A DNA stretch of 64,000 nt, taken from positions 37,287,001 to 37,351,000 of the forward strand of contig NC_068560.1 in assembly GCF_022201045.2 (NCBI RefSeq). Direction: 5' to 3'. Shown in pieces: positions 1 to 64,000 of the stretch. Within the stretch, counting starts at the first letter, position 1; each line of letters starts with the position of its first letter. The DNA is from Citrus sinensis. Taxonomy: Eukaryota > Streptophyta > Magnoliopsida > Sapindales > Rutaceae. A program made the translations under genes and the position numbers. The notes beneath the pieces were generated by a model that searched no databases, was not told where the DNA came from, and saw only the letters and a program-made list of their open reading frames with translations.

Positions 1-3000
1 TCAACATACTTTTGCCTCTACTTGTTAAGTCCTATTTAGGCTTAGATGTCAACAAGAATATATTCACACTCTGTAGGAAAATGTGACCCGGCCATAGTTT
101 TCGAATTTGAAAACATCAATAATAATAATAATAATAATAAGCTGATAAGTTAAATTAGACAGAGGTAGAATCCTTTGATTTGGGTGAACATCCGTGAATG
201 AAATAGAAAAATTAAATTTTGCTTGAGGACATCTTATTAATTTTGGTGAAATAGCACGAACTACATGTGGCATGTGCATGCAGAAACATGAAAAAAAAAA
301 AAAACATAAAACTAAAAGAATAAATAAATAAAAGAGATTAAGGAAAAAAAAATGAATAATTTACACCAAAAAAAGAAAAAGAAAAAGAAAAAAGAAAACA
401 TACGCAATCTATATAGGGATAAGTTTCTCGTGGGACAGGTAAAACATGGGATTCATGCATGTGATGTGGGGGAGATCTGAGATTGGCGTTATTGATAGAA
501 AAAAAAAAAAAAAAAAAAAAACAAAACACAGTGAATAAAATAAATGAGAGAATCAGAAAGAGCCATAACCGTGTCGTGTGTGCCAAAAGAGTTTCGGCGC
601 CAGTATTTGCAAATTGCAATTGTTTGCGATTGGGCGGATAATGGCGATTGCCACTTAATGTGTCACGGGTTATTATTGGGATTTGGCTCCTTGAATCTCA
701 AAGTTCACAAACCTGTTTCTGCTTTCTATTTTCAACAGTCTAGTTAACACTTTAGCTACACACGCCCTGTCTCTATCTCGAGCTGGTGGTCCTCCATTTA
801 TGGAAAAATGGAACCCAAAATTAAAGAAAACCATCATGAGTTGAGCTACCAGCAACCCTTATAGATATATCTTATAAAACCCTATATTTAGTATGTTTAC
901 ACTTTTGACCCTAAAAATAATTTTATATAACTAAAAGTTCTTTCTAAACTCTGTTTTCATTCTTCAATACTGATAAATACGGGACAATCGATTATGTCTT
1001 AATCGACTATGGAAAATCTATAAATAAATAAAAAAAACAACTATAGAAAAAGTGTTTGAAATTTTAAATTATGAACAATCCAAACTAAAAATAGAAATTT
1101 TAACAATTCACACAAAAAATATATTGAATTTAAAAAAAAAATTACTTAAAGGGTGAATGTTAAAATTCTTTTTTGGAGAGAAAAAAAAAATTAAGATTTT
1201 TTGGGGTTTTATCCGGAAATAGAAAGAAAGGATAATGATCTGAAACAAGGCTATTGGTATTATGAAAAGTTCTCAAATGAATTTTGTACATGAGAGGAAA
1301 TCTAAACCAAAATGAAAATATTATGAGTCCCTATTGGGCTTTCCCGAAAAGCCAACAATATTAAAGAGAAATCTATATTTTTTTCCCCGAAAAAGTTGAA
1401 TACATGCATGTACTCGAGAGAAGTGGTGCACCAGCCCTTACTGGGCTGCAAAGCCAATGCAAGAACAATTTATGTTTAAAAAGAAAAAAAAAAATTGTAC
1501 AGATAGTTTGTCGGGAAGTGAATCAGGCTCCGACAGTCCGACTCCGTGGCGTGGCTATACATTTATTTGGAAGATTGTAATTTTTCAAAGTTCAAAGGGT
1601 CTGTTTATAACTTTCTGTATAGAAATATATGCCTGCTAGTCTAGCATTGCTAGTATATTAACCACTTTGCCAGAGCCTTATCCCGAGCTTGTTCTGGCCC
1701 ATTGTAAGATAAGAATAAATGTAATGCTCAAAATGAGGACAAGTAACTTAGACCGGTGAAGTCGGTAAACAAAAGGTAAGAACTTGTAGAACAAGTTTAA
1801 GGTCAATATTAGTCTAGTTGTGAGCGAGGCAAGAGAGGAACGTCACAGGAATCAACTATCGGTGAGAAAACCAAGTTGAAGCACGATTTGTAAGGTACAA
1901 AAAATTGGTCATCAGAAGCCGGGAAGCAGGATCGGTGGACTTTGTACAGGTGCTTTGGAAATTGGAATGTGATTACCAGAAGCCGGGGGGTTCTGTAAAT
2001 GGATCACTCGGTTGGGGTTAAGCCAAAATCCATGTCAAAATTGTAAGCCACTGGAAAATGGTTACAGTTTTTGCTGCCAAGTGTCGACCTTAAGGTTATA
2101 TAACGCCTCCCCTGCTTGTTCCATTGTATTTTCAATTTCAATTGGTCATAGAAATCGCCGGGGTGACATAAATAAACAAGTTTCCAGAAATCATTCAAAT
2201 CACGGTATGATTTATGCTGGTATTGAAATAAGAGTCTGGGCTGAGAAAGAAAATTTGGCCAAGGACTCTTACAAATAAAGGAAAGTCTCCATGTAATTTG
2301 CCTTATTCAGAAATGTCATATATGATAAGTCAGACCTGTTGAATCTGGCAAATCTGGTGGCTTACCTAGAGAAGAGTACATTGTAGATGAAATGCAAGTC
2401 CTACATTTCCTAATTCCATTTGAGATGATTACAAAGTTTTTGTCAAGCATACAGGAGTATATAAATCATGAGTTATAATGAACAATTATATGTTTCCGAA
2501 AATCATCAATGACTTAACAGCCAAAATCAACATTATATTGGGAGTATCACATGATAAAGCAAATTCAATAGGTAAATTACAAAATAAGAGCCATAGCATA
2601 GAGGAGACTTGAGTATATAAGTCTAGTGTAGACAATAAAGCACCACAATAGATGGGCGGGCAAATTACAGCAAGTTCAACATGATGCCCCCTCAGGGTTT
2701 AAGTTCAACACAATGAAACAAACACCATGCATAATAAAGAACAACCCCTTTTCTAATATTAGTCCTAGTTCCATTAATCTTCCACAAATACATGCAGTTT
2801 GCTTCCACAAATATTTTTTTGACCTACCAAATTGATGCAACTTAGATTTACATTTATTTTTTTGTCTGAATTTTTTGAAGTTTAAATGAGTATGTAAATA
2901 GATATTTGAATGACATGTTTATATTTTCTTCTTTAATATCTGACTATGAGTGGCATTTTATTGTTTTTATAAATTAAAAATATCTTAAATATAATTATTT

Positions 3001-4348
3001 CACATTTATGCCATTGCAAATTAAAACAAAAAAGGATTAAAATTTATAGTTTAAGAAATAAATATATTTTATAGGTATATTTAAAAATATAATATTTACT
3101 TTTCATTTAAAATTTTCTCATTTAGTCACAAAAATTTCCTTTTTATACTCAAATGTAAAATATTAATCACAAAAAACAAGCATGCTAATTTAAGAAAATG
3201 TCTAAAATTAATAAAATTCCATACTTTATATGTTTAACAAACAATTCCTTAACTCCACTAAAAAAGTAGATGGTTGGCATTAAGTGAGAATCGCGATATT
3301 CAATATATAAATGATCACTTATATTGAATTCTTTTTTTTCAATCGGCTCAATCGAGATTCGGTGATAAAGTGGGATTGAAAACAAGGTTTCCAAACTTTT
3401 GATTAAACCCTAAGATCATGTTTAGCTTGAAGAAAGGGGAGGAGAGGGAAAGAGTGGAATAGAGAAGAAATTAGCAGTTTATAACTCTTTTCTCCTAATG
3501 CAATGACCTTTTCCCCTTCTATACTGTAAAATTTTTCAAATCTTCCCTGTTGATGCATCTTTTAGTCCAGCATACGCGAAAAGGACGGATCCACCTAAGA
3601 AGTGGCCATACTGAGACTACGACACGGCCTCCTATGAGAGGCTGCAATTTGAAATTTATCAACACGAGACGAAAGCCCAACGAATAAGTTCAACGAGGGG
3701 ATAGAAAGCCGGCAGGTTATGAACTTCTTTTCCCAGAAAAGAAGCGACGACGGTAATCTGGCAACCGAGGAGTTTGTGCAGTTGTGCTTTTAATAAGCAT
3801 TACACTTGTCTTTTACTCAAGGTTAAAATTGTAAATGCAAGTTGGGTTTTGTGAGAATGATTGAGGGTGCCAATGGCTCAACTCTAATAAGGCTTATGAA
3901 GAAGGCATTTGCGCAAATAGCTGCCCCGCGTAATTTAAACTGCAAACATCGGCCGATATTCCATATTTGTGGTGCCACGTTGAAAACGTATACGATGAGA
4001 CTGCATCAACTCAATTTAGGGAAATTTTTTTTTTCCTTTGAGAATATTTGACTCAAACAGGAGTCCGTGGAAAGAACCCATTAGCCTTCCAATGAAAATT
4101 CAAAATTGGCCGTCTCAAGAAGATTGGCAAAGAAAATAAAATTGCCGAAAATCCATACACGCAAGTCCTTAAAACCACCGATGAAGGTAAAGTGAAACAA
4201 GATAAGCTCCACAATAAACATTTATCTAGCAAATATCAAATGCCAAATATTCTTCAATCCATCATATCATTCTTTACATGTAAAAACCGAAATAAAGAAA
4301 AACTAGCAAACTAAATAGGAAACTGACGACTACCTAAGGAATCACAAA
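1..4348. other. Gene-free AT-rich spacer
   Basis: No convincing coding exon, RNA gene or bounded transposon was recognised here. Visible are an (AAT)n microsatellite near 117-140, long A-tracts near 290-305 and 500-520, and short open frames without family resemblance. Two patches, about 1500-2280 and 3590-3790, are less AT-rich than their surroundings and could be decayed repeats, but no ends or target duplications were found. The right part is the 3' flank of the H3 gene. Confidence 0.5.
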
Positions 4349-6061
<1,713 letters not shown>

Positions 6062-6757
6062 GGGCCAGTTTGGGATTGCGGAGGCTGATGAAATAAGTTG
6101 ATTGTGTTATGCATATGAAATAAGCTGCTAATTAAAAAAGTAGTTTGGTGTTTGTTAAACCGTATTGTTGCGGTTGTTGCGAGTTTAAAAAGTAGAATAC
6201 ATGTATTTGGTAAATTTTATTCTGAAAGTGTTGTTGTATTATTTAACGACCAAAATGGGCATACGTTTTAATTTTTTTATTTTATGTTTAATAAATTGAT
6301 TAGACATATTTTTTCTTAAATATGTGAAATTAATTAAAAAAACTCAATTAAGAAAAATCTAAGAACTTCATAATCTATTACATAAAATATAATAAAAATT
6401 TATACTTTTACATAATCTAAATAAAATAAAAAGTAATATGTATTACATTCACAATAAATTTTTTACAATAAAATTATGACTCTAATAATTTATATATTAG
6501 GGTTTATGAACAAACACGATATAATTATTTTTTTATTAAAATACTAAAGTTATAACAAATATTTTTTAAAAAATATAATAATTTATTAAATAAGCTTATT
6601 ATAAAAAATAATCTTATACTTAATTTAAAAAACTACAGGCAATATAAAAAAATTATAAAATAAACTATTTTTATAAAAAATTATAAAATAAACTATTTTT
6701 ATAAAAAATTATAAAATAAACAGCTTATTCGGTTTTAACCTCCATCCCAAACGGGCC
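6062..6757. mobile_element. Tourist/PIF-Harbinger-type MITE, 696 bp
   Basis: The left end reads GGGCCAGTTTGGGAT. The right end, reverse-complemented, reads GGCCCGTTTGGGATGG. The element is bounded by TAA at 6059-6061 and TAA at 6758-6760, the 3-bp target duplication typical of PIF/Harbinger. The interior is AT-rich without a transposase, and holds a short tandem repeat near 6650-6720 (period about 33 bp). The TIRs resemble the common plant Tourist consensus beginning GGG/GGC then GTTTGG. It is non-autonomous. Confidence 0.8.
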
Positions 6758-6760
6758 TAA

Positions 6761-7612
6761 GGTAGTGTTTACTTGCTGGAGTGTGGAGTGTGGAGTGTGG
6801 ATTCCTCCCACTCCAGTGTTTACTTACCTTAAAAAAGGAGAGAGTGGGAGTGAGAATCCGTGGGTCCCACTCAATTTTGGAGTGGGGAGTGGGATTCCCA
6901 CTCCCATTGGGGAATCAATATGTGGGAATCCACTCCCCCTCTTTCCATTTTATCCTTATAATTAAAATAAAAATAAATAAATAATATTTAATAAAATAAA
7001 TAAATAATATCATATTTAATAAAATAAATAATATCATATTTAATAAAAATAATAATTATATCATATTTATTTTATTAAATTTAATAAAATAAAAATAAAT
7101 GAATATTATATTTAAATTAATAATATTAAACATTAATTTTAATAAATATTAATTAATTATTTAATTAATAATAATAAATATTTTATTCTAAAAAATATTA
7201 ATTTTGTACTATATTATCAATAATAATATTTCATTTGTGTTGCTATTATTAATAATTTTTATTCACATAATTTAAATTTAAATTAATAAAAAATTATAAT
7301 TTACATAATTAAGAATATTAGTAATTATTATTAATTTATAAATATAATAAAATATTTATTTTATTTTCTAAATATATTTTTTATTAATTTTTTAATTACA
7401 AATTATAATTCTGTACATAAAGATAAAATTATAATTTAAAATAATTTACTCCCAATCCAAAATAAAATAAATAAATAATTAAAATTCTAATTAACAATTC
7501 ATACTTTCATTTAGTCTAAATAAACACTTATTTCCAATCCCACTCCACACTCCTAATCCAAAAATTCTCACACCTCAATATTCCCACTCCAATAAAAAAA
7601 ATAAACGCAGCA
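6761..7612. mobile_element. Second Harbinger-type MITE, 852 bp, abutting the first
   Basis: The left end is GGTAGTGTTTACTTGCTGG. The right end, reverse-complemented, is TGCTGCGTTTATTTTT, and further inward both ends carry GGAGTG(T/G)GG-like sequence. TAA lies immediately outside both ends (6758-6760 and 7613-7615). The GTGTTTACTT motif recurs about 50 bp inside the left end. The interior is very AT-rich and non-coding. The left TAA is the same three bases that bound the previous MITE. Confidence 0.72.
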
Positions 7613-7834
7613 TAAGAACCGACAGAAACTTCTTAAACGGCGACAATGTTCCGCCGACATTACACTATCGAGCGACGAAGATTTGGAGCCGTGCAATGGT
7701 GATGCCAGCATCGAGCGGCCAAGATCTGGAGCAGCGGCGATAACGCACAGCTTTGAACGGAAAGCGTAATCTTTCTTCCGCCCGCACTCGTTAATATCTA
7801 ATTCGAAACTGAAAATTTCACAGATATTGCAGCT

Positions 7835-9465
7835 ATGGAGGGCAGAAAGAGCAGAGGCTACACGTGGGCAATATTGGCTGGACTCAATGCTGCTCTTGCT
7901 GCCGTTTCCGCTAAATTCATCTCATCTCAGGTATTCATTTTCTCATCTCTCAATATGATTTCAATTCTGGGACTCAATTAGGCAATCAATTTAACGGATT
8001 TCGACTTTTTCCAAATAGGGAGGAGATATATATTTGATTTAACTAAATGTTAACCTTTGGGCATCAATGGCTTGGTGTTTTATAGATGATGCCAGTATCA
8101 TTTGTTTAAAATTGGAAGTCATTTACTTTGTGCTTGACTTAGTGTGTCATTAACCTATGATTATTTCTTGTTATTAACAGATGATTAGATATGGTCTGGT
8201 GATACTATTTAACGTGGCCATGTGGGGATGCTACATCAACAGTCTTAGAGTTCTCTCGTCCCTACAGGCTACCGTCACAAACTTTGCTACTAACTTCCTC
8301 TCTTCTGGTCTAGCTGGATTCTTCTTGTTTGAGGAACAATTGTCGTTTCAGGTAATTATATTTATTGGTTATGTGGTTAACAGTGTTGGAATTTGCCCAC
8401 AGGGTTTGTGCATGCTTTTATCAATCTGGATCTTTTTAGGATTCCTCTTGCTCCACTGAAATAAAACAAAAATGACTCTGGTGTGAAGTATTGTGACCCT
8501 TACCTTTGCTTATTTTTAGAAGGTTATCTTAAGTATTGCACACCATGACTTAGTGACTCACCCCAAATTGTTTGCATAGTTGGTTTTGTAAATTGAGAAA
8601 CCATGAAAGTGTTTGTTTGCCTCTGGTGGTTTGTCCTTCAATGAATGATAGTAGCAAAAAGATTGTTCTATGCTAGGTGATGTTCTTTGGTGTAACCAGA
8701 ATGATCGGGAGAAAGTCAAATACTATGGTTTTCAGTTTGTTTGTGCTTGGCCCCAAACAAATTGTACTCTATATTGATAGGTATCTGTTGATATGCATGC
8801 ATACCATTATGTGATGGGGAATCAATATTTTATTTTTTTAGAATATGCAAGAAAAGATTGTCTTTCTGCAATTTTTCTGAGTATCAGGATATGAGTATTT
8901 AGCGGTATCTTATCATATTGGCTGAAAATGAACTACTCATCCCAAAATCTTCATTCTAAGTGATGTAGCAATCACCATATGGATGTAGGATGGTGTAACA
9001 ATTTATCTTGAAAAATTCATTATCCATTCGATGAATACCACATCATGAGGGCATCATTTGTGAGGATAAATTATTAGGATTTTTTTTTGGGTTGAGTATT
9101 ACTTATTGAAATCTTAGAAGGTGATTGATAAACTTTAGAATCCATTTAAATGGAAAAAAAAAAAAAAATTTCTTAGGCATCTCTATTGTGTGTCCTGTGC
9201 TTTCCTTTATCTGTATGGGATAGCATAATTTGCTTGCAGTATTTGACTTGAGTTGTTTTGTGAAACCACATCACGGTTTTGATTGATCATTGAATTTGAA
9301 ATGCTTCTGGCCAAAGTACATATTGTTTTTGATCACCTTACCCATTAATTTACATATTTTTGATAAAACCTCATTTTGCAGTGGTTTGCAGGCGCCTTAT
9401 TCATTGTAGTTGGAGTGCTTATTCTTAGTAAGTCAAGTATAGAGATGAAGGACAGCATAGATTGA
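7835..9465 (+). CDS. Small DMT/TMEM42-like membrane protein
   Basis: Three exons, 7835-7930, 8181-8351 and 9382-9465, join in phase 0 to give 116 aa. The product has four hydrophobic helices, about residues 12-28, 35-53, 60-82 and 90-107, and ends in a short charged tail. This is the layout of half an EamA/DMT transporter and of the small TMEM42 family. The substrate is unknown, and single-half proteins of this kind may act as dimers (family knowledge). The ATG at 7835 is chosen because it starts a continuous first exon ending in a clear CAG|GTATTC donor. The second and third acceptors (AACAG, TTGCAG) are also clean. Nothing looks broken. Localisation cannot be read from sequence. Confidence 0.78.
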
Positions 9466-10500
9466 GGTTGAAGCAAGATAATGGTTGGATCCAATGGTGC
9501 CTTCCCAAGAATTTCATTGTTTGAATTGAGGCGGGTACATTAAGGAAATGGCTGTTCAAAGAGCTTGGAGCCTGTACTCCTTTAAAAGTATGTGATAGAG
9601 TGCTTTATGATAATAAATAGATAGTATTGATCTAAATTGAACCAGTGGGTCGGCTCCCTATGGACCCTATCCAAGTGGCCGAGCCGATGCTATAGTCCAT
9701 TGTATGTATGAATAATTGGCTTCATTGAAGTTAATTTTTGAAATATTTGAGCCTTTTTATGTAAGAAAGAGGATGAACATTCATCTGGTTGAAGATGCTC
9801 TTCGATTTAACTTCCGTCAAAGAAAAGCATAAAACATTGATGGAACATAAATAATTCAAAAATGTTATAATTCTATTCGAAAGAAAACATGTAATTGGGA
9901 AACCATGTGTATTTGGGATCTGATTCTTACATTCTTAATTAAAATATTAAATTTGTAAATTCAGCAAAAATAACATGGCTAGCATTACCACTTTGTGACT
10001 CCTAAATTTTTTTTACGTTGAGTCTATGACAAAAGAAAAGAAAGCAAGAAAAAGAAGAACACACAGGCAACAACTGTCGCAAAAGAGGCTACCAATTTCA
10101 CTCCTTGCATTTCCTGGGGTCCATGACAATATGTCCTAATAAAACAAACAATCACAAAAGCTTCGATTAAGTATAGGAAACGCTGACGCACGGTCTTACC
10201 ATCTCTCCTCTCTCCCAACCCACCAAAACAATCTCAACCGTCCAATCAACCAAGAATCTCTACGCTTAGTCCACTTTGAACGGTGGAAACCGACTCTATC
10301 CGTTGGCCCATTTGCCTCACCTCATCACAGTAACTCAATAGGCTTCTTCATAAAACCGCGAGCAGTGAGTGAAGTTTAACTGCTATCTATGAGTTAAGTA
10401 AAAAACAAGACAATAAAAATAGGGACAGATTACACAGTCGATGAGCAATGAAGAGTAAATGACAGACAAAAACAAAATAAAAAAGGACATACATAAAGTA
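9466..10500. other. Intergenic: 3' UTR of the DMT-like gene, then BPC promoter region
   Basis: The first few hundred bases are probably 3' UTR of the upstream gene. From about 10200 the DNA becomes pyrimidine-rich on + and leads into the BPC leader. No other gene was recognised. Confidence 0.4.
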
Positions 10501-10514
10501 GAAAAATTCTCTTG

Positions 10515-10527
10515 CTCTCTCTCTCTC
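10515..10527 (+). promoter_or_regulatory. CT/GA-repeat (GAGA-type) in the BPC leader region
   Basis: A 13-base uninterrupted CT run (GAGAGA on the other strand) lies in the presumed 5' UTR or core promoter of the BPC gene. BPC proteins bind GA/CT repeats, so this is a candidate self-binding site. A donor-like GTAAGC follows at 10613. Confidence 0.4.
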
Positions 10528-11867
10528 CTGCCCTGTACTGTGCTGTTCCCTCTTCCACAGATTCTTCACCTCTTGATTAGGGTTGTTTCACCCTTGCTGG
10601 CTCCTTCACCTGGTAAGCTTTGATTACTTTTTCCTCTCATATTATTTTATATATTTATAAATTTTATCTGTTTCTGCTTGCTATAATCGCGTACAACATT
10701 TTTATTTTTTGTTACATGAAATTGGTTTAGTAAATAGCTGAAGTGATATGAAGCGATTCAGAATTGTTTCTCGTGTCAGTTTCTGTTGGGTAGTTTTTGT
10801 TTGTGCAAGCGAAGCTTGCTTTGACTTGCTATAACTGTTTTGATTTCTACTGTTCTGGTTCTGTTGTAAAGTAAGTGTCGTGTAAGATTGTTTGGTAGGT
10901 GAATTTTGAGTTTCCCATCTTAGGTATTAGCAAGAAACAGTGTGTTTCGGTTTTTGATTGAAGCATAGGGTGTTTGACTAGACGAGAATTTGGATCTTGC
11001 TTTGGGGATTGGAGATTACTTAGCAACTTGGAAGTTGGTACAATTATTCAAGTTTTTTCAATCGTATTTGTAGAACTTATGGCTCCCAACTGGGTTGGAT
11101 ACCAGTCATTTGGATATTTGTTTTGTGTGATGCATATGAGGTAGTAGTTTTTTATGTGGAACTGGAACAGCAGTTACCATGTTTGAGATTCTTATGCTTT
11201 AACTTGACCTATTGACGACGTATAATTGGTTATGCAGTTGTGGTTGTGCTTGGTGATTAGCCAGTCTGAGAATGTTGTATGTGTTTTTTTTCCCGCTTCT
11301 GCATCTTAGGGCTTCTATGAAATTTCTGTCCTGTAGTTACTTACAGTTGCTTGGCTTTGTTGTCCTTATCCATCTTCCATGGAAGGTTATTTCAGCGACA
11401 TTCAGTGTCATGCATCAAGTTTCATCATAGGCTGCCTTGAGTGTGACAGGGTTGATCTTGTCTAAGTCTAGAAGTTGTTAAATCATATAGTCATTGGATT
11501 GTTGGGTTTCCTTCACATGATGATTATATTGTCACATATCAATGTTTCCTGTGCAGGGATTGGCAGGATTTGTTTGGGCTTCTGATGTCAATTTTTTTTT
11601 GGTAATGTCTTTGCAATCATCCTCCACCCCGCCCATCCACATCCTTCATATCTCTCTCTCACACACACAGATTTTGGTTATTGCCTGAAACATGAAGGAA
11701 ATCTTGTGCATATTGCAAGAATGAAATCTGAGTCCCCTTTTGTACTGTGAAAAGCAGGATATTTTCCATGAAAATTAACATTTAATTATGCTTATTTGAC
11801 TCGGCGTTGTACATTTAGTTGAGTAGCATATCTGTTATTAGCAAATTCAGCTTTTTGTGCATCACAA

Positions 11868-12993
11868 ATGGATGACGGTGGGCATCGTGAAAATGGAAGA
11901 CACAAAGCAGATCAGTATAAAGCAGCTCAGGGACAGGTATGTTGAAGAAATTCTGCATAAACAATGTGGTTTAACGTATCACATTTTGCAATGTAAGCTT
12001 TTTGCATATGAGATCCTCTGTCTACTGACAATTCTTTCACTGATGTTGCCGCAGTGGCTCATGCATCACCAACCATCAATGAAACAGATAATGACCATTA
12101 TGGCTGAGAGAGATGCAGCTTTACAAGAAAGAAATTTGGCTATTTCTGAGAAAAAGGCAGCTATTGCAGAGCGAGACATGGCATTCTTACAGCGAGACAC
12201 AGCCATTGCAGAGCGAAACAATGCTATTTTGGAACGAGACAATGCCATTGCTAGTCTTCAGTATCGAGAAAACTCCTTGGGTGGTAATATGTCATCATGT
12301 CCGCCAGGATGCCAAATATCACGTGGTGTGAAGCACATGCACCATCCACAGCAGCATGTACATCAGCTGCATCACGTAAGTGAAGCTGCTTACTCAAGGG
12401 AAATGCACACAGGTGATGCCCTCCCAGTGTCTCCTGGCGCTTCCGAGGCTGCAAAGCCACGGCGGTATAAACGAGCAAAAGAGCCCAAGGTGTTGTCACC
12501 TAATAAGAAGACTGCAAAATCTCCTCGGAAGGTGAAGAGGGAGAATGAGGACCTGAACAAGGTCGTGTTTGGGAAGCCAAGTGAGTGGAAGAGTGTGCAA
12601 GATTTGGATGGTGGAGATGATGATGTAAACAAACAGTCAACAGCATCAAAGTCTGATTGGAAGGGTCAGGTATTGGGGTTGAACCAGGTTACGTTTGATG
12701 AGTCAACTATGCCACCACCTGCATGCTCATGCACTGGGGTATTAAGGCAGTGTTATAAGTGGGGAAATGGGGGATGGCAGTCAGCATGTTGCACAACCTC
12801 CTTATCAATGTATCCGCTACCAGCAGTTCCCAACAAGCGGCATGCCCGAGTGGGTGGGAGAAAGATGAGTGGAAGTGCTTTTAACAAGCTTCTTACCCGG
12901 CTCGCAGCTGAAGGCCATGATCTGTCACATCCAGTTGATCTAAAGGATCATTGGGCCAAGCATGGAACAAACCGCTACATTACAATCAAGTAG
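11868..12993 (+). CDS. BPC4: BASIC PENTACYSTEINE GAGA-binding factor, class II (BPC4/5/6)
   Basis: Plant GAGA-motif DNA-binding transcription factor that recruits chromatin regulators in the nucleus. Exons 11868-11936 and 12055-12993 give 335 aa. The start [13 protein letters not shown] is the family N-terminus. Residues about 36-93 form an alanine/charged coiled coil built from repeated AERD/AIxERN units, the class II dimerisation domain. A Lys-rich stretch in the middle is the nuclear signal. Residues 243-335 are the BPC DNA-binding domain with all five cysteines (CSC, C, CC) and the usual end NRYITIK. A leader intron from 10613 to about 11850 is likely. The 118-nt intron can be retained without breaking the downstream frame, because a second ATG at 11872 reads through it. 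The symbol is by class and by its bZIP29/30-like neighbour, and BPC5 or BPC6 are alternatives. Confidence 0.95.
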
Positions 12994-13925
12994 ATTTTAA
13001 GATACCGATTCGGATGGAGGAATTTGGAATCTCACTGTAATGGTAAGGCATGATTTTGCTGGAAAACAAGAATCATAAATAGCCGCCATGAGGATTGTTA
13101 GGTATGGGTGTTTCATTTTTCATCCCATCTCTCTACTCACCATCACGGTATCACCATTTTTGTTGTCAACTGTATTAGTTTAATGATATTTAAGTTCAAT
13201 ATGTGTTGTTGTACTGAAGCTATCCTGAACGACTCTAGATAATTGTAAAGATCTGTATCTCGAAATCTTGTTATGTATGAACAAAAGTGTTGTATAAAGT
13301 TATCCATGGTCATTTGATTGTTCCAAGTTATCTACAGGATTGACACTCAAAAAGCTCTTTTAATGTCCTCGTATTTATGCCAAATAAAATCAAAATCAAA
13401 ATCAAAATAAATTGTTCATTTTGTAGAAATTGTTGGAATTAGGATGAGATATATTATCATTGATGTATTTACTTTATCTTAAAATTAAAATAAATTATTA
13501 CATAAAATGACTTTAAAATTATTATCATTATTAATTATAATTATCATTATTCAAAATAATTATTGTTAATAATAATACAATTATCAATTTATCACCATCA
13601 TCAATAGATCAATCAATCAATAGTATTATTATTATTATTATTATTGTAAAAATTATTGTTATCATTAACAATAATTCCAAAAAATAATAATAATAATAAT
13701 TCAATTTATAAAAAAATTAAAATTATAAAATTAATGAACGAGAACATTCCCAATCGTACCAACCCTTCTCATGGGATCAAATTCTTATTTCCTAATTCGA
13801 AAAACACGTGGTCCTGTATACTTCATTCTTATGCCCTGTAACTACTATTCATTCAAATAGGCAAACACCATTCCTTTCAATTCCGAATTTCAATTTTCCC
13901 AATCAGAGAGAGGAATCGGGGAAGT
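12994..13925. other. BPC 3' UTR and AT-rich spacer
   Basis: Contains the likely 3' UTR to about 13320, then AT-rich simple sequence with ATT/AAT microsatellites near 13630-13700. No gene was seen. Confidence 0.45.
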
Positions 13926-13934
13926 AAACCCTAA
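13926..13934 (+). promoter_or_regulatory. Telo-box on plus strand
   Basis: AAACCCTAA, followed within a few bases by a second partial copy (CTAAACCC). Telo-boxes usually lie near the transcription start of plant genes for translation and growth. It sits 28 bp before a small ORF at 13962. Confidence 0.45.
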
Positions 13935-13961
13935 AGCCTAAACCCACCATTAATCTACTAA

Positions 13962-14057
13962 ATGTTTGACCCGTCCCTGACGACTTTAACTTGTTTGTTT
14001 TTGTTCGCCGGTGCTGTTATCTTCTTCATATTAGACATTGTAGCGTTCAATAAATAA
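13962..14057 (+). CDS. Candidate 31-aa membrane microprotein
   Basis: A short ORF starts MFDPSLTTL and continues as one hydrophobic segment (about residues 10-28) before ending in VAFNK and a stop. It begins 28 bp after a telo-box (13926-13934), which argues for a real plus-strand transcript here. I do not recognise a family. The length and single helix would suit a small membrane subunit, but this is only inference. It converges with the minus-strand snoRNA cluster, whose last member ends at 14123. It could be a chance ORF. Confidence 0.3.
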   Translation: MFDPSLTTLTCLFLFAGAVIFFILDIVAFNK

Positions 14058-14122
14058 GAAAATAAAAATATCGAACAGTGAAGCAGAACAACAACAGAAT
14101 CAATGCTTGGCGATGAAGATTT

Positions 14123-14218
14123 ACAGTGTTTATGTCAGATTAAAAAGAAATGTCAGCACAGATAATCAGCCAGGGATAACTGTATTATTATTGATTTCTC
14201 GTCATCCATAAACACTGT
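14123..14218 (-). ncRNA. Box C/D snoRNA, 25S rRNA guide (snoR38-like, copy 1)
   Basis: On the minus strand the ends form a perfect 12-bp terminal stem (14207-14218 with 14123-14134). Directly inside it are box C GATGACGA (14206-14199) and box D CTGA (14138-14135). An internal D' CTGA (14169-14166) is preceded by the guide CAGTTATCCCTG, complementary to 25S rRNA CAGGGAUAACUG in the peptidyl-transferase region. A C'-like TGCTGACA lies between D' and D. Yeast snR38 and plant relatives guide a 2'-O-methyl-G in this rRNA segment (known family). Box C departs by one base from TGATGA. Confidence 0.82.
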
Positions 14219-14308
14219 CAAATTTTCTGAAAAGGAAAATAAAATTGAAACTTCGGCAAATAAAAATTTTATGACAGCACAAATCAAAAGCTAAAAAACA
14301 TGGAATAG

Positions 14309-14405
14309 AAAAGCCTCAGACCGTCCTAGTTCATGAGTTTCAACATTAACGCAAGTGAGAACACCCGCAGTCTGTCAACCATTCCAATGTCGTCATCGGC
14401 CCCTT
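14309..14405 (-). ncRNA. Box C/D snoRNA, candidate 18S rRNA guide
   Basis: On the minus strand box C is GATGACGA (14397-14390) and box D is CTGA (14319-14316). Flanking bases can form a GC/GU stem (GGGGCC with GGCTTTT). The sequence immediately upstream of D, ACTAGGACGGT, complements 11 nt of 18S rRNA, ACCGUCCUAGU, recalled from the conserved plant 18S sequence. The D+5 rule points to the U in ACCGU. The spacing of about 70 nt between boxes is normal. The family name was not recalled. Confidence 0.7.
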
Positions 14406-14471
14406 TTTCTAATAACAAAACAAAAAACATCCTGAAAACAAAATGTAAAATTATTAAACTTTGCATCATAC

Positions 14472-14556
14472 AGTGGTGTCAGAGTTTAGAAATATCAGCA
14501 GAAATAAGTCAGACAGGGATAACTGTATAATTCATAATTCTCATCATCCACGAGTT
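14472..14556 (-). ncRNA. Box C/D snoRNA, 25S rRNA guide (snoR38-like, copy 2)
   Basis: On the minus strand box C is GATGATGA (14548-14541), the D' box CTGA lies at 14512-14509, a C'-like TGCTGATA follows, and box D CTGA is at 14482-14479. The guide CAGTTATCCCTGT before D' matches 13 nt of 25S rRNA, one more than copy 1, and the fifth base from D' selects a G in ACAGG. The terminal stem is short (GTGG/CCAC). It has the same guide as copy 1 but different flanks, so it is an old duplicate rather than a recent one. Confidence 0.82.
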
Positions 14557-14616
14557 TTACAATAATTTTTAAAAAAAAATTTAAAAAAAATTTAAGAAAA
14601 CAGTTTGAACAATAAT

Positions 14617-14713
14617 GAGGCATCAGATCTTCCTATTCAATGCATTTTAGAATCATAGCACCCAAAACAGAGTCTGGGCATTCAACAAATCGGCATATTC
14701 ATCATTTGACCCC
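14617..14713 (-). ncRNA. Candidate box C/D snoRNA, target unknown
   Basis: On the minus strand a box C AATGATGA (14706-14699) and a D box CTGA (14626-14623) are about 70 nt apart. The flanks GGGTCA and TGCCTC pair with one mismatch. It lies first after the promoter in the same orientation as the three other snoRNAs. I could not match the sequence upstream of D to rRNA from memory, so this is the weakest member. Confidence 0.45.
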
Positions 14714-14852
14714 GTCAAATTCTACACAAAACATGTTCATAAAAGAAACAAGAGAAGAGGGGGGGAAAAAAAAAGAGAAAAAGAGGCATTTGCGACAGCA
14801 ACTACAGGAACTGAAACAAGAAAGTAGAAATAAGAGAGACGGCTTAAATGAG

Positions 14853-15043
14853 CTAGGGTTTTAGAATCGAACTCTAGCCTCCAGGTGCCATTTTATAGGC
14901 AGGGTTTTCTTGGTCTCGAGTCTTTTTGCCTGGCTTTTGGGCTTTAATCCGACGGCCGAGATGTTGGATTCGAAAGCTGCAGGCGTAATGGGTTTACGAG
15001 GCGATGTTGGGCCTAGTCTTGTGATGCCCGCAACACTTGGGCC
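14853..15043 (-). promoter_or_regulatory. Site II / TATA / telo-box promoter of the snoRNA cluster
   Basis: Reading on the minus strand, site II motifs come first, as (A/G)GCCCA (plus-strand TGGGCC at 15038-15043 and 15008-15013, TGGGCT at 14938-14943). Then come TATAAAAT (14897-14890) and a telo-box AAAACCCTAG (14862-14853). The first snoRNA begins about 140 bp further. This site II plus telo-box combination is the known promoter type of plant snoRNA and ribosomal-protein genes. Confidence 0.72.
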
Positions 15044-15926
15044 AGGTCGGTAAGAGAGGGAAGCTCTTCGATGAATTCCAATCATTTTCACTTTCTAAAT
15101 AACGTGCGTTCTATTTCCACAGTTATTTAACTGCCACAGCTACTATGCTTGATAATTTCAATGTAAATTCACAATTTTATTATTGTTATTATAGTTTAAT
15201 CATAGCCTTATTGGAAACTCCAATGTATCCTACTCTTAGTCAACTCAAAATAACTTCGAAGAATTAGGAGAAAAAAAAAAGTATAGTCAAAAGTCAAGAC
15301 ATCAACCAAGAAGTATAATTTGCAAATAAAAAAATTGATAAATTTGTAATCATACAAATTACCCCCTTTTTTTTTAATCTATCAGTGCAATATTATTCCC
15401 AAAAAAAAAAAAAGATTCATTACAATAAAATAAAGGATAAAATCTACGGCGGCGACGAAGGAAAACAGATTCCCACACCAAAGTCCAAACAAAAACCGCG
15501 TATATGTGGCATATTCTAGAATTATAGATTTAAAAAAATTTAAAAAAAAAAAAAAGCGAAAGAAATTTATTTAGTTTAAAGAGGAAAGTGAAGGAGTGAG
15601 CAAAGCCAAAGACAAAAGACGGTGTGGGGTGAGTCTTACTCTTAAAAATCCAATCTTGTCCTACACGAAACCCTTGTGCTTCTCTCGGTAATATTGAGGT
15701 TTCACAGATTTTTTATTTATTTAATATTTCTAATTCCGGCAGTTTTTGTAAATTTTGGCGTGATTACCGCCATATTTGCTTTCACAAAATCTCCCCTCTC
15801 AGATTCACTTTCCATTCTCAGCTCTCATTTGCCGTGTACGGACATCTTCTAAACCGACCATTCGGGTTTTGTTTTTTAACTTTTAAAAATAAATAAATAC
15901 TTTGTTTTGCTTTGATTTTACAAAAT
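15044..15926. other. Spacer and bZIP 5' UTR
   Basis: Divergent region between the snoRNA promoter and the bZIP gene. It holds A-tracts near 15395-15415 and 15535-15560. The bZIP leader probably starts after about 15600. No gene was seen. Confidence 0.4.
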
Positions 15927-15974
15927 ATGCAAAAACTTGATTCTTCATCATCATCATCATCATCATCATCTTGA
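15927..15974 (+). promoter_or_regulatory. Upstream ORF of the bZIP gene, 15 aa, poly-serine
   Basis: ATG at 15927 opens a 15-codon frame MQKLD followed by ten Ser from a TCA/TCT repeat, then TGA. It is in the same frame as the main ORF at 16011 and separated from it by this stop and 12 codons. It is either a regulatory uORF or a lost N-terminal extension. Confidence 0.5.
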
Positions 15975-16010
15975 TTTACAAAGCCTGTGACTGTTTACAG
16001 TGCAAGTCAA

Positions 16011-18310
<2,300 letters not shown>

Positions 18311-18680
18311 GGCTGCTATGCATGACTGGAAGTAATAGGCCGGCCATGTCGGCTAATAGTAGTATAGCAGTATACGTAGGCTCAAAAGTATCGTTCAATA
18401 GTTATTTTATATATAAGTGAACCTTGACTATTGTTCTTGTTTTCTTGGTTGGTTTCTTGTGTCTAGACAATGGAGAATCCAACTAACTTTGCTTGTTCAT
18501 CCATTTGCCCGGAATGATGTTCCAATTTTAGAAATAAATAATTGTGTTTGCTCAGAATATTTACAATATTATATTTTATATTATGACTACGGTCTGAATT
18601 GCCTAGATCAGTGATTGGCCACTAAACGACCACCAATTCTTCATATCCAGTGATCAATAGTTTAAAACAAGAAAAACGGT
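18311..18680. other. bZIP 3' UTR and spacer
   Basis: Probable 3' UTR. It carries the alternative Q-rich-frame stop at 18333-18335. No further gene was seen. Confidence 0.4.
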
Positions 18681-18870
18681 TGTTTGTTTCAAGATTCATT
18701 ATTAGTAGTATTATCGATAAAGTAATCGGCTGCGATGAGGGCAATTGAAAGTTTTTAACGGGTTACTTGGTGAATGTTTGTTTCAAGATTCATTATTAGT
18801 AGTATTATCGATAAGTAATCAGCTGCGACGAGGGCAATTGAAAGTTTTTAACGGGTTACTTGGTGAATGT
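18681..18870 (+). repeat. 93/94-bp tandem duplication
   Basis: Two near-identical adjacent copies, starting at 18681 and 18775 with TGTTTGTTTCAAGATTC. They differ by one base in length and a few substitutions. No coding role was seen. Confidence 0.9.
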
Positions 18871-19129
18871 TACGTAAGATATGGAACAAACTCTTGGTAC
18901 CATAATTCATGGATTCGCGAACATGGAATCTTCTGGAAAATTGAATTTATGCTTTTATAATTGCACAACGAAAATTTACCAAGAATAATTTAGAAACCTG
19001 CGTCAACTAGAGGGAGAGATTCTTCTTCTAATAGTGCTAGTGTTTATGGGTTGGGGACTGTGGCAATTCAATACTATTTCTTTGGTAACAAGCAAACAAT
19101 TGTGGCAGTTCAATTCTATTTCTTAGGTT

Positions 19130-19433
19130 TTTTTTAATTACACAAGACTATTTCTTAAATTACAACTCATATTACATGGGATTATAATTGATATTTACAA
19201 ATCAGATTATTACTAGAACCAACTTACATCAATGCTTATGGAGCTCTGCCCAGATTTTTAATCTTCACTAATATGCGAAGGATGTCTACTCCACTCACAC
19301 TTAGGTAAGGGAAAAGATTATATTTACTCAATTATACATTATAATTAAGGAATGAAATACCCCCACGTTGCGTTTGTGGGGGTTCGAACTGCTACTCTCC
19401 TGCCCTGACCACTCGGCCAAAGGGCGAGTGGCT
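19130..19433 (-). mobile_element. tRNA-derived SINE, about 304 bp
   Basis: The minus strand begins near 19433 with a pol III box A (TGGCCGAGTGGTCAGGG, around 19419) and box B (AGTTCGAACCC, around 19390-19380). It ends in an A-tail seen as a T-run at 19130-19135. A perfect 17-bp target duplication, ATTCTATTTCTTAGGTT, flanks it at 19113-19129 and 19434-19450. A nearby duplicate at about 19060-19105 shows the unoccupied target. Confidence 0.85.
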
Positions 19434-19661
19434 ATTCTATTTCTTAGGTTACAAGCAAACAATTGTGCATTTGTCTCGGTCTACCTATTCGTGGAACGGG
19501 GTTAAGTATCCAGCGTTCGTATTGGTGCCTTGGTGATGGTCTTTGTCTGCCTTGTAACGAGCAATTAAAATTCAATACAGGTATTATTGTCTGTTTGATG
19601 ATTTTGCATAATTTAATTAATTTGCTTAAATTAATATTAGTTACCATAATATATGTGTGTG

Positions 19662-20574
19662 TAGGGATGGGAATGTTATCCGCAAACTTGCACCCCACTC
19701 AAACTTGTCTGTCAAAACTCGCTTGCTGTGGATAATTTTGTGGGTTGCGGGTGGATTTGGTATTAGCCAAATATCCAGTGGATACTCGAATAGATATACA
19801 CCAACCCGCAACTTTTTTTTAATACTTTTAATTCAATTTTAATTGAAAAAAATTTAAATCTAAAAATATATAAAGTAAATAATGTAAAGTGCAAACGTGT
19901 GTGCAAGTTGCAACATGCCTAAGTCCTAACAAGCTTTAATTTAATGTATGGATTATTTTATACTTATTATAATTTTGTATGAACTATTATTCTTTAACTT
20001 AATGCATGCATTATTTCATTATTATAATTTTAGTCTTTGGATTAGTACTTAAAACATATTATTCTTTAAAAAATATTAATCTTGATTATTATTGTAGGAA
20101 TGGTGTTGGATGGATGCTAATGGTGGTGAATGAAATAAATATCTTTTTTTGGAACTTGTGTTTAATGATAATATAAATTGATAATTGTTATTTTTAAATA
20201 CTAGTTTGTAGCTTTTTTTATGGATTTATATATTTTATTCTTAAATTTCAAAATTTGTGTTGGATTGATGTTGAAAATTTAATTTTGCATTTACATTGGT
20301 TAAATTTAGAATTGAGTATGTTATGTAGAATTTTAGGTTGTTATTAATATAAATTTATATATTGAATATTTGTGATTTTAAATGTGAAAACCCATAAAAA
20401 ATTCCTTGGGTACTATTGCGAGTTTGGTAATTGTAAAAACCCACAAAAGGTGGATTTTCTTTACAAAATTGAAACCTACAGCAAGTTACGGGTAGGTTTG
20501 GCAATTTAATTTTTGTGCAGATTTGAGTTTGGTAATGTCAAACCCGATGCGGGTAGTGCCCATTGACATCACTA
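19662..20574. mobile_element. hAT-type non-autonomous element, 913 bp
   Basis: Terminal inverted repeats TAGGGATGGGAATG and TAGTGATGTCAATG (11 of 14 identical). An 8-bp target duplication TGTGTGTG lies at 19654-19661 and 20575-20582, although the site is itself a TG repeat. Subterminal GC-richer pieces carry GCGGGT/ACCCGC motifs and the middle is AT-rich. No transposase was seen. Confidence 0.72.
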
Positions 20575-20886
20575 TGTGTGTGTAGGTACATACTGAACAA
20601 TTTTTAAAATTAGAAAAATATTAATTTAGGACGGTGAGGCTACTTTCACTCCAAATTTTACTTTCTATACTTTAAAACATTATTTTGCATTTGTAACATA
20701 CGTAAAAAGAAAAATAAATGGCAGGAAATTTTTTTACAAAGAAATGGCATATTTCGTTAATCATATTAAAGTATTATGTCTTTAAAGGCATTAATTTAAC
20801 AAAAACTATACTTGCATATATAGAGCTAAAATTCTTAGGGCTTAAAGGTTATTTGGCCTATCAGAGTTGCTAATATCGACAAAACT

Positions 20887-20926
20887 TTAAAGGGGGAGCA
20901 ACAAGCAAGTCACAATCCCCCTTTAA
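20887..20926. repeat. Perfect 11-bp hairpin
   Basis: TTAAAGGGGGA at 20887-20897 pairs with TCCCCCTTTAA at 20916-20926 across an 18-base loop. It stands alone in AT-rich spacer. Function unknown. Confidence 0.6.
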
Positions 20927-20998
20927 TATGTAATTCAAGTACTTATTTTCTTGCTAAGATGTTTTTTTTTTAATTACTTAATTACTGAAATAGATTTA

Positions 20999-23835
20999 GC
21001 ATGGTAGGGAGATTATGATATCCCATGAGAATCTTTTTGAAACTTTCTTTGTATTTTTTGACATGTACACATATATATACCAAGCTAATCTCAGAATTGA
21101 CTTATCTTTTCTCAATCAGAAGTGCAATTCTAGAGAAGAAAATGTAAACGTGATTTTTTTTTCCTTCAATTATTGTGTTACTTTATGCATGGTTCTTTTT
21201 TATTTATTTATAAATTATTGATTATATATTAGTTTGCTGTGCATGATATTAACTTTTGTTTGGCATAATAGAAGAAGATTATAAGCCGATTAATTATAGA
21301 TAAGAAGGAGAAAAATAATTAATTAACAGGACAATTGCTTAATGGCTTGATACTTAAAAAGCTCGTCAAAAGCTGCCTAGTTAGTTATAATGAATTGGCA
21401 CCCTCTTGTCTTCAGTCGTTTGAAACGTTGAACTTCAAATCGGAAAGCTCTCTTCTATCGGGTTTCAAAATCAGCGTCATGGCGTGTTTGATTTTAGTTT
21501 GCAGCTCTAAATAGCAAAATAAATTTAGATCGAGCTGCAGCTAGCTGCTACAACTGACAGTACCAAGACCCCATCATAATTCGTCGGACGTCCCGAATGC
21601 AGCATCGATCAGCTTAGGAATTTGGCATTTGGCGTTTGCAAATGGCAATCCTTCTCACTCTCAGCAGCGAAATGTTAAGCTAACCAAAGTCCAAAGCTAA
21701 TATGAGTAAGCCAATCATTCTCTATCAACTACATACACTTTTTATTTTATTCAAAACTAATGGTACATTTACTAATTGATAAATAATAATAATAATAATA
21801 ATGGGTTGGAATTATGAGAAGCTGGAATTAGAATGGACTAAAATAAGAAGAAAGAATGTGAATGATAATAAGATATTTACTTCAATTATAGAAATTGGAA
21901 TAAATTATATTGCCATTACTGTGTTTATTCTGTTTGAATTGAGATGAATTGTTACAAGTTAATAAAACTTCCTTAATTTATTATTAGTTATCATAATATT
22001 TATGATTATTACTATTATTCTTCAAAAAACTTACTGTTAATAAAAAAATAACAACATTATAACAATAATAACAACAATAATATTAATGAAGATAATAACG
22101 ATGATGACCACAACAACAACAGCAACAATAATAATCATAATAATAACAACGCGAAAACAATACTAATAATAATAACAACAATAGCAAAAACAACTAGAGT
22201 AGCAATAATAATAATAATCATCATCATCATCAGCGTATCATCAACAATGACTGACATTGAATAGCAATAGCAACAACGATCGGCAACGATGACGAGTGCT
22301 TAGCGACAGTATTGGCAGTAGCAACCGTGATCTCCATAGTGAATTGATCTGATTTGTTGTTTTTCTCTTTCGAATATTTAACAGATGGATAAAATGGAAA
22401 ATTTGAAAATATAGTGAGGGTAGTTTGGTCAGTCTTGGAGACGGGGTTCTGATTCTTAAACTCTCACTTAGAAATCTCAACATAATAGGGAGATTATGTT
22501 ATCCCACAAGAATCTTTTTGAAACTCTCTGTATTTTTTGACATGCACGCATATATATACCAAGCTAAGCTCTGAATTGACTTATCTTTTCTCAATCAGAA
22601 GTGCAATTCTAGAGAAGAAAATGTAAACGGATTATTTTTTTTTATACATATATATATATATATATATAAACTATTGATTATATATTAGGTTGCTGTGCAT
22701 GATATTAATTTGTTTTGCAGAATAGAAGAAGATTATAAGCCGATTAATTATTTCCAAGTTCATATAAGATGGAAATTCATGATGGAGTCCCTGCAGCTAC
22801 AGGGTTTGCCGGTGATGTGATTTTTTCAATGGCTATAGCGAGTTTATTCACTCCCCCATCTTTGGACGAATAAATGAACTTTCGTTATTTATTTATTTAT
22901 TTATTTTAAAACCTATTATTATCCCCATAATACAATACACACAAATTTCTTCATATATATGATAGATTATAGATAAGAAGGAGAAGAGTAATTAATTAAC
23001 AGGACAATTGCTTAATGGCTTGATACTTAAAAAGCTCAACAAAAGTTGCCTAGTTAGTTATAATGAATTGGCACCACCCTCTTGTCTTCACTCGTTTGAA
23101 ACGTTGAGCTTCAAATTGGTCCTTGGAGAGCTCTCTTGTATCAGGTTTCAAAATCAGTCTCACGATGTGTTTGATTTTAGTTTGCTGCTCTAAATAGCAA
23201 AATAAATTTAGATAGAGCTGCAGCTAGCTGCTACAGGTGACAGTACCCATTAGAATGTGTTTATTTTGTCTGAAATCGAGTTGAATTGTTACAAATTATT
23301 AGAATGTCCTTAATTTTTTATTATTTATCATAATAATTCTGATTATGATTATTATTATTCTTCAAAAAACTTACTGTTAATAGAAATAAAAAATAACAAC
23401 ATTATGACAATAATAATATTAATAAATATAATAACGATGATGATGACGACAACAACAACATCAACAATAATCATAATAATAACAATAACACGAAAACAAT
23501 ATTAATAATAATAATAACAACAATAGCAAAAACAACTACAACAGCAATAATAATAATAATCATCATCATCATCATCATCGGCGAAATTAACAATGACTGG
23601 CAGTAAATAGCAATAGCAACAACAATCGGCAACGAGCAGCAACGACGATGACCAACAGGTGCTCAACGACAATATTGGCAGTAGTAACAGTCATCTCCAT
23701 AGTGAATTGATCTGATTTGTTTTTTTTTTTTTTCAAATATTTAACAGAGGGATAAAATAGAAAAATTGAAAATATAGTGAGGGTAGTTTGGTTAGTATTA
23801 GAGATGGGGTTATGATTCTTAAACTCTCACTTGGA
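20999..23835 (+). repeat. Diverged tandem duplication, unit about 1.5 kb
   Basis: Copy A is 20999-22480 and copy B 22481-23835. Matching landmarks are TAGGGAGATTATG at about 21006 and 22488, the block TTAACAGGACAATTGCTTAA at about 21325 and 22998, TTCTTCAAAAAACTTACTG at about 22018 and 23360, and ATTCTTAAACTCTCACTT at the ends. Copy B has an extra stretch of about 220 bp (near 22750-22970) and lacks the part equal to 21570-21915. Both contain long AAT/ATC/AAC trinucleotide tracts. No recognisable gene was found in either copy. Confidence 0.85.
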
Positions 23836-23974
23836 AATCAAAACTCCAAAAATGATTTCCAAAATGGTGGTTCCAAGTCCAACAACAATTTTATTTCGAT
23901 TCCAAACTTCAAATTTGTAAGTAAACACCTCATTTTAGAATTTCTATTCTTATTTCTTGTAAGTAAACACCCCA
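21761..23974. mobile_element. Harbinger-like MITE split by the tandem duplication
   Basis: The left end TGGTACATTTACTAA and the right end, reverse-complemented, TGGGGTGTTTACTTAC look like paired termini. They resemble the GTGTTTACTT ends of the element at 6761-7612. The GTAAGTAAACACC motif occurs twice at the right end (about 23920 and 23960). The flanking triplets TAA and TAT do not match exactly. The duplication breakpoint falls inside it. Confidence 0.4.
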
Positions 23975-25366
23975 TATAAATTTTTTGCGTTAAGTGTACT
24001 TGACCTAGGTGATCGATCTATATAAATTTTAACAATTCAAAAGTTACTGTCACTTAATCTTTTATCATTGAGAATATGTTATTGCTGCTACTACATTTGA
24101 AGGAATTCCATCAAACGACAGAGTATTACAATGCCTGAAAGAGTAGCGAAGAACTTGACCGCAGTTGATTAAACCTTTCACTAAATTTGTTCAATTTCTA
24201 CAATGTTTCCACTTCGCAGATCAGTTCAGTTAATCTCCTCTCATACATCAACAATTGCTATTTAATTCTTTGTTGAGAGTCCTGCGAATTCTTTGAGAAA
24301 TGAAAAGGAATGTCACCTGTCAAGTGGAGTGGATTCAAATTACTTTTTTCTTGCAAGTTAAATGAAAAAGATGGTGAGGGAAGTGCTATTCGTCCGATTA
24401 CATTCAGCACGGGCCGGGTAAATGGACCTGAGCCGGTTTGAATTCCAAAAGGGGAACAGTTTGTGGGCTAAAAATAAGAAATCCGAAACCAAAAGGCGTC
24501 TGCATCTTGTCTCACTTTATCCATTCAACCACTACTACTCTTGTTAGTTAAACTGACAACATCAGCGAAATCAAGCGAGGGATAAAACTAAAACGAGTAC
24601 ATCACCCAGCCCCGCATGGGTGTCTTTTCCTTCTTAATTTTGCATCCAACTTTTTTTTTGGGTAATTTCTCCGTAATTCCTTTTAATAAAAATAGATTGA
24701 CCAAGGTCCTCGTAATCTTAACAAGTAAAAGTGCAAAACAGAGAGACATGCGACAACCTAGTCCTAACTAATGGTAGGAGAAGAAAAATCTCCAAGACAA
24801 TGACTAGAAAAAAGAAAAATCAAAAGTACTTAAAAAGAATTCGAGTTGAAAAAATAAAATTGTAGGCTACGGCTGGCTAAAGGTAAGGAGTGACAAAATC
24901 AATTGTAGATATGGAATTACAGACTATAATAAAATTAATCTTTTCCTTTTATAATTAACAACAATAATAATGGTAATAAAAAGGATTTAAAGGACCCACC
25001 CTGTTCTTGGAAATCCCAAACAATCGCTTTTTATCCTTTTAATAAAAAGTAAAACAAATACATACCCAATTACACAAAACATATAATACACTCCACCTCA
25101 ACCGCAAGGCTCCTCAAGTCATCGATTGCTATTAAAGTTAAAGTTGCCCCTTTTGAAAATGAATTAGGGTTTTGTTTCGTTTTCTTCTTCACTTCCGTCC
25201 AACTGCTTAAACCCTAATTCCTCGATCTCGGATACTAGCCGTTATCTCCCCCTTTCCCGCCAATTTTACCCTTATTTTGGCCGTTGCTTGTTCATATTTC
25301 AAAACGCAAGCATCTAGATCTGCTCCATTGGGCTTATTTGACCCTTCCTCGCGCGTTTGACTTGAA
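23975..25366. other. Spacer and RCC2-like gene promoter
   Basis: No gene was found. Near the right end lie two telo-boxes in opposite orientation, TTAGGGTTT at 25164-25172 and AAACCCTAA at 25209-25217. These probably belong to the promoter or leader of the following gene. Confidence 0.45.
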
Positions 25367-28300
25367 ATGGCGGAGCTAGAGGCCGAGAAGATGGTGGAAG
25401 AAGAGACTGGGAAGGAGAAGGGAGGAGAGCTGTTGTTTTGCGGATCCACGTGTTGGGATGCTGTTGGTCGACGCAAAGGTGCTCTTGATGGCAACTTGGT
25501 TTCTCCCACTCGCCTCCGCCCCCTCGTAGGAGTCGACATCCGCTTCGTTGCCGCCGGTTGCGGTTAGTACAATCAATTACTTTTTTAATAATGTAAAATG
25601 AATTATTTCAAGAGAATCGTCTTTTTGGTTATTCATTTATTTGTTTATACTTTTATTATTATTTTATTATTTTTAATTTTCATGCTATATTGCTATGGGT
25701 GATGCAGTGTCGTGCCATTGTGTGGCAGTAGACGTTGAAGGGCGATGCTATACTTGGGGACGCAATGAGGTTTGATTTAGCTTCGTTTGGATGTAAGTAT
25801 GTGTATTAATCTATTTTGCTCCGTCTATCTCTACCAATGAAGCTTGTGTACATCTTTGCAGAGGGGGCAATTGGGTCATGGAGATAAAATTCAGCGTGAT
25901 AGGCCGACAATTGTTTCTGAACTTTCCAAGTAAGCTGCCACTTTGTTACTGGGATAAACTTTTGTTTGTATGGCTTCTATTTATTAGAAATGCTATTGTT
26001 GACGATGATTGTAAGGAAGATTTGAGCGGAAAGATATATCTTTTTCCTTAATTGTATCTGCATCTTTCTGTTAGTTGATCATTCTGAGATGTAATTTTGT
26101 GCATAGAACTCTCGGCTTAGTGAATTAACAGCTAGTTCTTTGTGATGCTTCGGTTTTCTTAAGGTACAAAATTAAAAAGGCTGGAGCAGGGAGGAGTCAT
26201 ACTGTGGTGGTTACTGAAGATGGTAATTCTTTAGCCTTTGGTTGGAATAAGCATGGGCAGCTGGGTTCAGGCTCGATAAGAAATGGTAGGTTTGGTTTTG
26301 TGAAGTTCTTGTTTAATGAAATTTCATCATAAAAATAATAACTCTTGTTCTGGTTTTTTTATTAAATTTTGATCATTCTCTTAGAAGGACACATGCTTAG
26401 TGAGAACTTTAATATTTGATCTCTCTTGCCAAAGTGCTATAAATAAATTTTCACCCAAGTGTCAAGGCATTCTTGTCTTGTTTGGTGTTATAAATGATTT
26501 TGCAAAAGTGAAAAAGTTTCTCATATTTGTGATGGGCATCTATAGCATTGTGCATTCGTGATACAATTCAAATAATCTAGGTTTGTCTCATGTGAGCTTG
26601 GGTATGCCAATGTTGGAATGATTCATTAAGGGTTCCATTTATGTGGCTAATGGCCAACTGGTGTAATCTTCACGCTGGCTACATGGAGAGTCACTTTTGT
26701 ATGCTTTTATATACCTTAGAGGATACATTCTTTTTAAATAACAATGTTCTAGATTACTTTGCCCTCTTCCTGCTAGTTAGGTCTTGTTCATATTTGGTTT
26801 TCTCTATTTTTGTAGAAATTGAGCCATCTCCTGTTCGCTGTCTTGTGTCTGAAGTCACTGCTACTGCTTGTGGGGCTGACTTCACAGTTTGGTTATCTTC
26901 TGTTGAAGGAGCATCTATATTGTATGGTTTGTAGATTTCTTTTGGATCTGTTACTTGACTGTAGCTGATTTATCCCAGTGTTTTTCTATTTGATTGGATT
27001 CCAATGTTCTTATTTTGCTCCCTGATTTGCAAACATTTGGTGATTTGTAGGAATGCCGGCCTTCCCCAGTATGGTCAGCTTGGTCATGGAACTGACAATG
27101 AGGTCAGTTTGTAGAAGTTTTACTTTTACTTTTATTTTTTTCATGGTAGATTAATAATGGATTTTTGTTTCCTGGACCATTTGCAACATCTGTGGATGCT
27201 CAGAGACATGACACTTTATGTGTTTTTGCGGGTGTCTTTAATCTTGGATGGAAAGTTGGAGTAATCATCCTGCTTTAATGTTGTGGTTAGCAGGTTCTCT
27301 TTTGTCCGAAAACGTCAATCACTATTCATAGGCTATTTAGTAAATATAATCAAGATATGGAGTCTCTGAGGATTTTAGAGTGGTGGAAAACATGAGGTGT
27401 ATTAGAATTATGAATTATTTCTATTAGCGATCTGAATAAGTTCTCCTGTTTTAAGGTAGGTTTTGAAGTGGCTGCAGACAATCTGGCCTTTAGGTTTGGA
27501 ATTTTCTGGGCTACAACTACATCTTGATTAACCAATTTGAAGTGTGTTTGATGAAACTTGATTTTGCCATGGATCTTGACTTGAAACTATCTGTTCTTGT
27601 AGTATAATACTAAGGATAGCTCTGTGAAACTTGCGTACGAAGCCCAACCACGACCTAGAGCTATAGCTGCTCTTGCAGGAGAAACTATTGTGAAGGTTGC
27701 ATGTGGAACAAACCATACAGGTGGATGATAACACCTGCTTTCTTCTCTCTCTCTCTCTCTCTCTCTTTCTTCTTTTCCCACTAAAAAATTTTCACACTGT
27801 TATCTGTCTAATTTTCTAATTTGTTTCTGGCAGTGGCTGTGGATTCCAAAGGCTATGTTTACACGTAAGTTCTCTCCATGCTGATCATTTGTTTTTATCT
27901 TCCTTCAGATATCTGATATGTGCTGACAATTGACAATAACTTGTGCTGAAAAATGTGTAGGTGGGGCTTTGGTGGTTATGGAAGGTCAGTAGTTGCTATC
28001 TAACATTAGCCTCTTTGTTGCATTTTTTTCCCCTACTACCAAGGAACATTCATATTGTTCCTTGGTCGAACATTTGTAGGCTTGGACATAGAGAGCAGAA
28101 AGATGAGTGGGTTCCACGTCGTGTTGACGTCTTTCAGAGGAATAATGTTCTACCTCCTGAAGCAGTTATTTCAGCTGGTTCTGTTAACTCTTCATGTACT
28201 GCAGGTAATGTTTCTTTATGTGTTATATTGTAGCTAGCGTATTGAAACAATTTCAATTATATAGCAGCATTGTTTTTTTTTTTCTTTGCCTTTTTGTTTG

Positions 28301-31237
28301 TTTTCTGCTTCAAGGTGATGACATTGTAATGATTTAGCACCCTACCTGTAAAGTCAAGGCTCAATATTAAAATTATCCTGGTAACTGGTATGGGATGAGG
28401 AGCTCTTAAGCCAATGTGTTTCCTCTACGGTGTTGAATAGCAGGGTTCTGATACAGCATAATAGGCGAATGTGCTTGAGAATTAAGGGATGAAACTGGTT
28501 GTGTCAGTATAGAAAAATAGGCAAGCTATTCTAAGGTAGTATATATTTGCACCAATCTCTTTTTTGTCAAGAAAGCTGGATGATGAGTTCATTAATATAA
28601 CCAGCCTAGCACCAGAAAAGTATATGAATTCAGTATTTTAAAAGTAAAAACATTTTAGTAGCATTCTGTTAGACTTATTGAAATTAGCTACTTGGCTTGC
28701 CAGTTATACGCTCACCCATAGCTGTGATTATGCTTCAGTTTCATCCTATACGAAATGGCGATGTATTATGAGATGTAGTTAGCATCTCATGTCCTTAGTG
28801 TACCTTTTCTCTCTGCTAGTTGCTTCTCTTCAAAGTATCTCTGTCTGTGTCCTTTTTCTTGCTGCTTCTAGGCTCATGTGTCTTTGTGCCCTTGCAAAAA
28901 ATTTAAATTTGATTACTTTTCTTAATATCAAAGTACTAAAGAAAGTGGAGTTAAGCTTTTGAGTGAAGTGATAATTTTTCCGTATTTTGCTTTTATCCAG
29001 GTGGTGGACAGTTGTACATGTGGGGCAAACTTAAAAATAATGGTGATGACTGGATGTATCCTAAGCCTCTCATGGATTTGAGGTTCTACTCTGTTCCATA
29101 CTTTGAATTGATCCAATCTCATATCTAGAATCCTATTAAATCAAACCTACAATCATATTTGCTTTAGTTTTATCTACTTGAGAAATTTCTACATTTAAGT
29201 GGTTCTTGTGTATGTGTACAGATCTTTAATCTGTTTAGCTTACATCAATTATTTTTGCTTCTGGGATTTTGAGGAATCAGTTTTGAAATGAACCGCCACT
29301 CATTTTCCATCTTTTGTCTGCATAGAGAGATCTCTACATGTAGATGTGGAACCTAGTCGGTATTTGCAGGACTTCAGAGTGAAATTTTTACTTGTATCAT
29401 GTTAAGCTGGAGGCGCTGAATCTGATTTATTGAAGGTTGCTTTGTTTGTGAATTGAATGCTTTAGTAAAATTATTGTAACTCACACTATTTTCAGTTAAA
29501 TAAATCTTATAATAATTTAAGGAATCTCAAATATTGTGTTTATTAACTCCTTTGGCGATGAGTTGAGTTGTCTATCATATTGACTGAGATTGATATTGCT
29601 TGTGCACCTTGTTATGATACTTGGTGTGCCTGCTTGAAACTAGTCTGCCTCTTGCTTACACTGATACCGTTTTCTGTTTTTTCAAGTGGATGGAATTTAC
29701 GTTGCATGGATTCAGGCAATATGCATCATTTTGTCGGAGCTGATTCCTCTTGCATAAGTTGGGGTCATGCTCAATATGGAGAGTTGGGATATGGTCCTTA
29801 TGGGCAGAAGTATGAAACCTTATCAGTATAGTAATGGTTTTATTACTTTGAAGCCTTATCCTTTATTCTCTTCAATCTTCAATTTGGTGTGATTCTGTTT
29901 TTCAGGTCTTCTGCAATGCCTAAAAAGGTAGATATTCTTGAGGGCTTGCATGTTATCAGGTGGGTACTTATTGACTTCTTTTATGATATTGACACTGAAA
30001 TTAGCATTCTTAAAAAAATCTTTATATGTATCTGTATGTCAATTTTAATTTCTTTTGTGATATTGGTGTGATTATTTTTTTTTCTTTTTTTTTTTGGTTG
30101 CAGTGTTGCTTGTGGTTATGGCCATTCCTTGGTTATAGTTGATAGAACAAATGTTGGTGAACGACTTGATCAGGTAATTCTTTGAGATTCTTTGTCTGTG
30201 CTTTACCATAAACACTTGTTTACTCTTTATCTTATCGTACCCAAGCCTAGAACAAAATTTGCTAGAAGATTTTGTTACATGTTGGCTTTCTTAAGTATAA
30301 TGGAAGTGTTAAAAGTGGTTTATCCTATGTAAAGAATATGCTCAAAGACCTAGAGATTGAAAGTGCCTTCTATTTATACAGTTCACACAATTTTTTGAGT
30401 AATAAAATTTCCTTATGGATGAACCAATTTAGGCTTGGCAGTTTGGATAGTTTTATTATTGGCCAGTTCTACGCATTTTTCATTTTCTTAGTTGAAACTC
30501 TCTAGTAGTTTAACTAGATACTATTGATTCTGTCAAGAGAATACCAACATACTGATAGGGGATTCTGTTTGTCGTGACCGGTTGTTTGCTTAATGCAATG
30601 CCAAATTATTCTGTTGGAGATGGATCTGGATTGATATTTTTGTTAGCTGCTGCTTAGTGTTGTTTATCTCGTCACTTTTATGTGGGAGGCTGCCTCTAAT
30701 ATGTGATCCTTTCGACAGCTTGATGTTTACGATGGCAAAGCTTCCAGTCAAGGTAAGTTGATGTAAAAGGCTCTAGTTATTTATGACTGGTCTGGTCCAT
30801 AGGCCACTGTAGTAAGAACTCTTGGCGGTATGTTGTGGTATCCTGAATTTGTGGAATGACTAATTTTGGAAATTACTCATGCAGACAATGAGGAAATTGA
30901 TAGAAACTCTACAGTGCCCCCAAAAAAAGGTGCTGCTAAAGTTTCTAATAACTCCAAGAAGAGGAAGAAATCCAAAGATTCATCAGAGGAAGAGGAAGAG
31001 GAAGAGAACAGTGATTATGAAAGTGACGACAGTGAAGAACAGGCAAATGGGCAGTCAGAGAGGAAGAAACAGGCTGGTGGAAAGGCCTCTGGTAGAGGTC
31101 GTGGTAAAGCTGCTAATAAGTTATCAGGTGATGGAAAAGGCACGGGGCGTGGCCGTGGTCGCCCTACTTCAACGAATAAAAGTTCACAGTCTGTCCAAGG
31201 GAAAACTGGTAAAAGAGGACGGCCCCGTAAGTCATAG
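25367..31237 (+). CDS. RCC1-repeat protein (RCC2-like) with acidic and AT-hook tail
   Basis: Sixteen exons, 25367-25562, 25708-25769, 25862-25929, 26164-26285, 26816-26921, 27051-27102, 27603-27720, 27834-27864, 27961-27984, 28080-28204, 29001-29082, 29687-29809, 29906-29959, 30104-30173, 30719-30752 and 30885-31237, join in frame to 539 aa. Residues about 20-400 form a beta-propeller of RCC1 repeats with repeated YTWGRNERGQLGHGD-like and ACGxxHT motifs. The opening LLFCGSTCWDAVGRR and the WGFGGYGRLGHREQKDE stretch match animal RCC2 rather than UVR8. Residues 423-539 add a Lys-rich NLS, a Ser/Glu run, and GRGRGK, RGRGRPTS and KRGRPRKS (AT-hook-like), so DNA or chromatin contact is likely. Exon 9 is a 24-nt micro-exon. 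Arabidopsis At1g19880 is the probable counterpart by neighbours (memory). The exact biochemical role is unknown. Confidence 0.92.
27745..27766 (+). repeat. (CT)11 microsatellite in an intron
   Basis: An uninterrupted CT run shortly after the donor of the intron following exon 7 of the RCC2-like gene. It should be length-polymorphic. Confidence 0.9.
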
Positions 31238-32652
31238 CCCATTTACTTCCGCTTCAAATCAGAAATTTTGTTGTGTGTGTAGAGAAGTGTATCTTATTCT
31301 ACATTAGCCCGGTTTATTTGCATTATTTTGTCATCAATTGTCTTTTTTTGACACGTTCAAACACTCAGCTCTCAGCACTTTGCTGTGCTTGATTAAATCA
31401 GTCATTCTGGACTACAAAGTTATTTATTTCGAGGTCATGGAGAAGTGAGAAATTTTTTTCTAGAGTGGCAGCGTCTTTTACTAATGGGGTAGAAATTTTG
31501 CTGTGCCATATAGTAAATTTATTTTGGCAGGGCTAAATATCTCCCTTACAAATACCGTGGAAATTTACCAATGGAATTGGTTCGAGTCCAAGCATTAATT
31601 CCCCAACCCTCAGCGCCGCGCCCAATTTTTGACTTTGAGTTGGGTTAGCGGTCTCTCCCAGTAACCTGTGCGGAGCAGGTGTGCCCTTATAATATTCAAT
31701 ACATAATCTATTCACAAAGGCTGGTAGTTTATCGTCACTTGATACGAAATCGCGACTGACATGACAAGTCAAGTGACTTAAATAGGGCAGTTTGATTGCT
31801 GACTACAAATTGAAAATGAAGTAGGAGAGATTTTAAAACACGAAAAGAAAAAAAAAATCATTAATGGTTTGGATAGAAACGACTCTGACTTTGATAGCAA
31901 ACCTCAAAGGTTGTCTAAGTCTACAGCTCAGGAACTGTTTGTATAAAGTGAATCTGTTTCTAGAGGTTTCCATTTGCATCGTTTCATTGACGTTGCATTT
32001 GAAAGATTGCCCAAAATACACGGCAGACTTCATTTGTTATATGACATTTTTCCACGATTGCTAATTTTGACCAAAATCTTGATAGCACAAAGGCTTCACC
32101 CTAACCTGTTATTTCTATTGGGAGATCGTGGTCTCCTCGTCAATTCATTAGTTATTTAATGGTGAAATCTATTTTCCGTGCTGTCAATAATCAGTAATAA
32201 TAATAATAATAAAAGTCAGCAGTTTAATTATTGCTCATTATCAATTAATGTCATGACAGTTTAATTCGCCTTAACTCATACATTGACAAACATGTTTTTT
32301 TTTTTTTGTTTTTTCTGTAAAAGATAAGATTGATAAATATTTGTGGCAAATGATTCTACCAAACATATTTGGGACAATTTCGAAAATAGCCCAACATTTA
32401 ATCTAATTTAACAAATTCAAATAAACATACTCATAATTTTCTATTTTTTATAGTCAAAACGGACCGAAAAATCCAACCTCTTCGCACATATTTATCCATT
32501 AACATATGCAATGCACATTTTTTCATTCCATCTTTCGTTTCATCATCTTCATCAAACTTTCTAAAGAAAAAAAAATTAAAAGAGCTTTTTGGTTCATGAT
32601 TTGGTGTGTAATTTGATTAATGGGTTAGTTGTGGTTAATTAAAGATAAAGAA
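31238..32652. other. 3' UTR and spacer
   Basis: Likely 3' UTR of the RCC2-like gene to about 31400, then non-coding DNA. A stretch at about 31530-31780 is less AT-rich and contains a GGTTCGAGTCC box B-like motif, but no box A or target duplication was found, so no SINE is called. An ATA/AAT tract lies near 32193-32210. Confidence 0.4.
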
Positions 32653-33024
32653 ACATCGCTAAAAGACTCTTCAAATAAGATTTTATTACTTATTTGAAGA
32701 GTCATATCATCATTTAAGGCTCCAAAAGACACTCTAATTAAATTTTTTTAAATAAAAAATGATCATCTCTCTTTAAATTTGGAGAGTTTCTTTCTCCTTC
32801 TTCAATTTATATTTTATTAATTTTTGTTGGAGAAAGAGAGAGAGGTGTTTTAATTACTATTGACTTTTCCATTAAAAAAATAATTATTTAATTAAAATAA
32901 TATTAACTCATTTTCATTTGAAAATTCTTTTGGAGAATAATATATTTTTTCACTCTTATACTTGCCACATAAGTAAACAAATAAATATTTGAAGAGTAAA
33001 ATTTATAAAGTCTTTTAGAGATGC
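32653..33024. mobile_element. MITE with CATCxCTAAAAGAC ends, about 370 bp
   Basis: The left end CATCGCTAAAAGACTCTTC and the right end, reverse-complemented, GCATCTCTAAAAGACTTT form inverted repeats of the GAGCATCTC type common in plant MITEs. The target duplication is not clear. Just inside the left end is a perfect 15-bp hairpin (32665-32679 with 32689-32703). AT-rich and non-coding. Confidence 0.6.
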
Positions 33025-33672
33025 TCTTATACCACTTAGTTGATACTTTGACAAAGTCAAAGATTCTAATAAAATAATTATTGATGATAACAACAAAGCA
33101 GACACAATCAAAATTAAAATGGAAGAAAGTTAAAGCCTTTGATCTGATCTATAAGAAATTTCTTCGAGTAGCTTAGCTCATTTCAGAATCTTATGAAATG
33201 ATATCGGATTTATAAATAATATGGCCCATCATTTCGGGTGGGGGGAGTAGGTCTTGCTTCGTATTTGTTAATTCATTTCGGGTTTACACGACTTCAGGCA
33301 GACCAAGCAGCAATCAAAGCTACGCTTAGCATGTGCGTGTCAATCGGGTATCACAATATAATATAATCTTACAAATGGTGGATAAAGTATTCGCAAAAAG
33401 ATTAGCATCCTTTGTTCATGCGTTAAACAAAGCAACGTACGTCAAAGTAAATTTAATGTGTTATTAATTAGGGAATAGTAGTAGTAATTTACGTAGCTAA
33501 AAATATATATATTTTAATTATCTTATTTTTTCTTAACTACAAATAATACTTACAAGTTTATATTCTTATTGATGTGATAAATACATGACTTCATACGAAT
33601 TACTATGTGACAATAAAATGATAAATAATCAATCTATACTTGACAATTTATTATGAAGTCAATTTTTTTTTT

Positions 33673-33808
33673 TTCAAAATACACAAGAACATTTCTGTAT
33701 TAAGAAGCATATTAATTGATATTGCTAGCTTATTTTTTATTTTTTTATTTCAAAATACATAAGAACATTTCTGTATTAAGAAGCATATTAATTGATATTG
33801 CCAGCTTA
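33673..33808 (+). repeat. 76-bp tandem repeat, nearly two copies
   Basis: TTCAAAATACA(C/T)AAGAAC starts at 33673 and again at 33749. The copies are nearly identical through CAGCTTAT. It lies just beyond the 3' end of the P450 gene. Confidence 0.85.
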
Positions 33809-33947
33809 TCACTCTGATAGACATGATCAACAACAAGACAAAGGAAACATTAGAAGCCATGCGATGGCACAATCGAGAGAGACGTACATGCAATCCCTTT
33901 TATTGACATCAAACACTTAATTATTCGATCGATATGCATGCGTTTGC

Positions 33948-35724
33948 CTATTCGTGGTAGTGGTACCTAGGCACGAGACAAAGCGGATTCTTCTTGTGCA
34001 CCGCAAGTCCTGGGAGAGCATCAAAGTCTAGATCATCGTTGTGCATACCAAATGGCATTTCCCAATCAAATTTGTAAAGAAGATTAGCAAGAGCAAGGTC
34101 CACAGTGGCGATTCCCATTTGTATACCAGGACAAATTCTTCGGCCAGCACCAAAGGGTATTAACTCAAAGTGTTGTCCTTTAAAGTCAATAGGGCTGTCA
34201 ATGAATCTCTCAGGGTAAAACTCATTTGGATTCTCCCAAGTTTCAGGATCCCTTCCTATAGCCCATGCATTTACGAAAACACGCGTCTTCTGTGGAATTT
34301 CATACCTGTCTATCTTGCATTTCTCCGTTGTTTCTCTTGGGATTAGCAACGGAGCTACCGGTTGCATTCTCAAAGTCTCCTTCACTACAGCTCTGAGATA
34401 CGATAATTTTTCAACATCGTCTTCGTCTACAAAATCTTTGTTTCTGATTAATGATCTAATTTCTTCTTGAACTTTCTTCATTACTCTACAGTTCTTCATA
34501 AGATAAGTCAGGGCCCAAATCAGGGTTGCTGCACTCGTATCTGTGCCAGCAATTAAAACATCCTGCAATAAAAATAAATGATATATTAGTAAACAATAAT
34601 TTTTTTTAGTAAGTTAAAATAAGGGGTAAACTTATAAAATAAGAAAAAACACGTATTTTAATATAGTGTATCATGTATTATAGTATATTGAAATTTGCGA
34701 TTTTCTATCTTTTTAGCTTATCCCTCACTCTCGCAGTCTCGCTATATTAAAATAAGAAAGAGATCCCTTACTAATTAACCACTCTCTCTATATATAACTA
34801 TATATATTGGTTGTGGAATTTAACCATGAGTACAGCTTTGATGTGATCCCAAGTAAGATCAACTTTCGATCCACCTTGCTTCCATAGTTGAAGTAAAACG
34901 TCAACTATATCCTCTTGCTCTGTTTTGATTCTTGCTGGATCCATATGTTCTTCGATGAGTTCTTGGTGGAATGCGTCAAATTCTTTGAAGGTTCTTTCCA
35001 GCCGACGAATCATTCCTGTGATATTATCAACCCAGCCCATGGAAGGAAAATAATCTGCGAAAAAAAAGCCTACAATCAAGGACTGAGTTTCTGCAAGTAG
35101 AGCACCAAACCTGCTTCTTTCACTTATTCCCTGGTCTTCGACTTCATAACTCTTGCCAAAACCAATTCTACAGGTAATAGAGCTGGTAAGAGACTTCATT
35201 AGCTCACTTAAGTTGACAGGTTTCGAAGCAACAGCTGATCTTGATACCTTTTCAATCAGAATGGATACTTCACCTTCTCTAATGGGTCGAAAACTCTGCA
35301 CTCTATTAGAGTTGAAGAGATGAACGACACATATTTTCCTTATCTCCCGCCAGTAAGCGTTATATGGTGCAAACGCCACATCTAAGCCGTTGTAAGATAC
35401 CTTTTGCTGGCTAACCAAAGCAGGCCTACCGCAAAATTGAAGATCATGAGTTTTCAATACCTCTTCGGCCATCTTTGCTGAGGAAACAACCAGGATTGGT
35501 ACCGAACCCAGACGCAAGGACACCATGGGGCCATATTGTTTAGAGAGTCTCCAAAAATAATTTTGTGGGTTTGAGTAATCAAATTGATGCAAGTTGCCTA
35601 TGAAGGGAAGACCCCGAGGCCCAGGTGGCAAAGCAATGCTTTTGATTGTTTTGTATCTTTGGACGTGGAGAATTATCGGGATCAGGAAGATAGGCACCAG
35701 TAAAAGGATCATTGGCAAAGCCAT
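33948..35724 (-). CDS. Cytochrome P450, CYP71 clan (CYP83/CYP71-like)
   Basis: ER-bound haem monooxygenase of specialised metabolism. Exon 1 (35724-34825, 300 aa) and exon 2 (34562-33948, 204 aa) with one phase-0 intron at the usual A-type position give 504 aa, normal family length. Residues 1-21 form the membrane anchor, followed by the proline hinge LPPGPRGLP (32-40). The I-helix has AGTDTS (305-310), the K-helix ExxR is E362-R365, PERF lies at 417-420, and the haem loop FGAGRRICPG is 437-446 with Cys444. All key residues are present, so it is probably active. The sequence around the haem loop and the end resemble CYP83 and related CYP71 members, but the substrate cannot be told. A damaged relative lies 1.1 kb upstream, so this is a small local duplicate group. 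Confidence 0.95.
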
Positions 35725-36039
35725 TATGTTGTAATTGTTTGAGCAATCGTAAGCAACAGCGTTGTGTCTACGATAGAATATATAGTTCCTTGAGGCAAAA
35801 ATTGGTCAAGAAAAGGGGTCCATGATGGGTGAGTGTGTAGTCTTTAGTGCTGGCGAAGATATGGACTCATTCGCATGCTTGGTTTTTCAACCGCCGTAAA
35901 ATTGCCGGCATAGCATTTGACTTCTAATCGTAAGCCTTGCGGAAGAGAGTCCGATCAATATCATAAGCATATGGTGCTCGAAGGGCATCCAAAGTAGATT
36001 CTATTTGACACGAATTTGTTTATCAAATTGGATCCATAA
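35725..36039. other. P450 promoter region
   Basis: Upstream flank of the minus-strand P450. No gene was recognised. Confidence 0.4.
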
Positions 36040-36545
36040 GAGGTGGTATTAGCAGAAGAGCTCAACCAAGAGCCCACAAGCCCAGAATCCACAGTCAATC
36101 AGCCCATGGATGAAGTTCACCATGAACCAGTGCAAGATAATCCACGGCCCAAACGAAAAAAGAAACTTCCAGACTGGTTAAGAGACTACGTCGTTTAGGA
36201 TGATTCATGAAAGTGCTTTGCTTGGCTGCGTTTATTTCGGATTCCTTTTTGTTGTTTTCGGTTGCGTTGTCAAAATTAGTTATTTTCAATTTCTGTTATA
36301 TACTGCTGAGCTTTGTTGTTTTTGGAGAGCATGAAATGAATGAACAATTTTCTTTCTCTCTCTGACTCTTCCTTCTCATTCTCAAATCTCTGAGATCCCT
36401 TCTCTGGAGCAAACACTCGCTCGAAGTAGTGGTAGTTTCGATATTGCTCTCGGTTTCACGAATTAAGAGCGTATCACTATTACTGCTAAAGTTCATTGGG
36501 AGCCATGGCCAATGTCCATTATGTGTGTTCAAAATTTTTGGATTC
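36040..36545 (+). mobile_element. Decayed Ty1/copia-type LTR retrotransposon fragment (fossil)
   Basis: A short piece resembling the segment between integrase and reverse transcriptase of copia polyproteins (PKRKKKLPDWLRDYV) is followed by LTR-like DNA, a degenerate primer-binding-site-like motif near 36500 and a gag-like start. The order is rearranged and most of the element is absent. It is broken and old, and its boundaries are approximate. Confidence 0.42.
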
Positions 36546-36793
36546 ATTGTTGTGAACTCGATTATCTAAGAGCTGATGAGTACTGCGGATTCACTAATAT
36601 TCCATCCTTTGCGTAATTTTACAAGATTGCCCAAAGGGTCCTATCTATAGGCTATTTCGGAAATAATCCTTTACAACCAACCCTCCTTGTAATATTAATT
36701 AGATATTTTGGTTGTGCTCAAATTGAGAAACTTATTCATTCCTGTGCCTTTTCCTTTATTATCATTTAGGGTGTGTTCCTTGCCATAAGGCTA

Positions 36794-37197
36794 AGAGCAT
36801 CCTTCTTGTGCACGGTAACACGAGGTAAAACATTTAAAACCCAAGTCTTTATTTTTCGTTCCACCTGGCACTTCCTAATCAAACTTACAAAGAAGATTAA
36901 CAAGTGCAAGTTCTACATTGCTAGTCCCATATATATTATATTGAAGGTCTCTCGTGATCTCTTTGGCCAGTTTTGCTGAGGAAAATATTGGGGTTGCCAC
37001 GAAATTAACTGAGACCCAAGGGCATCACTCTTGACTCGTGAGGTCACCATGCATATTGTTTGGAGAGATTCCAGAGATAACGTTGAGGGTTTGAGTTATC
37101 AAATTGAAGGGAAAACACTTTACACTTCTGCTTGTTTTGTGCTTGTTGAGGTAAAACAAGATAAGAATAAGAATAGTGATTGAGAAGGATGATCGCA
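36794..37197 (-). pseudogene. Internally deleted cytochrome P450 relic
   Basis: The plus-strand order shows matches to the 3' end of the neighbouring P450 (VHKKD- and LLxKFDW-like regions, about 36794-36930). It then jumps directly to the 5' part (AEE to WRLSKQYGP to FDYSNPQ-like, about 36960-37110) and a degenerate membrane anchor (to about 37197). About 390 codons between them, including the I-helix, ExxR and haem loop, are missing. Stops and shifts are scattered. The residue string FDNSNPQRYLWNLSKQY matches FDYSNPQNYFWRLSKQY of the intact gene. It is a dead tandem duplicate. Confidence 0.82.
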
Positions 37198-37377
37198 AGC
37201 AAATAAGCCGTATAAATGTTTGTATACAATTTAGAGAGCCTCCATTTAATTATTTTTATTGTGAAGTACGTAGTTATTTCTTAAACAGATAGAAAAAAAA
37301 AAAAAGAAGAAAGAAAGATGAAATATGCCATGCCATGCCATCAACGTTGAATAAAGTGCAACATAGATAAAATCATC

Positions 37378-38277
37378 TAAAGGTGGCTAATGGGCCGGAC
37401 GGCACGAGGCACGTCACGGGCACGGCACGTGTCCATACAGTACGGCACGGTACGAGCATGTCTCGGTAGAGCACGCGGCACGGCACGACATGCACGTGGG
37501 CCGTGCCGGGCTTAGATTTTAGGCACGCGGGCCTTAAAAGCACGACACGATTAGAGATTGGCCAAATCACGGCACGCGAAAAAGCACGCAATAAGCACGT
37601 TTCATTTTTTAAGGAAAGTAAACTTAAAATTTTATGATTGTATAAATAACTTGAAATTGAATCTTTTAATATCTTTTGTTAGCTCAAGTTTTTTAAATTT
37701 ATTTAATTATTAGTTTCAAAAAAAATTATAATTGATTCATGTTTATAATTTATTAAATAAATAATTGATATCATGATTTTAATAAATATAATGATTTTAT
37801 AAATATGTATTAATATTATTATAAACTATGATATATGACTCTACTTAATTCCAAGTTAACAATTAAGTTAACCCTTTAAAAAAATTATTATTATTGTTAT
37901 TGCTATGTGCTAAAAAAGAATTCTAATACCATAGAGTCAAACTTAGCAACTAATATTACATTATCTTATTATTATTAATTTATTATTATTGAATATGGAC
38001 TTGAGTTTTGAATTTTTTATTCCATTAAATTAAAATAAAGGCATATGGATCCAAAAAAAATATATATATAAGCTTGAAAAAAATAAGACAATAAATTAGC
38101 ATACGCTCTAAAAAAAAAACACTTAGTGGGCTATTTTTTCTAGGCACAGCATGGCACGCCCCATGGCACGGCACGACACGAAATGAATAGTGAGCACGGC
38201 ACGGCACGAGCACGAACACGCGTGGGCTTCTTTTGACGGGCCTGGGCCGGCACGGCACGGCCCGTTGGCCATCTCTA
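37378..38277. mobile_element. hAT-type element with GC-rich GGCACG termini, 900 bp
   Basis: The left end TAAAGGTGGCTAATGGGCC and the right end, reverse-complemented, TAGAGATGGCCAACGGGCC are inverted repeats. A perfect 8-bp target duplication AAATCATC lies at 37370-37377 and 38278-38285. About 200 bp at the left and 150 bp at the right are rich in GGCACG/CGTGCC repeats, while the middle is very AT-rich. No transposase ORF was found, so it is non-autonomous. Confidence 0.88.
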
Positions 38278-38285
38278 AAATCATC

Positions 38286-40139
38286 CATAGTGTCAAATTT
38301 TGGGTCCAAAATGCAGACAAGAGTAGTGAGATATCACTCTACCCCAACGACAATAGCAGCAGCCCATTTATACACATACCTCATTTAGTTAAATATGTCT
38401 TTATTATGCGTAAGATAATAATAATGTTGATTATAATAATAACGTTGATTCCTTCCAGTATTATATGAGAATAAAAATTCAAATTATGGTATGATAAAAT
38501 TGTTAAAGAAAGTTTCGACGAATATTAATAGAATTTAGATTGTAATATATATGTATTTGGGTATACGTAAATAAACAATAAATATTCTTCAAAACGCACG
38601 ATATTTCCATGTTGCAAAGTGTGCGATGACCCTCTCTGGACAGATCTGCTCCTCTTCCATGTTATTTGTCCGCATGGCTCAACTGTGGAGGCACGTATGA
38701 AGTGGCATCGTAAGAAAATTATTGGTTTTTGCTGGGCGTTTTAATCAGACTAAACGTTAAGGTTTCCTTTCAAATCAATGATAAGGTTTATCATTTGTCC
38801 TATTGGTCTATGCTAACAACTTTATCAATTTTTTCTCTTTTTTCTTTTTCTAATGCAAACTTTTAACACTTGGCAATTATCTAGGAGATAGATAATCGTA
38901 ATCTAACGTCAGCTGAGAGATTGGAATATATTTTTTTCCCATTTTAACTTATAATTTATGGCAACTGTTAATAAGCATTAACTCATGGAATCAAGGCTTC
39001 TACAAATATGACCCTGGTGCTAACAGCATTCCGTAAAATCCTCTTATTCCCCATTTTCTTTATTAACCCTTCTCTTGAAATACTTAAAATGGTGAAGAGA
39101 TCTCTTAACACATATATTTTCACTTAAAACAATGATTTAGTTGGGGAATGCATTGAAATTTTCAATACAATACATTGATATATAGGTACATTGAAATATA
39201 TCAAAACATTTGAGAATTGATTCAAATTTATCCTTTTTAATAAAAATTGATCCTCAAATTTATAGACAAAATAAAGTCGTGAACTTATGACTTTGTAGTT
39301 AGGACCATTATTTTTATTTTAATCATTTGTATTGGACTTAAAAGTAAGATGATATATGCTGCGCATGCTCCATCTTATTATTGACGGCAATAACTATAAT
39401 AAGGTGGTGCTTGGCCCAATTATTTCGTAATCTAAATGTTTGGAAAACAATAATTAAGGACTTCGGTGTAAATACATTTTTAATGACCGTGCTTCGAGGC
39501 CCGTAAATACAAACTTACCCATCATCTTTATCCAGCTTCAAGCCCTTTTGAAGGTTTGGTCACAACCTATGGAAAGCCAAGTGTGGGTGGCTATAGCCTA
39601 TAGGTTGGTTAGGCTTGCGTTTCAGGTTAACTCAAACTAAACTGTAAAAAAAATTTAGATCCAACACAAACATTTTTTTTACTCAAGGTAAATTAAACCA
39701 TTTGAGTTGGTTTGGGTTTAGTTTGAGCTTTATACGATCAAAATGTCACTTACTTTGATAAATTCAGTTATATCAAAATCGTAATAATTATTATACATAA
39801 TAATAACTTAAGAATATCAACAATATTTGGGTCCTTTATTTACTGAATATTACTTATAAATTTTCTTCCATCCTCCAAAGAGGTCTTTTATGAGAGATCA
39901 TATATACCATAGTTGCCTCCGTTCCACTGTTTTCATGTCGAAGCTTATGGCATTATAAATAGTGCAATTTTTTGCCCCCCTCCAAATGAATTGACATATA
40001 GCACCATTCACTTAAAAAAAATGACATGCTACACAATGCCTCCAATTATGTTAACTTGACCGTTTATTCAAACGACGAAAGGACAAATTCGAAAGTTCAA
40101 GCCTTAAATATAAATTTTAAAAAATAGTCATTAAATTTT
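38286..40139. other. Gene-free AT-rich spacer
   Basis: No gene or bounded element was recognised. A stretch at about 39540-39730 has GGTTTGGGTTTAG-like repeats, perhaps an old transposon remnant without visible ends. Confidence 0.4.
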
Positions 40140-41650
40140 CCCTCCTCCTTATGTTCTGTTTTCTTCTTCTTCTTCTTCTGTGTCATATTCTAATTTTTCT
40201 TCTTCTTCTCCGTTTCTGTTTTATCTTTTACTACCATGTGAAGAACAATATTTACTGTGCACAGCCTGTTCGGCATCAGCGCAACGTCAGCTCGAAGCAG
40301 ATCGCCACAAGCGAAGCTTCCTCTATCGCCGCTCATACCCGCTGCCGCTACTGTCGCTTACTTCCTTTGGTTTAGTACGTATCCTGTGATTAGGGTTTTC
40401 ATTGGTTATTCACTTATTTGGTTTTTCTTTCTTTTATTTTTTTTTTAAGAATTACGATTGAAGGTTTTGAAACCCTGAAGCAGTTAATCAAAATTAAATG
40501 CATCAACAACAAAGAAGTCATCCTTGACGATTTCCCATTCCTTCCCTGCCGAGCTGCCCCTCTTCACCATTCGAAGTACTACCTTTGCCTTGCCTTTCTA
40601 TAGCATAACCAAGCTCCTTCTTTTTCAAGCACTAAGAAAAAATCAATACCAATCAAAGCCCTGTCTAAGTAAAGCTTCGGCTGTTGGAAAGATTTATGTT
40701 CATCCACAACTTCCTTTCAATCCACATGGACAAATTTATGCTTTCTCTACTAGGAGTCATCAAAGGAGGAATAAACATATACTGGTTCGATAAGCCAAGG
40801 AAAAACAAACAGTCATTATTACTCAGAGGGGTTTGATTTTGATTTTGATTTGTAGATTAGGTTGCAGATTTTGTGGAAAGGTCTGAATTTGATTTTAATT
40901 CGAATTCTATTTTAGATTTTATGGATTGATTTGACTATTATTTTAGCAACAAGGGGAAGTAGAGTCACCATGGTCTTGCGGTCAATTTAAGAGAAGAGGG
41001 TACTACGAGCCCTCTGCCCCATGCATCTAACCTGCTCGCATGGTTCACCAGTTCCATTAACTATGCGGGAAGGTTTCCCATTACTTGGCTCACCAACTTC
41101 AATTTTCTACAGGAACTGTATGTCCAAACAGGCCTGGAAAAACAGGTATGATCTCGCTTTCCTTTGCTACTCAAGTGTACGGCATCCGCCGTGCTTAGGC
41201 CCCTTCTTCCCTTCCCTAATGAAAGAGTCCATCACCTGCCTTAGTAGTCTCATCTCAAATAGGGCGTGCAGGCCTACCTTTTTTTAGTAGGTGTTTCACT
41301 ACCTAAGCAAAGAATGCAAGGAATGAACTTTATTTTGAAAGTTTTAGAATTAATGCTAATGAAGAGATTTCCTTTCTAGAAAATTTATTAGAAGTGGGTA
41401 AATTTGGATTTTTGTTGTTGCTGATAACATTGATTAGGCCTAATGCTCCGCAACTTAATTCATTGGTTTTATTTGCTTATGATTTTTGGTTATTTAATTA
41501 TGCAGAGTGACAATAATCCCTTGGCAATGAAATCATTGAAGCAAATTCCTGTTACAAGTGTTAGGGCTCACCGCATTGTTGGCAATAAGGGAATTACTAA
41601 TAACTGAGAAGGAGGCTAAGAAGTTATAGTGGATAACGGAATGGGAGAGA
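40140..41650. other. Less AT-rich island of unknown origin
   Basis: A (CTT)n tract near 40160-40210 leads into a more balanced sequence (40250-40400, 40960-41290) with short open frames. None was recognised and each is cut by stops. A piece near 41505-41610 reads like coding sequence (PLAMKSLKQIPVTSV) but ends quickly. It could be a decayed gene or an organelle-derived insert. Neither is shown. Confidence 0.3.
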
Positions 41651-42559
41651 AGTTAAGCATGGTTTCCATGGAGCCAAAGATCTCTTATCTATTGAACTAT
41701 ATATTGTCAGCTAACGGTGATAAATCAAATTTTATTGGTAAGTTAAGTGGTGATGATTATTGTGTAATTATTTTTAATTAAAGGTTTTTAATGTAAATAT
41801 CAATTGCTGGATTAGACTTTTATTCATTTAATTTTTTTACATCGAAACAAGGGGTATTTTTTATATTTAACCAAACTTTAAATAGTTCCGCTAATAATAA
41901 TAGAAAAACTAACGGAATTGTGGGCGTCGTGCAACACGTCATTTCTTTTAGGTGCGTAATGTTATATGTCAATTCATTTGGGGTGGGTAAAAAATACCAT
42001 TTCCCTGTAGGTTCGATCTCGTTACCATTATTCTATTTCTAGATTTGTGCGTTTGTGAGTATAATAAAATTTTACATAACACAGTCTCATGCCATAAGGA
42101 GTGCCAAACACACCTTAAGTTCATAATATGTGCATTGACAATTTGCTTGCTATTAATAATCTTGTTATATTGCACTAAATTAAGCAATTTTCTTTCCAAG
42201 AACTTTCAAATAAAATGTGTAAGAGAAATTGAAATATTCTAGATTGATCATGTGGATAATTAAGGTTCTACATCACAGAGTTGTTGAAAATTTTAGAATA
42301 TAAATTATTTCCCAAAGGATTATCCTTATTTAATGGATTTAAGTTTTGCCCATGCAATATCTAAAGAATGTATGTAGTTAAGCAAATGAAAATTTTTCTT
42401 ATGTGTATGCTACGAAGCCTAATTTATTTTTCAATACCACAAGATCAAGCAAAATTTTGTTTCTGATATATTATATAGATTTAAAGTAAACCATTATTGG
42501 ACTAATAATGATTTGGTTGCTTGCTTTGAGACTAAAATTATGTATTATATATGACTGCA
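41651..42559. other. AT-rich spacer
   Basis: Nothing recognisable. The right part may belong to the copia fossil that follows. Confidence 0.35.
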
Positions 42560-43450
42560 AAATTTATTTCAAGATTTGGATTGTTGACCTTAGTGCCAAG
42601 TTGCTGAAAACTTATAATGATTATGCTGCAGTAGTCTTCTTCCATTAGAACGATAAGTACTCTACAAATACATATTTTAAAATACTTGTGGTCCTCAATG
42701 AAGAGATTTAGAAACAATGAGTGTTATTAGAATGCATAAGCATTAAGCTTATGAGTACAAATCCTTTGATTAATGAACTATCACTAAAGACATTTAAGAC
42801 CCACAAGAAAGAATGGATCTTAGGTGCAGTTAAAAGTGATGATGTATGGATTTAAATAATGTTTATTGTTTGATACTTTTGGCTCAATTATGTGTTTCTA
42901 GTAGTTATTATTTCTAATTAATCGTGTACACTTATGACTTCTAATGTATGACAATAAGACAAGTTTATGACAAAGATATTATAGGACCTTTATAACTTCT
43001 TACTTATAGACCATGTTAGTATACTAGTGTTGTGGTACATGGAAGGGAGCATGTCGCATATAACGACATACAACCGCTATGACTCGCGCAAGTATTATAC
43101 TTAACAATGGTGCTTATGATTATAACCTTTTATAAATACAAGCTAATATTTTATTAAACCATTATGCAATATGTCATATGGACCAAGAGGGAGAATGAAA
43201 GAAATTAGTGGCGCACACGACCTATTTATGACTCGTACTTATATATATAGTAGGTTTAATAAAATAAGAACATAAATGATGTGAAAAACTTATTATGTAA
43301 TGAGACCCAACTTTGATGGAAAGCAAGTCAGAAGTGAAATAGGAAAGTATGATCCTCTCTTTGTTTATATAAGGAACCCTATTCCATCAATTATGATAAC
43401 GCCCAATAATTTTAACCTATAATCAAAAGAGGTTAAGAGAGAAATATAGT
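42560..43450 (+). mobile_element. Decayed Ty1/copia-type element, RNase H end and LTR (fossil)
   Basis: Faint resemblance to the C-terminal RNase H part of copia polyproteins (NPLINELSLKTFKTH-like), then a purine-rich tract (ACCAAGAGGGAGAA, about 43179-43192), then LTR-like DNA. It is highly degraded with many breaks, evidently old, and the outer limits are uncertain. Confidence 0.45.
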
Positions 43451-46400
43451 TTCTTTTCGATGTCGTATTCGTCAATCGAAAGCTATGAATTAAGGTGCAT
43501 TATTATGTTTAATGATGTGTGAAATCATGTTAATTATTCAAATTTCTTGGATTATATTTTTTGCTTGATTGTTTAGCATAAATATTAAGGGTTTATTTTA
43601 CATAAAGAGCATAGATTTGTTGCAATTTATGTAGGCCAAGTTCATTCAATTGCAAGTTTTTTCAAAAAGAAATTTAATAATATTAGGCACCTCAATATTT
43701 ATGACTCGTAATACTATTTATCAATATCTATTAGATGTTGAATGTCTACAAACTCATGAAAAATGAATGTGATATCAACGCATTACTTTAGGAAATATTG
43801 CCATGCCACAATTGAGCACGAGGAACACTGTCTATGGGAATAACATGGCAATATCTCTCTCGGGCCAAGATTCGAACTAAGCCCAGCAAGTAGCATGCCC
43901 ATCTCTCACCATTTGAAGTTTGAAAGTCTAGGTCACTTTACCATACTGAATTGAATGATGATAAAACTGGTCCACACACACACACACAAAATCAATGATC
44001 AGTGATAGTGAAGAAGAAACTGTGACTTTGTGGTTAAGATAGGCGTAGGGGCCATCTCACTTGTATTTGATTCAAAAGTCAAGTAGAAAGCTGGGAAGTG
44101 GCGTCAGCAGCTCTCATTGTGTTAGTGACTTTACTCCCAACAAGTTTGTTAGACGTGACAAATAAAGGTAACATGCCCCATCTTCTATTATTCAGTCGTA
44201 ATAATTATATTAATTGTATTGTGTCCAAATGGTAAGAGATCGATCCTACAATACAACTATGCCCTATCTATCTATATGACTATATATATATATGTGTCGA
44301 TTGATGGTGATCACGACACGAATTTACTCATCATTATTCATTGCATTGCATTGCACATGTGATCATGATCAGTATTTAACTTCAACTGTATAGCTAGATT
44401 ATCTTTTGGATCCAACAAGAACTCCATTATGTACAGTACCAGACTTCAAGCTCATTTATAGGTAAGAACGATTTTATCTGAAAATTTAAACTATTAGATG
44501 GACACTCTCACGAAAAATATACAAAATGCGACTGCGCCTGAAAATGGGATTTGATGAATCCAACATCTACAATACTGCGACTATGATCCGATTTCTCAAA
44601 ACAGACCAATTCCAACATTTTATTATTTCTTAGACCTTACGCACATACAAAAACAGCTATCTAATCAAATAAATGGTAATTAAAAACTTGTTGAAAAGAA
44701 CATTTGATCGCATTATTGATGCTTCCCCATGTGAGAGGGCTCCACCGAAAATACTTTTTAAGGAGGGACGAATGGTAGACAGTCATAGGGCCGTTGTACC
44801 TAAATAATGCCCCATTTAATTGCTAAAATAATTGTTCTTCTCTTCACCCCACCTATCGGATTAGGAAGGAGCTAGGCGTAAAAATAATAAAACCCATGAT
44901 GATTTATTTATTTTTGCTTCTATGATGATTCAGACTCTCAAGTCTCAAATCATGCTAGAAATCTATGAAAACGTTGTTCTACTACTAAAAAATTATTACT
45001 ACTATCTTATAAAGGTTGGTGAATTAGTCTCATCGCTAATTGGATTAAATCGGAAGGATGAAATAATCATACAGTTGACCTAACATAATGTTGCATGAGA
45101 AGCTAAATTCGAAAACCCAAAACGGAAGCAAACATGAGTGCTTACAAATCTGTGTCATTCATAGGCCTCACCACATGTCTCGACTTGATATATTTATTGA
45201 TCTCTTCTTTGGAAATAAGGAAAGAAAGAGAGATCAGTCCATTAATCCATGCATGGTAATGGCATTTATTCGTACAAATTATTGTCTAGAATATTGTAGA
45301 AGAAGGGTCAGAGCAATTTCAAAATTCACTATCGCATACAAAGATTCTGTAAAATCTTTCCTTAAATTCCAATGAAATTAACTAAAAACCTCCTCAACAA
45401 AGTAATTAATAATTAATAGAGTTGAACTAATAAGACATATTCATGTGTATTTTAAATTATGGGCTTGTACATGATTGGTGGCATTTAAACAGTGATAATT
45501 AATGATCAATTAGGTTGTAAATTATTTCTTTTGTACCTACGTGAGTAAGAATTTAAGAACTCATGTGCACAAGCGAAACATTTGAGTTCACCATAATGAA
45601 GTTATTTAAACAAAATTTAACAATATTGTGATTAGTACACATTGTAATGTCATTTAAACAAAAAAAAAAAAAAGTAAGCCATGGTCTAGTATTTGGATAA
45701 GATATTGCTGATTTGACCACTAAAATGGTTTGATTGCTGGATTTTGACGCGAAAGACAAATAATTAAATTAATCCATAAGATAGGAGTTGGTTAAATAAA
45801 CTTTGAGCAGTTGCATCTACGCTCGAACTCGGAGATCATGATTGTAAATCTGGGACCCACGTTGATAGATTCACGGCGTCCCCACCTCCGCCAGAGAAAA
45901 CATGGCAAGCCTTGATCATCCCATAAACAGTGAGGTGGCCTCCACATGATTGTACGTGTCACGAGTTCAAGAATCCACGTCATGTGTGAAGACAAAAGAG
46001 CTGTCAAATAGTTGCTAACTGGTTTGGTTTGGTACCATATTCGTAGTGGCGTAGCAACTGAAGTGAATATATAAAAACATTATTTGACAAGGGGGATCCT
46101 TCAGACAGACAGCCTCCGTTTGCCTCCGCCTGCGACACGCCGTTTTTATTTTTATTATCCCTCATCCCTCCCTCACAACATGAATGAAAATGAATGCCGC
46201 AGCTTGGGTCCCCCACTCTCCCCTTTTCCATTTTCCTATTTATTTTTATTCATTTATCTTGTTTTTGACCTTTTTCAATTTCTCAATTATGATACTCGTC
46301 TCATGATAACTTCTATGATTTAATAAAATTAAAGTGTTATTTAAAAAGAAAAGACACCCTCGTCCCATTAACAATCAATCGGTAATATAATCTATAATCA

Positions 46401-46579
46401 AAACATGTTATGAATTAAAGATCAATTACTTGTTAATCATGAAAGTTTAGGCTTATACTCTTTATCTTTTTTTTAATTCACTTTTTATCATTAAACGAAA
46501 AAGTATTACTTTAACTCATTAAAACCATTAATGAGCCATTTTTTTTATATTTTAGTCCTCTACTCTTGAAATGAATGGG
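43451..46579. other. Gene-free spacer with microsatellites
   Basis: No gene was found. A (CA)n run lies near 43974-43988 and a (TA)n run near 44280-44292. A TTCGAAC box B-like motif near 43870 lacks other SINE features. An A-tract lies near 45660-45674. Confidence 0.45.
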
Positions 46580-46830
46580 TCTTTAGTTTAATAAGAGAAA
46601 TCTTACACTTACAATATTGAGTGTAAGAGTTCGAGTCTCGATAAGAGTTTTATGAGCGTTAATTTCAGTACTTCCTTATGTTGATAATTGAGTGGAGACA
46701 GTCTCTCCCTTACGAAATGTGAGTCAAGTAGACACTTCTTGAATATTAGAGAAGGTTTAAAATATTTAGGGAATGTGAGTCGAGTAGACATTTCTCGAAT
46801 AATAAAGAAGATTTAAAATATTTAAGTAAG
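46580..46830 (+). repeat. Possible degenerate SINE with a 56-bp tandem repeat
   Basis: A tRNA-like start (TTTAGTTTAATAAGAG, box A-like, then GAGTTCGAGTCTCG, box B-like, about 46573-46640) is followed by two copies of a 56-bp unit starting AATGTGAGTC at 46716 and 46772. Ends and target duplication are not clear. Confidence 0.4.
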
Positions 46831-47469
46831 TGTTTCAATGTGTCAATGTATGATAGTAGTCCCAATTATATAGTATGATTGTAAATATTAATTATAATGT
46901 CTGATTTAATATTACTAATATCTCTGTATAATAGACTTAAAAAAAAAAATCCTCTGCTCTTGAAACTCCACCGTTTTAAATTAATACACAAACATGTCAA
47001 GATTAGAAAGGAAGGATAGAATTAAGTCAATTAACAATAGCTTTGCAATACGAAATCTAATTTGTTGTCTAGCAAAAGATTATGTACAATGGATAAAACG
47101 GCAGAATTCACCCGAGTACGAAAAATACAACTTCTCGCGAGTCTCGTGACGAGCGGGCGGGCGGGATACGATATTTACAAAATGAAAAGCCAAAAAAAAA
47201 AAGAAAAAAAAAAGTAGCGATCTGACAGCTTTTCTTGGCCTGTCTCAACGGACAGGGCAAAGGAGGCAACGGATTTTTATTTTAAGTGGCGGACTCCAAC
47301 ACTAAAGTTAAAATTCATTTAAGGATGGTTTGAGGTCCGCGGTCTCTTTTGTAACAGTTTCCAAATTACAACACAACAATATAGGCTGTAGAGTGTCTTG
47401 TCTCCGCGAGACGGAGTGAGGTGTGTGCGCGAGGAGGACCAGATAAGGAGAACAAACTAACCAAACAAA
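46831..47469. other. IQD32-type gene promoter and 5' UTR
   Basis: No separate gene. The last 120 bp are less AT-rich and probably leader. Confidence 0.4.
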
Positions 47470-50400
47470 ATGGGAAGATCAAATTCTTGTTTCAAAATTA
47501 TCACCTGCGGTAGCGACTCAGCTGGCAACGATGATCTTGATGTCTCCGAGGTATCTGATTGGTTTTAAGATTCCTGTTTTTGATTACTCGCATTGCTATT
47601 TGACTTTTCTTTTTCTGTTTTACTTTTTGTCCTACAACCTTGTCGTCTCGATTTGCATTTGACGGGTTATGTTTAGTTAATGCCACTTTCAGTTGTTATC
47701 CATTTAAAACTTGTTAATCCCAAGATCTGTGGTCAATTTGAAGTCCACAGCTGAGTGTTGATTTTATTGCTTCCAGAAACAACGTCACGGTGATTCTTCA
47801 GTGGTTTTATGTTGATTAGATTTAATGGCGGCTAAACAAGGCATTAGCGATATAATGTTGATGTGCGTTATGAATTCATAAAAGATGTGTATATGCAACT
47901 TGCGGCTGTTTGCGTTTTCTATTTACTGAACAATTATAATCTGATAATTCTTCAGTGCGGTGCGCATTTTGTGGTGTTCTCTGGAATGTTTGATGATTAA
48001 ATCTATTTCAGGATCAAAATTTATTTATCTTTTTGGTCTTTCAGAAGCTTCCTCATGCTTCCGTAATATAGCTCTAGGATCTCCATGCAAAATGTTGCAT
48101 CCATGTCCCATTTAGCTGATAAGATTTGGGTTTTGCTCAGGCTATTTTAAGACTATTTTAAGAGCAGCCTGATTTGTGGAGATTGAAGTACATTTTGGAG
48201 GTCAGGACTGGCATTTACAATTAGTTACACCATATTGCGATCTCATCATTTATCAGATATAAATTGCACATTGAGGCAATGCAATTATGTGGAAGATTTG
48301 TTTATGTGCTTTATCTTTTGACAAGTTTGATACATTTCAGATCTAAATTACACTGTAGTTGAAAGATTTTTTCCAATGGTAAAATGCCCTTATCTTTATG
48401 TGCAAATTAGCTCGTGCTCGTCTGACGTTGCAAAGTCATTCTCCTTTTGAAACCTGGGTAAAAGTTTGGGGTGAATAATAGTCTTTATTCATTTGTTATA
48501 CATTTTTGTTATATTTGTCTCGGTTGGAGGGTGGGAGAAGATGATTGTTCTCCAGTTTCATTTGTTTCTCTTTTAGGGTTAATTAGTATTTGAATATCTT
48601 TGTAGAGCAAGAGCTCAAATGACAAACGTGGGTGGAGTTTCCGGAAGAAATCTGCCCGGCATCGAGTGCTAAGCAACAGTGTGGTAACAGAAACTGCTTC
48701 ATCTGTAAAGAAAGAAAATCTGGAGACAGCTGATGTTAACTTCCAAACCCCTTCATCTGTAAAGCAGAGTCTGGAGTCCACTGATGTTAGCTTCCAAACT
48801 CCTTCATCTGCAAAGAAGGAGAGTCTGGAGTTGACTAATGTTAATTTTCAACCACCCAATATCTCCAATGTTCCAGAGAAAATCCCCACCATACAGTGCA
48901 TTGATGAGAAACCCCAGTTGCCAACTCCTGTGGAACCGAAAACATCTGAGACCATTATTGAGACAGATGCAGATGATTCCCCCCTAGATGAGTCTGTTGT
49001 TGTTGTCATCCAGGCAGCTGTCAGAGGGATCTTGGTATGTTTTCTTGAATATGCAAGTTTGAATTTACTGGTTAATATTATCTTTAACCTTTCCTTTCTT
49101 AAGAAATTCCTTTTTTTTTTTAGGCTCAAAGAGAACTCTTAAAGCTTAAGAATGTGGTTAAGTTGCAAGCTGCTGTACGAGGACACATGGTTCGGAGGCA
49201 CGCTGTGGGAACCCTACGTTGTGTTCAAGCCATTGTTAAGATGCAAACTCTTGTTCGTGCTCGCTATGCTCGTCTTGGAAAGGAGCCAGATTGGAAGGCA
49301 GAGAAGGATACCTGCAATTCTGTAACCTCGGTAATGCAACTGTACTCGATTAAGCATATGTTAATATGTTTCTTGTATTTTTCTAGTTGACATTTGTTTG
49401 GCAATCTGGTTGTATGCTGGGTCAATCCCAAGCAACCCCCCTCCTGTTAGTAGTTAGCTTGTGGTCTGAAAAATTCATCCCAAATTCTTATAATAAGCAA
49501 ACCAATTGAAATAATTATCTCAATCATAAGAGAAAAAAGTAATTCTAAGCAATTATTTTTAAAGTAGCACAAACTCTTTTGAAAATTTGTGTTGTATTAA
49601 TTTCTTTGAACACCCATGTGAATATCATTACATGGCAAACACCATGGAAGGATAAATAATAGAGGGCAAGATTTTGCTATAATTTATCGAACTTAATCAG
49701 TTAGGTAGTTTTTGAAATGGAATTGCCTTTGTTCCCTGTGCATGTTGTAATCACCTTCCTCCTTGCACTTCAATTCGCCTTTGTCGTAGTGTTTTGTGAT
49801 TGAGGATGAAAGATAAGCAAATATGCAATGCCAAATCATCATGCCTTACATCTGTGTTTTAAATTGTTTGACACTCAGATGTTATCTGTTTGCTGTCAGT
49901 ATGTTGGTGACATTTCCTTTTCTTAAGCTTGAAATTTTCATAAGTTGTTAGAGTTTTGTTGTTTGTGCTACGATTATAATAAGCTTTGGATTCTAATGCA
50001 AATTCCCTGTTGTTTCTTGACTTGTATATGGTTCTTTATTTATTTTTTTAACAGATAGTGAACATTATCTTCTAAGCTTTTTGATGAAAGAATCTTTTTA
50101 CGCAGTTTGTAGACCGCAGTTATTGTTTCTTCACCCTCAAAACAACTTTTCTTAATCATTCTTTCTTGTTTCAGAAGGGAAACTTAGTAACTAAACCAAA
50201 TGCAACTCGCACTTCTATTCAGAATCTGCTTAGCAACAGGTTTGCTCGTCAGGTATGCAAAGTTACTGTCTTATTCTGTATTTTTATAGCTTTATTGTAG
50301 GCTTTGGATCTTTCTTTACATTTATCCAAGCCGAGCTGATACTTCCCTCATCCACCAAATTAAAGCTAATGGAGTCAACACCGAAGAACAAGCCTATCCA

Positions 50401-52527
50401 CATTAAGTGTGATCCTGCAAAACAAGATTCTGCTTGGAACTGGTTGGAAAGGTGGATGCCTGTTTCATCTGCAAAACAGACTCTGGAACCAGGGTCAAAG
50501 ATAGAGCATTCGGAAAATGGGAAGAATGAAAATTTTGCCTCTCCAGTGGAAACTAAGATCCCTTCTGAAGTTTTATGTGATTCAGCAGATTCAAAGTCAA
50601 GAATAAGGGAAACTGATGTACTGTCCAAAATTGAAGAAAATCTCATTACTCATGATGCAGACAAATTTAACTTTCAGCAGAGCCAGCCAACTTCAGTGGG
50701 AGATGATTTGGAGCTGTCTGAGCCAGAGAACAATGGTACATCTGATGTGAACAAGATCTCAATCGAGACAGATTCTCATCAAAGTCAAATCGTGCAATCT
50801 GATGCACCTTCTCAGCAGGAGCTGAAGTCTCTTTCCAATAAGCCTGAAATGGAAAGTGAACTACCAAAACGTTCCATGAAAAGGTTTGCCTCTGAAGATC
50901 TTGAGACCGAGGGGAAGAAGTTTGTATTTGGATCAAGAAAGGCAAGTAATCCGGCATTCGTTGTGGCCCATTCAAAATTTGAGGAGCTTAGTTCATCAGC
51001 CAATTCTGGCAAATCAATCAGTTCGCAGCACCAGGATGTTTCTGTGGATTCAAATGCCAACAATATTTCGTCTGGGGCCGATTCTTTAACCAGGACAAAG
51101 AATCTCAGCATTGGAGAAAACTCAGTTTCAAGGATCCAATATGGTGGCTCTGAATGTGGCACTGAACTTTCTATTTCTTCCACTCTTGATTCACCTGATA
51201 GATATGAAGCTGGAAACACAGAGCATGAACATTCAGCTAAAGTTTCCGAGAATGAAATTTGTGACCCTAAAAGCTTAAATAACCCGGATGTTAAAGCTAG
51301 TGATGCATCTACCATCCCAACTTGTGATGCCTCCCACTCTATCGTCGGTCAGCCTGAGAAGGTTGATGATGTTCGTAATGAATCTGTTAATTCACTTGTA
51401 GTTATAGATGCCGCAGCACAGCAGAAGCCAGATAATAGTGCTCCTGATTTCCATAAAGAACCAGACTTACAAACTGGACATCAAATGTATAGATCATACA
51501 GGTCATCACCAGAAGCTTCTCCTAGAAGCCACATAACCGTTCCAGAATCCCAAGGAACACCTTCAAGTCAGGTCTCAGTGAAAGCTAAAAACAACAGATC
51601 CGATAAGAGTGGATCTTACCGAAAGCGCAAGCCCCTCTCTGCAAGTAAGGGTTCTCCATCAAATCCAAGTCAAAACTCTGGTGCAAGAAGTAGTACAGAA
51701 CAATTGCCAAAAGATCAGAAAAACGGCAAGAGACGCAGTTCCTTTGGTTCATCAAGAACTGATAACATTGATCAAGAACCAGGAGATAATAGTAGTAGCA
51801 GTTCTCTACCACATTTCATGCAAGCCACAGAATCTGCAAGAGCTAAGATCCAAGCAAATAACTCACCGAGGTCAAGTCCAGATGTGCAAGACAGAGACAC
51901 CTACATAAAGAAACGGCATTCTTTACCTGTTGCAAATGGAAGGCATGGTTCTCCACGTATTCAACGGTCTCTGTCTCAAGCACAGCAGGGTGCTAAAGGA
52001 AATGGTACTCTTCATGGTATTTTCTGAACTTCCTTGTGTTCTTTTGAAATGGTGGTCTAGCTGATAGATTTACATCTGACTATCACATTTTGCCCAGAAA
52101 TCCTTCACTTCCTGCCCATCCTCCCCCTCTATCACACATAGATAAAAAGGAAGATAAACACTGTTAAGTTGCATTATTTATATCAAGGGAGCTCTTTATT
52201 GATGGTATTCATAATTAGCTTATAGCTGAATGACAAAATCTATAACTTTACATACTGGATTTTATTGAACATATGAGTGTGATGCCGGTGAATTATCTTT
52301 ATTTTGCATCTGCATGTCTTGTAACACCTTGACACATGGAAGAGCTCAAGAATTATGGAATTTTCGAATGACATGACATAATAGGCAAGGCTTTTGATAG
52401 GGCGGGGTGATTTTGTCCTCGAGATTATTTTTTAATGAAAAAGAAATAAAAGCTGAATGAGGATTCTTTGACATTAATGATTTTGGTACTTCGCTGTTTT
52501 GCTTCAGAGAAAAAATGGCAGAGGTGA
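47470..52527 (+). CDS. IQD32: IQ67-domain calmodulin-binding protein (IQD32-like)
   Basis: Plant IQD scaffold that binds calmodulin and associates with microtubules or the cell cortex (family knowledge). Exons 47470-47550, 48606-49034, 49124-49330, 50175-50252, 50366-52016 and 52508-52527 give 821 aa. The start MGRSNSCFKIITCGSDS is typical of the IQD29-32 group. Residues about 158-217 form the IQ67 domain with IQAAVRG and LQAAVRGHMVRR motifs and a third VQAIVKMQTLVRAR. The phase-0 intron inside the domain is conserved in the family. The exon 5 start at 50366 is chosen because it restores the family join LMESTPKNKPIHIKC; the open frame further upstream is intron. The tail is long, Ser-rich and disordered, and ends in KKWQR, as in IQD32. 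Residues 59-111 hold three imperfect 18-residue repeats ending FQTP/FQPP. Confidence 0.93.
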
Positions 52528-53523
52528 GCGGATAACAAATTGTTCTTGGTCTGTCGTGGTAGTAACCTGTCCAAATACAGACTTGGGGACGGTTGGTCTA
52601 CTTGACGTCACTGTCCATATTTTTAAACCTCAGTTCTTCGAAACTTTGATGGTACTTATAGTTGATATATGCAGAGAGCTGGAGTAAGGTTTTGATGTAT
52701 ATTACTATTAGCCAACTCAATAATTTTTAGTATATTTTTCGAACTTTCGGCAGCTGGGAATATGCTTGTCTGTTTGTTCAAGAGTGTCGTGTGATTATTA
52801 TATGGGGCTTGTAACAAATGTTTTGGGATGTTGGTCTGAAAGTTTGACACATTAGCAAGCTTCCTCTGGCCTTTTGCCACTTATTTTGTAATAAATTGAT
52901 TAGTTTCTTTTATGCATTGGCTGCATGCTTCCATGAGCTTTGTTTGAGCCAGTAGTTGAGTTCAGTAATGGTACCTTATTGTTCATAGAAGATGCGCTGT
53001 CACACATCATATGCTGGTTTAGAAGTTAGAAGATACGCATACCACAAGTGTAACGGCTGTGGATTTATTAGCGACGAATAGAAAAGCTATATCATACATG
53101 ACTTGCAAACTGACAATCAAGATTCATAACGCAATGACGATAACTCTACTTCATTTTTAGGATATTATCATTTTACTACTTAATTTTTCTGGATATATTA
53201 TTTTATCACCTAAATTTTTAGACACTTATAGTTGAACTTTTATTATTTTATTACTAAATTATTGAAAATAATAGAAATTTTAACGGAAATTAGGGTAAAA
53301 GTCTATTTTACTCTTAAACTGTATAAATACAATTTAATCTTTTGAACTAAAATGTGTAGAATATTAATTATATGCAAAAGATAATGTTTTAATTAATTAA
53401 AAAAAAGATTAAGATGAAAAAAATAAAATCATAATCATTAGATGAAAAAAGCAGTTATAAAAAAATTTTGATAATAAAGTGAAATGTCAGAAAAATTATG
53501 TAGCAAAATGGGGAAAACTTGTG
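52528..53523. other. IQD32-type 3' UTR and spacer
   Basis: Likely 3' UTR to about 52900, then AT-rich DNA. No gene. Confidence 0.4.
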
Positions 53524-53643
53524 GTGCAACTGTAGAGTGGTACCGTGCCACAGTTGCACCCAACCGTTGGATGTCAGTGGACCCTATTAATTCAAGTGCA
53601 TCTAACGGCTGGATGCAATTGTGGCACGGTACCACAGTTGCAC
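53524..53643. repeat. Foldback element, 120 bp, nested palindrome
   Basis: Arm 53524-53573 pairs with arm 53599-53643 over about 45 positions with few mismatches. GTGCAACTGT, GGTACCGTGCCAC and CCGTT(G/A)GATG appear in both, with a 25-base loop. The left arm is itself partly palindromic, since GTGCAACTGT is answered by ACAGTTGCAC around the GGTACC centre. It looks like a small foldback MITE and could yield a long hairpin RNA. Confidence 0.8.
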
Positions 53644-56600
53644 TGTAGCCTGATCCAGTAAAATGATAACATCACTTAATATTTTCTTAATTTATAAATC
53701 AACTTTTTCAATCTCAATTAATAAATATTTTTTTCATTCAATGCGTGCACAATAAAGAGAACCGAGTCTCAGGGAAGTCAAAGTCTAGAAAATTTGTCAC
53801 TAAAGATATTTTAAAGGACATATATAATTTTGAAATAATTTGCATGTGGTAAATAAAGAAAAAAGATTAAGTGATTTGTAGAGGGTTGCAAAACCTATTA
53901 AGCATCATCAGGGCAGCCCATCAACAAGTTGCAGTCAAATTGTTTCGAGATTGCTAATATTTGAACCCCTTGATTTATATCGCTAATCTCACATCTCAAT
54001 TGATTTAAGCTATTTCCCAAAATTACCATTGTTCAAAATTAAAAATAAATATTAATCTTTTTTACCTTTTTATCTTCCTTCTCATCTACACAAATTTCCC
54101 TTTTCAGGAATCATCATCAAACCATCTTCATCACCACCAAATCTATCACCATATTTTTTTTTATTTGTAAAACATAGTAACTTATGGCTGTACGGTTTTA
54201 TAAAGTTAGCCCTGTGTCTCTAGACTCTCAGTTTCTTTAACCAGGAAAAAAAATAATGCAAATAAATAAATACTCATCGTCATATTTTCAATTTTTTATT
54301 TTGGATCCTTCCAATATTTTTAATTTGTAATTATCCAACTTATTTGATTATTTAATTTGTATTAAATAAAGAAGGGTCCCTGTATGAAATTGTAATTTTT
54401 TTTTCAACATCAATAATGTAAAATATATGTGCCTTTAGATTTAATCAATGACTTATATTTTTTTTTAAATAAAAAATTCTAATTATTTTAAAAATAATAT
54501 AGGCGGTTAACAAATCGGTTAAAATATGTGGTTTTAAATTTAAAATAAAAATAAAAAGAGATATGATAAAATATAATATAATATTTCAAATTCTTTTACT
54601 TCAAATTTGATTTCTTGTCGAGCATCACTGATATGCAATTGTTTTTCTAGTTGATTTGATAATCAACCCTTGTGAATTTGAATATATTGGATATAAATTT
54701 CAAATATAATTACTATCCGCTATCGCCTATTATGAAACAATACGAGAAGTCAGCGTATTGCCGTAGCCAGTGTCCATGAGTGGTTCTGATCTACTGCAAG
54801 AATTCCAGGCATCATTATAGGCCGCTGGCAGGCGGTGCTCGAGGACAAGCCTATAATATACTGGGACAAGACAATCACAGTGGGGAGTCAGGCTGCAATA
54901 TCTGCGCATAAATCATCGTAGATTTTTGTGGCTGCGCTTAAGAGAATGAGGGCTCCACCGTGGATATAAAGTATAAACTATGAGGGGAAGCTTGGTCTTG
55001 GCGGAAGAATCAAGTGCTTGACGGGGCAGGAATACGCGGACCCAACTGTTGTTTAATTGGTTGACGGGGACATCTTTTGAAAGAGAGCACTTTCGTGGTC
55101 ATTTGGATCGGGTGTAGCTGCGGTAATCGGCTAATCGCTGTAATCATGAGTGATCATGCCGTCGGCGTTGACGACGAACGGTCTGTAAAAACTAAAAAGC
55201 TATAATTAACTACTAAAAAAGTGTCATTACATTTTTTTTATTATCTTTTACATTAAAATTGTAGCACACTGGCACTTTATAAATGCAACGTTTAATTTTT
55301 AACAACTTCATACAATATCATTTTCTTAAGTACCGTGTATGATATAAAATAATGCAGCACTTTAAATATGATTTAAAATTAATATTAATTTAAAAAAAAC
55401 TAATATTTACTAACAACCTGAAAGTTATCTGTTATCTTTTAATAATTAATTATTTATTTATCTATTATATTAAATGAATGATTAAAATAAAAATACTTAA
55501 ATCTAAGACTTCATAAAATTTATACTCTCAATGCTGTAGAACACATACAACATTATAGAGAAACTTGAAAAAGAAATGAAAAAATCCAACTTTTTAAGAT
55601 CATGTGCGCCGTTGATTTACTTGTTGAATAAGAGTTGTGTTTTGTTATTTTTTTATTCATTAAACTATTTGTTAATTGGATTTTAAAAAGAAAAAGAAGT
55701 TGAATTTAAAAATAAACTTTGTTATTGATGGTTTTAGCTTTGAGGAATATGTATATGGGATGATTCATAAGAGAGAGAGAGAGAGAGCGAAAATAAAAAA
55801 GAAGAAAAATTAAAATAATAATAAGAGTAATGTTAAATATATTAATTTTTTAAAATTATTTATATAATATTTTATAAGTTTATTAATACGGTAATATAAT
55901 TAATTTATTTAATTTTTATAAAAAAAATTATTAATCACCCAACAAACGACACATTATTTTAAATAAATTTAACATATTATCACTTCTCAAATACAAATAT
56001 TTAATAACTTCCATAAGCCTACGTAGGCCCATGAAGTGGAGACGTGGCAGAGTGCCTGACAGACATGACTTTGTAGCTGGTGTTGACTGGACCATTACGT
56101 GATCTTTCGATTTTCGTCAACTATTCAAATATTGTCCTTTCATCGTTTATCTCGATTAAAAAACTGTGGTCAGATTCTCTGTCCTCATGACAAGTTAAAT
56201 TTCTATCCCACTTACATTCACTGCGCGTGAACAGCAGCTCCACTGCACTGTCCACGCGCTACAATGTTGCCGTTGCATATCTCGTACGCGTACAACAGAG
56301 ATAAAAGGACGACAGGAAATGGGAGTGACAACATCAGGGTCTCTAAAGTTTTAAGTTTTTCCTATTTGTACTACATAGGTATCAAAATGACTGAAATACC
56401 CTTAACACAATTCTAACATTGTGATTAAAACAAAAATGGAAAAAAGAAAAAATAAGTTTTATAAGCGTATTTTAGTCTTTCCGTTGGCAGTCCGAGACCA
56501 ATTTCATAAAAGTAGATAAATTTACGCCCTTTCTTTCAGAACAATAAACCATTAGGGATCTAAATGTTATTAAGCCAGATAATATAAACAAAATGGAATA

Positions 56601-56976
56601 TTGGAAATCATAACTATACGGTATCACATATTGAAAACGGCAGAGCATAGAATACGGAGGATCTAGGGTTTCCTGGGATCTCTCCGTTACTAGTAATTGC
56701 TCAATACAGATATTTATAAATCTATTTATCTGATCACTTTTTGTGCCTCTCCAATTCGATCTTTTACAATTCTTTTTAAGTTATTAGGGTTTTCAAAAAT
56801 CAGCAAGGTATTTAAAATTCAGTAGTGATAAAGAGTCTAGCTAGGCTTTCGAATCGGAGATATATTTCAAAAAAAAATCTTCAATTGAAAACTGCTACAA
56901 CTACTACTTGCATTATATAACATTTACTGAGAATCGAAGCTGGAAAGAAGTTATTTTTGAGAAATATTGTCCAAAT
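53644..56976. other. AT-rich spacer with one GC-richer island
   Basis: Mostly AT-rich and gene-free. At about 54740-55160 the composition becomes balanced, but no frame or RNA family was recognised. A (GA)n run lies near 55770-55788. The last 350 bp are the C3H6-type promoter and leader, with a telo-box-like TTAGGGTTTT at about 56784. Confidence 0.45.
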
Positions 56977-59900
56977 ATGCGAGGATTGCACAAATCGAAA
57001 AGGATTTCTTGGGCACCAGATGTAAATCTTTGTCAGGTAAAAGATCATTAATTTCGACAAATTCGATGAGTATTTTTTGGAATTAAGGTAACATAGAATC
57101 GAATTGATGAACAAAACTGTGGGAAAATTGGGGGGGGGGGGGACTGTCGTCTGAACCCCGATTGTTGCGCTGTTAATGGGGCTCGGTTTTTCATACTCTG
57201 GCGATTTTGGGGGTATAATTTTATTACTTATCTGAACTGTTGCGAGTACATGCAGTAATGGGAGTTTTGCAATAATGGAGTTTCTGTAAATTGCATCAGA
57301 TTTGGGTATGAGTTTTCTCAAAATGAGTGTTTGTTCTTTGTTTTACTATGTGGATGTTAATTGGAAATTAAGTGCTTTGTATTAAAGCAGTCATTCTAGT
57401 CAAATATGGATTGAGAAGTATTTTCAAATTATATTAAGAAGGATTTTTTTTTCCTCAACACCATCATAGGCACAAGAAAAAAGCATTTTGATTTCTGGTA
57501 TTAATTTTGAACAGATTAGTACAGAATTTCCTGCTAGAAACATGTTTGGCAATGCTTTCTTTTGATTCGGTGAGGACATGTTGCTAAATTTTTAAACTTA
57601 AATTTATAATTATGCATTAATTTCCTTTAGTTTTTCTGTGGAAACTGGAAGTTTGGATCCTTTTATGGTTCTTAACTGAATTCATATGCTAGATTGAAGA
57701 TATGAGGACAAGTTATATAGTTGGTGAAATGCTGGATTCAGAATAAAATAGTGGGCCCTGCATAAATTGAATTGGAGGGAAAATGATTGCCTGAGCGTAA
57801 ATTGAAATCGTTGTTAGTTTTGAATTTTACCTTGAACCTTTGATATGAACTCATGGAACAATTAGGTTTTTTTATTTTATTTTATATTTTAAATTGCTAT
57901 GAACTTAGCAAGTATCTGGTACTACATTGATTACTTCATCCTTTTTGTTATTTTCTTGAAGTTTTTAGCATTCTATTCACATGATTCCTAAGTTTAGAAG
58001 AGGGAAGTATGGAAGCTTTTTCTCGTAAAAGATATTCTTATATTCTTGCTGTATTCATAAATGTTTATCTAATTCATTGAGAGTTGAAAGTGAGTCAAAT
58101 GTAGTTTGCTAGGCAATGTTGTATTAAGTTGCTCAATTTTGTTATATGCATTGGTTAACACAACTGAAAGTTCTGTTCTTTTTGGTATTTCAGATAAATT
58201 ATTGGTTGGTGATTTTTTCCCCCTTTATTGCATGTATGTCAAGCAGTTGGGCTATCTCCTTGAATTATTACTCAATTTTCCCTAGGCAATAAATGCTGGA
58301 TAGCTGCACTCATAGAATTGTTGATTTTATAGTTTGCGTGATGACGTACTCAAAGTGTGTTCATAGATTCTGTGTACTGAAAGCACGCTTTATAGGTAAT
58401 GTATTTTGTAATAGACAGATGTGATTACCATTGCTGTTGCTATATGGAATGATTGAAAGTAAATTGAGAGGGTTTCCCGATCTTTTGTTTTGGGACAATT
58501 GTTGTTGTGTTACGGTCATGCTTTAGCATGAAATTGGTTGTGTCTAAAATTGCTTTTTCTTTTCTTTCTGTTTCAAAAAGGGAGTGGCTCCAAGCATATG
58601 CTGCTTCCTTCAATGGAGGGTCAACTTCTAAAATTATCATAGGACATAGCTAAGTTACACACACCACCAATGAGGCGTGCAAGAGAATCAGACCACAGGT
58701 GACTGAAGTCCTTGAACAGCCAACTGATTAAAATGGATGTGCTTCCAATTGCATTCTCAATTTGTCTTTGCTGGTGATGATTTCTAAAGCCCATATGGCA
58801 GCATTGGGACTTGAAGGCATCGGCTTATGCTGGAAGCTATGTTGAATCACTTTGTCATTGGATTAGTTGATTTGATTGACCTCCAAAGTTTATCCATTAT
58901 TTCTGTGGCCATGAAATTAATGCCGAAAGTTATAATGTACAATAGAGCCTCAAAATAATTATCTGGCTATGGCTTGCTAGGATTTTGAGTGTTATGATTA
59001 GGTTGATACTCCCTGCCTCCAAATGCTGAGAGAAAATGGCTTTTTCTCCGGGAAAAGAAGTTCACGACCCATGGGCCTTCTAGCTCCATGCGGCATTGCT
59101 CTGTCAGGCCTTTGCCCAGTGAAACACTATTGGTGCTGAATCAAGGGTTATTTCCAGAGGCATTAGAAGATATTATGTGTATAATTTAACTGCTCTAATG
59201 ACTGGTTAAAGTTTCTGTCTGAATTATTCAACTCAGGATTGAGGAGTCTCTTTCATGTTTTATTCTTGCAATGAGGGACATATGCTCATTGTATGATTAT
59301 GGGCCCATATCCACGTGGTGCAGAAAAGTTGGTAACTCGACAGTGATTGAACATTGTGAAATACCCTTCATTAGGTTTTATAAAGAAACCTTTGTTGGTC
59401 ACTTGCTCGTGATTGAACAATGTGAAATACATATCAGGCTCTATAGCGAAATCTTCTCTTATAATTTGGCTTTGTGCGAAATTTTCTAGGATAGAGATGT
59501 GGAAAACGCTATATTATACTGTATTTTTTTTTGGCAGCAGAGAGTTAGGTGCACTTAGAGGAAAGCTTAGTGATTTGTATTTTTGCAGATTTTTCTCTTG
59601 TTGCTGTGCAATTGGATTTTATTGTCACCCTTCGAGTTGTCATTGGAGGTTTTGCAGATGAATTGTCATGAACTATTAATAACTTTCAGTTATGCCAGAT
59701 AAAATTCAAATCTGACATATATTTTACATCATCTGTTTCCTATGTATATCCGATTTAGAGCAAAGATCGAACTGTTGTATGATTATGTTTTGATGGATTC
59801 ATAAACTTCGGTTTCTCTCTTTTCAGGAAAGGCTGTTTTTGTCTGAGGAGTCTCCTTCACAAATTGGATTAGGTGCCCAAGATCACCTTCAAGCAAAATC

Positions 59901-61328
59901 ATCATGGTTGTCCCATTCAAATGGCGTTGGCAATGATGACATTCTTCCTCCTGGTTTTGAAGGAGGTCATCCCCCAAACCAGTTCCAAGTTAACTTGTCT
60001 GAAATTCCCCTAATCAAATGGAGATGTCCTCCCAGGGTGAGTCACGGCTTCATAATTTGATTTTGGACCATACCTTCCACTTAAAATTTTAGTTGTTACC
60101 TGGATTATTAATATGAAGCTGGATTTGGTCATTATTACAGTTCCAGTTGGACATTACTTGGCAAGTTGTTGCTGGGGAGGAAAGCCAAGAAGTGGAGATT
60201 GAAAATCAAAGAGAAAGAAGAGTGCTTGAAGCAGTTTATCCGCGCCCATCTGCCATTCCTCCAAAGTTTGATTCCTGGCTTGTTTTCCCAATTTTTCTTC
60301 TCTTGGCTTGCACTTTTTTGACTTATCTTTTTCCCGTGTACAGCCCCTCTGTTTCAATGGACATAGAGCAGTCACAATACAGTGATCAGCAAACTCCTTT
60401 GATACCCATTACTCCCATTGAAGATGAAGAAACAGCCTTAGATGCGCCATCTGGTTTAATAGCACCATTTAGCATTTCCGTGAGCTCACAGCCACCAGTT
60501 TTGGCTCATGGAGTTCCGCTGCCTTCTCAGGTCAGCATACCTACCACTGCAAACAGTCTTGTCAGCGAGAAACGAGCGTCTGGAATGGCCCTTGGTGTCG
60601 ACCCCGATGTAGTTGCTGCTGCTTCTGCTGCCTTAACTCAAATTTCAAAGAGCAATGAGCATGGTAATTTGATTGACCATGATTTGCTTATTAAACTCCT
60701 CAGCAACCCAAAATCCATTGAAAAATTGGTGACAGACTATGGAGGGGCCTCCAATGCACAGAACATACCCAAGGCAACATTGCCTTCTGTACCGGTGTCA
60801 GATCATCATCCTCCTCCAGTAGCAGTATCAGATCCTTCTTCTGTACGCTTCAATATGATGGAAACCAGTTCACCTTCATTGGTGGCTACTACTTCAAATG
60901 GAGGTTTTTATGCTCAAGCAAATGGTGTTGGAGTAGGGCATCATCCTAACTCATGGATTAAACCACCTGGGGTTGTTCCAGCTTCAGCATCTCCTTCCTT
61001 TGGACCTTCTCAACCAAGAGACTTGAACTACTATAAGAACTTGATTCAGCAACATGGAGGAGATAGACAAGAAACCTTGCAGCAGTTTGGTAACCGACTC
61101 AGTCACCAACAACCGGGGACAAGCCAAGAATTCGTAAATAATCCCAAATCAAGAGACTCGAAACCCAAAATAATGAAGCCTTGTATTTATTTTAATAGTT
61201 CAAGGGGATGCCGGCATGGATCCAAATGTGCGTACCAGCATGATACATCGTCCCAGCAACGGAGCAATAACATGCCCGAGGGCCAAAATGCAAAGAGAAT
61301 GAAACTGGATAGGCAGATTAGCAGCTGA
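56977..61328 (+). CDS. CCCH zinc finger protein, C3H6-like
   Basis: Exons 56977-57036, 59827-60036, 60141-60265 and 60344-61328 give 459 aa. The first exon encodes MRGLHKSKRISWAPDVNLCQ, the conserved N-terminus of the plant C3H6/C3H30 group, followed by RLFLSEESPSQ. Then come a region rich in Pro and Ser and a single CCCH finger at 412-431 (C-x8-C-x5-C-x3-H), expected to bind RNA or DNA, and the nuclear signal KRMKL. The first intron is 2.8 kb and holds a 13-base G run (57130-57142). The third intron is only 78 nt, divisible by three and without stops. I treat it as an intron because the splice restores AIPPNPSVSMD, which fits the family, and its 3' end is a pyrimidine tract plus ACAG. It follows the IQD32-type gene, as in Arabidopsis At1g19870-At1g19860 (memory). 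Confidence 0.9.
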
Positions 61329-61780
61329 CGTTTTGTTCCTATTGGGTGTGGGCATTTTGAGTGAGAGGCTGATTCAGTTTAAAGAGAGAATAGTAGCACA
61401 AAATTCACTGTTGCCAAATAGTGTAATTTTGAGTGTTCCCTTCCATGCTTTTCCTTGCACTACTGATGATGGTCTTCGAGATACGGGTTATGGGAGGAGC
61501 TATTTTTCATCACAATCTCAGCCGAGGATTTTGATAATTGTAATGACCCTGTCCTTTTAAAAAATTTTCTATTCTACCCCTTCAAAGTTGTAATTTTTCT
61601 TGAATGCTGTTTTTTTTTTTTTCTTATACAAACGAAATCCCTCTGCAAAAATTCAATCCTCTAATCGAAGTGAACTTTCAGCAGAAAAGAATGGGATTCA
61701 AGTAATCATTTATTTAATTATATACCAAATAAATATCAGATATTTCTTTCAAAAAAAAGAAAATCAGATATTTCTTAAGG
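61329..61780. other. C3H6-type 3' UTR and spacer
   Basis: Probable 3' UTR and intergenic DNA. No gene was seen. Confidence 0.4.
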
Positions 61781-61866
61781 TGGGCCGGCCATTTGAAAGA
61801 ATAAAATGGGCTTGACTATTGTTATTATTGTAATTATCCTATTTCATTTTAAAAAGTAAAAGCCCA
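61781..61866 (+). promoter_or_regulatory. Site II motifs of the mL53 promoter
   Basis: TGGGCC at 61781-61786, TGGGCT at 61807-61812, and AGCCCA at 61861-61866 lie 190-270 bp before the ATG. Clustered site II elements are typical of plant nuclear genes for mitochondrial and ribosomal proteins. Confidence 0.6.
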
Positions 61867-62052
61867 CGTCACTAGATAGAAGAGAGTGGGCAGACTCAGT
61901 GACTCGCCCCTTTTCTCTCCTCTGAAAATAATAAAACCCCACCTGCCGTAGACTGAGTTGTTGAAGGCAAGCCGAATTAATCAATCCCATTACTACTCAC
62001 GATTTCCTGAGTAGTAATAATAATATTAACAACATTTAGAGTGGAAATAAAA

Positions 62053-63504
62053 ATGTTGAAGTTCTTATCAAAGGTACGGATCGAGTTCAACGCATTGGAC
62101 CCACGCATAGCCTCGTGCATGGAGTTCTTAGCTCAATGCAACGCACCCAAGGCTAAAGAATCCAATCCCGCCTGTCAAATTCAGGTCAAGCGACGTACCG
62201 ACGACCACCCTCCCGAGATCAAGGTCACTTTCGTCACTGGTGCCGAGGAGGTTTTCGATGCCACTTCCACTTCTGCCCACACCATCAGGAGCATGATCCT
62301 CGAGAAGGGTCAGATGCTTGAGAACGAGCAAATGTTCCGTGACGCTGGTCTCAACTGGCCCGTTCTCATTCCGGACGAGGAGCTTCAACAGCCAATGGCT
62401 GGTATCAAGGTTTGTTCTTAACTCTTCTTTGAGGTATTTCATCGAACGAGTGCGGTTGCTCTTAATATTGTAGATTTTGATTCTATGGTTGGTTCGTTCT
62501 CTAGCTCTTTTTTTCTTTTTAGCTAGTCACGTCACATCTGCCACTTACTTCCCATTAGTTCTCCTAGCAGTCTCTCTCCGTTAATTGATTGTGCTCGGTA
62601 TTGGAAAATGGAATTGAGTACATTCGTAGTTTCTTTCTGCCGCATTGGTATCTCGCTATTTCTGGTTTAACTGATGTCAGTTGCAATGCTTTAAGTGATG
62701 GCTAACTCTGTGTCGTGTCTGTAACTCTAGTTTATACTAACTAATGGTTAATTCATTCTTTGAAATGAACACTTTTTAGAGGCATTGCCTTTTCTCCAGG
62801 TTAAAAAATATTGAAGAAAATCATGTATCTATCCTTTTACTTGTGTCTGTTCACACGACAAAATCATGTATGCATTCAAAGTGGTGGAATTTGATTCCTT
62901 AATTAAAGAAACTAAACAACTAGCTTTGTCTAATGAATATTTTTTTAATTATAATGATTAGATCTAAGTTGGCAAACGACGTGATAAAATTGCCTTTTCT
63001 TCAGGTTTTGTTATTTCAAGTTTCAACTATAGGTATTATCGTGCTTTCAAAAATGCTAGTTAATGGTAGTAGACTGCTTTTAAAGGGCATTTTAGTGCTT
63101 TCTACAAGTTGAACAATAATTTTCCTTGCCCAAAAATTTGTTAACTTTTTAAAAATTATTCGATCCACAGTGCAATTGGATATGAAATTGCCGTAATTAC
63201 TGCTTCTCGTTTTCGGATGCTTGAGAATAGTTATGCAAGAGAAGGAAAGTAAAGATGACCGATGTTGTCTTGGAAAGACCTGATCCTATCATCTACCTTA
63301 CCATCCTCACTTACTGTAGTCTCCTCATATGTAAAGTTGTACGATATGTATGTATGCAGAAGGATAAACTTAAGAGTGCTTTGCTGATAGCTGCTTCTTA
63401 TAGATTGTATTCTCATGTCCTGTCAGAATTTTTATCAATTTCTGCATTTTTATATTTGTTTTTTGTTTTTGCAGCCAAGGTATGCAAAAGAAAAGAAAGG
63501 CTAA
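62053..63504 (+). CDS. Mitochondrial large ribosomal subunit protein mL53
   Basis: Component of the large subunit of the mitochondrial ribosome. Exons 62053-62409 (119 aa) and 63475-63504 join in phase 0, adding PRYAKEKKG, for 128 aa. The first exon starts MLKFLSKVRIEFNALDP and carries the compact thioredoxin-like L51/S25/mL53 fold (family knowledge), with CMEFLAQCNA and a basic stretch QVKRRTDD. The ATG at 62053 is chosen over an upstream in-frame GTG. No long presequence is seen; the basic N-terminal helix may act as the targeting signal (inference). The second exon is only 30 nt including the stop. Site II promoter motifs upstream fit this role. Confidence 0.86.
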
Positions 63505-64000
63505 TTGTAATCTGTGTCTTATCTGCATGCTTGGGATCATTGTGGATGGCCAACTTTGGAAACTTACATTCTAGGGGGAAGAAAATGTGAAACTTTTTTA
63601 TATCTTATATTTGCAACTAGCATATGTTTTTGCCACATTATAAGCATCTAGAATTTCAGGTTAAAGTGGTTGGTTATGCTCAAGTTGTGGTTCTTGTCAA
63701 TGATTTGGTTTTGTTTATTTCTTTTTAGAAGCGTAGTTCTGGTTTGCAAGCTGGTGCAGATAATCAGAGACTTACTGAAACAATTTAAATAACTGGCAAG
63801 GCAAGAAGATACGCAATAAGATTAGAGTGGCAAACCTCACAACCCCCCCCCCCCCCCCCCCCCCCTCCCCCCTTTCCCTGGGTGCATACTGTTGTCGAAT
63901 TGTGTATCTTGTTTTCTGATCATTTTAAGTTGGTTTGGTTTTGCTTGCAATCACGAATGAAAAGATGCAGTACATTGCCAGATCTTTATATTGGGTACGC
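63505..64000. other. mL53 3' flank
   Basis: Likely 3' UTR and downstream DNA, possibly with a further UTR exon. It contains the C-run below and no other gene. Confidence 0.4.
63843..63872 (+). repeat. Poly-C tract
   Basis: About 23 consecutive C, one T, then about six more C. This is unusual in an AT-rich plant spacer. The exact length is likely unreliable. Confidence 0.9.

Follow-up and report, generated by a model that had tools for sequence, protein, structure and literature searches.

Four box C/D snoRNA genes are found on the minus strand at 14128-14705 of the window, which in this text means the whole 64-kb stretch of Citrus DNA that was analysed, and each of them is a gathering-level match to an Rfam family. 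Along the minus strand the units follow each other in the order snoR64a, snoR38 copy 1, snoR20a and snoR38 copy 2. Judging from its sequence, the locus is very probably one polycistronic gene for box C/D snoRNAs, intergenic and independent, under a TeloSII-type promoter of its own. An independent intergenic cluster with its own promoter had been claimed in an earlier, sequence-only reading of this DNA, and such a cluster is the best reading of the locus in view of four units in three Rfam families, guides whose geometry falls on sites methylated in Arabidopsis, the promoter motifs, and the fact that no host ORF was found.

The cluster is an ordinary plant snoRNA cluster, in that the locus is new and both the families and the promoter type are known. 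It adds one more example of the known TeloSII layout of snoRNA genes and is conceptually unsurprising. Its annotation is useful in that annotation of protein genes only would leave the stretch 14123-15043 blank, and the cluster is a probable source of guides for three rRNA methylations that are known in Arabidopsis.

The four snoRNA units

The units, their boxes and their guides are given below in the order in which they would be transcribed, with the gathering cutoff of each Rfam family beside its bit score.

14620-14705, minus strand: snoR64a, with the Rfam RF01163 match at 14620-14701 (70.4 bits, cutoff 45)
14705-14699 and 14626-14623, minus strand: C box ATGATGA and D box CTGA of snoR64a, from the box scan
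14636-14628, minus strand: snoR64a guide, 9 nt, to LSU rRNA, from the pairing test
14472-14555, minus strand: snoR38 copy 1, Rfam RF00213 (60.0 bits, cutoff 45)
14547-14541, 14512-14509 and 14482-14479, minus strand: C box ATGATGA, internal D-type CTGA and D box CTGA of snoR38 copy 1
14525-14513, minus strand: snoR38 copy 1 guide, 13 nt, to LSU rRNA, from the pairing test
14313-14400, minus strand: snoR20a, Rfam RF01193 (54.8 bits, cutoff 42)
14396-14390 and 14319-14316, minus strand: C box ATGACGA and D box CTGA of snoR20a, from the box scan
14330-14320, minus strand: snoR20a guide, 11 nt, to 18S rRNA, from the pairing test
14128-14213, minus strand: snoR38 copy 2, Rfam RF00213 (58.8 bits, cutoff 45)
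14205-14199, 14169-14166 and 14138-14135, minus strand: C box ATGACGA, internal D-type CTGA and D box CTGA of snoR38 copy 2
14182-14171, minus strand: snoR38 copy 2 guide, 12 nt, to LSU rRNA, from the pairing test

That the minus strand carries four C/D units had been claimed from the letters of the sequence, and all four were recovered both by Rfam and by a box-and-stem scan. As a covariance-type check, the Rfam 15 models were run over the whole 64-kb window at gathering thresholds. Exactly four matches reached this level, all of them on the minus strand and all in the cluster; in this 64-kb search their E-values range from 3.6e-09 to 2.5e-06, and each of the four units thus has its own match above the gathering score. 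Against the Rfam families snoR38 (RF00213), snoR64a (RF01163) and snoR20a (RF01193), all units clear the curated score along the whole length of the model, and the guide beside the D or D' box in the family alignments is retained in Citrus. Outside the guide and the boxes the Citrus units have drifted from these families, and snoR38 occurs twice in one cluster. A laxer Rfam scan of 13500-15700 returned 14 extra matches, all below their own gathering scores; 12 of the 14 are C/D families that overlap or border the same four units, one is an H/ACA family and one a miRNA family. A SNORA24-like H/ACA match at 15414-15500 scored 24.1 bits, with the cutoff at 40, and was taken as chance.

The box-and-stem scan makes no use of Rfam and searched the whole window for a C box followed 55-110 nt later by a D box, with at least four pairs at the ends. 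On the minus strand its four matches are the four units of the cluster, and on the plus strand it gave three matches, all outside the cluster and without Rfam support. These three matches, together with the shortness of the boxes themselves, speak for chance matches of short boxes in place of snoRNA genes. Such a reading is extremely improbable in view of the Rfam E-values, of four matches on one strand within 600 bases with none elsewhere in the window, and of a guide geometry that falls on sites reported as methylated in Arabidopsis (PMC8053127). A box scan of 14000-15050 on both strands found no fifth C/D unit, and units with degenerate boxes would escape such a scan.

C and D boxes are present at the ends of all four units, the C boxes of snoR20a and snoR38 copy 2 (ATGACGA) being one change from RUGAUGA. 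Terminal pair runs of 5, 4, 7 and 7 were counted for snoR64a, snoR38 copy 1, snoR20a and snoR38 copy 2, respectively, with small offsets allowed. Folding recovered the end stem of the second, third and fourth units; the stem of the first, snoR64a, was not recovered. Of the four units, snoR38 copy 2 has the lowest fold z-score (-2.54; 4/200 shuffles at least as stable), followed by snoR20a (-1.67; 15/200) and by snoR38 copy 1, whose value is unremarkable (-1.13; 28/200). The fold of snoR64a is no better than that of its shuffles (+1.17; 179/200). Box C/D RNAs are mostly unpaired, and the mixed z-scores therefore provide neither strong support nor contradiction.

ARAGORN found no tRNA in the window, and there is thus no indication of a tRNA-snoRNA dicistron. 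An A+T-rich imperfect palindrome at 14555-14586, in the gap from snoR64a to snoR38 copy 1, is probably simple sequence.

Guides and rRNA targets

Pairing was tested for the large subunit on the human 28S stretch printed in PMC12477938 and for the small subunit on the eight Ipomoea 18S probes printed in PMC11508114, so that neither target is Citrus rRNA. These printed sequences were chosen after viral contigs had given 0 matches to a eukaryotic LSU or SSU stretch, and bacterial and archaeal genomes 0 matches to the LSU stretch. Both snoR38 copies pair with one common LSU site, over 13 nt in copy 1 and 12 nt in copy 2, and in each copy it is the same G that stands opposite the fifth base upstream of the internal CTGA. 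The guide of snoR20a pairs over 11 nt with 18S and has a U of the target opposite the fifth base upstream of its D box. These lengths agree with the 12-13 nt guides to 25S and the 11-nt guide to 18S that the sequence-only reading had claimed. The target of snoR64a is an addition, as the first unit had been left without a target and no family names had been given. This unit pairs over 9 nt with the LSU, the corresponding base facing a U that is located 68 nt downstream of the snoR38 site in the human 28S stretch; the first base of its guide, beside the D box, is unpaired. Two further 8-nt matches to the 18S probes lie off the guide position and were taken as chance.

Matched to the same rRNA pieces, shuffled units equalled the best guide match in 0/100 cases for snoR38 copy 1, 0/100 for snoR20a, 1/100 for snoR38 copy 2 and 5/100 for snoR64a. 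With five of 100 shuffles as good, the snoR64a guide is weak when taken alone, and its assignment rests on the family match and the 68-nt spacing. Arabidopsis RiboMeth-seq data link SnoR38Y to 25S G2816, SnoR64 to 25S U2884 and SnoR20.1 to 18S U1013 (PMC8053127). The target positions predicted for the Citrus units agree with those listed for these three Arabidopsis snoRNAs, including the LSU spacing, since the distance from 2816 to 2884 is likewise 68 (PMC8053127). The predicted fifth-base targets of units 1-4, which are U, G, U and G, would by family be in line with U2884, G2816 and U1013.

Alignment of the two snoR38 copies gives 65 identical columns out of 89. They have in common the core of the guide and both D-type boxes (D and D'), and their C boxes are one base apart. 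Retention of the guide core and the D/D' boxes despite this level of identity suggests selection. The same comparison bears on the possibility that some units have decayed and that snoR38 copy 2 or snoR64a is non-functional, which would be compatible with an independent cluster for the other units. In snoR38 copy 2 the C box carries one change and the guide ends one base short of the internal D-type box, while the guide of snoR64a is short and its stem weak. However, both units score above the gathering threshold, and snoR38 copy 2 still has both its D-type boxes, while its guide is 12 nt long and its fold z is the lowest of the four units. The two snoR38 copies, moreover, differ in sequence and yet share the guide core and D/D' boxes. 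Decay of either unit is very unlikely.

Promoter motifs and presumed expression of the cluster

The following motifs are located upstream of the first snoRNA.

15038-15043, plus strand: site II motif TGGGCC (GGCCCA when read on the minus strand)
15008-15013, plus strand: site II motif TGGGCY
14938-14943, plus strand: site II motif TGGGCY
14892-14897, minus strand: TATA box TATAAA, the sole minus-strand copy in 14000-15700
14854-14861, minus strand: telo-box AAACCCTA, located 30 nt past the TATA box and at or just after the presumed transcription start

Three site II motifs, a TATA box and a telo-box had been placed upstream of the units by the earlier reading, and all were located, at 14854-15043; the three site II motifs and the one telo-box lie within 340 bases of the first snoRNA. 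The whole window contains 50 site II motifs, and about 0.2 would be expected per 261 bases. In 2000 first-order Markov sequences of 261 bases, fitted to 14701-15100 and hence to a stretch that contains the motifs, at least three site II motifs occurred in 5/2000, a telo-box in 106/2000 and both in 0/2000. Loose pairing of the two motifs is common: at 16 of the window's 20 telo-box loci a site II motif lies no more than 1 kb away. For this reason loose pairing was rejected as proof of a promoter. The 1 kb preceding the first snoRNA contains both motifs, which is the TeloSII criterion, and this is weak on its own. It is the tight arrangement, and not pairing within 1 kb, that counts for the promoter. 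Three site II motifs within 200 bases of a telo-box are found at the cluster only (1/20), one is found at 2/20 loci and none at 17/20. Denser groups of site II motifs occur elsewhere, with four in 250 bases near 36.1 and 38.2 kb.

Independent TeloSII clusters of Arabidopsis and rice are described with site II, TATA box and telo-box upstream of intergenic snoRNA units, as in Citrus (PMC3022908; PMC4660826). TeloSII elements are placed upstream of the TATA box in PMC4660826, whereas the Citrus telo-box lies downstream of it, in the presumed leader, which fits the statement that telo-boxes occur mainly within the 5' UTR of genes (PMC3022908). In its sequence the cluster also resembles sno-lincRNAs such as lncCOBRA1, which is transcribed from between genes, carries C/D units and has a TeloSII promoter (PMC9175010). 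lncCOBRA1 differs in having two snoRNA domains and has been studied as a lncRNA (PMC9175010).

Telo-box and site II promoters drive host genes too, and intronic snoRNA loci are reported as frequent in rice (PMC3022908). The four snoRNAs might be intronic in an unannotated host gene, coding for a protein or a lncRNA, which would own the TeloSII promoter and release the snoRNAs after splicing. The leader contains a candidate 3' splice site, a TTTCAG ending at 14811. Against a host gene, no minus-strand ORF of at least 70 aa was found between 12632 and 14861, although small spliced exons or a non-coding host would escape the ORF list, and Pfam gave no match for the minus-strand ORF that overlies the promoter. 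Taken together, these two results give no sign of a protein host gene, and an intronic origin of the four snoRNAs is very unlikely.

For an independent snoRNA gene, RNA polymerase II would be expected to start about 30 nt past the TATA box at 14892-14897, driven by the site II motifs and the telo-box. A single precursor of about 0.75 kb would then be cut between the units and trimmed to snoRNPs, the ends of which would be set by the terminal stems and boxes. The mature RNAs would guide fibrillarin to 2'-O-methylate the equivalents of 25S G2816 (both snoR38 copies), 25S U2884 (snoR64) and 18S U1013 (snoR20). The sequence itself shows to which Rfam families the units belong, where their boxes lie, that the guides pair with conserved pieces of rRNA, and which motifs the promoter has; transcription, processing and methylation of the cluster are outlined here as inferred from established knowledge of the snoRNA family.

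Telo-boxes and site II groups were also seen at other places in the window. Two adjacent plus-strand telo-box runs, TAAACCCTAAA and CCTAAACCC, are found at 13925-13945, about 180 bases past the last snoRNA, and the sole site II motif within 1 kb of this pair is at 12952. Four minus-strand site II motifs lie within about 80 bases at 36071-36151, with a telo-box at 36765 (minus strand). A cytochrome P450 ORF (34798-35724, minus strand; Pfam E 2.5e-36) is located downstream of this site II group, and an 83-aa minus-strand ORF without a Pfam match lies between the group and the telo-box at 36765.

Neighbouring genes and conservation

The cluster is flanked by two genes on the opposite strand.

11857-12993, plus strand: BPC/BBR (GAGA_bind) ORF, Pfam E 1.3e-111
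15987-17382, plus strand: bZIP gene, divergent from the cluster

About 1.1 kb separates the end of the BPC ORF from the last snoRNA, and the BPC gene is tail to tail with the cluster. On the other side, the bZIP domain is found in the ORF 17095-17382 (plus strand; Pfam E 3e-09). No Pfam match was obtained for the ORF 15987-17024 (plus strand; first ATG at 16011), which is, by inference, the first exon of the bZIP gene. If the locus is undescribed, it is so solely by lying where it does, with the BPC gene on one side and the bZIP gene on the other. The titles and opening lines of abstracts listed in the literature search include no published account of this locus and no paper linking the snoRNA cluster with the neighbouring BPC or bZIP genes; catalogues of snoRNA clusters lay outside that search.

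Arabidopsis bZIP29 and bZIP30 are listed as AT4G38900 and AT2G21230, and the adjacent tags AT4G38910 and AT2G21240 as BBR-BPC genes. With the Citrus genes as putative orthologues and adjacency read from the Arabidopsis tag numbers, this suggests that the bZIP-BPC gene pair is old. The cluster could itself be an old resident of the BPC-bZIP spacer (the bZIP gene perhaps being of the bZIP29/30 type) that was kept across many rosids, with a divergent promoter region through which, in dividing cells, snoRNA production and the bZIP gene are coupled. This is unlikely. Of the 68 clusters examined in a rice survey, 10 are reported to be conserved beyond rice, in some plants at least, and the majority not to be (PMC5122169). 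The site II motifs of the Citrus cluster are located about 1 kb before the ATG at 16011 of the ORF 15987-17024.
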